DNA of 53,791 nucleotides from Zetaproteobacteria bacterium CG1_02_55_237 (GTDB lineage Bacteria > Pseudomonadota > Zetaproteobacteria > Mariprofundales > Mariprofundaceae). The translations under genes and the position numbers were made by a program. Location of the stretch: assembly GCA_001871195.1 (NCBI GenBank), contig MNXA01000030.1, positions 1 to 53,791 of the forward strand. Direction: 5' to 3'. How positions within the stretch are numbered: the first letter of the stretch is position 1; the number at the start of each line of letters is the position of its first letter. This document shows, piece after piece, positions 1-53,791 of this stretch. Below the pieces are notes generated by a model that saw only the letters and a list, made by a program, of their open reading frames with translations, made no database searches and was not told where the DNA came from.

Positions 1-206
1 TCGGTGAGTCGCAACACCTCGTCCACCGGGGCACACCGGCTGGATGCTTGCGTCAAACGCTTGTCCATCAACCCAGCTTCGCCTTCCCCCTGATAACGCT
101 CTACATAACGCCGGAAGTTACGCTCGCTCATGCCGAGCAGTCGTCCCGCCTCTTCCTGGGTCAACTGGCCTCTCTGCCAACCACCATATGCCTCATCAAA
201 TCTCAT
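1..206 (-). CDS. ISNCY-family transposase, N-terminal fragment
   Basis: The reading frame starts with ATG at 206 behind a strong AGGAGG-type ribosome site and runs off the left edge after 68 residues. The visible part (start MRFDEAYGGWQRGQLTQEEA) is a helix-turn-helix domain of the kind that opens ISNCY/IS1202-group transposases, with a GRLLGMSERNFRRYVERY recognition-helix segment. The catalytic DDE region lies outside the window, so activity cannot be judged. It is identical to the fragment at the right end of the window. Confidence 0.8.
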   Translation of the reverse strand, partial: MRFDEAYGGWQRGQLTQEEAGRLLGMSERNFRRYVERYQGEGEAGLMDKRLTQASSRCAPVDEVLRLT

Positions 207-246
207 CTTCCTGACCTCCTGTAACACTGTCGTTCGTCTCATCTCT

Positions 247-265
247 GATTACCTCTCGGGTAATC
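247..265. promoter_or_regulatory. Palindrome in IS leader
   Basis: A perfect 7-base inverted repeat (gattacc, 5-base spacer, ggtaatc) lies 41 bases upstream of the transposase start and 56 bases inside the IS end. It is repeated in the right copy at 53528-53546. It could be an operator, a transposase binding site or an anti-readthrough hairpin; the sequence does not decide between these. Confidence 0.4.
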
Positions 266-321
266 TTCAGACCGGACAACTTATGAGCTACTGATGAGGA
301 CAGGTTATGTGCTGCCGACAA

Positions 322-488
322 CTGCGCTGCTGAAGCTTGAAGCAACCATCGTGATCACCAGCCTGTTCGTGCTGTGCATGCTCTCGCTGATTGCCGGCCT
401 GATATTCTTCATTGCCGATGTGAATATGTCGCTTTCAGCGCTGAAGCTTGAAGTCGGCGTAAAGCCGCTAGACAAGCCGGAGCCATAA
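322..488 (+). pseudogene. DUF2721-like membrane protein, C-terminal remnant
   Basis: The frame running out of the IS at 321 encodes a hydrophobic segment (FVLCMLSLIAGLIFFIADV) followed by MSLSALKLEVG and a stop at 488. The hydrophobic helix, then an acidic/aromatic turn and an ALxLE tail, is how DUF2721 membrane proteins usually end, which is family knowledge. The apparent start at 294 lies inside the IS, so this is the 3' part of a gene interrupted by the element. The missing N-terminal part is not next to the right-hand IS copy. The family call is tentative; the truncation is clear. Confidence 0.5.
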
Positions 489-570
489 ACCCGCACCCAG
501 GAAACGGTTTAAGCTTCAGTTCAGCCCCTGCCCCTACACTCCCACCATCTTCATGACAGGAGGCAACACC

Positions 571-1200
571 ATGCAAGAGACTGAATCCATCAAGGTCTGG
601 GATATCAGCGTTCGCGTTTTCCACTGGGCGCTGGTCGTGTTCTTCGCCCTCGCCTACATCACCGGCGAAATCGAAACAGAGACCCTGCATGCCTGGGCCG
701 GTTATATCATCATCGGTCTGCTCATCTATCGCATCGTCTGGGGCCTGATCGGCACGAAGTACGCCCGCTTCAGCGATTTCATCTACAGCCCGGCCCAGAT
801 CATGACTTATATAAAGAGTCTGCTGACCACCCATCCCAAGCACTACCTCGGGCACAACCCGGCGGGCGGCGTGATGGTGGTATTATTAATAGTGGGGCTC
901 ACCGCCGTCAGCTGGACGGGCCTGAAGGCCTATGAAGCCGAGGGTAAGGGCCCGCTGGCCGCAGCTCCGGCTATCACCCTCTCCATTCCCGTCGCACAGG
1001 CTGACGACGACTGGGGTGATCATGGCGGCTATGGCGGCAAAGAAGATGAGTTCTGGGAAGAGGCGCATGAGGCGGCCGTATATTTCATGCTGCTGCTTAT
1101 CGGCCTGCATCTGGGCGGCGTGGCTGTGTCCAGCCTGTTGCACCGCGAGAACCTTGTGCGCGCCATGGTTACCGGTCGAAAGCAACTGCCTAGAGAATAA
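571..1200 (+). CDS. Cytochrome b561-domain protein
   Basis: A 209-residue inner-membrane protein of the diheme cytochrome b561/hydrogenase-type b cytochrome family, which passes electrons between the quinone pool and a periplasmic partner. Histidines at the expected places are visible: H18 (VFHWALV), H40 (LHAWAG), the HYLGHNPAGG loop before the third helix, and histidines in LIGLHLGG and LLHREN near the end. Between helices 3 and 4 there is an unusual acidic, glycine- and histidine-rich insert (DDDWGDHGGYGGKEDEFWEE). ATG 571 is chosen over 553 because AGGAGG sits just before it. It stands alone and ends in a strong terminator, so its partner is not evident. Confidence 0.85.
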   Translation: MQETESIKVWDISVRVFHWALVVFFALAYITGEIETETLHAWAGYIIIGLLIYRIVWGLIGTKYARFSDFIYSPAQIMTYIKSLLTTHPKHYLGHNPAGGVMVVLLIVGLTAVSWTGLKAYEAEGKGPLAAAPAITLSIPVAQADDDWGDHGGYGGKEDEFWEEAHEAAVYFMLLLIGLHLGGVAVSSLLHRENLVRAMVTGRKQLPRE

Positions 1201-1216
1201 TTAGCCGCTAAAAAAC

Positions 1217-1245
1217 GAAAGGGCCCCGACAAGGGGCCCTTTTTC
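1217..1245 (+). terminator. Intrinsic terminator after b561 gene
   Basis: A GC-rich hairpin (aaggggcccc-type stem on both sides of a short GACA loop) is followed directly by five T residues and lies 17 bases after the stop codon at 1200. This is a textbook rho-independent terminator for the cytochrome gene. Its A-rich left side could also end leftward transcripts. Confidence 0.85.
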
Positions 1246-1268
1246 TTGCTGCTCAAGATGCAGCCGGA

Positions 1269-1436
1269 TCAATGCATGTGCAGGGTGGTTTCCTGATTGC
1301 CGTGCTGCGCGGCATACTTATTGGCGAAAAAGACGGAGATACTCATCTCGGCAAGCACCACAAGCACGACCACAATGCCGATGCCGATATATATCTTGGT
1401 CGTGACCTTCATGCCCTTTTTCTCGGAACCCTTCAT
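1269..1436 (-). CDS. Small single-pass membrane protein, histidine-tailed
   Basis: A 55-residue protein starting at ATG 1436 behind a GGAGGG ribosome site. It has a lysine-rich cytoplasmic start (MKGSEKKGMKVTTKIY), one transmembrane helix (about residues 17-38) and a short C-terminal tail with four histidines, ending TTLHMH. I do not recognise a family. The clear ribosome site, well-formed helix and positive-inside N-terminus argue that it is real. It is convergent with the b561 gene across the shared terminator region, and a role as a small subunit or metal-binding accessory is only a guess. Confidence 0.6.
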   Translation of the reverse strand: MKGSEKKGMKVTTKIYIGIGIVVVLVVLAEMSISVFFANKYAAQHGNQETTLHMH

Positions 1437-1514
1437 TTAACCCTCCGAATCATTCCTTCCCTCTTCGTTGGCATGACTATAGCGCTATCATACAGCATCT
1501 CAAAAGAGCTTGGC

Positions 1515-1808
1515 TTACATGGGGAACAGCAGGCGGATGGATGCGGGGGAGCCATCAGAGGTGAAGCTGAGGGAGAACTGGCCGCAGCGGACGTTGCGGG
1601 TGGGGGTGCATTCGGACATTTCCTGAATCACTTCCTCGAAATAGATATCGGCAATCATGTCATTCCCGGACTGGCTACACACATCGATGCGCAGGGTTGC
1701 CCCATCCGGCCAGCCGCCGCGCTCGCACAGCTTCTCCAACCCTGCATGCTTATCCACCCAGGCAATCAGCTCGGGATGCGAAGCGGAAGTCAGCGGTTCA
1801 CCCTTCAT
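1515..1808 (-). CDS. Hypothetical protein (97 aa)
   Basis: A soluble 97-residue protein with no signal peptide or membrane helix. It overlaps the end of the HEAGH protein gene by 11 bases and follows the FeoB-like gene in the same direction, so it is probably the third gene of that operon. I do not recognise a family. Visible features are a tryptophan-containing N-terminal helix (ELIAWVDKHAGLEKLCERGG) and three cysteines spread through the chain. The lack of a clear ribosome site suggests translational coupling to the upstream gene. Confidence 0.55.
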   Translation of the reverse strand: MKGEPLTSASHPELIAWVDKHAGLEKLCERGGWPDGATLRIDVCSQSGNDMIADIYFEEVIQEMSECTPTRNVRCGQFSLSFTSDGSPASIRLLFPM

Positions 1809-2526
1809 GGTTTCTTGAGGAGGCCCCCATCAGACCATACTGCCGCTTTAGCCAGTATGCGCACCAAGCGATGGCCAGCAGCATGACGACGCTGCCCGAC
1901 ACATGGGCGATGCTGGCAAAGGTGTGATCGAAGCGCGAAAGGCCGGTTTCACCCAGAACGAACTCCCAGTCGTGGAACCCATAGGGCGAGGTGTCGCCGA
2001 AGTTACCGCCGAGCAGGGGCAGGCTGCGCGAGCGTGCATCGTTGATATACGGTGCCATGTCGAGAAAGTTCTCGCCGAACCACCAGGCGCACACCCCTGC
2101 CCCGAAGGCATCGTGGGTTTTGAACCACAGCGCGAACAGACAGACCAGCGGCATGAGCAATTGCCCGAGACTGCCGCCCAGGGATGTGATCACCGCGCCG
2201 AAGGGCCTGAACACGATATGCCCGGCCTCGTGGAAGGGCAGATTAATCAGATGCAGGAAGCTTTGCCCTGCGGCATTGGATGCAATGGATGCAGGAATCA
2301 GGCCCCAGCTGAACCAGAGGAGCAGCAGGAGCACGAAGGCGCGCCCGTAAAACACCAGCTCGTTGTCCGCCTGCGGAATGGGTAATGCTTCAATTTCTTG
2401 CTGCCGCTGCTCTTCGCGCCGCTCCTGTGCGGCCTGATAGCGCGCATACTTGGCGAACACGATGCCGCATTCGGAGCAGGCCTGCGCATCATCGGGTTGA
2501 TCGGCCGCGCACTTGGGACAAATCAT
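1798..2526 (-). CDS. Zinc-ribbon membrane protein with HEAGH metallopeptidase motif
   Basis: A 242-residue protein with a zinc ribbon at the N-terminus (C3, C6, C17, C20), a short charged coiled segment (residues 29-50), and several transmembrane helices. The second hydrophobic block ends in the zinc-protease signature HEAGH (99-103), followed by a GGSLGQLLMPL helix. Site-2-type (M50-like) proteases carry HExxH inside a membrane helix, so a membrane metallopeptidase is likely, though the distal Asp ligand cannot be assigned with confidence. It follows the FeoB-like gene by 9 bases with its own GAGG ribosome site, which suggests a linked role in iron transport or its quality control. Confidence 0.7.
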   Translation of the reverse strand: MICPKCAADQPDDAQACSECGIVFAKYARYQAAQERREEQRQQEIEALPIPQADNELVFYGRAFVLLLLLWFSWGLIPASIASNAAGQSFLHLINLPFHEAGHIVFRPFGAVITSLGGSLGQLLMPLVCLFALWFKTHDAFGAGVCAWWFGENFLDMAPYINDARSRSLPLLGGNFGDTSPYGFHDWEFVLGETGLSRFDHTFASIAHVSGSVVMLLAIAWCAYWLKRQYGLMGASSRNHEG

Positions 2527-2535
2527 GGACAGCCT

Positions 2536-4560
2536 CTAAAACACGACCCGGCCCGCTTCGAGCAACAGGCGCACAGTCAGGGAAACGATCAGCGCCACGC
2601 CGATGGACAGGGCCAGGGAAAACAGCGCCTCGCGCCGACCGATGACCCTGATCATCACCGCGAAGGTGGACACACAGGGCACATAGAACATCAGGAAGAT
2701 CAGGAAGGTGGATATCTGCACCCAATCGAGCACGGAGCCGACATCGAAGGTACCCAGCGCCTGATAGATCATCAGCAGGCTAAGCTCCTTTCTGAGCACG
2801 CCGAACAGAATCGGCACGCCGAGCACCACAGGCAGGCCGAGTGCCCAGACGCTGATCGGAGTCAGCGCCTGATTGATCCATATATCCGCACCGACATGGT
2901 GCAGCAGGGCCAGCACGATGGAGCCACCGACCAGCAGCGGGGTCACAATGGTGAGGATATCCTGCGTGCGCTGCCAGGTGACATGCAGCACCGGTTTGAT
3001 TTTGGGAATGGCATAGGCCGGAATCTCCTGAATCAGACCGGGGCTGATATCCGGATAGCGCTTGACCAGAAGCTTTCCAAGCAGGGCGATGATGAGCAAA
3101 TTGAGCATGAAGATGCCGAAGATGCCGATGCCGCCGAGATACTTGCCGCCCAGCGCCAGGATGATGGCCGAGCGTGCCGAGCAGGGTACAAAGGTAATCA
3201 GGAGAGATGCCACGACCCGGTCGCGCCCGGAGACCACGGATTTTGTCGCGGCAATGGCCGGCACATTGCAGCCCAGGCCGAGCAGGAAGGGCACAGCCAC
3301 CTTGCCGTGCAGGCCGATGTAGTGGAAAAAGCGGTCGACCACGAAGGCCACGCGCTGCATCACACCGGATTCCTCAAGCAGCACCAGCATCAGCACCAGC
3401 GGCAGCATATAGGGAACCACGATGCCGATCAGTCCGACTAAACCGTCGGCCACGGCCCGCCCGATCACACCTACCGTGCTCACCGGCTCCCATTGGGCAA
3501 CGAATTCGGCGAGCTTAGCCGAAGTGGCCGCATCGATGCCACTGCTCACCTCGAAGACCACGAACAGCACCAGCGCGAACATACCCAGGCTGCCGAGCAG
3601 ACCCCAACTCGGATGCAGGAAGATGGCATCAAGCCGGTCCTCCCAGGTGATGGTTTTGGAGCGATGCGTGAGCTGCGCCACCCGGCCGAACAGGGCTGCG
3701 GCACGGTGGTGATAATCGGCCGCGACTTCTTCAGACAAGGGCCTCGGCAAAGCCTCATCAGCGGCTATTCGAATCTCCTGCACAGCTCTGGAAGCGGCGG
3801 GGAAATGGCAGGCAAGTTCGGAACAGAAATAGTCATCCGCCTGCTTCATCTGACGAATCAGGAAGGGGCGCGGCACATTAAAGGCGCGCCTGATTTCAGG
3901 CACATCCACGGCCGCACCGATCTGCAGCCCCCAAGTCGTTAGATGCTCGCCCGAGGGCTGCGGCAGCGGGCATGCCTTGTCGCGCACGGCCTGCACAGCG
4001 CGCTCGAACAGACGCGCAATGCCATGCCCCTTGATGGCGGTCATCGGTACAACAGGGATGCCCAACTCCTTCTCGAGCAGCGCGACATCGATCTGCACAC
4101 CCTTGCGCCGCGCCTCATCCATCATATTCAGGCCCATGACGATGGGCAGGCCGAGCTCAATCAATTCGAGGGTGAGTTCCAGATGGCGCAGCAGGGTGCT
4201 GGCATCGACGATGTGAATCAACATGTCCGGGCGCGAAAAGGGTGCAGGCGGCTCGGTCCCTTCATGTGCTGAAATCAGGGGGCGGGAATCGCCCCACAAC
4301 AGATATTTCAGTCCTTCGAGATCATCGCCACGCAGATTCTGCAGCGAATGGAAGGCCGGCAGATCGACCAGCTCCACCTCATCCAGCCCGATCTGCACGG
4401 TACAACGCTGATAAGCCTTATCGGTGCCGGCCAATTGGCCGTGATCAACACTGGTACTGGAAACGGCATGAAACAGGGTGGTCTTGCCGCTGTTCGGCTG
4501 ACCGACCAGCGCAATGCGCAGGCGCCCGCTGCCGCGATAAAACGGCCCGGATAACACCAT
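2536..4560 (-). CDS. feoB: FeoB-like ferrous iron transporter, variant G domain
   Basis: A 674-residue protein with an N-terminal GTPase domain and a C-terminal two-gate (nucleoside-transporter-like) membrane domain, the arrangement of FeoB, which takes up Fe(II) across the inner membrane. Visible are G1 (GQPNSGKTT, about 20-28), G4 (NMMD), and FeoB gate motifs LGLGCNVPAIAATK and VPCSARSAI with their conserved cysteines. The G3 motif reads DLPAFHSL instead of the usual DLPGTYSL, so the switch II glycine is absent. The VGNWPGVTVE-type switch I is also replaced. There is no feoA nearby. A TTG start 21 bases upstream (4581) is possible; ATG 4560 is preferred but lacks a strong ribosome site. Confidence 0.85.
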   Translation of the reverse strand: MVLSGPFYRGSGRLRIALVGQPNSGKTTLFHAVSSTSVDHGQLAGTDKAYQRCTVQIGLDEVELVDLPAFHSLQNLRGDDLEGLKYLLWGDSRPLISAHEGTEPPAPFSRPDMLIHIVDASTLLRHLELTLELIELGLPIVMGLNMMDEARRKGVQIDVALLEKELGIPVVPMTAIKGHGIARLFERAVQAVRDKACPLPQPSGEHLTTWGLQIGAAVDVPEIRRAFNVPRPFLIRQMKQADDYFCSELACHFPAASRAVQEIRIAADEALPRPLSEEVAADYHHRAAALFGRVAQLTHRSKTITWEDRLDAIFLHPSWGLLGSLGMFALVLFVVFEVSSGIDAATSAKLAEFVAQWEPVSTVGVIGRAVADGLVGLIGIVVPYMLPLVLMLVLLEESGVMQRVAFVVDRFFHYIGLHGKVAVPFLLGLGCNVPAIAATKSVVSGRDRVVASLLITFVPCSARSAIILALGGKYLGGIGIFGIFMLNLLIIALLGKLLVKRYPDISPGLIQEIPAYAIPKIKPVLHVTWQRTQDILTIVTPLLVGGSIVLALLHHVGADIWINQALTPISVWALGLPVVLGVPILFGVLRKELSLLMIYQALGTFDVGSVLDWVQISTFLIFLMFYVPCVSTFAVMIRVIGRREALFSLALSIGVALIVSLTVRLLLEAGRVVF

Positions 4561-4610
4561 CTCGCTCACGCCCTGGGCCAATGCGTTAATATGAACACCT
4601 CGCTTGATGC

Positions 4611-4680
4611 ATGGCGCAGCTTACTGTGATTTTCGCGCCGCGTCGAAACCCTGTCTGTCTTAAGCGGACCTGCTTGAGTG
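4611..4680. repeat. Diverged short repeat upstream of feoB-like gene
   Basis: This stretch matches 5975-6040 at roughly two thirds of positions in the same orientation. Shared blocks include gcttac-gtgatttt, cgtcgaaa and gcgga-ctgc. Both copies lie just upstream of leftward genes, so it may be a shared promoter-type region or an old dispersed repeat. Confidence 0.35.
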
Positions 4681-4700
4681 GCTTGGTTTGAGTGGCGGGC

Positions 4701-5933
4701 CTACAGACGCACGTAATCCCTGCGGTACTTGACCACCTTCTGAATATAGCGGCGGGTTTCCTTATAGGGCAGGTTATTCACCAGATGTTTGTACACCTGC
4801 GGCGGCCGGCTCTTGTTGATTCGATCAAGCGCATCCCGCCTGTTCTTTGAGTATGCCTTCAAAACATTCGACGGGCCGGTGTTGTAGGCGGCAATCACGC
4901 AGTATTCCCGCGAGATGTTGTCATACACGTCCTTTAACTGCTCGTCGAACAGCACCCCGAGGTAGGCCGTTCCCAGCTCGATATTGTTGTCGGCATTGAA
5001 CAGGAAATCGCGCGATGGCGCGTGATCCCTGCCGCGCGCCTTCTTGTAGCCCTCGCGGCCGCCGCTGGATGGCACCAACTGCATCAGGCCGAAGGCAGGG
5101 GCCGAGCTGACAGCAAAGGGATTGAAATTGCTTTCGGTACGAATCACGCCGAACACCAGGCTTTCGCTAACACCGTATCGTTTGGCAAAGCGCTGCACCG
5201 CCGGTTGATACTTCTTTGCCTGTTTATCCTGGAAATTGCTGACCATGGTCATATCAACGTAATGCACGGTCTTGCTACCGGTTTCGGTCTGGATGGTTTT
5301 TGTCTTCTTTGCCTGTTCCACCTGCCAGGTGGCGAAGCGCTCGGCACTCTTTGGATCGGCAATCGGCTTGCCCGCCCGATCGAGCAACAGACCATACAGA
5401 TACGGCATTGATCGACTGGTCAGCTTGATATCGGCATCGGAAAACAGGTCGACAGCACGCGGATCGTCCGGTGTGAGCAGGGTGGTGATGATCGCACTCT
5501 TCAGGCTTGCAGTGGCATCGGCCTCCTGCAGGGTTTCAACCGTGACGCGCCCTTTGTCGAAATCGACCACGGCCCGGCTCTTGTAGTTGTGCGTGTATTT
5601 CACGTAGTGGGCGCGATCCGGTGTGCGCGTATTCTTTTTCCCCCACTGTTTGCCGGCCCGCCCCGACAGCACCGCCATCACCTGCTTGAACTGGGCACGC
5701 ATCACGCGCAGATCACGCAAGGCCTGGGCCGGATTGCGCTCGTAGGATTTACCAATGCTTCTGGCCGTGCGCTCAACGGCCCTGGCCGGATTGCCACTCG
5801 TGGCGATCCTGGCGACATTGAGTGCAGAATTCACGTTCGAGCTCAGCGATTTGCTGCAAGCACCCAGCACGACCGCGCTGCCTGCCACAAGCAGGGCCGC
5901 GAGAACCGAAGCAAAATAGCGTGACCCTTTCAA
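4701..5933 (-). CDS. mltC: Membrane-bound lytic murein transglycosylase MltC
   Basis: A peptidoglycan lytic transglycosylase attached to the outer membrane as a lipoprotein. With the TTG start at 5933, which has GGAGG four bases upstream, it is 410 residues with a signal peptide and lipobox VVLGAC (Cys26). The upstream ATG at 5981 would add 16 residues without a better ribosome site. The middle part (YVKYTHNYKSRAVVDFD...VTVETL) is the MltC N-terminal domain. The C-terminal SLT domain shows the catalytic glutamate in RTESNF, then GLMQLVPSSGG and AAYNTGPSNVLKAY. E. coli MltC is about 359 residues, so this one has a longer region between signal and domain. Confidence 0.9.
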   Translation of the reverse strand: MKGSRYFASVLAALLVAGSAVVLGACSKSLSSNVNSALNVARIATSGNPARAVERTARSIGKSYERNPAQALRDLRVMRAQFKQVMAVLSGRAGKQWGKKNTRTPDRAHYVKYTHNYKSRAVVDFDKGRVTVETLQEADATASLKSAIITTLLTPDDPRAVDLFSDADIKLTSRSMPYLYGLLLDRAGKPIADPKSAERFATWQVEQAKKTKTIQTETGSKTVHYVDMTMVSNFQDKQAKKYQPAVQRFAKRYGVSESLVFGVIRTESNFNPFAVSSAPAFGLMQLVPSSGGREGYKKARGRDHAPSRDFLFNADNNIELGTAYLGVLFDEQLKDVYDNISREYCVIAAYNTGPSNVLKAYSKNRRDALDRINKSRPPQVYKHLVNNLPYKETRRYIQKVVKYRRDYVRL

Positions 5934-5974
5934 ATCAACCTCCGCGCGCCGACAAACACATACCGCTCGCCGTG

Positions 5975-6040
5975 CATGCATAGCTTACCGTGATTTTACT
6001 GCGACGTCGAAAGCCGGCTCAGGCTGAGCGGAGCTGCAGG
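5975..6040. repeat. Diverged short repeat upstream of mltC
   Basis: Second member of the pair with 4611-4680. Shared blocks are gcttac-gtgatttt, cgtcgaaa and gcgga-ctgc. It lies immediately upstream of the mltC start region. Confidence 0.35.
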
Positions 6041-6072
6041 ATATTATTGATGTGATGCGGTGCAAAAGGAAG

Positions 6073-6095
6073 AGGGGGCGAATGCTTCGCCCCCT
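6073..6095 (-). terminator. Hairpin, possible terminator of kinase operon
   Basis: A perfect 10-bp stem (agggggcgaa / ttcgccccct) with a 3-base loop. On the minus strand it is followed by cttccttttgc, a modest T-rich tail. It lies about 260 bases past the kinase stop at 6354 and before mltC, so it could end the YfiR-kinase transcript. Confidence 0.45.
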
Positions 6096-6353
6096 ATGCC
6101 TCCCCCCCCAGGGATCCCCCCCCCCCCGTTTCTTCGGAAGTGCCTGCGTCTTATGCCTTCTTGCATGACAAGAACAAGACGAACAGCAGACAGCCCCCGG
6201 TTTATTCATTGCTGCAAGCTAAGCGGCGAAGTCAGGTGTTAATCAACAAGCTTTGCCTGCCGCTTGAGTGCCCCACTCTTGGCAAGGAAAGAGCAAACGC
6301 AATCCAGCAGGCGTTAGTAGGGGTATAACTTTAGTTAGGGTGCCGGGGGGAAA

Positions 6354-7301
6354 TCAGGCCGTATTGTCCGGGTGATGTTGCAGGCTTCTTTCCAGAAGCT
6401 GCAACAGCCTTTCGAAATGAACCGGCTTGTGCACCAGCAGGCAGTCGGCCTGCATGACTTCAACAGCAACGTGTTTAGCGGTATCGCCTGTCACGATAAT
6501 GGCGGGAATTTGTCTGCTCGACAGGATACGGATTTGCTGCACGGCCTCGATACCGGTATTCCCCTCACGCAGACGATAGTCGGCAATGATAAAGTCCGGG
6601 CGAGCCTTTGCAGCGCTGAGCTGGGCAACAGCATCACTGGCATTTTCCGCCAGGATGCAGGTGCAATGCGAACCTTCCAGACTGATCTTCATGGCGCGCA
6701 GAAGCTGCACATCATCGTCAATCACCAGGGCGAGCTTGTCCGACAGGTCGATTGGCAGGGGCTGAACTGTTATGGCCTGATCGCCTGGGTCTGCAACCCA
6801 CGGCACATCAACCGCGAAGCAGGAACCACGGCCCAGGTGACTGCGCACATACAAGCGGTGCCTGAGCAGTCCGGCAATACCTTTGACGATGGACAGACCA
6901 AGGCCCAGGCCCTTATCCCTGTCTCTCTCGGGATTCTGGATCTGATAAAACTCACCAAATATCGTTGGTATTTCGCTTTCATCGATACCCAAACCGGTAT
7001 CCCATACGCTAATGCGGACCCCATTCCCGTGCCGTCGGCAACCCAACAGAAGACCTCCCTTATGGGTGTAGCGGATAGCATTGGCAATCAGATTGCGCAG
7101 CAGCCGGGATAGCAGGATGGGATCGGTTCTGATATAGATATTCACACAACCATGCAGGCGGAAATCCAATCCTTTTTCCCTGGCCACAGGGGCCCACTCC
7201 TCGGCAATATCCAGCAGCAGGGGTGCCAGCCTGACGATGCCGACGTCAGTCTGAATTGCGCCAGCTGCCAGTCTTGATACGTCCATCAGGGCACTAAGCA
7301 A
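6354..7301 (-). CDS. Hybrid histidine kinase, C-terminal part (HATPase + receiver), broken by frameshift
   Basis: This frame carries the second half of a hybrid sensor kinase whose first half is at 7286-8641. It begins in the dimerisation helix (LSALMDVSRLAAGA), continues with a HATPase domain (N box near residue 70, G1 DTGLGI at 101-106, G2 GLGLGLS at 131-137) and ends with a receiver domain (acidic pocket VIDDD near 194-197, phospho-acceptor D241 in IIADYRL, T271 and K292). The two frames join near 7307-7318, where one missing base would restore QKSNQ-GLSDLLSALMDVSR. Independent translation from ATG 7301 would give a kinase without its phospho-acceptor histidine. Confidence 0.85.
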   Translation of the reverse strand: MLSALMDVSRLAAGAIQTDVGIVRLAPLLLDIAEEWAPVAREKGLDFRLHGCVNIYIRTDPILLSRLLRNLIANAIRYTHKGGLLLGCRRHGNGVRISVWDTGLGIDESEIPTIFGEFYQIQNPERDRDKGLGLGLSIVKGIAGLLRHRLYVRSHLGRGSCFAVDVPWVADPGDQAITVQPLPIDLSDKLALVIDDDVQLLRAMKISLEGSHCTCILAENASDAVAQLSAAKARPDFIIADYRLREGNTGIEAVQQIRILSSRQIPAIIVTGDTAKHVAVEVMQADCLLVHKPVHFERLLQLLERSLQHHPDNTA

Positions 7302-8641
7302 ATCGCTGAGGCCTGATTGGATTTCTGTGCCTGAGCAAGCAGTTCGCGCTGCTTGTCCGAGGTCAGGGTAAATTTAAGAGAGCCGAGAAACAGGGTCAGG
7401 GCTTGCAGGGGCTGGCGCAGATCATGGCTGGCCGAGGCCAGAAAGCGTGATTTATCACGGTTGGCCTGATCGGCTTCCTCCTTGGCCTTGCGCAACTCCT
7501 CCGTGCGGGATCTCACGCGCTTCTCCAGCTCTTCATTGTTTCGGGCCAGGGCATCGTGAATCAATTTCCGTTCGCTGATATCAAACAGCACATTGAGCAG
7601 TGCATCCTCGCCGGAAAATTCAACAGGCTGCATGGAAAGAGCCATGGTGACCTTGCTGCCGTCCCGTTTATGTACCACCACTTCACGATTGGACAAGGAA
7701 CCTTGCCGCGCCACTTCACCCAACAGCGGCGCACTCGATTCAAGGTCCAGCTCCAGCAAGCTGAACAGGCTGTCCGGCGCTGCATCCTGCCACTGGAAGA
7801 AGCGCAGAGCCTCCTGGTTGACGAACAATATCTTCCCGTCTTTTTTACGACTCACCGCCACGGGCAAAGGAATCGATTCGACCAGCAAGTGGAAACGTTT
7901 TTCCTGTTCGGCCAGTGTATGACGTTGATCCTCAATAAGGGCAAAGCTGTGCTGGATTTCCCCCGTCATTGCATTGAAGCCGTCATGCAGGTCGGCGATC
8001 TCTTCATACTCCCCACCCTGTGTTATGCGCAGGTTGTAATCCTGTTCCAGGCCGACCTTACGCATCAGTCCGGCAAGATTCATGATGGGCGAGGCAATCT
8101 GCCGTTGCAGACGCAGGCTGATGAGGTATGCCAGCAACAGGCTAAGTATCATCGCCATCCCAACCACGATGCTGCCCGTGCGCATATTGTCGTACAGCAT
8201 GCGGAGATCAGACTCCACCATGGCTGTGCCGATAACGCTGCCTTTAAGCCGGATCGTCTGGTAGGCCAGCAGGTGCCCATTCTCTTCATAGCTGCCTTCG
8301 GCCCTCAGCACAGGCAGGTCTGCAATCTTGTTGCCGGCATGATAAGAGCTGAACAGGCGGCCATCGGCCGTGAACAGAGCGGTCTGAACGATCTCCGAGT
8401 CATGCTGGAATGTCGCCAGCATTTCCCTGGCCATCACCGGATCGGAAAAACTGATGGCCGGCCTGGCAACCGCAGCCAGCATATCCACATGACTCAACAG
8501 GTGTCGCTGCGATGCCTCTTTGGATGTCGTGGCATTGTGGATCATCCAGATCAATCCCATGCTCAAAACCACACAGCCGGCACCAAGGCCGATGAGCAGC
8601 TGCAGTCTGCGCCGTAAGGAAGATGGTCGCTTAAGCATCAT
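7286..8641 (-). CDS. Hybrid histidine kinase, sensor and DHp part, frameshifted at its end
   Basis: A 451-residue membrane sensor: helix 1 (about 13-33), a periplasmic sensor region of about 120 residues, helix 2 (156-175), HAMP (176-228), PAS (246-357), a coiled coil, and the DHp helix with phospho-acceptor H406 in ASASHDLRQPLQALTLF. The frame then leaves the conserved path after QAQKSNQ and ends 8 residues later. The proper continuation is in another frame (6354-7301). It starts with a 4-base overlap on the YfiR-like gene, so the two are translationally coupled. As assembled, the product lacks the ATP-binding and receiver domains. Confidence 0.85.
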   Translation of the reverse strand: MMLKRPSSLRRRLQLLIGLGAGCVVLSMGLIWMIHNATTSKEASQRHLLSHVDMLAAVARPAISFSDPVMAREMLATFQHDSEIVQTALFTADGRLFSSYHAGNKIADLPVLRAEGSYEENGHLLAYQTIRLKGSVIGTAMVESDLRMLYDNMRTGSIVVGMAMILSLLLAYLISLRLQRQIASPIMNLAGLMRKVGLEQDYNLRITQGGEYEEIADLHDGFNAMTGEIQHSFALIEDQRHTLAEQEKRFHLLVESIPLPVAVSRKKDGKILFVNQEALRFFQWQDAAPDSLFSLLELDLESSAPLLGEVARQGSLSNREVVVHKRDGSKVTMALSMQPVEFSGEDALLNVLFDISERKLIHDALARNNEELEKRVRSRTEELRKAKEEADQANRDKSRFLASASHDLRQPLQALTLFLGSLKFTLTSDKQRELLAQAQKSNQASAICLVP

Positions 8642-9195
8642 GGCTTGATACCAACCACTTCGCCGAGCTGCAGCAGCTGAGAGCTGATGTGTAGATTTGC
8701 TTTGCCCGCAACCGCCATATTGATGCGGAAGGTAAGCCGCCCCTTGCTGCGTTGAAGTTCAATCATGCCGCCCATATCTGCGAAGCCCGGCATGTCGGAG
8801 ATAGTCAGCAAGGGCTTGCCGGACCAGGCCGTCAGCAGCATACGAATCGATGATGCACTCATACTCCCGGCAACAAAGAATACGGCATCGCTATCCTGTG
8901 CGCAGACCATATCCCTACAATAGCTTACCAGCAGCTTGCTTTCCGCCGGGGATTTGGATGCCACTTCATCCAGGGCCGGGCCAAACGGGCTTCTTCCCAG
9001 TACAGCGAGTCGTGTCGCCATATGGGGTGTCGCCGTATGGTCTGCATTCCCCTCCGGCCAATTCGTATAGCGGGTGAAGTTGTAGACATACACAGCCATG
9101 AGCCGTTCCGCACGCGTACTCATGTTCCCATCGTTCGCCCAAGCCATACCAGGGGGAAGAATCAGAAACAGGAAAACCAGCAGAAGCTTACGCAT
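8638..9195 (-). CDS. YfiR-like periplasmic protein (DUF4154)
   Basis: A 185-residue exported protein with a signal peptide (cleavage near AWA-ND, residues 19-21) and the YfiR/DUF4154 pattern: AVYVYNFTRYTNWP near the start, RLAVLGRSPFG, and GKPLLTISDMPGFADMGGMIEL with a final FRINMAVAGKANLHISSQLLQL. In Pseudomonas YfiR is a periplasmic repressor of a signalling enzyme. Here it overlaps the hybrid kinase gene by 4 bases, so it probably modulates the periplasmic sensor domain of that kinase. Two cysteines (CRDMVC) are present, as in YfiR. ATG 9195 is preferred over TTG 9198. Confidence 0.85.
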   Translation of the reverse strand: MRKLLLVFLFLILPPGMAWANDGNMSTRAERLMAVYVYNFTRYTNWPEGNADHTATPHMATRLAVLGRSPFGPALDEVASKSPAESKLLVSYCRDMVCAQDSDAVFFVAGSMSASSIRMLLTAWSGKPLLTISDMPGFADMGGMIELQRSKGRLTFRINMAVAGKANLHISSQLLQLGEVVGIKP

Positions 9196-9424
9196 CAAAT
9201 TTCATGTCAGAACGGTTTCAAGGCTGTGCTGCACTGGCTTGCAGACTCAGAAGAGGCAAGGCAACGCAAAACATGTGTCCCAGACAAGCCCACAACCCCT
9301 CCTTCCTCAACCATTAGGAAAAATAATGCTCGCACAACCATGCGGGAGGTCAAGCCGGCGAAAGTTAAATGCCTTAACTAAAGTCATGAATGCGTTTACA
9401 GTTTGAGCTCATGGATTCGAGCTT

Positions 9425-10036
9425 ATGAAAATCCTGATTGCTGACGATCATGCCCTGTTTCGTAACGGGCTGCGCAGCTTTCTGCTTGGCATAGATCTGG
9501 CAACACTGGCGATTGAGGCAGAAGACCTCGATACTGCACTGGCCTGTCTGGACGAGCATCAGGACATTGACCTTGTTCTGACTGATTTGAGCATGCCCGG
9601 CATGCAGGGGGCACAGGGCGTGTCCTGCCTGGTACAAAAGGCTGCTCCGGCACCGGTTGCCGTGATATCGGCAAGCGAAGAAAGCTGCATGATGCGGGAA
9701 GTGATTGCGGCCGGTGCAGCAGGATGTATCTCGAAAGCTGCAAGCCCTGATGTTCTGCTGCATGCGCTGCATGTGATACTCGCCGGCGGCATTTATCTAC
9801 CCAGTCGTTCCTTGCTTGTCGCCAACGAAGAGTCCGGTGACACCCGGCTCTCTGCACGCCAAATGAGCATTCTAAAGCTGCTCGCCGAGGGCATGTCCAA
9901 CAAGGAGGTCGCCCGTGAACTTGGCGTGACCGAAGGCACGGTTAAACAACATTTGATAGCCATTTATGCATGCCTTGGCGTCAACAGCAGAACCCGGGCG
10001 ATTGTCACTGCGCAAAAGATGGGCCTGCTGGACTAG
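9425..10036 (+). CDS. LuxR/NarL-type response regulator
   Basis: A 203-residue two-domain regulator. The receiver domain has the acidic pair in IADDH (residues 6-8), the phospho-acceptor aspartate in LTDLSMPG (D54 region), a conserved S/T in AVISAS and a lysine in CISKAAS. The C-terminal LuxR helix-turn-helix is LSARQMSILKLLAEGMSNKE with TEGTVKQH as the recognition helix. It is transcribed divergently from the YfiR-like/kinase genes and converges on the TonB receptor gene, overlapping its 3' end by 4 bases. It is the natural output partner of the adjacent hybrid kinase, and the receptor gene is a likely target. Confidence 0.9.
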   Translation: MKILIADDHALFRNGLRSFLLGIDLATLAIEAEDLDTALACLDEHQDIDLVLTDLSMPGMQGAQGVSCLVQKAAPAPVAVISASEESCMMREVIAAGAAGCISKAASPDVLLHALHVILAGGIYLPSRSLLVANEESGDTRLSARQMSILKLLAEGMSNKEVARELGVTEGTVKQHLIAIYACLGVNSRTRAIVTAQKMGLLD

Positions 10037-12081
10037 TTGTAGGTATATGTCGCACTAAGATAGTAACGCTGCTGTATTGAGCTCGCATATCCGATGATAC
10101 TGTCGGTATTGCTCTGATATGAAGCTTGCAGCATATCCTGTCCGACCAGACTGATTTCCAGATTCTCAACCGGACGCCAGCCCAGACGCATATCCAATCG
10201 ATGATAGCCATGAATATCCCCTTCCCGGAACGGGCCGGTAAAATAAAGGTTTGCATCGAACTCAAATCCCCTTACCGGCCCCAGGCCGGCCCCTAGATGA
10301 AATCGATTGGCAGGATCCTGTGCTTTTACCGAGAGTACCGTCCACTTCGTTTCATTATCCTTGACCGGGTAATCATCATAAAGCTGATGCAGGTAGGTGT
10401 ATGATCCTTTCAGCGTCATCCACTCCCACGGCTTGTAACGGAAATTGGCCTCAACGCCATCCGCCTTGCCGTTCAATACATTGGTCAGATATTCAGGAAT
10501 GACCCCTGCAAGCACATAAGGATTGGTTGCGCTGCGATCCTGCCAGGTGTCGAGAACCCCTTTATAGAAAATCCTGAATGTTGTGACCTCCACCAGGCTC
10601 TCCTCAGTTGGCCGCAGGCGGGCGCCCATTTCATATGAGGTAACCCTTTCGCTTTTGGCCCTGCCATCCCCGACCTGTTTTAAAATCTTGCCGCCAGTGG
10701 ATCTCAGGGCCCAACGCAATCCGTTTTCCATATCATTGGGGGTGCGCACCGCCTGGGAGGCAGAAGTCCAGACTGCCCATCTGTCATCCCCGACGATTGC
10801 TCTCACGCTGGGTTGAGACTCCCAACTGGTAAAAGAATTACGCTCTACTTTCACGCCGCCGTTGATGCGCAGTAAATCATCAAGAAAGCGCACCTCATCA
10901 TTGATAAAAAACGATGCCAGATGGGTGGTTCTGTTGGGCAGGGAAAACTGCGGAGTATTATCGTTGCGGGATCGCATGAAACGCACATTGCTGCCCACCG
11001 AAATATCCTGCCCCATCACCCCCGCGAAATCGAACTGCATATCGGCATCGTAGGTGTTCTTCTCCTCACGCATCATCTGCCGGTGTAATTTATACTGATC
11101 GAAAAAAAGCTGCCCCTTGAACAACACACCATGAGCCACCTCCTTTTCCATATGGAATACGAGATTCTTGCCGCTGTAACTATTTTTGTGCGTGTACTCC
11201 GCCAGGTTGTTCACAACCACCGTCGGCATCCAGTACATGGAGGAACCGGCATGCACCTGATAGGCATCGCCATGCAGGCTGATTTTGGTCACGGCATCCG
11301 TACCCCAATCCAGACGAAAGCCCTGCTGATTCACCTGTCTGGAATCCGGCATATCCCTGTTCGGCAGATAGCCCCAACTCGTCTTGTGGCTGACCAGGGG
11401 GGTCAATCCGCCATCACGCGTTTCCTTCATGGCGTAAACCCTGTAGTCCGCATTTCCGATACTTGAACTATAACTGATGTTACCAAAGCCCCTGTCTTCG
11501 GTACCGCCACCACCGCTGATACGCAAGCCGGGTTTTCCTCCCGCCTTTTTGGTCTTGATGTTGATCACGCCATTCACGGCATTGGAACCCCAGATCGCGC
11601 CACCGGGTCCGCGCACAATCTCGATGCGATCAATATCTTCCAGCGGATAATTCTGGGTTACCCACCAGACACCCGAAAAAGTAGTGGTATAGATTGGCCG
11701 ACCGTCCACCATCACCAGCAAAAGATCAGTGAAAAAATCAGTTTGGCCCCGAATGCCGATCTGATATTCGTTCATATTCGATTGCGACACCTGCAAGCCG
11801 GGAGCAAGCCTTAATGCCTCCGGAATGCTTCTTGCGCCGGAGCGCCGAATATCGTCACTGCTGATGACAAACACGGCACCGGCAGTCGACATGTATTTTT
11901 GTTCGCGCTTGGAAAGGGTTGTCACCTTCACATTGACGAGGTCCTCGATCTTCATGGTAAGCAGCTCATCCACAGACATGTGGTCAGCAGCCATAGCTGG
12001 CGCGGCGGCAGCCGCAATGATTAGAAGTATGAATGTGAGTGCGTGCCTCCAGCACAACTCACTGTAGCTAAGCAATGACAT
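10033..12081 (-). CDS. TonB-dependent receptor
   Basis: A 682-residue outer-membrane receptor importing an unknown ligand with energy from TonB. After a signal peptide ending near AMAADH comes a segment typical of receptors found with YfiR proteins (VDELLTMKIEDLVNVKVTTL, a possible TonB box region). It is followed by the plug domain (AGAVFVISSDDIRRSG, IPEALRLAPGLQV, VMVDGRPIY, IDRIEIVRGPGGAIWGSNAV) and a barrel ending in an aromatic-rich strand (YYLSATYTYN). ATG 12081 has GGAGGGG just upstream; the ORF can be opened to TTG 12093. Its neighbours suggest ligand arrival is coupled to the YfiR/kinase/regulator pathway. No siderophore or B12 genes lie near to hint at the substrate. Confidence 0.9.
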   Translation of the reverse strand: MSLLSYSELCWRHALTFILLIIAAAAAPAMAADHMSVDELLTMKIEDLVNVKVTTLSKREQKYMSTAGAVFVISSDDIRRSGARSIPEALRLAPGLQVSQSNMNEYQIGIRGQTDFFTDLLLVMVDGRPIYTTTFSGVWWVTQNYPLEDIDRIEIVRGPGGAIWGSNAVNGVINIKTKKAGGKPGLRISGGGGTEDRGFGNISYSSSIGNADYRVYAMKETRDGGLTPLVSHKTSWGYLPNRDMPDSRQVNQQGFRLDWGTDAVTKISLHGDAYQVHAGSSMYWMPTVVVNNLAEYTHKNSYSGKNLVFHMEKEVAHGVLFKGQLFFDQYKLHRQMMREEKNTYDADMQFDFAGVMGQDISVGSNVRFMRSRNDNTPQFSLPNRTTHLASFFINDEVRFLDDLLRINGGVKVERNSFTSWESQPSVRAIVGDDRWAVWTSASQAVRTPNDMENGLRWALRSTGGKILKQVGDGRAKSERVTSYEMGARLRPTEESLVEVTTFRIFYKGVLDTWQDRSATNPYVLAGVIPEYLTNVLNGKADGVEANFRYKPWEWMTLKGSYTYLHQLYDDYPVKDNETKWTVLSVKAQDPANRFHLGAGLGPVRGFEFDANLYFTGPFREGDIHGYHRLDMRLGWRPVENLEISLVGQDMLQASYQSNTDSIIGYASSIQQRYYLSATYTYN

Positions 12082-12288
12082 CACCCCTCCCAAGAGTGTG
12101 GCAGGACTTTCTGGCTATGGCTTCCTGCTGGAATTCAGATGATGCTCTTGGGTCTATCAAAGAGTGAAACCCCGGATCGCCAGCCGGTTGCAGCATACAA
12201 CATCACAGGCGGCGTTCCAACCAAACATGTCTGTGCCTGCTGCCCCATTGATTTTTAGGCTTGAAAGCAAACCGTCCACCGCCTCACC

Positions 12289-12316
12289 TTGAGATAAAAA
12301 GGGCTGGCGCTAGTCT
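12289..12316 (+). promoter_or_regulatory. Possible sigma-70 promoter for SulP gene
   Basis: TTGAGA and TAGTCT hexamers are separated by 16 bases and lie 30 bases upstream of the start codon. Both are imperfect matches to consensus. The rest of the 264-base region before the gene shows nothing I recognise. Confidence 0.3.
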
Positions 12317-12345
12317 GCATAACCCAAACACGCCTAGGAGTCCGC

Positions 12346-13875
12346 ATGTTCCAGCTTTACTACGATCACGCCGCACGAGCCCGCGATGATGTTCTTTCCG
12401 GCCTGACCGTCGCCTTTGCCCTGGTGCCGGAGGCCGTCGCCTTTGCTTTTGTTGCCGGAGTGAACCCGCTGGTCGGGCTGTACGGGGCCTTCCTGATGGG
12501 CCTGGTCACATCACTCATCGGCGGGCGGCCCGGCATGATTTCCGGTGCCACAGGCGCCACGGCCGTGGTCATGGTCTCGCTGGTCGCCCTGCACGGTGTG
12601 GAATATCTGTTCGCCGCCGTCGTATTGACCGGCCTGCTGCAGGTGGCCTTCGGCGGCCTGAAATTCGGCAAGTACATCCGCATGGTGCCTTATCCGGTGA
12701 TGCTCGGTTTTGTGAATGGCCTAGCCATCGTGATTTTTCTCGCCCAGATGGATCATTTCAAGGTTGAGGGAGCCGATGGCATCATGCACTGGCTCTCCGG
12801 CCCGCCGCTGTTCACTATGCTCGGCTTGGTCTCCCTGACCATGGCAATCATGTATTTCCTGCCAAAATTCACCCGCGCAATACCTGCGGGACTTGCGGCG
12901 ATTATCACCATCAGCCTGATCGTCATCTTTGGTGGCGTGGATACCAAATCGGTGGGCGATATTGCCGACATCAGCGGCGGCTTTCCGGCCTTCCACCTGC
13001 CTGCCGTGCCGCTGAACCTGGAGACCTTGTGGATTGTCCTGCCCTTCGCCGTGATTCTGGCCGGTGTTGGCCTGATCGAATCATTGCTGACCATGAGTGT
13101 GGTCGATGAAATGACCGGCACACGCGGTCAGGGCAACCGCGTATCCATCGGTCAGGGTGTGGCCAACACGGTCAACGGCTTCTTTGGCGGCATGGGCGGC
13201 TGCGCCATGATCGGCCAGACCATGATCAATGTTTCCTCCGGTGGTCTGCGCAATCTTTCCGGTATTGCGGCAGCGCTTTTCCTGCTCATGTTCATCATGT
13301 TCGGCTCCGACCTGATCGCCATGGTGCCGCTGGCCGCCCTCGTCGGTCTGATGTTTATGGTGGTCATCGGCACCTTCGAGTGGGGTAGCTTCAATCTATT
13401 GAACAAGGTGCCGCGCGAGGATTCGTTTGTCGGCATTTTGGTTGCCACCGTTACCGTATTCACCAACCTGGCCACCGCCGTGATTGTCGGCGTGATTGCC
13501 AGTGCACTGATGTTCTCCTGGAAACAGGCGCGCCACATCTATGCCATCCGTGAGGATCAGAAGGATGGCTCGCGCATCTACCGGGTACATGGCCCGCTGT
13601 TTTTTGCCTCGGTGCACCGTTTCGGCGAGTTATTTGATCCGGCCAACGATCCGGATGAGGTGTATATCGACTGCGCCATGTCGCGTATTGCCGATCATTC
13701 CGCTATCGAGGCAATTGATAATCTTGCCGAAAGATACAAACAGGCCGGCAAGCATCTGCATCTGACCCACCTTAGCCGGGAATGCGTGCAACTGCTGACC
13801 ACCGCCGCCGATCTGGTCGAGGTGAATTTCAGCGAAGATCCCAGCTACCATGTCGCCGACGACAAGCTGGCCTGA
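12346..13875 (+). CDS. SulP-family anion transporter with STAS domain
   Basis: A 509-residue inner-membrane transporter of the SulP/SLC26 family. The N-terminal 400 residues are polytopic, with the family motifs VLSGLTVAFALVPEAVAFAF near residues 16-35 and GGMGGCAMIGQTMINVSSGG around 280-300. The last 110 residues form a cytoplasmic STAS domain (IYRVHGPLFFASVHRF). The substrate may be sulfate, bicarbonate or another anion; SulP members with this ALVPEAVAFAF motif include bicarbonate carriers, but no neighbour settles it. A TAGGAG ribosome site precedes ATG 12346. It appears to be a single-gene unit. Confidence 0.88.
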   Translation: MFQLYYDHAARARDDVLSGLTVAFALVPEAVAFAFVAGVNPLVGLYGAFLMGLVTSLIGGRPGMISGATGATAVVMVSLVALHGVEYLFAAVVLTGLLQVAFGGLKFGKYIRMVPYPVMLGFVNGLAIVIFLAQMDHFKVEGADGIMHWLSGPPLFTMLGLVSLTMAIMYFLPKFTRAIPAGLAAIITISLIVIFGGVDTKSVGDIADISGGFPAFHLPAVPLNLETLWIVLPFAVILAGVGLIESLLTMSVVDEMTGTRGQGNRVSIGQGVANTVNGFFGGMGGCAMIGQTMINVSSGGLRNLSGIAAALFLLMFIMFGSDLIAMVPLAALVGLMFMVVIGTFEWGSFNLLNKVPREDSFVGILVATVTVFTNLATAVIVGVIASALMFSWKQARHIYAIREDQKDGSRIYRVHGPLFFASVHRFGELFDPANDPDEVYIDCAMSRIADHSAIEAIDNLAERYKQAGKHLHLTHLSRECVQLLTTAADLVEVNFSEDPSYHVADDKLA

Positions 13876-13961
13876 AGTCGTTCGCAGCATGCCAGTATGG
13901 ATTGCCCCCGGAACCTGCCGCCGATAGCGTACCTGTATGCAGAAAGCGACAGGTGAGAGGA

Positions 13962-14714
13962 ATGACTGACAAGGCAAAATACAGCACGCCGGCGATCCAT
14001 CTGGCCGTGCTCAAGGCCATTACCGAGGCACAACCATCAATCTCCGGTGAGCACCTCGATATCGGCAGTGGCGATGGCAGCCTGATCCGTCTGCTGGGCG
14101 AACATTTCAAACTGCATAGTCGGGCCTGTGATTATACCGATACGCTGATGGAGTTGGCCGGACAAAAGGTCGATGTGGTGAATCTGGATCACGACGCGCT
14201 GCCCTACCCGGATGAAAGCTTTGATCTGATCACCTTTACCGAAGTCATTGAGCATGTGGAAAACCATCGCGCTGTGCTGCGTGACATCCAGCGGGTGCTC
14301 AAACCAGGCGGGCTGCTACTCATTACCACGCCGAACATTCTCAACCTTAAATCTCGGCTGCGTTTTCTTTTCTTCGGCTTCTGGAACCTGTTCGGTCCGC
14401 TGCATGTTTCAGCCAGCGATAAATACAGCACCGGCGGCCATATCAATCTGCTTTCCTATTTCTACCTGTGCCATTCACTGCATGATGCGGGACTGAAACC
14501 GGTGTATTCGGGCATCGATCAGGCCCAGCGTTCATCGCTTCCTGCACTACTGCTGTTATGGCTGCCGATTACCCTGCTTTCCCGCCGGACGCTTAGCCGC
14601 GAGGAACGCAAATACCGCACCGTTGATGCACACAACCGGCCTATCGTGAAAGAGATGAATCGCAGTCGCATGCTGCTTGGTCGAACCATCGTCGTTGCCG
14701 CCAGAAAGGCATAA
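13962..14714 (+). CDS. SAM-dependent class I methyltransferase
   Basis: A 250-residue methyltransferase. Motif I (HLDIGSGDGS, about 28-37) binds S-adenosylmethionine, followed by VDVVNLDHDALPYPDESFDL and the FTEVIEHVENHRAVLRDIQR segment typical of Methyltransf_11 enzymes. The C-terminal half has a hydrophobic stretch (LPALLLLWLPITLLS) and basic residues, so it may touch the membrane. Homologues with this shape act in lipid, quinone or glycan methylation; the substrate is not clear. ATG 13962 follows a GAGAGG ribosome site and lies 87 bases after the SulP stop, so co-transcription is possible. Confidence 0.8.
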   Translation: MTDKAKYSTPAIHLAVLKAITEAQPSISGEHLDIGSGDGSLIRLLGEHFKLHSRACDYTDTLMELAGQKVDVVNLDHDALPYPDESFDLITFTEVIEHVENHRAVLRDIQRVLKPGGLLLITTPNILNLKSRLRFLFFGFWNLFGPLHVSASDKYSTGGHINLLSYFYLCHSLHDAGLKPVYSGIDQAQRSSLPALLLLWLPITLLSRRTLSREERKYRTVDAHNRPIVKEMNRSRMLLGRTIVVAARKA

Positions 14715-14718
14715 GCCA

Positions 14719-14740
14719 GCCCCCTCAGATGGGGCGACTT
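14719..14740 (+). terminator. Weak hairpin after methyltransferase gene
   Basis: A 5-bp stem (gcccc/ggggc) with a 7-base loop and a short gacttta tail, 5 bases past the stop and between two converging genes. It is weak as an intrinsic terminator. Confidence 0.3.
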
Positions 14741-14747
14741 TAAACAA

Positions 14748-15413
14748 TCAGCCGCTGATCCCCTGCTTCTCCACCCATCTGCATTCGTCAAAGATGGGAC
14801 AGAGATGACATTTGGGCTTGCGCGCCGTGCATACATAGCGGCCGTGCAACACCAGCCAGTGGTGTGCATGACGCAGGAACTTTTTCGGAATAGCTGCCAG
14901 CAGCCCCTTCTCGACAGCCAACGGCGTTTTGCCCGGAGCCAGCCCCGTGCGATTGCCCACGCGGAAGATATGCGTATCCACAGCTATCGTCGGCTCACCG
15001 AACAGCACATTAAGCACAACATTGGCGGTTTTGCGGCCCACGCCGGGCAGCTTCTCCAGCGCTTCGCGCTTGTCCGGCACCTCGCCAGCATACTCGCCCA
15101 CTAAAAGCTGGCAGGCTCCGATAATGTTTTTCGCCTTGCTGTTGTACAGGCCGATGCTGGAGATGTATTGCTTCAAGCCGGCCTCTCCCAAATCGAGGAT
15201 GGCCTGCGGCGTATTGGCGATGGGGAATAATTTGGCGGTGGCTTTATTCACACCGACATCGGTGGCCTGCGCCGAGAGAATCACGGCGCACAATAATTCA
15301 AACGGGGTGTGGTATTGCAGCTCGGTGACCGGCTCGGAATCAGCAGCCTGAAGTTTTTCGAAAAGGCGGGTGACATGCGCCCGCGGCATGGGCCTGATAC
15401 TACTTGAGCTCAT
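14748..15413 (-). CDS. nth: Endonuclease III
   Basis: A 221-residue base-excision-repair glycosylase/AP lyase acting on oxidised pyrimidines. The helix-hairpin-helix (LPGVGRKTANVVL) carries the catalytic lysine, and VDTHIFRVGNR carries the catalytic aspartate. The C-terminal 4Fe-4S cluster motif C-x6-C-x2-C-x5-C is complete (C195, C202, C205, C211). Length is close to the E. coli enzyme. It sits 11 bases after the PilP-domain gene in the same direction, so it may be co-transcribed with it. Confidence 0.95.
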   Translation of the reverse strand: MSSSSIRPMPRAHVTRLFEKLQAADSEPVTELQYHTPFELLCAVILSAQATDVGVNKATAKLFPIANTPQAILDLGEAGLKQYISSIGLYNSKAKNIIGACQLLVGEYAGEVPDKREALEKLPGVGRKTANVVLNVLFGEPTIAVDTHIFRVGNRTGLAPGKTPLAVEKGLLAAIPKKFLRHAHHWLVLHGRYVCTARKPKCHLCPIFDECRWVEKQGISG

Positions 15414-15424
15414 GCCTGAAAAAT

Positions 15425-16975
15425 TTACTGATTCACTTCGTTAAGGGTCAGCACAGCCTTGCGTTTAACGATTTCCCCAGTCGCGGTGAATTCATCTTCC
15501 ATGATCTCCACGCTACGAGCGGTGATGTTTTCGATACGTCCATTGTCACGACCGATATAACTGCCGGCGCGCACCACATAGCCTTTACCCTCAGGATCCT
15601 CAACCATAGCCGCCTTGTTAGAGCCCATCTGCATGATGGCGACCAACCTCAACGCACCCAGATCAAATGCCTCCAGTGGTTCTGGGTCATGATCAGCCCC
15701 CGAGCCACGATGCTGTTCCATACGCTGTTTGCTCTGCTGATCCAGCACAGTCAGATAGGACTCAAACGGATCGCGCATCTTGGCTATATCCAGCTCCGGG
15801 GCCTTCACAAGATGCGCATTGCTCTCCGGGATTTGCTCGTCTTCAGAAACACCCGACTGCGCAGCGGTAACAGCTGTATTCTTTGCTACAGCTACAACTT
15901 TATCAGCCGGTTTTGCGCCTTCCCGTTTAGCAACTTCCGACCTGACAACCGGAGCCAGCTTGACTGCGGGAGTCGTTTTTGGAGATGTTGATTGAGGCGC
16001 CTGACTTATGGCCCTGGCAGGCTCATTCTCCACCGTCGGTGGAGCCAATGCCACGGCAAGCGATGGCGCCAGAGCTAAAAGCCCGACCAGCGCCAGATAA
16101 AGAACCCATTGTTTACGATCAGCCATGCCCGCAGGCTGCCACTTGGGAGTTCCGCCGTCATGTGCCATTTTCTGCTCGACATAGAAAAAGAAGCTGTAGG
16201 CCATCATCAGAACCGAGATCAACACTTCCAGCAGAAGTCCGCCGACAATCAGAATGCCGAATGGAAGCCATGCGGCCGAGCCCATCCCAAACAGCATCGA
16301 CATCGGATCTGCTGCCGGGCCACCTGCCGCAACCGCACTGTTGGCCATCGCGCTCATCTGCTGCGTAACACCAGACAGGCCTGTTAGCCAGGATATCCCA
16401 ACAAGTATCAGCATCAGCACCACGAAAATCAGTGCCAGAAACAGTGCATTGCCCAGCATTCTGAGGACAAAACCGCTGGAAAGTTGCCAGCTTCGCTTGA
16501 TTGCCTGCCATGGCCCGACATCCTCCATAGCTACCACACCAGCCAACGTATAAAGGCGCAAGGAAAACCACCAGATAACAAGCATGCCAATAAACGAGAC
16601 CAGGGGGTGAATCTGACCAAGCAGAGAAACAGCCAGCCCAAGCGGCGCAAAAATCAGCATAACGAGAAGCATGGCATTACCCATCACAGGCAGCCTTCCC
16701 AGACCACCACGCAAGGTTGTTTTCAGCGGCGGCGATTCGTCTGTAGACATGCAGTGCGCAAATGCCGCCATCAGGACCTGAATCATCCAAGAAACGAAAA
16801 GCAAATAGCCCACAACCATGACGAACACAATCAATGCAGGCGCAACCGGGGCCAAAATACCGCAAATGATGCCCAAGACTAAAACAACCAAACCGACGAC
16901 AAGCTGCACCATGATCGTACGACCGAACAACTTGATGCTCCAGACCAATCGGGAAAACAACGTCGCATCCCACAT
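15425..16975 (-). CDS. Polytopic membrane protein fused to a PilP-like domain
   Basis: A 516-residue protein in two parts. Residues 1-315 contain about seven hydrophobic helices and a segment (GPWQAIKRSWQLSSGFVLRM) like the YciC/GPDPase membrane-domain families. A low-complexity Pro/Ala/Lys linker (about 316-398) follows. The last 118 residues begin with MRDPFESYL and read LRLVAIMQMGSNKAAMVEDP, YVVRAGSYIGRDNGRIENI and EIVKRKAVLTL. That is the order of PilP, the periplasmic type IV pilus lipoprotein that links PilNO to the PilQ secretin. PilP is normally a separate lipoprotein. No pilMNOQ genes lie nearby. The start at 16975 has a GGGAG ribosome site. Confidence 0.7.
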   Translation of the reverse strand: MWDATLFSRLVWSIKLFGRTIMVQLVVGLVVLVLGIICGILAPVAPALIVFVMVVGYLLFVSWMIQVLMAAFAHCMSTDESPPLKTTLRGGLGRLPVMGNAMLLVMLIFAPLGLAVSLLGQIHPLVSFIGMLVIWWFSLRLYTLAGVVAMEDVGPWQAIKRSWQLSSGFVLRMLGNALFLALIFVVLMLILVGISWLTGLSGVTQQMSAMANSAVAAGGPAADPMSMLFGMGSAAWLPFGILIVGGLLLEVLISVLMMAYSFFFYVEQKMAHDGGTPKWQPAGMADRKQWVLYLALVGLLALAPSLAVALAPPTVENEPARAISQAPQSTSPKTTPAVKLAPVVRSEVAKREGAKPADKVVAVAKNTAVTAAQSGVSEDEQIPESNAHLVKAPELDIAKMRDPFESYLTVLDQQSKQRMEQHRGSGADHDPEPLEAFDLGALRLVAIMQMGSNKAAMVEDPEGKGYVVRAGSYIGRDNGRIENITARSVEIMEDEFTATGEIVKRKAVLTLNEVNQ

Positions 16976-17163
16976 CGTTACATACTCCCTGTTTAAGACG
17001 CCCTAACTCTGGACCCCCGCCTTACCGAAACGGGCAGGACAAGTCCCATCCACTCTCATTTGCAACTTCTAGCTTATCCTTCGCACCATCAACAGCTTTA
17101 GAATGGGCCAGTAATAAGAAAACGTCAAACACTCAACAATCGTGGCGCGGGGAAACGGCGGAC

Positions 17164-17982
17164 TTAAAAGCGGATGAAACCGCCGAGAAAAGGTCCGGAA
17201 ACAACGGTATTAAGCAGCACACCGGAGCGATCCAGCTTCAAATCAATCAGCCGGTAGCCGGCGTACACACCCATTGTTGGCAGCGGTGAAAATTCGACCT
17301 GCAACTCGCTATCGAGAAAGTGATTACCGGCAAAACCAATATATCCTGCACGTCCGGTCAGGCCGACCAAATCGGAAACCCCCACGCGACCACGCGCACC
17401 GAGGGTAGGGATGGGCAGCGTGGTGGACACGGACTGCGTCACGCCAGTAGTCCTGTCCTGTATGCTTGATGTTGCATGCACCAGCTTGACCGCAGCCTCA
17501 ACACCCAACTGAACACGGCTGGGGAGATCATCCATGTTTAATAGATAATAGGTCAGCGATGCATCGAACACATCAGCCTGCAAACGGGCATGCACCGCAT
17601 CGCCTGCTGCAAACGTCCGGCCATTATACTGCAGCGCAGAGCCGAGCACGCCATCACCACTGAATCTAAGCGGAAAATAATTCAGTGCAGCGCGAACATC
17701 GCCTACTTGCAGCGCCGCTTCAACGGTCATCTGATTGCTGCGCCCAAGGTGCACGGATGAATCGACATTCACCGGGGTGGCAGCAAGCCCGCCCGCTGCC
17801 GCGCCAAAACTACCGCGCGCATCGAGGCTCATGTAACCGGCCTTGAGCATCACCGTCTCATCGGCATGCGCCTTAACGGAAACCAGCAGGTGCACCAAAA
17901 CGGCTATTGCGATCACAAAACCCCGCCACAACAATGTCATGGTGGACTCATTTACCGAGTGGCTTCGCCATACCAATGTCAT
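17164..17982 (-). CDS. Outer-membrane beta-barrel protein, function unknown
   Basis: A 272-residue exported protein with alternating hydrophobic strands and a C-terminal phenylalanine (PFLGGFIRF), the mark of outer-membrane barrels assembled by Bam. ATG 17982 has the strong ribosome site GGAGG. A second ATG at 17940 begins a near copy of the first residues (MTLVWR, then MTLLWRG) and leads straight into the signal peptide (ending near KAHADE), so the true start is uncertain. I do not recognise the family. The gene stands alone, with an unfeatured 188-base gap downstream of it. Confidence 0.65.
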   Translation of the reverse strand: MTLVWRSHSVNESTMTLLWRGFVIAIAVLVHLLVSVKAHADETVMLKAGYMSLDARGSFGAAAGGLAATPVNVDSSVHLGRSNQMTVEAALQVGDVRAALNYFPLRFSGDGVLGSALQYNGRTFAAGDAVHARLQADVFDASLTYYLLNMDDLPSRVQLGVEAAVKLVHATSSIQDRTTGVTQSVSTTLPIPTLGARGRVGVSDLVGLTGRAGYIGFAGNHFLDSELQVEFSPLPTMGVYAGYRLIDLKLDRSGVLLNTVVSGPFLGGFIRF

Positions 17983-18123
17983 GCCTGCCTCCTGCGTCGC
18001 GAGACTCCGGGAAAAACTCCGAAGCACTCCTGATCTGGCGCCAACTATGTGAGTAACAGGGGCCCTGTGCCGTGACTGCTGTCACACCCTGTTTTTGCCG
18101 GTTCATTGCGTTATATTCGCCAC

Positions 18124-20079
18124 ATGCTATTGGGTGTTGATACCGGAGGAACCTTTACCGACTTTGTCGTCTGTGACGGTGACCGGGTGCACTTCCACAA
18201 AGAATTATCCACGCCGCAGGACCCATCAATCGCCATTTTGCGTGGCATCGATACGCTGTGCCGTAACAAGCACGGCAACGATCTGCATCTGGTGCACGGC
18301 TCAACCGTCGCCACCAATGCCATACTCGAGCGCAAAGGCGTAAAAACCCTGCTGGTCACCAACCACGGTATGCAGGACCTGCTGCGTATCGGCCGCCAGA
18401 CCCGGCGCGAGCTATACAATCTCTGTCCACCACTGCCTGAAGCATGGACACGACCCGAGGACTGCTTCGGCCTGCACGGCAGGGTGGATGCCTCAGGCAC
18501 ACTGGTTGAAGACATACAGATAGCCAACCTTGCCGAGTTGCACCACAAGGCTTCCGGCTATCAGGCCGTTGCCGTATGCACGCTGTTTTCCTTCCTCAAC
18601 CCGGCGCAGGAACAGGCCGCTGCCGAGGCCCTCAAAGGACTCGATGTGTTCACCTCGCTGTCGCATCAGGTGCTGGCCGAATACCGTGAATTCGAACGCG
18701 CCTCCACCACTTTTCTCAACGCCTATGTCGGCCCGTTGGTACAGCGCTACCTGCAACGTCTGGCCGATGGCCTGCATGCACACAGCCTTTTTGTCATGCA
18801 CTCCACCGGCGGCGTCATGGATATAGCCGAAGCGGGCAAGCACGCCGTGCGCATGGTGCTCTCAGGGCCTGCCGGCGGCCTGGTTGCGGCAGGCGAGGTT
18901 GGCCGGCAGCTCGGCAGGGACACGCTAATCAGCTTCGATATGGGTGGCACCAGTACCGATGTGGCGCTACTCACCGGTGCTGCGCGCATCACCGTCGAGG
19001 GACAAATTGCCGGCATGCCGGTAGCCGTACCTATGCTCGACATCCACACCATCGGCGCAGGTGGCGGTTCCATTGCCTGGCGCGATGCCGCAGGACTACT
19101 GCGCGTAGGTCCGGAATCAGCCGGCGCCGATCCGGGGCCCGCCTGCTACGGCCGGGGAGGTGTGCGGGCCACGGTAAGCGATGCCAATGTTGTGCTCGGC
19201 CGCATCCCGGAAAGCGCGATGCTCGCTGGGAATATGACGATACATATTGACCGGGCGCAGCAGGCCCTGGAAACACTCGGTCGCAGCTTCGCTCTCGGTG
19301 CAGAAGAGATGGCTGCGGGCGTACTGCGCGTAGCCGAGGAGAATATGGCGGCTGCTCTGCGTGTGGTTTCCGTACAGCGCGGCTTTGATCCAGCTGATTT
19401 TGCCCTGCTTTGTTTCGGCGGCGGTGGCGGTCTACACGCCTGTGCGCTGGCCGAAGCACTGGGGGTGCACGAGGTGATTATCCCGGTGGGCAGCGGTGCC
19501 TTTTCGGCCATGGGCATGCTCAGCGGCAAGCGGCAGTGCGACCTGTCGCAAAGCAGGCATCTGTTGCCGGAGGACCCGCAATCGATGGCTGAAGCTGAAA
19601 CCATCTTCGCAGAACTGGAGAAGCAGGCCGCCTCCCGCATGCCGGGTCTTGACCTGCAATTCTCGCGCAGTGCTGACGTGCGCTACGCAGGACAGGGCTT
19701 CCATCTAACCCTTCCCTGGCAAGCCGAGGGTGCAGTATTGGCGGAGAATTTTGTCGCAGCCCATCTACAAGCCTACGGACACGTGCTTGGTCGCGGGCTT
19801 GAGATCATGACCCTGCGTGTCTCAGCCTTTGCTGATACCCGAACCCTCGCCCTGCCGCCGCTTGCCATGGCCGAATCCGACATCCAGCCAAGCGGTTGCT
19901 CAGCTGTTTACGGGGCGGGCGATGTACCACATTTCCGTCGTGCAGCACTGCTGCACGGACACCGTATCGATGGCCCAGCCTTGCTGCTGGAGGACACCGC
20001 AACGGTCTGGCTGCCCGAACACTGGCGGCTAGAGGTATCACTGCACGGCCACCTGCTGCTACACAGGGTGATGGCATGA
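18124..20079 (+). CDS. hyuA: Hydantoinase/oxoprolinase subunit A
   Basis: A 651-residue cytoplasmic enzyme subunit of the N-methylhydantoinase A/5-oxoprolinase/acetone carboxylase family, which uses ATP to activate an amide or ketone. It opens with the ASKHA ATP-binding motif LLGVDTGGTFTDF, has LVHGSTVATNAILERKG near residue 55, and a second phosphate loop ISFDMGGTSTDVAL with TIGAGGGSIAW. The stop codon overlaps the start of subunit B (ATGA), so the pair is translated together. The substrate cannot be fixed from sequence; 5-oxoproline or a hydantoin are the usual ones. ATG 18124 is preferred over TTG 18106, although neither has a clear ribosome site. Confidence 0.88.
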   Translation: MLLGVDTGGTFTDFVVCDGDRVHFHKELSTPQDPSIAILRGIDTLCRNKHGNDLHLVHGSTVATNAILERKGVKTLLVTNHGMQDLLRIGRQTRRELYNLCPPLPEAWTRPEDCFGLHGRVDASGTLVEDIQIANLAELHHKASGYQAVAVCTLFSFLNPAQEQAAAEALKGLDVFTSLSHQVLAEYREFERASTTFLNAYVGPLVQRYLQRLADGLHAHSLFVMHSTGGVMDIAEAGKHAVRMVLSGPAGGLVAAGEVGRQLGRDTLISFDMGGTSTDVALLTGAARITVEGQIAGMPVAVPMLDIHTIGAGGGSIAWRDAAGLLRVGPESAGADPGPACYGRGGVRATVSDANVVLGRIPESAMLAGNMTIHIDRAQQALETLGRSFALGAEEMAAGVLRVAEENMAAALRVVSVQRGFDPADFALLCFGGGGGLHACALAEALGVHEVIIPVGSGAFSAMGMLSGKRQCDLSQSRHLLPEDPQSMAEAETIFAELEKQAASRMPGLDLQFSRSADVRYAGQGFHLTLPWQAEGAVLAENFVAAHLQAYGHVLGRGLEIMTLRVSAFADTRTLALPPLAMAESDIQPSGCSAVYGAGDVPHFRRAALLHGHRIDGPALLLEDTATVWLPEHWRLEVSLHGHLLLHRVMA

Positions 20080-21620
20080 ACGCCATCGAACTCAGTCTGT
20101 TCGCACATCGTCTGAACGCCATCTGCGACGAGATGGGTGCAGTGCTGCGGCGTACCGCTCTCTCACCGAACATCAAGGACCGCGAGGATTATTCCTGCGC
20201 GCTGTTCGATGCCGCGGGCGAACTGGTGGCACAGGCGGCGCATATCCCGGTGCACCTGGGCTCAATGGCCTACTGCATGCGTGATGTGGTCAGCAGGCTT
20301 GACTGGCATGCCGGCGATGTCGTGGTATTCAACGATCCCTTTTTAGGCGGCACGCACCTGCCCGATATCACACTGGTAGCCCCTCTGTTTGATGCTGGCG
20401 AACTGCTCGGATTTACCGCCAGCCGCGCGCACCATGCCGATGTCGGCGGCGTCACCCCCGGATCGATGGGGGTGCATGAGCATCTGGCTGACGAAGGGGT
20501 GGTCATTTCTCCGGTGCACTGGTGGCGACAAGGCAACGAGGATGTATCCTGCCTAGCTGATTTTATGCAACGCGTGCGCAACCCCGACGAAAGGTTGGCC
20601 GATCTGGCCGCACAGCGTGCCGCATGTCTGAGCGGCGTGCGCCGACTGCTGGATATCAATAGCAGCATGCCCTGCCGCACCGGCTTTGCCGAACTTCTGC
20701 ACAGCTCCGAGGCCTACGGCCGGCAGGCCGTGGCCTCGATCCCGGATGGTGTTTACCGTTTCAGCGATGTGCTTGAAGACGACGGCATGGGAACTCTCGA
20801 TCTGCCCGTCTGCGTGAATATTCACATTGCCGGGGATTCGGCCCTAGTCGACTTCAGCGGCACGGCTGTGCAGTGCCGTGGCCCGGTCAACTGCCCGATT
20901 TCGGTCACTGCCGCAGCCGTGTTCTATGCCTTCCGCTGCCTGATGCCGCCGCATACGCCGCAAACCTCAGCCATCTTTCGCTGCATCGAACTCTCTGCCG
21001 CACAAGGCTCTATGGTCAACGCATCTCCCGGAGCAGCTGTGGCCGCCGGCAATGTGGAAACCAGCCAGCGCATCGTCGATGTGGTACTCGGTGCACTGGC
21101 CCAGGCTATACCTGAACGCATCCCGGCTGCAGCGCAGGGTACGATGAACAACGTGATTTTTTCCGGTGGCTCACAAGCCTGCGGCTGGGTGTATTACGAA
21201 ACACTGGGCGGGGGCATGGGCGCACACGCCGCAGGCGACGGACTTTCTGCGCTGCAATGCCACATGACCAACACACGCAACACCAGCATAGAGGTGCTGG
21301 AGATGCATTATCCACTGCGCATAAGCGAATATACTGTACGCCGCGACTCTGGCGGCAAGGGACTGTATCGCGGCGGTGACGGTCTGTGCCGCGAGTGGCA
21401 GGCTATGGCCAACTGTCAGGTCTCCTTGCTCGGAGAACGACGGCGAACCGCACCCTACGGCCTTTATGGCGGCGGGTCTGGCAAGAGCGGCAGGAACCTG
21501 CTTCTGCGTAACGGCGTGCAAAGCGAACTGCCGGCAAAGGCAAGCATCAAGCTCGCCAAGGGTGACCGTTTGCGCATCGAAACGCCGGGCGGCGGCGGCT
21601 TCGGAAAAGGAGACACATGA
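20076..21620 (+). CDS. hyuB: Hydantoinase/oxoprolinase subunit B
   Basis: A 514-residue partner of the preceding subunit. Family features are LSLFAHRLNAICDEMGAVLR at the start, RTALSPNIKDREDYSCALFD, a DVVVFNDPFLGGTHLPDI metal-site region, and the tail GGKGLYRGGDG and ETPGGGGFG. The final glycine-rich motif is typical of HyuB/OplA ends. It overlaps hyuA and tsaD by 4 bases each, making a tightly coupled three-gene unit. Confidence 0.88.
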   Translation: MNAIELSLFAHRLNAICDEMGAVLRRTALSPNIKDREDYSCALFDAAGELVAQAAHIPVHLGSMAYCMRDVVSRLDWHAGDVVVFNDPFLGGTHLPDITLVAPLFDAGELLGFTASRAHHADVGGVTPGSMGVHEHLADEGVVISPVHWWRQGNEDVSCLADFMQRVRNPDERLADLAAQRAACLSGVRRLLDINSSMPCRTGFAELLHSSEAYGRQAVASIPDGVYRFSDVLEDDGMGTLDLPVCVNIHIAGDSALVDFSGTAVQCRGPVNCPISVTAAAVFYAFRCLMPPHTPQTSAIFRCIELSAAQGSMVNASPGAAVAAGNVETSQRIVDVVLGALAQAIPERIPAAAQGTMNNVIFSGGSQACGWVYYETLGGGMGAHAAGDGLSALQCHMTNTRNTSIEVLEMHYPLRISEYTVRRDSGGKGLYRGGDGLCREWQAMANCQVSLLGERRRTAPYGLYGGGSGKSGRNLLLRNGVQSELPAKASIKLAKGDRLRIETPGGGGFGKGDT

Positions 21621-22642
21621 ACATCCTCGGCATTGAAACCTCATGCGATGAAACGGCGGCAGCCCTATGGCAGACGATGGATGGTAAGGGTCGCATTCTC
21701 GCTGAGAAGGTCGCCTCGCAGATTGATACGCATGCGCGCTTCGGTGGTGTGGTGCCCGAGGTTGCTTCGCGTGAACACCTTGCCGTACTGCCCATACTGG
21801 CACAGCAGGTCATGCAGCAGGCTGGCCTCACCTGGTCAGAGCTGGATGGTATCGCCGTCACTGCGGGTCCCGGCCTGATGGGTGCACTGCTGGTCGGCAC
21901 GGCATGGGCGCGTGGCGCCGCTTGTGTGAACAATATCCCGGTGCTGCCTGTGCATCATATGGAAGGACATCTGCTGGCACCGGGACTGGATCACGAACTC
22001 CCTCCCTTCCCCTTTGTTACCTTGCTGGTATCCGGTGGCCACACCCTTCTGGTACGCGTGGACGGCATTGGTCGCTATGTGCAATTAGGTCAGACCATTG
22101 ATGATGCCGCCGGCGAATGCTTTGATAAATCCGCCCGCCTGCTTGGCCTTCCCTACCCCGGCGGGCCGGCCATTGCCAAACTGGCTGAAAATGGCGATGC
22201 CAAGCGCTTCGCCCTGCCAAGACCCATGCTGAACCGCGATAATCTGGACTTCAGCTTTTCGGGACTAAAGACAGCGGTGATGTATGCCGTACACAAAATG
22301 GATGATATGGACGAACAGACGCGCACCGATATGGCTGCATCCGTCGAGGCAGCTATCTGTGAAGTATTGGTAAGCAAAAGCATCCGCGCCTGCCGCCAAA
22401 CCGGCAGCAAACACCTGCTCATCGCCGGTGGCGTTGCCGCCAACCGTACCCTGCGCCACCTGCTTGAGACTCAGTCCGAAAACAGCGGCATCAGCGTGCA
22501 TCTGCCACGCCCCGAGCACTGCACCGACAATGCCGCCATGATCGCCTATGCCGCGGCCAAGCGACTGGAAAAGGGACTCGCATTCCCTGATAAATGGGAT
22601 GCCAGACCACGCTGGCCACTGGAAGAGCTAAGTAAAACCTGA
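21617..22642 (+). CDS. tsaD: tRNA N6-threonylcarbamoyladenosine transferase TsaD
   Basis: A 341-residue enzyme that transfers threonylcarbamoyl to A37 of ANN-decoding tRNAs with TsaB and TsaE, in the cytoplasm. It has the ATP motif LGIETSCDETAAAL, metal-binding histidines in PVHHMEGHLLAP, LLVSGGHTLL and AGGVAANRTLR near the C-terminus, and the usual length. A good ribosome site (AAGGAG) and a 4-base overlap tie it to hyuB. TsaD usually sits near rpsU or tsaB, so linkage to hyuAB is unusual. Confidence 0.95.
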   Translation: MNILGIETSCDETAAALWQTMDGKGRILAEKVASQIDTHARFGGVVPEVASREHLAVLPILAQQVMQQAGLTWSELDGIAVTAGPGLMGALLVGTAWARGAACVNNIPVLPVHHMEGHLLAPGLDHELPPFPFVTLLVSGGHTLLVRVDGIGRYVQLGQTIDDAAGECFDKSARLLGLPYPGGPAIAKLAENGDAKRFALPRPMLNRDNLDFSFSGLKTAVMYAVHKMDDMDEQTRTDMAASVEAAICEVLVSKSIRACRQTGSKHLLIAGGVAANRTLRHLLETQSENSGISVHLPRPEHCTDNAAMIAYAAAKRLEKGLAFPDKWDARPRWPLEELSKT

Positions 22643-22687
22643 GAAATCAGGGCGAAATGCCCTCATCACCCTGCCGCATGGAAAATG

Positions 22688-23512
22688 TTACAGGTGAACT
22701 CTCTTCAGAAATAAATTCGGCACCCTGTACTCAAGCTTGTAGCCATTCTCGATGTGTGGAAGCTGCCTTATGTAATCCGGGAGCAACTCATCCAGCGTAT
22801 CTGGATGCCTGTTTGTATTACGAACATATTGGTCCAGTGCCGCCTGCACAAGCAAGCCCTGCTCAAAAACCTCGATTTCCTTTTGATAACGTTCTTTTTC
22901 TGCCTCATCGTCAGCGCTGGCCTGCATCGCCTTCAACCAGATGAGCCCGCTGCGAATATTGCCCCCCTCAGCAGCCAGTAAACTGGCCAGATGGCCAATC
23001 CAACGTGGAGATCCGGGAATTTCGCTGGCAACACGTAAGATTTCAGCCGCTTTCGCAGGCTGGTTCATATACAGGGAATAATTAAAACCTTCGAAGAAGG
23101 GCATGGCCAACACATTGGGCAAGGCGGCGCGCCCCTGCTCCAGAATCCCGTTGGCTACACTGGTATATTTGATGCCCCGGTGCGCCAAAACACCTTCGCT
23201 GCGATAGTAGACATCCAGCATGCGTGGATGCAAATGACTTATGGTCACGAAGTGCTGCCCCAGCAGATCAAGGTTTCCTTCATCCGGCATGTGGTTCAGA
23301 CCACCGTAATAGACAGCTGTCTTGATGAAGAGCGCCTCGGCAATGAACTGATTCAGATATGTGTGCCCGATAAGCTCAAGTGCCATTGTTGGCAAAGCCG
23401 GTGACAGGTCTCTCTCATCATGGTTCATTTGCCGGTCAACGCTGAAAAAAACGGTGATGTATGCAACGATCAGCAAAGGCGGCAGCAAATATGCAGCGCG
23501 CCCCAATATCAT
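22688..23512 (-). CDS. Membrane-anchored unknown protein of the pilin-ABC cluster
   Basis: A 274-residue protein with one N-terminal transmembrane helix (AAYLLPPLLIVAYITVFF) and a long soluble helical part that reads like degenerate TPR repeats (NYSLYMNQPAKAAEILRVAS, LAAEGGNIRSGLIWLKAMQA), then DTLDELLPDYIRQLP and a final FLKRVHL. It overlaps the ABC permease by 4 bases and ends the cluster pilin-ATPase-permease. In Myxococcus the pilA-linked ABC genes pilH and pilI are accompanied by pilG, a protein required for pilus assembly; this could be its equivalent, by position only. ATG 23512 is chosen for the ATGA overlap. Confidence 0.65.
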   Translation of the reverse strand: MILGRAAYLLPPLLIVAYITVFFSVDRQMNHDERDLSPALPTMALELIGHTYLNQFIAEALFIKTAVYYGGLNHMPDEGNLDLLGQHFVTISHLHPRMLDVYYRSEGVLAHRGIKYTSVANGILEQGRAALPNVLAMPFFEGFNYSLYMNQPAKAAEILRVASEIPGSPRWIGHLASLLAAEGGNIRSGLIWLKAMQASADDEAEKERYQKEIEVFEQGLLVQAALDQYVRNTNRHPDTLDELLPDYIRQLPHIENGYKLEYRVPNLFLKRVHL

Positions 23513-24330
23513 AAAATATCCCTGCGCTGATAAATAATGCAGGCCAGCAAGAGGACCAGCAGCGTATAAGAACCCATCAGCGTAAACGGCAGCCATGCCT
23601 GCATGCCGATAAATGCCTCGATTCCCTCATGGCTTAATACGGCATCTTTCAAATCCAGAGCGCCAAAATCGGGAAAGATCATCCCCAGACCCTGCAACAC
23701 AGCAATCATCCCCTGATCCGAGGCATTCCCACCATGCGCCGGGCTCAACGAAGCCCTGACCACAGGAAGCCCGGAACAAATCAGGGAATAGGCCAGCGTT
23801 ATCAGCATCACCGGAAAAGCCCCTCGAATCGCCGAGGAAACCAACATAGCCACAGCTAAATGGGCAAGAAGAATAAGCTGCAATCCTCCCCACGCCATAG
23901 TGAAATGCAGCGCAGAAAATACCGGGAAATACGCATCTCCAACCAGAGACTTGGCCCACAGTAATTCAGCAGCAGCCAATCCACCCAGCAATATCTCAAA
24001 ACAGAGCAATAACAGCGATAAGCCTGCCATCGTACCCAGCACATATTCAGCACGTGAAATAGGTCGCGCCAGAATGCTGTCGATGCTGCGGTGATCCTCA
24101 TCCCAGGCAATCGCCTGAATCGCGTAAAACAGGATGAAAATCATGCCTGCGGCAAACATGATGGTGAACTGAAAATCGCTGATCACCCGGCCCAGATCGT
24201 GCCCGAAGAAATCCATAAACAGAATGCCGAACAATTCAAACAACAGCGAGAATACGCACAAGCCCCAAACCGCATTGCGTCTTAAACCATTAAGAAAGGT
24301 GATGTAGGCCAGGGCCACGATACGGTTCAT
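23509..24330 (-). CDS. ABC transporter permease (PilI-like by context)
   Basis: A 273-residue polytopic protein of the ABC-2 type with six hydrophobic helices and the segment WDEDHRSIDSILARPISRAE between helices 2 and 3, typical of ABC-2 exporters. It overlaps the ATPase gene by 4 bases and the following membrane-anchored protein by 4 bases. With the upstream pilin gene, this matches the arrangement of Myxococcus pilA-pilGHI, where the transporter is needed for pilus assembly. The exported substrate is unknown. Confidence 0.8.
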   Translation of the reverse strand: MNRIVALAYITFLNGLRRNAVWGLCVFSLLFELFGILFMDFFGHDLGRVISDFQFTIMFAAGMIFILFYAIQAIAWDEDHRSIDSILARPISRAEYVLGTMAGLSLLLLCFEILLGGLAAAELLWAKSLVGDAYFPVFSALHFTMAWGGLQLILLAHLAVAMLVSSAIRGAFPVMLITLAYSLICSGLPVVRASLSPAHGGNASDQGMIAVLQGLGMIFPDFGALDLKDAVLSHEGIEAFIGMQAWLPFTLMGSYTLLVLLLACIIYQRRDIL

Positions 24331-25178
24331 GACTGATCTCCCTTCACCAGCCTGACAAAGGCGGTCTGCAGGTCTTCCCTTCCCTGCCTGACGCCGATGA
24401 CCTGCTCCGCATGCTGTTGCAACACACTAGCCAGCTTCGCCTCACTATCTGCCTCCAGCTTGCGCCCATCGCGCATGTTCACGATTGAGCCTGATGATGC
24501 CGCACACAGATCGGCGATAGCGCCGGCATAAAGGAGGTTTCCCTGATGCAGAATGGCGACATGATCGGTAATGCGCTCAACATCATCGAGCAGATGCGAG
24601 CAAAACAGGATGCTTTTCCCCTGAGCCCGAAGATCATGAATCAGGTCAATAATTTCAGCGCGACCGATCGGATCAAGGCCGGACATCGGCTCATCCAGAA
24701 TAAGCAGTTCGGGATCGTGAATCAGTGCCGCCGCAAAGCTCGCCCGCTGCTGCATACCCTTGGAGTATTCGCTCAATCTGCGATTGCGGAATTCCCATAT
24801 ACCGAGTCGCTGCAGCAAAATTTCCGCTCGTTCGGCAATCGCTTTCTTTGGCATATCGCAACAGCGCCCGGCAAAATGGAGCAATTCCAGACATGTGAGA
24901 TTGGCTGGAAAGCTGGAGGTTTCCGGCAGATAGCCAATATGCCGGCGCAGGCTTGGGGAGCTTTTCTCCTCCCCCATCACGATAACCCTGCCCTGGTCCG
25001 GTCGCATATAACCCATAATCAGGCGGATACTGGTGCTCTTGCCAGCGCCGTTCTGACCGATCAGACCAAGGGTTTGCCCTCGCCCAAGCGCAAAGGAAAC
25101 CCCTTTCAGGGCATGCTGGGCTGGTGAGCGGTTGATTTGCTTCGGGTAGGTTTTATGAACTTCATCAAAACGGATCAT
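24327..25178 (-). CDS. ABC transporter ATP-binding protein (PilH-like by context)
   Basis: A 283-residue ATPase with Walker A (GQNGAGKST), Q-loop region GYLPETSSF, signature LSEYSKGMQQR, Walker B (LLILDEPMSGLDP) and the H-loop in LFCSHLLDD. The last 70 residues form an extra domain common in ABC-2 export ATPases. It partners with the adjacent permease. It lies about 100 bases downstream of the pilin gene, past a strong hairpin, so it may be expressed by partial readthrough. A TTG at 25190 is an alternative start; neither has a strong ribosome site. Confidence 0.88.
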   Translation of the reverse strand: MIRFDEVHKTYPKQINRSPAQHALKGVSFALGRGQTLGLIGQNGAGKSTSIRLIMGYMRPDQGRVIVMGEEKSSPSLRRHIGYLPETSSFPANLTCLELLHFAGRCCDMPKKAIAERAEILLQRLGIWEFRNRRLSEYSKGMQQRASFAAALIHDPELLILDEPMSGLDPIGRAEIIDLIHDLRAQGKSILFCSHLLDDVERITDHVAILHQGNLLYAGAIADLCAASSGSIVNMRDGRKLEADSEAKLASVLQQHAEQVIGVRQGREDLQTAFVRLVKGDQS

Positions 25179-25206
25179 GCACGGATTCAATCATGCCTTA
25201 AGGTAT

Positions 25207-25236
25207 AAAAAAAGGGGGAGCCGCTGGCTCCCCCTT
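25207..25236 (-). terminator. Intrinsic terminator/attenuator after pilin gene
   Basis: On the minus strand a perfect 9-bp GC-rich stem (gggggagcc / ggctccccc, 3-base loop) is followed by seven T residues. It lies about 45 bases past the pilin stop and ahead of the ABC genes. It likely allows high pilin expression with only limited transcription of the transporter genes. Confidence 0.88.
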
Positions 25237-25281
25237 CCCCTTGTACGGTATTATATGCACAGCAAGCTGTGCCACCGCGAT

Positions 25282-25821
25282 TTACATTACCGTATAGCCG
25301 GCTGTAGTCGCATCGGTGCCATTCGTCGCTGCAACGGCATCTCCGATCACCATAGCGGTTCCCGAAGTACCGGCCAGCCAGAAAGTGCCCGACTGATCCG
25401 TTTCAGCAGCGTAGAACTTGGTGCCACTGGTATGCTTGCAGGTCATGGTAGAATAGGTGAATGTAGCATCCGTATTCGCCACAAGTAAGACATTGTTGCT
25501 CAGGCCCACAGCTGCCTCTTGATTGGCAGTCGTCGTGGCTACAAAACCGCTCGCTGACAACAACGCACCTGCTGCCGCACCGGCAGTACCGGATGCAGCT
25601 ACCGAGCCACCGTACACCTGATAATCCGCATACAGAGCTTCTTCAGCCATGCGGGCAGTATTCAGATCGGAAACAGCAGCGGAATTGAATGCTCTCTCGC
25701 GATAACTGGCAAACTGCGGAATGGCGATAGCTGCCAGGATGCCGATAATGGCCACCACGATCATCAACTCGATGAGCGTAAAGCCCTTTTCTTCTTTCTT
25801 TGCATTGATTGTGTTCATCAT
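25282..25821 (-). CDS. pilA: Type IV major pilin (PilA-like)
   Basis: A 179-residue prepilin. The leader MMNTINAKKEEKG ends in glycine 13, where prepilin peptidase cuts. The mature protein starts FTLIELMIVVAIIGILAAIA with the required glutamate at position 5. The remainder is a small globular domain rich in Ala, Thr, Gly and Ser. Only one cysteine (MTCKHTSG) is visible, so the C-terminal disulfide loop of Pseudomonas/Neisseria pilins is absent. ATG 25821 has AGGAG upstream. The alanine/threonine-rich body and adjacent terminator fit an abundant surface subunit. Confidence 0.92.
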   Translation of the reverse strand: MMNTINAKKEEKGFTLIELMIVVAIIGILAAIAIPQFASYRERAFNSAAVSDLNTARMAEEALYADYQVYGGSVAASGTAGAAAGALLSASGFVATTTANQEAAVGLSNNVLLVANTDATFTYSTMTCKHTSGTKFYAAETDQSGTFWLAGTSGTAMVIGDAVAATNGTDATTAGYTVM

Positions 25822-25908
25822 TTCACTTTCTCCTTTTTTCCTTCCCCGGGATTCCTTGAATTCGGTCAAGGTTGATGATGCATGATAGCGGGGGGACGAA
25901 TCAAGTCC

Positions 25909-25924
25909 CGTGAGCCAAATCACA
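25909..25924 (-). promoter_or_regulatory. CRP/FNR-like palindrome upstream of pilin
   Basis: The minus strand reads tgtga-tttggc-tcacg, one base off the CRP half-site pair with the correct 6-base spacer, about 90 bases before the pilin start codon. The match is suggestive only, and no regulator gene is nearby. Confidence 0.35.
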
Positions 25925-25953
25925 CAACATCACACTGCACAAACCGATTAAAG

Positions 25954-25982
25954 ACGATATACATCGCTTTGTCACGTTGCAA
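25954..25982 (-). promoter_or_regulatory. Possible sigma-70 promoter of pilin gene
   Basis: TTGCAA and TATCGT on the minus strand are spaced by 17 bases. The second box is weak. If used, the CRP-like site would lie just downstream of the transcript start. I found no good sigma-54 site, which pilin genes often use. Confidence 0.25.
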
Positions 25983-26028
25983 TTTAAATCGTTTTGCTGG
26001 CTTTTGCCACAACTATATCGGGTGCGCC

Positions 26029-27549
26029 TCACCATGCAGAAAATCCTTCGCCGCGATATTGCAGGGCCTCGGCCACATGCGAGACTGCAAGGGATGTATC
26101 TCCAGCCAGATCGGCAATCGTGCGCGCCACCTTCAGGATACGGTGATAGCTGCGCGCCGACAGCGAAAAGCGCTGCATCGCCGTATCAAGCAACTTGGCC
26201 CCATCAGCATCGGGATGGGCAAAGCGTTCAATCTGCTTCTGGCTCATACGCGCATTAACACAACCCTCGCCAAGCCGCACATACTGTCGCTGGCGGGCAG
26301 TCAGCACGCGTGCTGCCACATCAAGTGAACTTTCCCCCGGACGCATGCGCGCAAGCTCGTTTTTATCCACCGGAGGCACATGCACATGCAGGTCGAAGCG
26401 ATCCAGCAAGGGGCCTGAGATTCGCTGGCGGTAGCGATTGATCTGCGAAGGCGAGCAAGTGCAGGCCCGCGTCGGGTGCCCGAGATAACCGCAGGGACAG
26501 GGATTCATCGCCGCCAGCAACTGAAAACGCGCCGGAAACTCCAGGGTATCGGCGGCACGCGCAATGCACACCTTGCCGTCCTCCAAAGGCTGGCGCAGCA
26601 CCTCCAATACCTGCCGCTTGAACTCAGCCAGTTCATCAAGAAAAAGGACGCCGTAGTCGGCGCGCGACACCTCGCCGGGACGCGGCGTGCTGCCGCCGCC
26701 GATCATGGCCACATCGGAAGCCGAATGATGTGGAGCGCGAAATGGTGGAGCTGTATCGCTTAAGCTGCGACCGGCATCGCCGGAAACACTAAAAATACGC
26801 GCCACCTCCAAGCACTGCTCCAGCGTCAGCGGCGGCAGAATGCCGGGAAGTCGCTTGGCCAGCATGCTTTTGCCCACACCGGGCGGACCGCTCATCAGCA
26901 TGTGATGCCCGCCGGCAGCAGCAATCTCCAGTGCCCGCCTGGCCTGCAACTGGCCGCGGATATCAGCCAGATCGAGCATATCTTTGCCTAGAGGAGCAGG
27001 TGCCGGCGGCTCGGCATAAGGGGCAAGCAGTGAACGCCCGGCCAGATGAGTCACCACCTGCAACAGACTGGCAGCAGGGAATATATCCATGCCGGCCACC
27101 ATGGCTGCCTCGTGGGCGTTACCTTCGGGAACAATCAGGCTGCGGAAGCCCTGCTCGCGGGCAAACATGGCCAGAGGCAAAATGCCGGGCACAGGATTCA
27201 GGCGTCCGTCGAGAGCCAACTCTCCAAGCATGAAGGGGAAAGTTGAAACCTCTCCAGCCGGCCTGAATTGCTCGCTAGCCAGCAGCAGACCCATGGCAAC
27301 AGGCAGATCAAAATGTGCACCGTCCTTACGCCGATCTGCAGGGGAAAGATTAACCGTGATATGACGCAGTGGAAATTCAAAACCGGAATTAAGCAAGGCA
27401 GAGCGCACCCGGTCGCGTGCCTCACGCACCGCCGCCTCTGGCAGTCCGACCATATTCCATGCCGGCAAGCCGCGTGATAAATCAACCTCCACATCCACCG
27501 GCTCGGCCTGCAGCCCCCTGAGGGCCGCACTTGGCAGCCTCGAAAGCAT
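26029..27549 (-). CDS. comM: YifB/ComM family Mg-chelatase-like AAA ATPase
   Basis: A 506-residue protein with an N-terminal ChlI/Lon-like domain (RGLQAEPVDVEVDLSRGLPA, FVNLSPADRRKDG-type region), an AAA core with Walker A (GPPGVGKSMLA) and Walker B (GVLFLDELAEF), a zinc-like cysteine cluster (NPCPCGYLGHPTRACTC), and a C-terminal helical domain (LSARSYHRILKVARTIADL). ComM is a helicase promoting branch migration during natural transformation. The ribosome site is AGGAGG. It ends the long leftward envelope gene run, 35 bases after ubiK. Confidence 0.92.
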   Translation of the reverse strand: MLSRLPSAALRGLQAEPVDVEVDLSRGLPAWNMVGLPEAAVREARDRVRSALLNSGFEFPLRHITVNLSPADRRKDGAHFDLPVAMGLLLASEQFRPAGEVSTFPFMLGELALDGRLNPVPGILPLAMFAREQGFRSLIVPEGNAHEAAMVAGMDIFPAASLLQVVTHLAGRSLLAPYAEPPAPAPLGKDMLDLADIRGQLQARRALEIAAAGGHHMLMSGPPGVGKSMLAKRLPGILPPLTLEQCLEVARIFSVSGDAGRSLSDTAPPFRAPHHSASDVAMIGGGSTPRPGEVSRADYGVLFLDELAEFKRQVLEVLRQPLEDGKVCIARAADTLEFPARFQLLAAMNPCPCGYLGHPTRACTCSPSQINRYRQRISGPLLDRFDLHVHVPPVDKNELARMRPGESSLDVAARVLTARQRQYVRLGEGCVNARMSQKQIERFAHPDADGAKLLDTAMQRFSLSARSYHRILKVARTIADLAGDTSLAVSHVAEALQYRGEGFSAW

Positions 27550-27584
27550 CCCCCCCCTCCTTTTGTGCGTGCTAAACTTACTTC

Positions 27585-27833
27585 TTACTTCTTGGTTTTT
27601 GCTTCCAGCTCTTCGATACGAGCTTCCAACTCGGCCATTTGCTCACGTGTTTTATTCAACATGGCTTCTGCCACCTGCATGCGCTCGCCGCTTACCACAT
27701 CAAGACCTGAGAAAGCACTCTCCAGAATCGACTTGATCTGCGCCTGCGCCTCCTGCTTCACACCGCCAATAAGACGCAGCCCACCGGCCACCTTTTCCGC
27801 AACATCATCAAGTATTGCCTGATCTACTGCCAT
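27585..27833 (-). CDS. ubiK: Ubiquinone biosynthesis accessory factor UbiK (BMFP)
   Basis: An 82-residue protein with an N-terminal amphipathic region (VAEKVAGGLRLIGGVKQEA) and a C-terminal leucine/glutamate coiled coil (MAELEARIEELEAKTKK), the layout of UbiK/YqiC, which helps the aerobic ubiquinone pathway near the membrane. ATG 27833 is six bases from GGAGG and gives the family-typical start MAVDQ. Its linkage to ubiX two genes upstream supports the call. Confidence 0.85.
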   Translation of the reverse strand: MAVDQAILDDVAEKVAGGLRLIGGVKQEAQAQIKSILESAFSGLDVVSGERMQVAEAMLNKTREQMAELEARIEELEAKTKK

Positions 27834-27897
27834 CATCCACCTCCGCAAACTACTGTTGTGAGTCTAGAACCTGAGGCAAGCCAGGTCCATGCCCGCA

Positions 27898-28488
27898 TCA
27901 AGTACCATCGCTCTTGAGAGCCCCCTTAATGTACGCATTCTGTCCGGATGGTAATTTAATTTTCAACCAACCGGCCTTCCGGACCACACTGACATTCAGC
28001 TTTGTCCCGGGCCGGAACCAACCCAGCTTCTCAGCGCTTGTCTCCGGCTGCGCATAAATGCTGTCGTAACCCGCAAACTCAAAGTGCGCACCGTCCTCCC
28101 CCTGCTCGGATGCTGTGAGCACTTCCTTGGCCATAGCCGACTCAACCGATGACTGCTGTGAAAGTCCGCGATGCGCTGAGATGGTCAAGGTGGTCAGGTT
28201 TTGTGTCTGACGCTGCAAATGAATATCACCATCCAACTCGCCGTTACCAAATTCCATGGCATAACCATCCGGCACCGGCTCAAGCACATTCACATGTAGA
28301 CTCATGCGTTCAAGACCCTGTTGCACAGCAGCCAGGGAACGCTGCATATCAAGCGCGAGGCTAATGTCCTGACCTTTGAAATAGCCCATCGTACGATCTA
28401 CCAACACCCCGGGAACCGCCGCTACTGCGGCTGCCGCAGCACAACCACCCAACAGCAAAGAGCACAAAAGCAATATCCGCAAACGCAT
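27898..28488 (-). CDS. Lipoprotein with DUF3568-like and SH3-like domains
   Basis: A 196-residue lipoprotein. The signal peptide ends in lipobox LLLGGC. After an alanine-rich stretch comes a region like DUF3568 (VDRTMGYFKGQDISLALDMQ, LERMSLHVNVLEPVPDGYAM), then a bacterial SH3-type domain near the C-terminus (DSIYAQPETSAEKLGWFRPG, AGWLKIKLPSGQNAYI). SH3 domains in the periplasm usually bind peptidoglycan or proteins. ATG 28488 overlaps the ubiX stop (TGATG). A role linking quinone or LPS genes to the cell wall is not shown by the sequence. Confidence 0.65.
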   Translation of the reverse strand: MRLRILLLCSLLLGGCAAAAAVAAVPGVLVDRTMGYFKGQDISLALDMQRSLAAVQQGLERMSLHVNVLEPVPDGYAMEFGNGELDGDIHLQRQTQNLTTLTISAHRGLSQQSSVESAMAKEVLTASEQGEDGAHFEFAGYDSIYAQPETSAEKLGWFRPGTKLNVSVVRKAGWLKIKLPSGQNAYIKGALKSDGT

Positions 28489-29105
28489 CAGACTCCCCAT
28501 CGTTGCATCCCTTCCGGCTCCAATCTGAGATGGACAAGCACACGATCCACCATGAAATCCACCAGTTCCTCAATACGCTGAGGACGATGATAAAAGCCCG
28601 GCATGGCCGGAATGATATGCACGCCGAGATTCGACAACTTCAACATATGTTCCAGATGAATGCTGGAGAGCGGTGTTTCGCGCGGCATCAGCACCAGCCG
28701 ACCGCGCTCCTTGAGCATCACATCAGCAGCCCGTTCAATAAGATTGTCGGAAGCGCCCGTTGCAATCCGCGCCATCGTGCCCATAGAACACGGCACAATG
28801 GCCATGGCATGGATGCCGGAAGAGCCGGAAGCGGCTGGAGAAAACCAGTCGTTCAGCGCATAGCTCTTCAGGCCGACAGCAGCAATCTCCAACCTATCCG
28901 CCAGATACCCGGCCACATCCTGCGCCGCATCGGGCAAAACAATATCCATCTCCTGCTTCAGCACCACGCGGGCCGCATCGGAGATCAATAAATGCTGCTC
29001 CACACCCGCCTGACCCAAACGCTCAATCAGACGCAAACCGTAGGCGGCGCCTGACGCACCGGTCATGGCGACTATCAGGCGTTGGTTGTAGCTGCTTTGA
29101 CTCAT
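28488..29105 (-). CDS. ubiX: Flavin prenyltransferase UbiX
   Basis: A 205-residue flavoprotein that makes the prenylated FMN cofactor used by UbiD decarboxylase in ubiquinone synthesis. The FMN-binding start MTGASGAAYGLRL, the SSGIHAMAIVPCSMGTMARIA region, LVLMPRETPLSSIHLEHML and IIPAMPGFYHRP are all present. ubiD is not in the window. ATG 29105 has GGTGAG upstream; GTG 29114 is possible. It lies 23 bases after lptB. Confidence 0.93.
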   Translation of the reverse strand: MSQSSYNQRLIVAMTGASGAAYGLRLIERLGQAGVEQHLLISDAARVVLKQEMDIVLPDAAQDVAGYLADRLEIAAVGLKSYALNDWFSPAASGSSGIHAMAIVPCSMGTMARIATGASDNLIERAADVMLKERGRLVLMPRETPLSSIHLEHMLKLSNLGVHIIPAMPGFYHRPQRIEELVDFMVDRVLVHLRLEPEGMQRWGV

Positions 29106-29128
29106 ATCGCTCACCTCACCCTACCGGC

Positions 29129-29860
29129 CTACATCTTGAAGCTGTCGCCCAGATACAGGCGGCGTGCATCCGGATGCGCCACAATCTCTTCCGACGTACC
29201 CTGCACCAGAATCTCGCCGGCATTCATCAGGTAGGCCCGGTCGCATATGGACAGCGTATCGCGCACATTGTGATCGGTAATCAGGATGCCGATGCCACGC
29301 TTTCTCAGGTCGGCAATAATGCTCTGGATATCTTCGACAGCAATCGGATCAACGCCGGCAAACGGCTCATCGAGCAGCAGGAAACGCGGCTCGGTAACCA
29401 GCGCACGGGCAATCTCAGTGCGTCGCCGCTGTCCTCCGGATAAAGTGAATGCCTTCTGGTGCTGCACCCCTTCAATACCCAATTCAACGAGCAGGATCTC
29501 CAGCTTCTCCTCAACCATGGCAGACGGCATATCCAGCGTCTCAAAGATACCCAGCAGGTTTTCGCGCACCGTCAGCTTGCGGAAAATACTTGCCTCCTGC
29601 GGCAGATAACCGATGCCCCGGCGTGCCCGGCGATGCATGGGCAGATGGGTAATGTCCTCGCCATCCAGACTCACCACGCCTTCATCGCCATTGATCAGGC
29701 CGCAAACCATGTAGAAACAGGTCGTCTTGCCGGCACCGTTCGGTCCGAGCAGGCCCACACACTCGCCGGAAAAGACATCCAGACTAACCCCGTGCACAAC
29801 CCTTTTCTTACGGAAGCTTTTGGAGAGTCCGCTGGCCGATAGATGGTGCACTTGGCTCAT
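29129..29860 (-). CDS. lptB: LPS export ABC ATPase LptB
   Basis: A 243-residue ATPase that powers lipopolysaccharide extraction from the inner membrane with LptFG. Walker A is GPNGAGKTT, the signature is LSGGQRRRTEIARAL, Walker B is LLLDEPFAGVDP, and the H-loop is ITDHNVRDTL. It overlaps lptA by 4 bases. In many gammaproteobacteria rpoN follows lptB; here ubiX follows instead. Confidence 0.95.
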   Translation of the reverse strand: MSQVHHLSASGLSKSFRKKRVVHGVSLDVFSGECVGLLGPNGAGKTTCFYMVCGLINGDEGVVSLDGEDITHLPMHRRARRGIGYLPQEASIFRKLTVRENLLGIFETLDMPSAMVEEKLEILLVELGIEGVQHQKAFTLSGGQRRRTEIARALVTEPRFLLLDEPFAGVDPIAVEDIQSIIADLRKRGIGILITDHNVRDTLSICDRAYLMNAGEILVQGTSEEIVAHPDARRLYLGDSFKM

Positions 29861-30486
29861 GGCTGTTGCTCCTGCTCGATGTCGGTCGGCACCGGCTTTT
29901 CAGCATCCTTCACTGGAACGTCAGATCCAGCTTGCGCCGGCACCTTCTCTGCATCTTTGGTCTGTACGCCACTGCTATCCATCTGTTTGTCATCAAGATG
30001 CAGCGTTACTCGACCATCACCGCCCTGTAATACCTCAGTGGTTTTGGCAGCAAGATTGTGCACAATGGTCTCTCCTTCCACCCGACCGCCATCCTGCTCC
30101 ATCACGGCATGACCAGTCAGGGTGACAATCTGTTTCTTGTTATCGATGACGGCAGAGTCGGAAGTCCCTTTTTTGCCGCCCTGAATCATCCGCACATGGC
30201 CAACTGCGTGTGCACGATCGATGCCCCCACCCTCCTTACCGCTGAGGTAAAAAGCCCGCAGGGAATCGCAGAACAGCTCGAAATCTTCTCGTATCAGATG
30301 CACACTGCCGGTAAACAGCGCCTCCTGCTTCTGCTCCCATATGTCCAGATGATCCGATTTGATCGTCACTGTTGCAGCCTGCGCGGTGAGCGGCACAGCA
30401 GCGAACCACAACAGCCCTGCCAGAAACAGAATGGCGGCAGAAGACCCCCGCATAAGGAAAACATCCGATTGCTTGATTTGCTTCAT
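29857..30486 (-). CDS. lptA: LPS transport periplasmic protein LptA
   Basis: A 209-residue OstA-family protein that forms the periplasmic bridge for LPS. A signal peptide ends near AQAAT. The repeated beta segments (VTIKSDHLDIWEQKQEALFT, GSVHLIREDFELFCDSLRAF, VTLTGHAVMEQDGGRVEGET) form the jelly-roll. A charged, unstructured C-terminal tail of about 45 residues (rich in D, K, P, E) extends past the typical end. It overlaps lptC and lptB. Confidence 0.9.
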   Translation of the reverse strand: MKQIKQSDVFLMRGSSAAILFLAGLLWFAAVPLTAQAATVTIKSDHLDIWEQKQEALFTGSVHLIREDFELFCDSLRAFYLSGKEGGGIDRAHAVGHVRMIQGGKKGTSDSAVIDNKKQIVTLTGHAVMEQDGGRVEGETIVHNLAAKTTEVLQGGDGRVTLHLDDKQMDSSGVQTKDAEKVPAQAGSDVPVKDAEKPVPTDIEQEQQP

Positions 30487-31061
30487 GGCATCACCTGCAT
30501 CTTATATGGGTGTCTATCCTCAATCCACACGGCCGAACCGACCTGCACATGATGCTCGCTTCGCCAGACAGTCATTCCACGACCACGACCCTTCGTCTGC
30601 TTACTTTCAATGCGGAAGTCGCCGGGGATATTTACGGTGTCGCCAGCCTGCGCATAGCTCACATCCTCAGCGTAAAGCGTCCATTCATCGTACTCCGCCA
30701 CCACATCACCCTTGAAATTAATGGCCTTGGTCAGCGGGTTGAACCATGCCTCACGGCCGGTGATCGGAATGCGTTTATCATCTTCTGAAAACAGCTCCAG
30801 CTCCGGTTCAATCAAATGCATGCTGCCACTTAATTCCTGCTCCGCTTTCTGGGCCTTCAAGCGCCAGATCATCTTGCCGGCCTTGCGCTCGATAATCAGC
30901 GGCTTGTCGACATGTGCCTGCTGGCTTTTTACTGCCTCGGAAGAGTCGACCTGCAGCTGTTTTTCGCCCCCGGCCTGCAGCACGAAAAAAACCGCCACCA
31001 CGACAGAACCAAGCATCAATGCCAGAAAGGCCCATTTGATGCTGGTCCACAATTCAAACAT
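30483..31061 (-). CDS. lptC: LPS transport protein LptC
   Basis: A 192-residue inner-membrane protein with one N-terminal helix (WAFLALMLGSVVVAVFF) and an LptC beta-jellyroll (ERKAGKMIWRLKAQKAEQEL, FSEDDKRIPITGREAWFNPL, KAINFKGDVVAEYDEWTLYA). It takes LPS from LptB2FG and passes it to LptA. The gene overlaps the kdsC end. ATG 31061 and GTG 31070 are both possible starts; the difference is 3 residues. Confidence 0.88.
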   Translation of the reverse strand: MFELWTSIKWAFLALMLGSVVVAVFFVLQAGGEKQLQVDSSEAVKSQQAHVDKPLIIERKAGKMIWRLKAQKAEQELSGSMHLIEPELELFSEDDKRIPITGREAWFNPLTKAINFKGDVVAEYDEWTLYAEDVSYAQAGDTVNIPGDFRIESKQTKGRGRGMTVWRSEHHVQVGSAVWIEDRHPYKMQVMP

Positions 31062-31629
31062 TCCAGCCACAATCAGCCGGTGTCACCCCATAGGGCGCCT
31101 CAACCACCGTCTGCCAGGCATCATTGGCCAGAATCAGCCCCTCAATCACCTGTCGCACTGCGCCGCGGCCACCATCACAATCGGCCGCCCAGTCCGCCAC
31201 AGCCAGCACTGAAACATGTGCATCACGCGGCGCAAAACCCAGCCGACAGCGCCGCATTGGGGGCAAATCCACAATATCATCGCCCATGAACGCGCAGTCC
31301 GAAGCCTCCAGCCCTGCCTGCTCCAGCAAGACATTCAGGCCCTCTGACTTTTTCAGACTGCCCTGAATCACGTGTTCGATGCCCAGATCGCGTGCCCGAC
31401 TGGCCACCACGCCCGAGGTACGTCCGGTCAGTATGGCCAACTGGATACCAGCACGTTGCAGCATTTTAATACCGTGCCCGTCGCGCACATTGAACGCTTT
31501 CCACTCCTCGCCGCCGTTATCCATGATAATGCTGCCATCAGTCATCACGCCATCCACATCCAGGATAAGCATGCGCACGCCTTTTGCCTTGAGTAACGGA
31601 AAAGCAGCCCGATTATTCTGTTTCATCAT
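31054..31629 (-). CDS. kdsC: KDO-8-phosphate phosphatase KdsC
   Basis: A 191-residue HAD-superfamily phosphatase that makes free KDO for LPS core. The nucleophile motif is LDVDGVMTDG, the second motif AILTGRTS, and the metal motif MGDDIVDLPPM. Its 4-base overlap with kdsD and with lptC fits the conserved kdsD-kdsC-lptCAB order. The C-terminus (DCGWNV) overlaps the lptC start region. Confidence 0.93.
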   Translation of the reverse strand: MMKQNNRAAFPLLKAKGVRMLILDVDGVMTDGSIIMDNGGEEWKAFNVRDGHGIKMLQRAGIQLAILTGRTSGVVASRARDLGIEHVIQGSLKKSEGLNVLLEQAGLEASDCAFMGDDIVDLPPMRRCRLGFAPRDAHVSVLAVADWAADCDGGRGAVRQVIEGLILANDAWQTVVEAPYGVTPADCGWNV

Positions 31630-32612
31630 GCCTCCCCTGCCTGCAGAAGATCGTGCAGATGCACCACACCCCTTACGCCACCATCCGCATCGAGCACAAA
31701 CAAGGTGGTGATTTTCGTCTCTTCCATCAAATGCACAGCCTCAGAAGCCAAATGGCCTGCGACGATAGTCTTGGGGCGTCGATGCATGACTTCCGCAACC
31801 GGACACATCAGATCCAGATGCCCCGATTCCAGAATGCGGCGCAGATCGCCATCCGTCAGGCAACCGACCAGTTGCCCATCATGCTGCACACCGGTGACAC
31901 CAAGCCGGTGCGAACTCATGGTCATAATCGCTTCCTTAAGCGGTGCATCCGATGCAACCATCGGCAGAGCACTGCCCTTGTGCATCAACTCCTCCACACG
32001 CATCAGCTTTCGCCCAAGACTCCCGGCCGGATGAAAAAGAGCGAAATCCTCCTGACTGAATCCCCGCTGCTGCAAAACCACAACGGCCAGCGCATCGCCT
32101 AAAGCCAGCGCTGCCGTGGTCGATGCCGTCGGTGCCAGATTCATCGGACAGGCCTCCTGCGACACATCGACATGCAGCACCATATCGGCATGTCTGGCCA
32201 GCGAGGATGAGGTGCTTCCGGTCACCGCGATCATTGGAATGCCCATGCGCTTCATCACCGGCAACAGGCCGATCACCTCGGCCGTCTCACCACTGTGCGA
32301 AAAGGCCAGGACTGCATCCTGGCGCGTTATCATGCCCAGATCACCGTGCTGGGCCTCGGCGGCATGCACAAAGAAAGCCGGTGTGCCGGTAGAAGCAAAG
32401 GTAGCGGCAACCTTCTGCGCAATAATCCCCGACTTGCCCATGCCAAGCACAACCAGACGCCCGTCTAATTGCAGAATAGCCTGCACTGCACGACAGAAAT
32501 CCCCGTTCAAGGCTGCCGCCACAGCATCGATGGCCGAAGCCTCCATGCGCAGTACTGCGCGCGCATCTTCCAACCATTGTGCTTCCATCGCATGTCCCGT
32601 TTCGTGCATCAT
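31626..32612 (-). CDS. kdsD: Arabinose-5-phosphate isomerase KdsD
   Basis: A 328-residue enzyme converting ribulose-5-phosphate to arabinose-5-phosphate, the first step to KDO. It has an N-terminal SIS sugar-isomerase domain (LVVLGMGKSGIIAQKVAATF, FVHAAEAQHGDLGM) and two CBS domains (LGVTGVQHDGQLVGCLTDGD, ITTLFVLDADGGVRGVVHLH). ATG 32612 overlaps the stop of the M23 peptidase gene by one base (TGATG); an upstream TTG at 32615 is less likely. Confidence 0.93.
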   Translation of the reverse strand: MMHETGHAMEAQWLEDARAVLRMEASAIDAVAAALNGDFCRAVQAILQLDGRLVVLGMGKSGIIAQKVAATFASTGTPAFFVHAAEAQHGDLGMITRQDAVLAFSHSGETAEVIGLLPVMKRMGIPMIAVTGSTSSSLARHADMVLHVDVSQEACPMNLAPTASTTAALALGDALAVVVLQQRGFSQEDFALFHPAGSLGRKLMRVEELMHKGSALPMVASDAPLKEAIMTMSSHRLGVTGVQHDGQLVGCLTDGDLRRILESGHLDLMCPVAEVMHRRPKTIVAGHLASEAVHLMEETKITTLFVLDADGGVRGVVHLHDLLQAGEA

Positions 32613-33961
32613 CAACCCCAGGTCAACTTGTTTACGCCGGCTATCATAGCCTGCTTTTGTTGCTCTACCTCGGCACGAAAGCGTGCCATTTGCGTCGCCG
32701 GCACCGGCGTTGCCGAATCGCGCTTGATATTCAGCGGATTAATGGCCCTGCCATTAACCCGGAACTCAAAATGCAGATGCGGCCCGGTAGCCAAGCCGCT
32801 CATACCGACATAACCGATCACATCACCCTGCCGCACACGTGCACCATTGCGAATACCCTTCGCATAGCTTCGCATATGTCCGTAGGCAGTGGAATGGGTA
32901 CTGTTGACATGGCGAATCAGCACAAAGCGCCCGTAGCCACCCTTCCAGCCGGAAAACACCACCCGTCCATCGCCCACAGCATGGATCGGCGTTCCGGTGG
33001 CGGCTGCATAATCCACGCCACGATGCGCCCGCGTAAAGCCCAGCACCGGATGCTTGCGACGCAGTTGAAAACGGGAAGATATTCGGCTGAATTTGACCGG
33101 CGCCTTCAAATAGGTCTTGCGCATACTTGTGCCATCCGGGGTGTAATAACCGACACTACCATCAGCCAGTGTGTAGCGAATGGCACGGTAGGTCTCTCCC
33201 TGATTGATGAACTCCGCAGCACGAATGACGGAACTGATCAATCGTCCTTCAGCATCGAACCGCTCCTCGGTCAAGACACGGAAGCGATCACCGTTGCGCA
33301 GATCGCGTACAAAATCGATATCCCAGGCAAAGATATCCACCAGCGTCATTGTCGTGCGATCATCCATGCCCGCACGCGCCGCATCAGTGAACAGGTTATC
33401 AGTGATTTCACCTTCAAATACCTGTGTCTGGGAAAAGGCCGTTCGCGGCCGAATTTCGGCCTTCCAGACATTGTGGCTCTTGGTAAGGTATAGCACCCGA
33501 TCATAGTCGACCGGGTAATACAGCTCAGCGGAGGTCTCTCCCTTGCGTCCGGAAAAATGACGCCCTGACCTCACCTTGGCCAATGAATAAACCGGCTTGG
33601 CCGCCTGCAGGATATCGTATGCTTCGCTGCGCGAATAACCCATGCGCATCAGAACCGGAGCCGCCGCATCGCCCGACTTGATGAGTTCACGCTTCCATGA
33701 TGACTCGGCCGCAGCTTCCTGCACGGCCTCGGCCCCAATCCACTCTTCATGCGTGATACTCGTGCTGGCCACGCTGGTTTCACCACCGCCGGCCAGCACC
33801 CAGATAAGAAGCAGACTGGCAAGCGCGGCCAGCAACCACCTACCCGACCCGCGAAGCGAAAACCGTCGCCACGCAATCGCCAACTGCGGCACGGGCCGCT
33901 TACGGGCGGAGCGCCGGCTCGTAGCGGATGACGAAACCTTGGCTGCAAAATCCTTGTGCAA
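32612..33961 (-). CDS. M23-family murein endopeptidase (MepM/NlpD-like)
   Basis: A 449-residue envelope protein with an N-terminal basic region, one membrane-spanning helix (GRWLLAALASLLLIWVLAGG, about 39-58), an OapA/LysM-like middle and a C-terminal Zn peptidase domain. The zinc-site motifs are HRGVDYAAATGTPIH and HLHFEFRVNG, with GDGRVVFSGWKGGYGRFVLI between them. Such proteins cut peptide cross-links in peptidoglycan. The start is TTG 33961 with GGAGG five bases upstream. It heads the long envelope operon and is divergent from yajQ. Confidence 0.88.
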   Translation of the reverse strand: MHKDFAAKVSSSATSRRSARKRPVPQLAIAWRRFSLRGSGRWLLAALASLLLIWVLAGGGETSVASTSITHEEWIGAEAVQEAAAESSWKRELIKSGDAAAPVLMRMGYSRSEAYDILQAAKPVYSLAKVRSGRHFSGRKGETSAELYYPVDYDRVLYLTKSHNVWKAEIRPRTAFSQTQVFEGEITDNLFTDAARAGMDDRTTMTLVDIFAWDIDFVRDLRNGDRFRVLTEERFDAEGRLISSVIRAAEFINQGETYRAIRYTLADGSVGYYTPDGTSMRKTYLKAPVKFSRISSRFQLRRKHPVLGFTRAHRGVDYAAATGTPIHAVGDGRVVFSGWKGGYGRFVLIRHVNSTHSTAYGHMRSYAKGIRNGARVRQGDVIGYVGMSGLATGPHLHFEFRVNGRAINPLNIKRDSATPVPATQMARFRAEVEQQKQAMIAGVNKLTWG

Positions 33962-34175
33962 AAAGCCTCCTGCCGGTGCGACTTGCGCCTGTGGCGTGTC
34001 GCGGCTGCAAGTTCCGCATGCTCAGGGCAAAGCAAAACGATGTCAAAGCCGGGAACCCTCCGCGCATGGACAATCGCGGTGCAATCCATGCACTATTCGA
34101 ATCTTGGGGTCTGTTCACATTCACATTGCAGCGTTTCGACAGGCCCTGTTCAAAAACGACCCATGGAGAGTCACT

Positions 34176-34661
34176 ATGCCCACCTTTGATATCGTATGCG
34201 AAACCGACATGCAGGAAATGGATAATGCGGTCAACCAGACGCAAAAGGAAATCGCCACGCGTTATGATTTCAAGGGCAGCAAATCAAGCATTGAGCTGGG
34301 CGATACCGACATCACCATCAAGGCCGATGACGACTACAAGCTCACCGCCATCTGCGAAGTCCTGCGTGCCAAGATGACCCGCCGCAATCTGGATGCCAAA
34401 TCACTGGAGTACGGCGAAGCCGAAAATGCCAGCGGCGGCAGCAAACGCCAGGTCATCACCATCAAGCAGGGCATCAGTCAGGAACTGGCCAAGAGCATCG
34501 TCAAGCACATCAAAGAAGAAAAGATGAAGGTGCAGGCCTCCATTCAGGGCGATCAGGTACGCGTCACCGGCAAGAAGCGCGACGATCTGCAGGAAGCCAT
34601 TGCCCTGATCCGCGGCATGGATGCCGACCGACCGCTCATATTCACCAACTTCAGGGATTAA
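34176..34661 (+). CDS. yajQ: YajQ-family nucleotide-binding protein
   Basis: A 161-residue cytoplasmic protein of the YajQ family (UPF0234), members of which bind nucleotides and in some bacteria c-di-GMP. It opens with the family signature MPTFDIVCETDMQEMDNAVN, followed by ATRYDFKGSKSSIEL, and ends DADRPLIFTNFRD. ATG 34176 follows GGAGAG. It stands alone between the M23 and M48 genes. Confidence 0.93.
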   Translation: MPTFDIVCETDMQEMDNAVNQTQKEIATRYDFKGSKSSIELGDTDITIKADDDYKLTAICEVLRAKMTRRNLDAKSLEYGEAENASGGSKRQVITIKQGISQELAKSIVKHIKEEKMKVQASIQGDQVRVTGKKRDDLQEAIALIRGMDADRPLIFTNFRD

Positions 34662-34680
34662 TCTAGGGCAGACTCCCTTT

Positions 34681-36225
34681 CTAGCGGGCCACCTGTGCAC
34701 GCAGGACGCCAACCTGCAATGTGTTTAGCTGTGCATCGACAACAAGCCCGGTCAGATCAAGATCAAACAATTGCTGCGTTTCGGCGGCAAGCACAGCACT
34801 CATTTCCCGCTGCGCTTGCTGCGCCTGACCTGCGGCATCGTGGAACTGAACGAGCAAGACAATCCCGCTGATGTTTCTCGGTGTCGGATTGGTCAGCTGC
34901 GCAACAATCTTTCCCTGTGCATCCCTGCCTGCTCTGAGCTGAATGTATTTGCCGGGATTGTCTTTAAGGTCCAGATCAACCAGATCCCCGTATGCCTGCT
35001 TGCCCAGCTCCCCCTGACTGGCCGCCACCTTGGCATAGAAAGTCTTGGCCTCGTCAATGCGCCCGGCTTTGCGGGACAGGCTACCCAGTGAATAGTAGGC
35101 ATCCGCCGTAGGCAGAAGGGCCACGCTGCGTTCGAAATCTGCACGCGCGGCAGCATCAAGATGCAAAGCCTCGTTCGCCTTGCCACGCTGCAGGGGGTAG
35201 TAAAAGAAATCCGGATTCAACCTGGCCGCCTTGGTATACTGTTGCACAGCAGAGCTTAAATGCCCGTTTTTCTGCTCGGCATCACCCATAAGACCATAGA
35301 AATGCCCCTCTTTGGGCTCAAGCGCAATCGCCTGACGAGCCATCCGCGCAGCAGTGGTCGCATCCCCTTTGGCCAATGCCTCGCGCCCCTTGTCATAGGC
35401 GTCATAGGCCGGCTTGGCCCGCATCAGATGCGCGGTTCTGGAACGATAACGCGCCTCACCCATTTCCCCGCCGCGGGGCAGGGTCGCCAGCATGTCTATA
35501 TTGTTCTGCACCCGTTCCGGCGATGGCGGGTGGCTGGCGAACAGACCGTTCAGCCAATCCTGCTGCCGGCCTTCGGAGAGCTTCACGAAGGTGCGCTGCA
35601 GATCTACCGCACCCTGAGGGTCATATCCCGCCCGCACCATATATGTCATGCCATAATGATCGGATTCCCGTTCGGCATCACGACCGTATTTCTGACTGAT
35701 CAGCTGCGCCCCGACATTCGCGCCCAACTGCGCGATGTTCGCATAATCCTTGCCCTGCGTGGCAACGGCCGCCCCGATCACTGCTGTTTGCAACAGCATC
35801 CCTTTCGACATGCTCTGCGCGCCGTGCCTTGCCGCCGCATGCACAATCTCATGGCCAAGCACGGCAGCCAGTTCCGACTCGTTGTGCAACTCGGTCAGCA
35901 GACCGCGATTGACGCATATCTTGCCGCCCGGTAGCGCCCATGCATTGGGAACCGAATTATTCAACACCTTGAATTCATAGGGCAGCTTGCGGTCACTGAC
36001 TGCGGCAAGACGCTGACCCACCTGGCTGACATAAGCCGTCAGCTCCGGATCAGCTACCAGGTCACCGCCCTGCGCCTGCCGCGCAGGTGCATACTGCTGT
36101 GCCCCGATGGCAAGCTCCTGCTGTTCGCTGACCAGAGAGAAATCATTTTTTCCGGTCACCGGATTGGTCGCGCAACCGGGCAGGGCCACACTCAGTAACA
36201 ACAGGACCATCAGAAATCTATTCAT
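34681..36225 (-). CDS. M48 metallopeptidase lipoprotein with TPR repeats (BepA-like)
   Basis: A 514-residue outer-membrane-directed lipoprotein with lipobox ALPGC (Cys18), a peptidase M48 domain with HEIVH (125-129) and the distal ESDHYG zinc-ligand region, then TPR helices (about 290-420) and a C-terminal beta domain. The layout matches BepA/YfgC, which trims or assembles outer-membrane proteins such as LptD. Location beside the LPS operon fits. Start 36225 has GGAGG nine bases upstream. Confidence 0.88.
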   Translation of the reverse strand: MNRFLMVLLLLSVALPGCATNPVTGKNDFSLVSEQQELAIGAQQYAPARQAQGGDLVADPELTAYVSQVGQRLAAVSDRKLPYEFKVLNNSVPNAWALPGGKICVNRGLLTELHNESELAAVLGHEIVHAAARHGAQSMSKGMLLQTAVIGAAVATQGKDYANIAQLGANVGAQLISQKYGRDAERESDHYGMTYMVRAGYDPQGAVDLQRTFVKLSEGRQQDWLNGLFASHPPSPERVQNNIDMLATLPRGGEMGEARYRSRTAHLMRAKPAYDAYDKGREALAKGDATTAARMARQAIALEPKEGHFYGLMGDAEQKNGHLSSAVQQYTKAARLNPDFFYYPLQRGKANEALHLDAAARADFERSVALLPTADAYYSLGSLSRKAGRIDEAKTFYAKVAASQGELGKQAYGDLVDLDLKDNPGKYIQLRAGRDAQGKIVAQLTNPTPRNISGIVLLVQFHDAAGQAQQAQREMSAVLAAETQQLFDLDLTGLVVDAQLNTLQVGVLRAQVAR

Positions 36226-36275
36226 ACCAACCCGCCTCCCTTGCCGCACTTCACTCCACCCGGAGCAATCGCACC

Positions 36276-37460
36276 TCATGCAACGGTGAGGTTCACAAAC
36301 TTCCGTTTACCCAACTTGATCAGATAAGGACCACCCGGCTTCAGTTGAAAATCCTTGTCACTCATTTTCTCGCCGTCGATGGACAGCGCATTCTGTTTGA
36401 TCATGCGCATGGCCTCGCCATTGGAGGCCGTCAAACCGGTCGCAGTCAGGGCATGCACAATCCATAAACCGCCATCTGCGGAGGTCATGGTCGCCTCCGG
36501 CACATCCTCCGGTATCTCGTTGCGCGCGAACTGCGCCTCGAAGCCCGCACGCGCCTCGGCCCCCGCCCCGTTGCCATGGAAACGCTCCACAATCGTGGCC
36601 GCCAACTGCTTCTTGGCCTCCATCGGATGCATGGACTTCACTTCATCGAGGTTCACATCAGTGAGTAGCTCATAGTATTTATACATAAGCTCATCGGAGA
36701 CGCTCATCAGCTTGCCGAACTGCTCTTTGGCCGACTCCGCCACGCCCACATAATTATTCAGCGACTTGGACATTTTGTTCACGCCGTCCAGCCCTTCGAG
36801 CAACGGCATCGTCAGAATCACCTGCTGTGGCTTACCGTAGGCATCCTGCAGCTGCCGACCCATCAACAGGTTAAACTTCTGGTCGTTACCGCCCAGTTCC
36901 ACATCAGCATCCAGCGCCACAGAGTCGTAGCCCTGCACCAAGGGATAGAGAAATTCGTGGATAGCGATGGACTGTCCGCCCTTGTAGCGCTTTTCGAAAT
37001 CATCACGCTCCAGCATGCGGGCCACCGTCGCCTTACCTGCAATGCGAATCAGGTCGGCTGCGGTGAGGTTACCCAGCCACTCGGAGTTGAAACGCACCTC
37101 TGTCTGCTTGGGATCGAGAATCTTGAATACCTGTTCCTTGTAGGTTTCTGCATTGAGCAGAACCTCATCGTGAGTCAGGGGGGGGCGGGTCTCATTCTTG
37201 CCGGTCGGATCACCAATCGTGCCGGTGAAATCACCAATCAGAAAGACCACCTGATGCCCGCAGTGCTGAAACTGGCGCAGCTTTTCAATCAGTACGGTAT
37301 GACCCAGATGCAGATCGGGCGCGGTAGGGTCAAAACCCGCCTTGACGCGCAAGGGCCTGCCCTCTTTCTGAGCCTCTTTCAGCTTCGCTTCAAGGCCGCC
37401 ATGCGGAAGAATCTCCAGCGTCCCGCGGCTCAATAGCTGCATCTGTTCCTGTACTTTCAT
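36276..37460 (-). CDS. tyrS: Tyrosyl-tRNA synthetase
   Basis: A 394-residue class I synthetase that charges tRNA-Tyr. The HIGH-type motif is [13 protein letters not shown], the KMSKS motif is NKMSKSLNN, and an S4 RNA-binding domain closes the protein ([20 protein letters not shown]). The length and HLGH signature fit the TyrRZ-type bacterial enzyme. ATG 37460 follows GGTGAG. It is divergent from anmK, 91 bases away. Confidence 0.95.
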
Positions 37461-37551
37461 TGGCTCACCTATTAAATCGAAGCGTCTCATCCCTGCCTGC
37501 GAACATGCAGAAGTCGGGCCATCCTAACGTCCCTGTTCGCATCTGCCACAC

Positions 37552-38739
37552 ATGCGCATTATGCTTGCACCCATGAACCCTTCCCCCCTGATCCTCGGCA
37601 TCATGTCCGGCACCTCCGCCGATGGCATCGATGTGGCCATCATGCGCATGGCTGAAAACATGGAGGCCCGGCCTGAACTGGTGCATTTCCACAGCTGCCC
37701 GATGCCGCCGCGCCTGAGCGAACCGATTCTGCGCCTTGCCGAACCGGGCGTGAACGAAATTGACATCATGGGCTCCCTGCATGTGCAACTCGGCCATGCC
37801 TATGCTGCTGCAGCCCTGCAGGCCATCGCGGAAGCCGGCCTGCATGCAGGCGATATTGCCGCCATCGGCTGTCACGGTCAGACCATCCGCCACCGCCCCG
37901 CCGAGAAACACCCCTTCACCCTGCAAATCGGTTGCGCCGCCACCATTGCCGAGCGTACGGGCAGCACCACCGTCTCCGACTTCCGCAGCCGCGACATAGC
38001 CGCCCATGGACAGGGCGCACCGCTTGTTCCCTTTGCCCATCGCCTTCTGTTCGCATCGGACGAAATGGATACCGCCGTTCTCAATATCGGTGGCATCGCC
38101 AACATCACCTGGCTGGGCAAGGACGGCAGCACCACAGGCTTCGACTGCGGCCCTGGCAATATGCTGATGGATGGCTTGATGTTGGCCCTTTCCGACGGCC
38201 GCAACAGTTATGATGAAGACGGAGGGCTGGCTGCTGCCGGTCACATCTGCCAGCCCCTGCTGGACAAACTGCTGGGCATCCCCTTTCTGAACAATAAACC
38301 GCCCAAATCGACAGGGCGGGAAGAGTTCGGCCGTCAGGTAGTCGATACTATCTTAGGCTGGCCTGAGATCACTGATGCTGATCGCCTGGCCACAACCTGT
38401 GCGCTGAGCGTGGAAGCCATTGCGGGAAGTATTCGCTTTCTGCCCAATCCACCGCAGCGCTGGCTGGTCTGTGGCGGCGGGGCACGCAACACGCATCTGA
38501 TGCACAGCCTCGCCAGCCGCCTTGCACCAGCCAGTCTTGGCGGAACCGAAACATGCGGCATGCCGGGACAGGCAGTGGAGGCGGCATGCTTTGCCATGCT
38601 GGCACAGCAGACCCTGTGCGGAGCGGTCAATACCGTTGCCGCGGTCACCGGGGCTACGCACGCCGTTTGCGGCGGCAGCATCACCCCGGGAGCCAACTGG
38701 TCAGCACTGTTGCGCGACATTCCCACTTGGACCCGCTGA
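37552..38739 (+). CDS. anmK: Anhydro-N-acetylmuramic acid kinase AnmK
   Basis: A 395-residue ASKHA-family kinase that phosphorylates anhydro-MurNAc during cell-wall recycling. It opens with LILGIMSGTSADGIDVAIM and has GCHGQTIRHRP, VSDFRSRDIAAHGQGAPLVP and FDCGPGNMLMDG. The catalytic aspartate lies in the DFRSRD region. ATG 37552 has no strong ribosome site; an ATG at 37573 is also possible. Its 3' end overlaps the DUF457 gene by 13 bases. Confidence 0.93.
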   Translation: MRIMLAPMNPSPLILGIMSGTSADGIDVAIMRMAENMEARPELVHFHSCPMPPRLSEPILRLAEPGVNEIDIMGSLHVQLGHAYAAAALQAIAEAGLHAGDIAAIGCHGQTIRHRPAEKHPFTLQIGCAATIAERTGSTTVSDFRSRDIAAHGQGAPLVPFAHRLLFASDEMDTAVLNIGGIANITWLGKDGSTTGFDCGPGNMLMDGLMLALSDGRNSYDEDGGLAAAGHICQPLLDKLLGIPFLNNKPPKSTGREEFGRQVVDTILGWPEITDADRLATTCALSVEAIAGSIRFLPNPPQRWLVCGGGARNTHLMHSLASRLAPASLGGTETCGMPGQAVEAACFAMLAQQTLCGAVNTVAAVTGATHAVCGGSITPGANWSALLRDIPTWTR

Positions 38740-39716
38740 CCCACGCCCTCACCGGCTCGGTACTGGCCCGTGCCCTGCCGGGCAGGCCTCTCCCTACGCG
38801 CTATGTGATTCTGCTAGTGCTGCTCAGCATGGCTCCGGATGCCGACTTCGTGCTCAAATTCATCTCCGACACGACCTATCTGCAATACCATCGTGGCATC
38901 ACCCATTCGCTCCTCATGCTGCCGCTGTGGGTGTGGTTGTTTTATTCACTCTTACCGGCAAAGCGTGCGGAGCAGAAACTCGCGCCCTGGCTGATCGGTG
39001 CAGCCATCGCCATGCACATCTTCCTCGATCTGATCACCTCTTTCGGCACCATGCTTTTGGCACCTTTTTCCGACTGGCGCGCGACACTTGATCTGGTGTT
39101 TATCGTCGATCCACTTTTTACCGCCTGCCTGCTGCTGCCACTGCTTGCCACCATCATCCGGCCAAAGAAGGCGCGACAACTTGCCGTCACGGCACTGCTG
39201 CTAAGCGCTTCCTATCTGGGGCTGACCCTGTGGGCCCACGGTAAGGCGGTCGAGCTTGCCCGCAGCGAACAACCCGGAGCACAAGCCTATGCCGCCCTGC
39301 CCTTACCCTTCTCCCCCTACCACTGGCAGCTGATTGCCACATGGCCGGATCACTACAAGCGCAGCTCGGTCAATCTGTGGCCGGACTTTGCCGGCAGCAC
39401 GCCGTTTTTCTCGCAGGCCTTCATTGATCGCACCATGCCACCACTGCAAAACCCGGATCGGCTGACTTGGCAGTACCTGCCGGCCATGCAGGCTACGCCC
39501 GGCATCGATGGCCTTCCCGGCGTGGCCTTCTACCGCTGGTTTTCGCGCTTTCCGGTACTGCTGGCACGGGATGAAAAGCACATCGAATTCGGCGACCTTC
39601 GCTTCGGCGCAGGCGTTGAAGGTGCCGAGGCCCCCTTCTCCCTCGATATCGAGCTGGGCGACAAGCCCGCCGCCTGGCTGATCTGGCGAGAAGGCCGGCG
39701 AAGTGCATTGCCATGA
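38727..39716 (+). CDS. Membrane-bound metal-dependent hydrolase (DUF457/YdjM-like)
   Basis: A 329-residue protein that starts with TTG 38727 at the family start LDPLTHALTG and overlaps the end of anmK by 13 bases. Family features are SMAPDADFVL, YHRGITHSLLMLPLW and LDLITSFGTMLLAPFSDWRA, with conserved histidine and aspartate residues on membrane segments. The C-terminal 100 residues form a soluble part. It is annotated as an inner-membrane hydrolase in other bacteria without a known substrate. Confidence 0.85.
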   Translation: MDPLTHALTGSVLARALPGRPLPTRYVILLVLLSMAPDADFVLKFISDTTYLQYHRGITHSLLMLPLWVWLFYSLLPAKRAEQKLAPWLIGAAIAMHIFLDLITSFGTMLLAPFSDWRATLDLVFIVDPLFTACLLLPLLATIIRPKKARQLAVTALLLSASYLGLTLWAHGKAVELARSEQPGAQAYAALPLPFSPYHWQLIATWPDHYKRSSVNLWPDFAGSTPFFSQAFIDRTMPPLQNPDRLTWQYLPAMQATPGIDGLPGVAFYRWFSRFPVLLARDEKHIEFGDLRFGAGVEGAEAPFSLDIELGDKPAAWLIWREGRRSALP

Positions 39717-39774
39717 CAGTATACCTTTGTCCCGCCCATTGACTGGCATAGACACGGATGCACACTCGGCATTT

Positions 39775-40728
39775 ATGCGTCTTCTGCGATTAACCCCCCT
39801 GCTCATCGCTGCCCTGCTGCCTGCGGCGGCATGGGCTGCCGACAAGACAGCAGCAGAAGGCCTTGCATCCACTGCAGACCCTGTACAAGTCACCTGCGAG
39901 AAAATTAGTCACAAACTGGGCAGTGTAAGCCTGGCCGAATGCCTGCAAGCCAGTCTGCAGACCACAGGTGCATGGTCAGTGCAGGAGCAGCCGATCCTGA
40001 TCAAGGAATACCCGCCACTGGGAAACCGCACCCCACGGGCGCGAGTCCTGATGCTCGGCGGCATCCACGGCGACGAATATTCCTCCGTAAGCATCGTGTT
40101 CAAATGGATGCAGACCCTGGATCGCTACCATTCCGGTCTGTTTCACTGGCGTGTCGTACCACTGCTCAATCCGGATGGCCTGCTGCAAGCGGAATCGAGC
40201 CGCCTGAATGCCAACGGTATTGATCTGAACCGCAACTTCCCGACGCCAGACTGGTATGCACAAACGCGCGACTACTGGGAACGCCGCACCCACAAGGATC
40301 CGCGCCGCTATCCAGGCGAAGCCGCACTCAGCGAGCCGGAATCACGCTGGCTGTACGAGGAAATCCGCAGCTTCAAACCTGATGTCATTGTGTCCGTACA
40401 TGCTCCGTACGGCGTTCTTGATTTCGACGGCCCCCCCAGAGCTCCGAACCGCATGGGTTATCTGCATCTGAATCTGCTTGGCACCTATCCTGGATCACTG
40501 GGCAACTGTGCCGGTGTACAGCATCGGATTCCGGTCATCACCATGGAGTTGCCGAGCGCCGGCATTATGCCAAGCGATGGAGAAACAAGTCGTATGTGGA
40601 CAGATCTGGTGCGCTGGATGGCGCGCAATCTTCCCAAGCGGGATACGAAGAAAGCCTATGCCAGCTTTGATGACATCGCCCGCGCTTTGAATTCACCGCT
40701 TACCGTCAGAACAAAGGCCGGCGGCTAA
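39775..40728 (+). CDS. M14-family zinc carboxypeptidase / murein amidase-like
   Basis: A 317-residue exported protein with a signal peptide ending near AWAADK. It has the M14 zinc ligands in GGIHGDEYSS (His and Glu), NRNFPTPDW, a histidine in VSVHAPYGVL and the catalytic glutamate in VITMELPSAG. The MpaA-type members cut gamma-D-Glu-diaminopimelate in cell-wall peptides. It follows two other cell-wall/membrane genes, and anmK nearby fits peptidoglycan recycling. The ATG 39775 start has no strong ribosome site; upstream in-frame extension lacks a signal peptide. Confidence 0.85.
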   Translation: MRLLRLTPLLIAALLPAAAWAADKTAAEGLASTADPVQVTCEKISHKLGSVSLAECLQASLQTTGAWSVQEQPILIKEYPPLGNRTPRARVLMLGGIHGDEYSSVSIVFKWMQTLDRYHSGLFHWRVVPLLNPDGLLQAESSRLNANGIDLNRNFPTPDWYAQTRDYWERRTHKDPRRYPGEAALSEPESRWLYEEIRSFKPDVIVSVHAPYGVLDFDGPPRAPNRMGYLHLNLLGTYPGSLGNCAGVQHRIPVITMELPSAGIMPSDGETSRMWTDLVRWMARNLPKRDTKKAYASFDDIARALNSPLTVRTKAGG

Positions 40729-40786
40729 ATAACGCGCCTTGCCACAGAGGAAACCTAACAGAAAAAACATTAAGCTTTTAATTTTT

Positions 40787-40845
40787 GGGTCCCACTTGTA
40801 GCTGTGCCGGACCAAGCGCTTGCCTGACGGACTAGCGCAAAAAAG
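40787..40845. repeat. Partial copy of the 49680-50097 repeat
   Basis: The stretch starting gggtcccacttgtagctgtg and continuing through gcgcaaaaaagaag matches the left end of the large inverted-repeat element at 49680. It lies between two convergent genes, downstream of the M14 peptidase, and forms only one arm. Confidence 0.7.
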
Positions 40846-40854
40846 AAGATAAAA

Positions 40855-41142
40855 CTAGGCCAGCGGGCCGTCGAGAAAGGAAACGTCCTCCCAGGCCTGC
40901 GTCGGCTGGCCGTGGGCATCGCGGAAACGCAGATTCTGCACCTTGGGTACACGTCGGTGCGCCCGACCATAACTGTCTTCCTGCATTTCGGTGCCGGAAT
41001 CGGCGGAAAGAATCATCATGTCTTCAACAAACACGATATCGGTAATCTCGTATTGCTCGCCCAGATAACGCACCCGTCTTCCAACCAGTGCGCACATGGC
41101 CTCCCTGTCTTCAACCAGTCCTTGCAATGCCGGGTCACTCAT
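40855..41142 (-). CDS. Hypothetical protein (95 aa)
   Basis: A soluble 95-residue protein starting at ATG 41142 with a GGAG ribosome site. It has a segment LVGRRVRYLGEQYEITDIVF that looks like a small beta domain, followed by a charged part (AHRRVPKVQNLRFRDA). I do not recognise a family. It converges on the M14 peptidase gene and is divergent from the DUF971 gene 75 bases away. Confidence 0.6.
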   Translation of the reverse strand: MSDPALQGLVEDREAMCALVGRRVRYLGEQYEITDIVFVEDMMILSADSGTEMQEDSYGRAHRRVPKVQNLRFRDAHGQPTQAWEDVSFLDGPLA

Positions 41143-41217
41143 TTCAGGCTCCTCGCGCGGTGAATCCCTTTCAACAGGCCTGTCAGCAGGGCCGCACCGC
41201 ACTCCCACGGAGGAAGT

Positions 41218-41562
41218 ATGCCACAAACCCTTCCCGTCGCCATACGAAATTACAGTGCCGACGGCGCGCTTGAAATCGACTGGTCGGACGGACATCACAG
41301 CCGCTACAGTCACGAATGGCTGCGCGTGCAATGCCCCTGTGCCGACTGCCGCGGGCATACGCCTGAGCAGGCCAAGGTGATTGCCGGCAAGGAGAAGGTG
41401 CGCATCTCCGGTGTCGAACCGGTCGGGAATTATGCCCTGCGCATCAGCTTTGACGACGACCACAATACCGGTCTGTACGAATTTTCCGGCTTGCGCCACA
41501 CTTTGTGCCGCTGTGCTGAGTGCAGCGACAATCAGGCTGATAAGGAGATGCGCGCCCCGTGA
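41218..41562 (+). CDS. DUF971-domain protein
   Basis: A 114-residue protein with the DUF971 fold, which also occurs at the N-terminus of gamma-butyrobetaine hydroxylase. The metal-binding cysteines are visible in CPCADCRGHTPEQ, with HTLCRCAEC near the end, and the family core HSRYSHEWLRVQCPC. The strong GGAGG ribosome site precedes ATG 41218. It overlaps the mscS-like gene by one base (TGATG) and precedes mrp; in many proteobacteria this domain occurs near mrp/Fe-S genes. Confidence 0.85.
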   Translation: MPQTLPVAIRNYSADGALEIDWSDGHHSRYSHEWLRVQCPCADCRGHTPEQAKVIAGKEKVRISGVEPVGNYALRISFDDDHNTGLYEFSGLRHTLCRCAECSDNQADKEMRAP

Positions 41563-42644
41563 TGGAGATATGGACGAATCTGCAAAACTGGCTGCTGCTG
41601 GATATTCCGGCAAGTCGCTGGATCGCGGCCCTGCTTATTCTGTTCGTCACCATCGTGGGTAGGCAATGGCTACTCTGGCTGTTTGAGCGCCTGACCAAGG
41701 GCATCGCCAGGCGAACCGCCACCCATCTGGATAACGTATTGCTTGATGCCGCCGAGAAACCGGCCGGCTGGCTGCTCTACACCCTCGGTGTTCTGGCCAC
41801 CGTGCATGTACTCAATCCACCTGAGGCGGCCTTCCCGCTGGTCTCGCTGGTCGACACCCTCGGGCGCATCCTGTCGCTGGCCATCGGCGCTTGGTTCCTG
41901 TGGCGCCTGATCGATGGCCTATCCTCCTATTTCAGCGCCAAGGCCGCGCAAACCGAATCATCACTGGACGACCAGCTCGTACCGTTTATCACCAAAACCC
42001 TGAAGATATTCATCGTCATTACCGCCGTGCTGGTCATCGCCCAGAACATGGGCTATTCCATTTCCGGCCTGATTGCCTCGCTTGGCATCGGCGGTATCGC
42101 CGTGGCCATGGCAGCACGCGATACCATCGCCAATGTCTTCGGTTCCGTGATGATTCTGGTCGATCGCCCGTTCACCATCGGCGACTGGATCAAGGCGGGC
42201 GACTTCGAGGGGGTTGTTGAAGAAATAGGCTTCCGCTCCACCCGCATCCGCACCTTCGAGCATACCCTGGTCAACGTGCCCAACTCGCTGCTCGCCAATA
42301 TGGTGATTGATAATATCGATGCGCGCAGTAAGCGACGCATCAAGATGCGCATCGGCCTGACCTACAGTACGACCACAGAACAGATGCAGCAGGCCATCGA
42401 AGGCATTGAGACCATTCTGCTGAATCATCCGGGTGTGGATCAGCACTTCAAGCTGGTTAAGTTCGATGAGTTCGCCGATTCCTCGCTATCCATCTTCCTT
42501 TACTACTTCTCGGCCTCCAAGGAATGGAGCGACTATCTGCAGGTGCGTCAGGAAGTGAATATGCAGATCATGCAACTGCTCGAATCCATGCAACTGGACT
42601 TCGCCTTCCCCAGCCGCAGCATTTATATGCATCCGGTCGAGTAG
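41562..42644 (+). CDS. MscS-family mechanosensitive channel
   Basis: A 360-residue channel with about four N-terminal transmembrane helices and the conserved MscS core: the pore-lining helix region GYSISGLIASLGIGGIAVAM and the beta domain VMILVDRPFTIGDWIKAGDF, followed by RSTRIRTFEHTLVNVPNS. Such channels release solutes in hypo-osmotic stress. ATG 41562 overlaps the DUF971 stop by one base. Confidence 0.92.
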   Translation: MEIWTNLQNWLLLDIPASRWIAALLILFVTIVGRQWLLWLFERLTKGIARRTATHLDNVLLDAAEKPAGWLLYTLGVLATVHVLNPPEAAFPLVSLVDTLGRILSLAIGAWFLWRLIDGLSSYFSAKAAQTESSLDDQLVPFITKTLKIFIVITAVLVIAQNMGYSISGLIASLGIGGIAVAMAARDTIANVFGSVMILVDRPFTIGDWIKAGDFEGVVEEIGFRSTRIRTFEHTLVNVPNSLLANMVIDNIDARSKRRIKMRIGLTYSTTTEQMQQAIEGIETILLNHPGVDQHFKLVKFDEFADSSLSIFLYYFSASKEWSDYLQVRQEVNMQIMQLLESMQLDFAFPSRSIYMHPVE

Positions 42645-42737
42645 TCGCTTCTATACTTGACAAAAACACTTGGGTATTGAGCGTTGCCGACCCATCGTTT
42701 CAAACATACCAATTGTAAACAGACCCCAGGAGACAGC

Positions 42738-43823
42738 ATGACCGTCATTAGCGAACAGCAGGTGCTCGATGCACTGAAGAGCATTATTGATCCGGATTTT
42801 CGCAAGGACATAGTCAGCCTTGGCTTTGTAAAAGACGTAAGCATCAATGGCGGGCGCGTAGGCTTTACCATCGAGCTGACCACCCCGGCCTGTCCGGTGA
42901 AGGAAGAGTTCCGCCGGCAGGCTACGGAAGCAGTCGGCGCGCTCGCCGGCGTTCGTGACGTGCAGGTGAACATGACTTCCAATGTCAAATCCAATGCACA
43001 TCCGGGCAGCAAGGCTCTCCCAGGCATCAAAAACATTATTGCGGTGGCTTCCGGCAAAGGTGGCGTGGGCAAATCCACCACGGCAGTCAATCTCGCCGTG
43101 GCACTGGCCCAGAGTGGCGCGCGCGTCGGCTTGCTTGATGCCGACATTTACGGGCCATCCATCCCGCGCATGATGGGACTGGAAGGTCGCCGGCCGGGTA
43201 TCGAGAACGAGAAGACCATCCTGCCACTGGTTAATTTCGGCGTGACCAGCATGTCCATCGGTTTTCTGGTGCCTGCCGAGCAGGCAGTGGTGTGGCGCGG
43301 GCCGATGGTGGCCGGTGCCTTGACCCAGCTGTTGAACGATGTCGCCTGGGGAGAGCTGGATTATCTGGTGATTGATATGCCGCCGGGCACGGGCGATGCG
43401 CAGCTCACCCTGTCGCAAACGGTGCCTGTAACAGGCTCGGTGATTGTTACCACACCACAGGACATCGCGCTGGCCGATGCACGCAAGGGCATCGCCATGT
43501 TCCGCAAGGTGAATATCCCGGTGCTCGGCATCGTGGAGAATATGAGTGTGTTCGTCTGCCCGCATTGCGGCGAATCCAGCCATGTGTTTGCTGAAGGTGG
43601 CGCTGCGCGACTGGCAGCGGAGAACGAATCAAGGGTACTGGCCGAGATTCCGCTGGATATCAAAATCCGCGAGAACTCCGATGCCGGCACACCGATTGTC
43701 GCAGCACACCCGGATTCACCGCAAGCAGCCGCCTATCGTGAACTGGCCGGTGAAGTGGCACGGCATATCAGCATCCTGAACAGCCGCAAGATTGAAATTC
43801 CAGTCGTGATGCAGATGCAGTAA
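42738..43823 (+). CDS. mrp: Mrp/NBP35-type Fe-S carrier ATPase
   Basis: A 361-residue P-loop protein that carries and inserts iron-sulfur clusters. It has the N-terminal MIP18-like domain (residues 1-85), the deviant Walker A SGKGGVGKSTT at about 113, GLLDADIYGPSIPRMMG, and the C-terminal CxxC (VCPHCGESS) that binds the bridging cluster. The CAGGAGACAGC ribosome site precedes ATG 42738. Confidence 0.94.
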   Translation: MTVISEQQVLDALKSIIDPDFRKDIVSLGFVKDVSINGGRVGFTIELTTPACPVKEEFRRQATEAVGALAGVRDVQVNMTSNVKSNAHPGSKALPGIKNIIAVASGKGGVGKSTTAVNLAVALAQSGARVGLLDADIYGPSIPRMMGLEGRRPGIENEKTILPLVNFGVTSMSIGFLVPAEQAVVWRGPMVAGALTQLLNDVAWGELDYLVIDMPPGTGDAQLTLSQTVPVTGSVIVTTPQDIALADARKGIAMFRKVNIPVLGIVENMSVFVCPHCGESSHVFAEGGAARLAAENESRVLAEIPLDIKIRENSDAGTPIVAAHPDSPQAAAYRELAGEVARHISILNSRKIEIPVVMQMQ

Positions 43824-43834
43824 AGGGCGTGAAA

Positions 43835-43868
43835 CCTGAGGCATCATAGCCAAGGCACAGGCCTCAGG
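43835..43868. terminator. Hairpin between mrp and HAD genes
   Basis: An 8-bp perfect stem (cctgaggc / gcctcagg) with an 18-base loop between convergent genes; its right arm overlaps the HAD stop codon. There is no clear T tract, so termination strength is uncertain. Confidence 0.35.
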
Positions 43869-44565
43869 CGATCAGTCCCCAGTAGCTGAGCAGGCGCTCC
43901 CTTGGGCGATCCACGTCGTCCAGAGGGTAGGACCAGCGCAGGGCATGGATGCCGGCATTTTGCGCTGCCTCCACATCTTCTTCCTCATGGTCGCCCAGAT
44001 GCATCATACGTTCAGGGGATACGTCCAGCCGCTCAGCGGCACAGGTGAAAATATCCGCCTGCGGCTTCTCGAAACCGCTGTTGCCGGGCAAAACCACCAC
44101 ATCAAACAATCCGGGCAGCATGGTATCTAGCAGGGTATGCAACCGGGCATCGAAATTCGATATCACCGCCAGCTTCACATTCATTTCGCGCAATTGCAGC
44201 AACACCCTTCCGAAGGATTCATGGACGCGCCAAGCCTCGGGGGAGGCAAAATAAGCAAACAGGGCATCGAAACAGGCCACGAAGTCGCTGTCATCCAAGG
44301 CACAGCCATACACCCTGGCGGCCAGATTCATCCACCACTGGCGTTCAAATTCGTCGTTATCCTCACCGTCGGGCATCACCATCGACGGTGCTGCCTGAAA
44401 GGCAAGATCGAGACGCCGGCTCATGGTCAGCTCGGTCGCTTCCAGCCCGAATTCGCGGGCAAAGCGGGTGTAGGTGACAGGCACAGGTTCGGCAAAATGC
44501 AGAAAGGTTCCGACGGCATCAAAGCTCACGGCCAGCGGCCGGTCCATTTCCCCCATGTCACTCAT
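43864..44565 (-). CDS. HAD-superfamily hydrolase (HDHD3-like)
   Basis: A 233-residue cytoplasmic HAD phosphatase. The nucleophile motif reads VSFDAVGTFL, with the second acidic residue replaced by valine, as in the HDHD3-like group. Motif II is AVISNFD, motif III lysine is in NSGFEKPQADIF, and the metal motif is MMHLGDHEEEDVEAAQNAG. It overlaps the cimA start codon region by 4 bases, so it is co-translated with cimA. The substrate is unknown. Confidence 0.85.
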   Translation of the reverse strand: MSDMGEMDRPLAVSFDAVGTFLHFAEPVPVTYTRFAREFGLEATELTMSRRLDLAFQAAPSMVMPDGEDNDEFERQWWMNLAARVYGCALDDSDFVACFDALFAYFASPEAWRVHESFGRVLLQLREMNVKLAVISNFDARLHTLLDTMLPGLFDVVVLPGNSGFEKPQADIFTCAAERLDVSPERMMHLGDHEEEDVEAAQNAGIHALRWSYPLDDVDRPRERLLSYWGLIA

Positions 44566-46160
44566 GGCCGGACCTCATCAAGCATCAGTTTGTATTCAAT
44601 GGCATCGAGCAGGGCCTGATAGCTGGCATCGATGATATTGGTTGATACCCCCACCGTCGTCCATTTGCGTTCGCCATCGGTGGATTCAATGAGCACACGC
44701 ACGGCAGCCTCGGTGGCCTCAATGGTGGAAAGTACGCGCACCTTGTAATCCACAAGTCTGAACTCTTTCAACGAAGGGTAAAAATCCTGCAGGGCTGCAC
44801 GCAGCGCTTTGTCCATGGCATTCACCGGCCCGTTGCCCAGGCTGGCCGTATGCGCGAACTTATTACCGACGCGCAACATCACCGTCGCTTCGGCCTGCGG
44901 CGCGCAGTCGTCGCCACGCTTTTCATCGATCACGCGGAAGCCTTCGAGCGTGAAGAAATGATGCAGTTTGCCCTTGGCGCGTAGCAGCATCAGATGAAAG
45001 GATGCCTCGGCTGCGTCGAAAGCAAAACCCTGATCCTCCAGCGATTTAACCTCGGCCACCAATTCGGCCACAGCGGGATCGGAGGCATCCAGCTTCAGGC
45101 CAAAGCCTGTTCTGGCCGCCATCACCAGCACATTGCTGCGCCCGGCCTGATCGGAGACGGAGATAAGCTGCTGGTTACCCACGCTTTCCGGCGGAACGTG
45201 TTCATACAACTTTGAAAGTTTACGCACCGCCGATACATGAATGCCGCCCTTATGGGCAAAAGCATTCAGACCCACAAAGGGCTGATGCCGCCAAGGCAAG
45301 CGGTTGGCCATTTCATTAACAAAATCGGATACCGATTTGAGCTCGACCAGCCGGTCCCGGCTGATGCCACAGTCCATGCCCATTTTCAGCACCAGACAGG
45401 GTATGATGGAAACCAGATTGGCATTGCCGCAACGCTCGCCGATGCCGTTGATCGTGCCCTGCACCTGTCGCGCGCCATTCTTTACGGCGATCAGCGAATT
45501 GGCCACGGCCACCTCGCTATCGTTGTGCGTATGGATACCGATGGTCAACCCGGGGAAACGCGCCACCACCTCACGCACCACAGCTCCGGTCGCATAAGGC
45601 AGGGTGCCGCCATTGGTATCACACAGCACCAGCGCATCGGCACCGGCCGCAGCCGCAGCATCGAGTACGGCGATGGCATATTCAGGCTTGGCGGCATAAC
45701 CATCGAAGAAATGCTCAGCATCAAAAAGAACCTGTTCGAAATGGCGTTTGAGAAAGCGTACCGAGTCATGCACCAGAACCAGATTCTCCTCCAGCGTGAT
45801 ACCCAGTGCCTTCACTACATGCAGATCCCAGGACTTGCCGAAAATGCAGACCGCATCCGCACCACTGGCCACCAGTTTTTTCAGTCCGGCATCGCGACTG
45901 GGCTGTCCCCCGGGGCGGGCCGTCGAGCCAAAGGCCACCAGCTTGCTGTGCTTCCATTGCCGTTCGCGGGCCAGTTCGAAAAAACGGTCATCCTTCGGGT
46001 TGGCGCCAGGCCAACCGCCTTCAATATAATCCACGCCGAAGCTCGACAACCGCTCAGCGATGCGCAGCTTGTCCTCGGCAGAAAAGGTAATGCCCGCCGT
46101 CTGCCCGCCGTCACGCAGCGTGGTATCGAAAATCTGCACCCTATCGGCCTGTTTGCTCAC
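44562..46160 (-). CDS. cimA: (R)-citramalate synthase
   Basis: A 532-residue DRE-TIM metallolyase that condenses acetyl-CoA with pyruvate to make citramalate, the threonine-independent start of isoleucine synthesis. The catalytic motif is FDTTLRDGGQTAG, with GVDYIEGGWPGANPKDDRFF, and HTHNDSEVAVANS at the metal site. The C-terminal regulatory domain is like LeuA (VRVLIESTDGERKWTTVGVS). The start is GTG 46160 with GGAG upstream; the longer frame to 46235 has no support. Homocitrate synthase is less likely given the GGWPGANPKD signature. Confidence 0.92.
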   Translation of the reverse strand: MSKQADRVQIFDTTLRDGGQTAGITFSAEDKLRIAERLSSFGVDYIEGGWPGANPKDDRFFELARERQWKHSKLVAFGSTARPGGQPSRDAGLKKLVASGADAVCIFGKSWDLHVVKALGITLEENLVLVHDSVRFLKRHFEQVLFDAEHFFDGYAAKPEYAIAVLDAAAAAGADALVLCDTNGGTLPYATGAVVREVVARFPGLTIGIHTHNDSEVAVANSLIAVKNGARQVQGTINGIGERCGNANLVSIIPCLVLKMGMDCGISRDRLVELKSVSDFVNEMANRLPWRHQPFVGLNAFAHKGGIHVSAVRKLSKLYEHVPPESVGNQQLISVSDQAGRSNVLVMAARTGFGLKLDASDPAVAELVAEVKSLEDQGFAFDAAEASFHLMLLRAKGKLHHFFTLEGFRVIDEKRGDDCAPQAEATVMLRVGNKFAHTASLGNGPVNAMDKALRAALQDFYPSLKEFRLVDYKVRVLSTIEATEAAVRVLIESTDGERKWTTVGVSTNIIDASYQALLDAIEYKLMLDEVRP

Positions 46161-46324
46161 CTGAAGTCTCCACCTGCCTGCCCGGCATTCTGTTCGCGCA
46201 CCTTGCGCTGCGCTGGCGGATGATACGCCTTCCAATCGCTGCGTGTAACCCGCCTGCGGGGATTGCCGGGTGAAGGCTTCACAGTGCCTTGCCTGCCAAG
46301 TGCTGCGCGTCTACATTGCCTTGC

Positions 46325-47320
46325 ATGCGAGCCATCATCATGACCGCCGCAGGCGGACCCGAAGTATTGCAGGAGCAGCAGCTCTCCAAACCCGAGATTA
46401 CCGACCCCACGCACATGCTGGTGCGCCTGAAAGCAGCCGGCATCAATCCGGTGGATACCAAGCTGCGCAAGGGCGGCCTGTTAATGCCGGGCACCCTGCC
46501 GGCCATCCTCGGCTGTGACGGCGCGGGCGTAGTTGAAGCAGTCGGCAGCTCAGTCTCAGGTTTTTCGCCCGGCGATGAAGTGTTCTTCTGCTACGGAGGT
46601 CTGGGCCAACCATCCGGCAACTATGCCGAATACAATGTAATTCCGTCTTTCGCGGCAGCGAAGAAACCTGCTGCGATTGATTTTCCCGAGGCTGCCGCTG
46701 CTCCCCTGGTGTTGATTACGGCATGGGAAGCGCTGTTTGACCGCGCAGGCATGCAGGCCGGGCAGAAGGTTTTTGTGCATGCCGGAGCCGGTGGTGTCGG
46801 CCATGTGGCGATTCAGTTGGCCAGGATTGCCGGCTGTAAAGTCGCCACCACGGTCAGCGACGACAAGAAGGCGGCCTTCGTCACCTCACTTGGTGCGGAC
46901 TGCATCATCAATTACAAAAAGCAGGATGTGGCCAAGGCCCTGCTCGAATGGACGGACGGGCTTGGCGTGGATATTGCATTCGACACCGTGGGCGGCCCGG
47001 CTTTCACGCAATTGATTCCGGCGGTACGGGTGTACGGCGATCTGGTTTCCATTTTGCAGGTCCCTGCCGATACGGACTGGAAGACCCTGCGTCTGCGCAA
47101 TATCCGCATCTCGCAGGAGCTGATGCTCACCCCGATGGTGCTGGGCATGACGGATGCGCTTGCCCATCATGCCGACATTCTTGCGCAATGTGCTGCCCAC
47201 ATGCAGGCACGGAGGCTCGGCGTACACGTCACACAGCTCCTGCATCTTGAGCAGGCAGCCAAAGCGCATCAACTGATTGAGGCAGGCTCTATGAGCGGCA
47301 AAATCGTGCTCGACATATGA
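46325..47320 (+). CDS. Quinone-oxidoreductase-type MDR dehydrogenase
   Basis: A 331-residue NADPH-dependent medium-chain reductase without zinc ligands. The cofactor motif is VFVHAGAGGVGHVAIQLAR, and the N-terminal domain reads AAGINPVDTKLRKGG and LGCDGAGVVEAVGSSV. It overlaps gshA by 4 bases. Members reduce quinones or alpha,beta-unsaturated carbonyls, and coupling with glutathione synthesis would fit electrophile defence, but this is inference. Confidence 0.88.
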   Translation: MRAIIMTAAGGPEVLQEQQLSKPEITDPTHMLVRLKAAGINPVDTKLRKGGLLMPGTLPAILGCDGAGVVEAVGSSVSGFSPGDEVFFCYGGLGQPSGNYAEYNVIPSFAAAKKPAAIDFPEAAAAPLVLITAWEALFDRAGMQAGQKVFVHAGAGGVGHVAIQLARIAGCKVATTVSDDKKAAFVTSLGADCIINYKKQDVAKALLEWTDGLGVDIAFDTVGGPAFTQLIPAVRVYGDLVSILQVPADTDWKTLRLRNIRISQELMLTPMVLGMTDALAHHADILAQCAAHMQARRLGVHVTQLLHLEQAAKAHQLIEAGSMSGKIVLDI

Positions 47321-48690
47321 GCGGCACACCCGGCAATTCCACCCCCGACACAAGCCCCATCGACGAAGCGAAGCTGCTGGCAAGCTTCACCTCCGGCTGC
47401 AAGCCGCGTGCAGACTGGCGGCTGGGCACCGAACACGAAAAAATCGGCTTCTGCGTTGATTCGCATCGCCCCATTCCCTATGACGGAGAGCGCAGCATCC
47501 GCCGCGCCCTTGAATTGCTGGTTACCGACGGCTGGGAATTGGAGTATGAGGACGGCAATCCGATCGCGCTCAGGCGCGGCATGGCCAATATCACCTTGGA
47601 ACCAGGTGGGCAGTTGGAACTTTCCGGTGCTCCGCTGGCCACGGTGCATGAAACCTGCGCCGAGGTGCGCGATCATCTTCGCCTCTTGCATCATGTGCGT
47701 CACGATCTGCGCATCGGCTTTCTAGGCCTCGGCTTTCAGCCCAAATGGGCGCGCGACGATATCCCGTGGATGCCCAAAGGACGCTATGCCGTGATGCGGC
47801 GTTACATGCCGCAGGTCGGCGCGCACGGGCTGGATATGATGCTGCGCACCGCCACCGTGCAGGTGAATCTGGATTTCTCATCCGAGACGGACATGGTGCG
47901 CAAGATGCGCGTCGGCTACTGCCTGCAACCGCTGGTCACCGCGCTGTTTGCCGCCAGCCCCTTCTCCGATAGCAAGCCTTCCGGCTACCTGTCCACCCGC
48001 GCCGCCGCCTGGCTGGATACCGACCGCGCACGCACCGGTATTCCAGCGATGATTTTCGAGGAGGGCTTCGGTTTCGAGTCCTATATGAACTGGCTGCTTG
48101 ATGTGCCGATGTATTTCATCATTCGCGACGGACAATACATCGACTGCGCCGGTCAAAGCTTCCGCGCATTTCTCAAAGGCAAACTAGCTGCCCTGCCCGG
48201 CCAGCGCCCGACCATGGACGACTGGGAACTGCATATGACGACTGTGTATCCCGAGGTGCGTCTGAAACGCTACATGGAGATGCGCGGCGCCGATGCCGGC
48301 GGTAAGCCTTGGATCTGTGCCCTGCCCGCTCTGTGGAAGGGGCTGCTTTACGACGAAAGAGCGCTGGATCAGGCATACAATCTGGTGGCCGACTGGACGC
48401 ATGTGGAAGTGCTGGCCATGCGTGCTGCCGTGCCCGAACACGGGCTGAAAACGCGCTTTCGCGACACCACCCTGCTGCATCTGGCCGAAACGGTGATGGA
48501 TATAACGCGCAGCGGCCTTGAGCGCAGCGCTGAGATCAACGTCAACGGGCAGGACGAAACCGTGCATCTGGCCCCGGTACTGCGTGCCGTGGAAAACAAT
48601 TGCACGCAGGCCGAAGCCTGGCTGCATGCCTTTCACCACGACTGGAAGGGCAAGATCGAGCCCATCTTCGAACACGCAGCCCTGCCATGA
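47317..48690 (+). CDS. gshA: Glutamate-cysteine ligase, plant/alphaproteobacterial type
   Basis: A 457-residue ligase making gamma-glutamylcysteine, the first step to glutathione. The family core WRLGTEHEKIGFCVDSHRPI, MANITLEPGGQLELSGAPL and FSSETDMVRKMRVGYCLQP places it in the EgtA/plant GCL group, not the enterobacterial GshA. It is in a run of 4-base overlaps with the dehydrogenase upstream and the CPXCG gene downstream. gshB is not in the window. Confidence 0.93.
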   Translation: MSGTPGNSTPDTSPIDEAKLLASFTSGCKPRADWRLGTEHEKIGFCVDSHRPIPYDGERSIRRALELLVTDGWELEYEDGNPIALRRGMANITLEPGGQLELSGAPLATVHETCAEVRDHLRLLHHVRHDLRIGFLGLGFQPKWARDDIPWMPKGRYAVMRRYMPQVGAHGLDMMLRTATVQVNLDFSSETDMVRKMRVGYCLQPLVTALFAASPFSDSKPSGYLSTRAAAWLDTDRARTGIPAMIFEEGFGFESYMNWLLDVPMYFIIRDGQYIDCAGQSFRAFLKGKLAALPGQRPTMDDWELHMTTVYPEVRLKRYMEMRGADAGGKPWICALPALWKGLLYDERALDQAYNLVADWTHVEVLAMRAAVPEHGLKTRFRDTTLLHLAETVMDITRSGLERSAEINVNGQDETVHLAPVLRAVENNCTQAEAWLHAFHHDWKGKIEPIFEHAALP

Positions 48691-48875
48691 CGGATATGTT
48701 GCGCCATCCGCATTTCACCTGTCAGCGCTGCGCCAGCGATAACGTGCTTGAAGTGGATGTCTCCGAAGGTTTCCCGCAAAACTTTGTCTGGGACTGCCTG
48801 CGCTGCTGCAACCCACATGACATCACCGTGCGGCAGGATGGGGATGAGTTATACGTACAGGCCGAGCTGGTCTGA
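48687..48875 (+). CDS. CPXCG-type cysteine-rich small protein
   Basis: A 62-residue metal-binding-type protein with cysteines at 12 and 15 (TCQRC) and at 37, 40 and 41 (WDCLRCCNP), the CPXCG family pattern with its DVSEGFPQNFVWDC centre. The first pair here is CQRC in place of CPYC. It overlaps gshA by 4 bases and is 3 bases from rsmA. Function of the family is unknown; a zinc-binding role is inferred from the cysteines. Confidence 0.8.
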   Translation: MTDMLRHPHFTCQRCASDNVLEVDVSEGFPQNFVWDCLRCCNPHDITVRQDGDELYVQAELV

Positions 48876-48878
48876 ATC

Positions 48879-49658
48879 ATGGGAAACTTCGATCAGGGTC
48901 GCGCCAAAAAATCACTCGGCCAGCATTTTCTGGTGGATCGCAGCGCCATTGCACGCATCGCCGCCGCCATCCCCGAAGGCGCATCCACGCTTGAAATCGG
49001 CCCCGGCCGGGGAGCCATCACCGAATCATTGCTGAAACGGGTCGGCAAACTGGTGCTGATCGAAAAGGACGACGATCTGGCTGCCATGTGGCAGGAGCGT
49101 GCTGAATCTGAAGACAGGCTGACGCTGGTGCACGGCGATGTGATGCAATGCCTGTTACCCACGGTTGCGGGACACCAGCCGGCATGGATCGCAGGCAACC
49201 TGCCCTACAATATCTCGGGGCCGCTTTCCGCCGCCCTGTTTTCGCTGCATCTCCCGGGTGGGCTGGTGCTGATGTACCAGCGCGAGGTAGCCGATCGCAT
49301 CAATGCCGATGCCGGCAGCAAGACCTACGGTGGCTTAAGTGTTCTGGCGCGACATTTCTATGATGTGAAGCGCCTGCTGGTACTGCCGCCGGGAGCCTTC
49401 AATCCGCCGCCCAAGGTGCATTCGGCGGTGTTGCTGCTCACCCCGCACGGCAGAGAACCGGCCTGCCCTTTCGATGATCTGCAACGCACCGTGCGTCAAG
49501 GATTCGCCCACCGGCGTAAAACCATCAACAACAATTTCCGCGGCGACATGAGCGCAGAAGACTGGGCTTCTGTCGGCATCGATCCCGGCACCCGCCCCGA
49601 ACGGCTCGATTACCCCGCATGGGCCCGCCTCGCCACCTTCCTCACCGCAAAGGTTTAG
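48879..49658 (+). CDS. rsmA: 16S rRNA dimethyladenosine transferase RsmA (KsgA)
   Basis: A 259-residue enzyme that dimethylates two adjacent adenosines near the 3' end of 16S rRNA during ribosome maturation. Motif I is LEIGPGRGAITESLL, motif IV NLPYNISGPL, and the C-terminal part has FAHRRKTINNNF. It starts with QHFLVDRSAIARIA, typical for the family. It closes the dehydrogenase-gshA-CPXCG operon. Confidence 0.95.
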   Translation: MGNFDQGRAKKSLGQHFLVDRSAIARIAAAIPEGASTLEIGPGRGAITESLLKRVGKLVLIEKDDDLAAMWQERAESEDRLTLVHGDVMQCLLPTVAGHQPAWIAGNLPYNISGPLSAALFSLHLPGGLVLMYQREVADRINADAGSKTYGGLSVLARHFYDVKRLLVLPPGAFNPPPKVHSAVLLLTPHGREPACPFDDLQRTVRQGFAHRRKTINNNFRGDMSAEDWASVGIDPGTRPERLDYPAWARLATFLTAKV

Positions 49659-49679
49659 CCTCTATCCGCCTTCGACTCC

Positions 49680-50097
49680 GGGCCCCACTTGTAGCTGTGC
49701 CGGCCTGATCGCTTGCTCATCGGGAGTTGCGCAAAAAGAGGGTGATTCATTCCCGGTTTGCGCCCGATGAGTGAGTGATTGGGCCGGGAATTCACAGCTA
49801 CCCGTGGGTGGCCTTCTTTGCTTCTTTCTTGGCCACTCAAGAAAGAAGAGAACTCATCAAACCGAGCAAACAGGGAACACTGTGGGTTCGCGGTGCATCA
49901 CAACTCACTTTGAAATGGTTTGGTATTTTCTTCTTTGCGTGCTCAAAGAAGAAACAAGAAAGAGCACCCGTGAGAAAGCTGTGAATTCCCGGCCCGTACA
50001 CTTCCCCGCCGGGCACAAATCGGGAATGAATCCCCCTTTATTTGTGCAAGGCTCCGTCGGGAAAGCGCCCGGTCCGGCACAGCTTTAAACGGGGCCC
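49680..50097. repeat. 418-base inverted-repeat element
   Basis: Two diverged arms face each other. The left arm (about 49680-49850) and the right arm (about 49925-50097, read in reverse) share the order gggccc, agctgtgccgg, gattcattcccg and a perfect 19-base block (49781-49799 against 49977-49995). Each arm also ends towards the centre in its own hairpin: 10 bp at 49821-49848 and 11 bp at 49927-49954. This fills the 475-base gap between rsmA and plsC. Short frames inside it (e.g. FFASFLATQE-type) are translated repeat, not genes. One arm-like copy lies at 40787-40845. Confidence 0.8.
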
Positions 50098-50133
50098 GAA
50101 GTCAAAATCGAGCCAAAGGCTACTGAGAAAGAA

Positions 50134-50850
50134 TCAGCCGCCGAGGTCCAAGGTGGCGGACTCGATATCCGCTTCCAGGCGTTTGAGCAGGTCGTTGCGC
50201 TTGGTTGCTGCAACCTCGGCGGCCGGGATATAGGGCAGGAAACGCACGCGGATGGTGCCCGGCTTTTTGATAAAGCCGCGCTTCGGCCAGCAGACGCCTG
50301 CGTTGTGCGCCATCGGCAGGATGCCAGCCTCCGCCTTATGCGCCAGCACAATGCCACCCGGCTGGTAGTTGCCCTTTTCGCCGGGGTGAGTGCGCGTCCC
50401 CTCCGGGAAAATCACCACCCAGCGATTGTCTTTCAGGAATTTTGATCCCTGCTGAATCACCTGCTTGATGGCTTCGCGCGGGTTGCCGCGACGGATGGCG
50501 ATGGTGCCCATCACGGCCAGCGCCCAGCCGAAGAAGGGGATGTAATACAGGTTGCGCTTCAAAATCCATACATAAGGCGGCACAAGAATCGGCATGGCAA
50601 TGGTTTCCGCCGCCGACTGATGCTTGGCCATCACCACGCAGGCTTCCTCGGGGAAATGCTCGCGCCCCTCCACCTCAAGGCGGATGCCGCAGATCAGCCG
50701 CAGCATGGCAAAGGTCAGCCCGGACCATGCTCGCGCCCAAATCCATGAGGCGGAAAAACCGAAGATGCGGAAGATGATCACCAACACGGAAAAGATCGCC
50801 GTGGAAATCATAAACAGCAGATTGAACAGAAGGGAACGGATAAACAGCAT
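50134..50850 (-). CDS. plsC: 1-acyl-sn-glycerol-3-phosphate acyltransferase
   Basis: A 238-residue inner-membrane acyltransferase making phosphatidic acid. The N-terminal 50 residues hold one or two hydrophobic helices. The catalytic box reads VMAKHQSAAETIAM (H-x4-E, as in many proteobacterial PlsC proteins that use E where others have D), followed by FPEGTRTHPGEKG. It lies 4 bases downstream of the gmhB start side in the same direction and forms a pair with it, both for envelope lipids. Confidence 0.92.
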   Translation of the reverse strand: MLFIRSLLFNLLFMISTAIFSVLVIIFRIFGFSASWIWARAWSGLTFAMLRLICGIRLEVEGREHFPEEACVVMAKHQSAAETIAMPILVPPYVWILKRNLYYIPFFGWALAVMGTIAIRRGNPREAIKQVIQQGSKFLKDNRWVVIFPEGTRTHPGEKGNYQPGGIVLAHKAEAGILPMAHNAGVCWPKRGFIKKPGTIRVRFLPYIPAAEVAATKRNDLLKRLEADIESATLDLGG

Positions 50851-50854
50851 GGCG

Positions 50855-51406
50855 TCAGGCTAGCAGGGCATCCACTGCTGCGGCCAGATCGGGAAAGACT
50901 GGAATATCCGGCATCAGCGCGCGTGACTTTTGCAGAATCTTCTCCGCATCGCCGTAACCGCTTTGCACCAGCCAGCATGGCACGCGTACGGCATGCGCTG
51001 CCTGCACATCGCGTATCGAATCGCCGATCATCAACGTATCGGCAGCCGACACATTGAGTGCCACCATCGATTCTTCCAGCAGCCCCGGCAACGGTTTGCG
51101 GCACTCGCAGACGTCGTCCGGCCCGTGCGGACAGTAGGCCACATGCGCGATCTCGCCGTGCCTTTCCTCGATGGCCAACATCATCTTGGCATGGATGTTC
51201 CGGAAGGTTTCCTCATCCATCATGCCGCGCCCCAGCGCCGACTGGTTGCTGCAAATCGCTACGGCAACACCCGCTTTGGTCAATTTCCCGATGGCCTCAA
51301 GGCTCCCGGGAATCGGTTTCCACTGCTCCGGCGATAAAATATAATCCGGCGAATCGAAGTTAATCACCCCGTCGCGATCAAGTAGCACTGCCTTGGGAAG
51401 TTTCAT
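50855..51406 (-). CDS. gmhB: D-glycero-beta-D-manno-heptose-1,7-bisphosphate 7-phosphatase
   Basis: A 183-residue HAD phosphatase for LPS-core heptose synthesis. The nucleophile motif is DRDGVINFDSPDYI; the zinc loop CPHGPDDVCECRKP holds the family's Cys/His ligands, and DTLMIGDSIRDVQAA is the metal site. It is followed 4 bases later by plsC. Related histidinol-phosphatases share the fold, but the PDYI segment favours GmhB. Confidence 0.92.
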   Translation of the reverse strand: MKLPKAVLLDRDGVINFDSPDYILSPEQWKPIPGSLEAIGKLTKAGVAVAICSNQSALGRGMMDEETFRNIHAKMMLAIEERHGEIAHVAYCPHGPDDVCECRKPLPGLLEESMVALNVSAADTLMIGDSIRDVQAAHAVRVPCWLVQSGYGDAEKILQKSRALMPDIPVFPDLAAAVDALLA

Positions 51407-51508
51407 ACCGAAACGGTACTTTCACTCTGCCCCAAAGGAAAGCGAAGCCTTCGTGTAGCCGTCAGTTAATACGGGTTCAGTGCCTTATTCTTTCCGGCTA
51501 TTTGAAAC

Positions 51509-52330
51509 TCAAGCTGTCTTATTCATCAATCCGGTAATTTTAGCGACATAGTTCACAGTCTCCTGCGGCATACGTTCAGGGTTGCGTTCGAGATTGCCCA
51601 TGCCCCAGTTATAGGCAGCCAGGGCCAGTTTGGTATCCCCATCGTAGCGCTGCATGAGCTGCTTGAGATATCTGCTGCCTGCCTCGATATTCTGCTCAGG
51701 ATTAAATGCATCGCTTACCCCGAGATCAGCCGCTGTCTCGGGCATCAGCTGCATCAGGCCCTGTGCGCCGACAGAAGAAACAGCCTGTGCATTGAAATCA
51801 CTCTCCGTACGCACCACCGCCTCAATCAGTTTCGGATCAAGACCGTGTTTCTCTGCAGCAGCGTATATGAGTGGCGCGTACTGCTGCTGCCTTGCGCTAG
51901 CGGATGAAATCACTTCCTGCTGTTTTACGGGTTCTATCCGAAGCGGCCCGGAAACGGCGGTCGGTTCAACAGCTGGCGCGGACAGGTTCACCAGAGCCTG
52001 CGGCACAGGAACAGTTGGCACCGTGGAGCTGTTGCGCAAAGCCAGAAACAGGTCGGTGGATAAACGGTTGGAGAGTGAAGTCCCCTGTCTTGAATCAGCC
52101 TCGGAAAACAGGGCATTCATGCTGGCCCGTTCCAGTGCCGAGATAAGATTTACCGCCAGTGCCCGGATAGCCTCAGGTGTCAGTTTCTCGCCCGCATTGG
52201 GCAGCGCGTTGCCTTGCTCCATATCCAGATACTTCTGAAAAGAGCTGGCAGCAGTCTGTGTATTTCCCTGCTCAGGCAACCTAATTGCCTTAGCGTTCCA
52301 ACCAGCCCCAGTATCAAGACGCGTAATCAT
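51509..52330 (-). CDS. SLT-domain lytic transglycosylase without signal peptide
   Basis: A 273-residue protein with a Slt/LysM-free SLT domain in the last 130 residues (LIEAVVRTESDFNAQA with the catalytic glutamate, GAQGLMQLMPETAADLGVSD, LALAAYNWGMGNLERNPERM). The first 130 residues are polar and low in structure (SLSNRLSTDLFLALRNSS), and no hydrophobic signal is seen. It may be exported by a flagellar, type III or other dedicated route, or be released in other ways. ATG 52330 has no obvious ribosome site. Confidence 0.8.
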   Translation of the reverse strand: MITRLDTGAGWNAKAIRLPEQGNTQTAASSFQKYLDMEQGNALPNAGEKLTPEAIRALAVNLISALERASMNALFSEADSRQGTSLSNRLSTDLFLALRNSSTVPTVPVPQALVNLSAPAVEPTAVSGPLRIEPVKQQEVISSASARQQQYAPLIYAAAEKHGLDPKLIEAVVRTESDFNAQAVSSVGAQGLMQLMPETAADLGVSDAFNPEQNIEAGSRYLKQLMQRYDGDTKLALAAYNWGMGNLERNPERMPQETVNYVAKITGLMNKTA

Positions 52331-52396
52331 GCTCAGGAAGGAGCAATACCCATGCCATTATTTATTGGGATAGTGTTATCCATAAAGGGTAGAAAC

Positions 52397-52425
52397 AAAA
52401 AAGGACGATCCGAGGACCTCCCTTT
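52397..52425 (-). terminator. Terminator after hemolysin-III-like gene (repeat copy A)
   Basis: On the minus strand an AAAGG...CCTT hairpin with inner GTCC/GGAT pairing ends in seven T residues, 24 bases past the stop at 52449. The sequence around it (52400-52452) matches the stretch at 53164-53215, so the same terminator module occurs twice. Confidence 0.7.
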
Positions 52426-52448
52426 GGTTCGCAGCTTTTCGGCATTAG

Positions 52449-53081
52449 TCAGGCGGCGTACCAGAAGACGGCGAAGTAGTGGCAGGTGGTGCCGGCCATG
52501 ACGAACAGGTGCCAGATGAAGTGGCCGTAGCGCAGACGGGAATCGGCTACGAAGAAGGCCACGCCCACTGTGTAAGCCACGCCACCGGCAACCAGCCAGA
52601 GCAGGCCGGCTGCGGGCATCAAGACATACAGCGGATGGGCAGCAACCACGATCAACCAGCCCATGAGCAGGTACAGACTGGTGGTAATGACCGGGCGAGT
52701 CATTTTGCCAAACGCCTTCAGCGTCGCGCCGGTTGCGGCCAGCCCCCAGATGAGGGCCAGTAGCGTCCAGCCCCATGCCCCATGCAGCACGCCGAGGGTG
52801 AAAGGCGTGTAGGTGCCGGCGATCAGGAAGAAGATGGCGGAATGCTCGATGATCAGGAACACATGCTTGGCTCTGCCCACCGGCAGGCCGTGATAGATCG
52901 TTGAGGAGAGGTAAAGCAGCAGCATGGTGGCGGCGAAGATGCAGACGCCAACGAGATAGCCGCTGTTGCCGCTGTGCACCCCGTGCAGGACAAGAAAGGG
53001 TGTCGCCACGATAGCTGCAACGAGACCTGCCCCGTGGCTGATACTGTTGGCGATTTCCTCACCCCTGGTTTGCTTGCGCAT
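52449..53081 (-). CDS. Hemolysin III / YqfA-type PAQR membrane protein
   Basis: A 210-residue protein with seven transmembrane helices of the PAQR/HlyIII family. Visible motifs are EEIANSISHGAG near the start, SSTIYHGLPVGRAKHVFLII and HFIWHLFVMAGTTCHYFAVF near the end, with the conserved histidines and serine that bind metal. ATG 53081 follows AGGGA. It is flanked by two related terminator modules. The call as a membrane-remodelling hydrolase/receptor-type protein is by family only. Confidence 0.9.
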   Translation of the reverse strand: MRKQTRGEEIANSISHGAGLVAAIVATPFLVLHGVHSGNSGYLVGVCIFAATMLLLYLSSTIYHGLPVGRAKHVFLIIEHSAIFFLIAGTYTPFTLGVLHGAWGWTLLALIWGLAATGATLKAFGKMTRPVITTSLYLLMGWLIVVAAHPLYVLMPAAGLLWLVAGGVAYTVGVAFFVADSRLRYGHFIWHLFVMAGTTCHYFAVFWYAA

Positions 53082-53163
53082 GCTTTCCCTGTTCACATCC
53101 TGCGTTCCTCGTGCCATTGGAAAACCAAGTTTAGCAGGGCCCATTGTGGCATGCAGAAAGAAA

Positions 53164-53187
53164 AAGGAATGTCCAAGGACCACCCTT
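53164..53187 (-). terminator. Terminator after 57-residue gene (repeat copy B)
   Basis: On the minus strand AAGG-GTGG-TCC-TT-GGA-CATT-CCTT forms a bulged stem followed by TTTTC, about 55 bases past the stop at 53243. The flanking stretch 53164-53215 is a relative of 52400-52452 in the same orientation. Confidence 0.55.
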
Positions 53188-53242
53188 AGGTATGCAGCTT
53201 TTCGGGATTAGGCGAAGAAGCGGAAGTGAGCCGAGGATGCCA

Positions 53243-53416
53243 TCAGTCCTGATCCCCTGCCGACCGGCGGGCAGCTTTTTCTTTTTCAACGCTGCGCGAA
53301 TAGAGCAGCACAATGCCATTCTTGATGCTGAACATCAGGGCAAAGAAAACCAGGGCAATCAGGAAGCCGACGGCGGGATGTTCCTGCAAGAGCGTGATAA
53401 AGGAGATGACGTTCAT
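53243..53416 (-). CDS. Small single-pass membrane protein (57 aa)
   Basis: A 57-residue protein starting at ATG 53416 behind a GAGGA ribosome site. It has a short polar start, one membrane helix (VGFLIALVFFALMFSI) and a basic/charged C-terminal tail (EKEKAARRSAGDQD). I do not recognise a family. The correct ribosome site and a terminator-like element downstream support it. It begins only 55 bases from the right IS. Confidence 0.6.
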   Translation of the reverse strand: MNVISFITLLQEHPAVGFLIALVFFALMFSIKNGIVLLYSRSVEKEKAARRSAGDQD

Positions 53417-53527
53417 GGTGTTTCCTCAGGCTAACAAGGCACATGAGTGGGTTCAATCCACATGCAGCGAATTGTCGGCAGCACATAACCTGTCCTCATC
53501 AGTAGCTCATAAGTTGTCCGGTCTGAA

Positions 53528-53546
53528 GATTACCCGAGAGGTAATC
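53528..53546. promoter_or_regulatory. Palindrome in IS leader, right copy
   Basis: The same perfect 7-base inverted repeat as at 247-265, 40 bases before the transposase start codon. Confidence 0.4.
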
Positions 53547-53586
53547 AGAGATGAGACGAACGACAGTGTTACAGGAGGTCAGGAAG

Positions 53587-53791
53587 ATGAGATTTGATGA
53601 GGCATATGGTGGTTGGCAGAGAGGCCAGTTGACCCAGGAAGAGGCGGGACGACTGCTCGGCATGAGCGAGCGTAACTTCCGGCGTTATGTAGAGCGTTAT
53701 CAGGGGGAAGGCGAAGCTGGGTTGATGGACAAGCGTTTGACGCAAGCATCCAGCCGGTGTGCCCCGGTGGACGAGGTGTTGCGACTCACCG
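53587..53791 (+). CDS. ISNCY-family transposase, N-terminal fragment
   Basis: Starts at ATG 53587 behind AGGAGG and runs off the right edge after 68 residues. The helix-turn-helix start is identical to the fragment at 1-206. The catalytic domain is outside the window. Confidence 0.8.
   Translation, partial: MRFDEAYGGWQRGQLTQEEAGRLLGMSERNFRRYVERYQGEGEAGLMDKRLTQASSRCAPVDEVLRLT

Follow-up and report, generated by a model that had tools for sequence, protein, structure and literature searches.

The window analyzed here is the whole 53,791-nucleotide stretch of DNA, which comes from a 2.33-Mb genome of the iron-oxidizer type of Zetaproteobacteria (54 contigs; 99.99% complete) that we searched family by family. 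On the minus strand, a 516-amino-acid open reading frame (ORF) with an ATG start carries a polytopic membrane domain and a PilP domain in a single protein. The features of this locus are as follows.

14748..15413, minus strand: nth (endonuclease III), the class-wide conserved neighbor of pilP
15425..16975, minus strand: fusion ORF, 516 amino acids, consisting of the polytopic membrane domain, a seventh transmembrane helix (TM7), a linker, and PilP
15443..15679, minus strand: PilP beta-domain, residues 433 to 511 (Pfam and structure), predicted secretin-binding module
15743..15817, minus strand: class-conserved segment HxxKAPxxDxxxxRDPFxSYL, residues 387 to 411 (alignment), candidate PilN/PilO-binding stretch
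15818..16039, minus strand: disordered A/P/V-rich periplasmic linker, residues ~313 to 386 (composition and low pLDDT)
16040..16126, minus strand: TM7, residues 284 to 312, predicted to run in to out by the positive-inside rule
16127..16975, minus strand: six-TM domain, residues 1 to 283, weakly GPDPase_memb-like (PF10110, below cutoff)
16985..16990, minus strand: Shine-Dalgarno sequence AGGGAG, 9 nt 5′ of the fusion ORF ATG
17164..18027, minus strand: upstream OMP-like gene with no Pfam match, directly 5′ of pilP in those same-genus relatives that have no membrane domain

Elsewhere in the window, a cluster at 8638 to 12093 contains a small signal-peptide protein, a response regulator-like gene, and a TonB-dependent receptor-like gene.

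PilP is the usual lipid-anchored bridge from the inner membrane to the pilus secretin. A sequence-only reading of the ORF had described a seven-helix membrane domain, a low-complexity linker, and a C-terminal PilP-type region, all of which we recovered. PF04351 matched residues 390 to 511 with 67.3 bits (curated cutoff, 25.6; E = 1.8e-18), and residues 399 to 516 alone, the part for which that reading had suggested an HMM search, gave 69 bits. The structure prediction that it had also suggested returned the PilP beta-sandwich rather than a different fold, with AlphaFold pLDDT values of about 96 to 98 across the beta-domain. All 10 top Foldseek matches to the AlphaFold model were PilP chains (TMt up to 0.88), and the significant PDB matches of a 22-sequence profile were likewise PilP chains only (2LC4, 2Y4X, 3JC8, 4AV2, and 2IVW; best, 1.4e-26). 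The domain is 73% identical to the PilP of a same-genus genome (G002, locus L073), to which it is sister in the tree (support, 100/98), and it is orthologous to other zetaproteobacterial PilPs. No lipobox was found in the fusion protein. A lipobox is typical of model PilPs, but it is no requirement for PF04351 homologues, since nearly all zetaproteobacterial PilPs are without one, and we did not count it as defining. Location in a pilMNOPQ operon is also typical and not defining; the fusion gene lies outside such an operon.

Seven hydrophobic helices are predicted in the N-terminal part of the fusion ORF (residues 23 to 41, 47 to 65, 101 to 119, 131 to 149, 177 to 195, 241 to 259, and 291 to 309). 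Lysine and arginine residues are found at the N terminus and in the TM2-3, TM4-5, and TM6-7 loops, a placement from which the C terminus is predicted to be periplasmic, and the periplasm is the required location of a PilP domain. The linker is rich in A, V, P, S, and T, with pLDDT values below 50 at residues 311 to 381. The six-TM domain is rare: among 120 relatives and ~400 phylum genomes, relatives of it were found only in G038 and G040 (31 to 37% identity) and, remotely, in G175 as a stand-alone 276-amino-acid protein. Like the fusion, the G038 and G040 proteins have the same six TM helices, TM7, and a linker, which is proline rich, but they end in a TPR-like domain instead of PilP. The membrane domain stands before a TPR-like periplasmic domain at L040 (997 to 2298) and L041 (1489 to 2796), in another zetaproteobacterial family.

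We think that anchoring is the main role of the membrane domain, which could have an independent function. An alternative account, compatible with the PilP identity and in our view unlikely, makes it a functional addition that regulates pilus assembly by sensing lipids or signals or by recruiting the protein to a site on the membrane, with anchoring incidental. The domain keeps an ED...P...S.GF motif, and its position before a different periplasmic domain in G038 and G040 marks it as a portable N-terminal module. However, no catalytic or ligand motif was recognized in it, and its PF10110 (GPDPase_memb) score of 20.9 to 22 bits falls below the curated cutoff of 29.6, for which reason we call it GPDPase_memb-like only. 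We consider doubtful a further proposal, in which the domain, by sensing the bilayer or positioning the alignment complex, would control the docking of the secretin and make PilP an active, membrane-responsive element; if it is true, PilP can lose its anchor and later recover one in the form of a multihelix regulatory domain.

Three genomes of the same genus (G001, G002, and G003) have no membrane domain at this place; there a stand-alone pilP comes directly after the OMP-like gene, and nth after pilP. DNA homology between the fusion locus and G002 ends 184 nt before the fusion ATG and restarts at residue 387, where the conserved HxxKAP segment begins. The 11 bases AAACAGGGAGT stand a short way ahead of the start codon in both the fusion gene and G002 pilP, which suggests, from sequence comparison, that the membrane domain was inserted behind the old pilP ribosome-binding site. 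Inserted in frame after the OMP-like gene and before pilP, the membrane domain would have taken the place of the PilP signal peptide. TM7 could derive from the former signal peptide of PilP, but it aligns with the TM7 of the G038/G040 family.

This alignment also bears on whether the fusion could be an artifact of assembly or sequencing, or two genes in one frame with PilP made from about Met284 and residues 284 to 312 as its signal peptide. The stand-alone PilPs of the same-genus genomes have a cleavable-looking signal peptide, residues 284 to 312 could pass as one, and the fusion was seen in only one genome (the source genome, G000) among the matches listed. These points are outweighed, in our judgment, and the explanation is improbable: a single unbroken coding frame crosses the 76-codon linker, and the annotated frame scores highest by codon statistics in all four ORF segments, linker included. 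The long start has a good Shine-Dalgarno sequence, whereas none was found at the internal methionines (residues 257, 258, 270, and 284), and in the G038/G040 proteins TM7 is likewise followed by a linker and then a periplasmic domain. Some PilP could still be made from Met284 as a minor product or be freed by proteolysis.

No other polytopic, nonpilus partner of PilP was found among the matches listed from ~200 PilP-bearing genomes searched, and most of the long PilP frames among these matches were checked as possible fusions. Loci L035, L101 to L106, and L111 were rejected as upstream-frame read-through before an ordinary pilP start; L015, L023, and L112 were rejected as membrane fusions, having only moderate nonmembrane N-terminal extensions behind read-through. 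G037 has two PilP copies (L112, 983 to 2356; L015, 114 to 1808), and its N-terminal extension has Cys-containing repeats with an ENACLC motif, present twice in L112.

Throughout the Zetaproteobacteria, pilP has left pilMNOQ and adjoins nth, and its product is nearly always without a lipobox, a pattern seen at loci L072 to L090 and L048 to L071. Each of the 24 zetaproteobacterial pil operons examined has pilQ directly after pilO, while the six outgroup genomes examined all have the order pilO-pilP-pilQ. The pilP gene adjoins nth, nearly always directly upstream of it, at 17 of 18 extended loci and 21 of 22 short loci; the two sets overlap, and G023 and one short G037 contig depart from the pattern. 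A simple pattern test found no lipobox in 32 of 33 zetaproteobacterial PilPs (the remaining one is a doubtful match), most of which have an ordinary signal peptide, and a lipobox in at least 19 of 25 outgroup PilPs. Our literature search found no published description of pilP relocation or lipobox loss in Zetaproteobacteria. The PilP of G004 (L075, 6785 to 7687) has at its N terminus a long low-complexity stretch rich in Q, T, and D.

The source genome encodes one PilP, which is the fusion ORF; a separate pilP, for which the sequence-only reading had advised a search, was found nowhere else in the genome. Another contig (C51, locus L006) carries pilM, pilN, pilO, and pilQ consecutively; pilQ begins 15 nt past the end of pilO, and no pilP separates the two. 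This PilQ has AMIN, N0/STN, and secretin domains (480 bits to TIGR02515), with N0 at about residues 385 to 451, and three PilT-family ATPases in the genome scored above cutoff. A second full secretin, on contig C8, lies inside a type II secretion system (T2SS) cluster with its own GspC (L007:3866-4723; T2SSC and PDZ domains). A 312-amino-acid secretin-like protein on contig C28 (L005, 1375 to 2313) gave a weak third secretin match and is not a clear channel. The fusion ORF was rejected as a GspC, since it has no T2SSC (PF11356) match and the genome has a separate GspC.

Given one PilP, a pilMNOQ set without pilP, and a T2SS with its own GspC, the simplest reading is that the fused PilP fills the PilP gap in the type IVa pilus machine. 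No pilMNOQ lies beside the fusion ORF, as had been noted from the sequence, and this is ordinary for a class in which pilP lies outside the pil operon throughout. Sequence, fold, topology, and synteny support the proposal of a PilP tethered to the inner membrane; the accompanying proposal, that it works with some other secretin or machine, finds no support. A PilP module repurposed in this way, for example for the T2SS, would fit a gene not beside pilMNOQ and the common fold of T2SS HR and type IV pilus PilP domains (PMC3169554), but it is highly improbable in a genome whose T2SS has its own GspC, whose intact PilMNOQ has no other PilP, and whose separation of pilP from the pil operon is class-wide.

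The reading that we prefer, with a probability of roughly 80%, is that the fusion ORF is a genuine type IVa PilP, re-anchored by a polytopic domain and bridging PilN/PilO to PilQ. The seven helices would hold the protein in the inner membrane, and the retained KAP...RDPF segment would bind PilN/PilO, a role inferred from P. aeruginosa and N. meningitidis PilP (PMC5805733, PMC3441751). The flexible linker would give the beta-domain access to the PilQ N0 domain. The fusion would thus connect the alignment complex of the inner membrane with the secretin in the manner of a lipidated PilP, since the KAP...RDPF segment and the beta-domain are kept and the linker is comparable in length to the 60 to 70 unstructured residues of N. 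meningitidis PilP. Relatives seem to function with no anchor at all, so anchoring need not be what was selected. The chief limitation is that a single genome shows the fusion.

In comparison with known systems, the fusion shares with N. meningitidis and P. aeruginosa PilP (2IVW, 2LC4, and 2Y4X) the sequence and fold of the beta-domain, an RDPF-type segment, and a flexible linker, and like a model PilP it is the sole PilP of its genome, alongside a pilMNOQ set. Model PilPs, however, are lipoproteins encoded in pilMNOPQ, whereas the fusion is encoded beside nth and has a seven-TM N-terminal domain. GspC (PF11356, HR domain) has a similar layout of TM anchor, linker, and PilP-fold domain that binds the secretin N0, a binding that the fusion may share by analogy, but GspC has one TM helix and a PDZ domain, and the fusion has no T2SSC match. 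PilW of Thermus, which stands in place of PilP (PMC3724824), is, like the fusion, a TM-anchored periplasmic link in a type IV pilus machine without a lipidated PilP; its periplasmic part is nonhomologous, and it is encoded between pilO and pilQ, unlike the fusion. The fusion is also not of a wholly new kind, since one-helix PilO-PilP gene fusions have been published (Pseudomonas putida Q88CU9; PMC3169554), and we found five single-ORF PilO-PilP fusions in other phylum genomes (L107, L108, L109, L110, and L115). These too join PilP covalently to an inner-membrane protein, but their partner is PilO, a pilus protein with a single helix that is encoded in the same operon, while the fusion ORF pairs PilP with an unrelated polytopic domain and lies at a distant locus.

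A covalent PilP fusion is thus already known, and the polytopic nonpilus partner is what is new. As the only PilP of its genome, the fusion very probably forms a new type of link between the inner membrane and the pilus channel. It adds a covalent constraint on the position of PilP, as the PilO-PilP fusions did for stoichiometry. The class moved pilP and nearly all of its members dropped the lipid anchor, and one species gained a seven-helix anchor, which makes the need of PilP for membrane anchoring directly testable.
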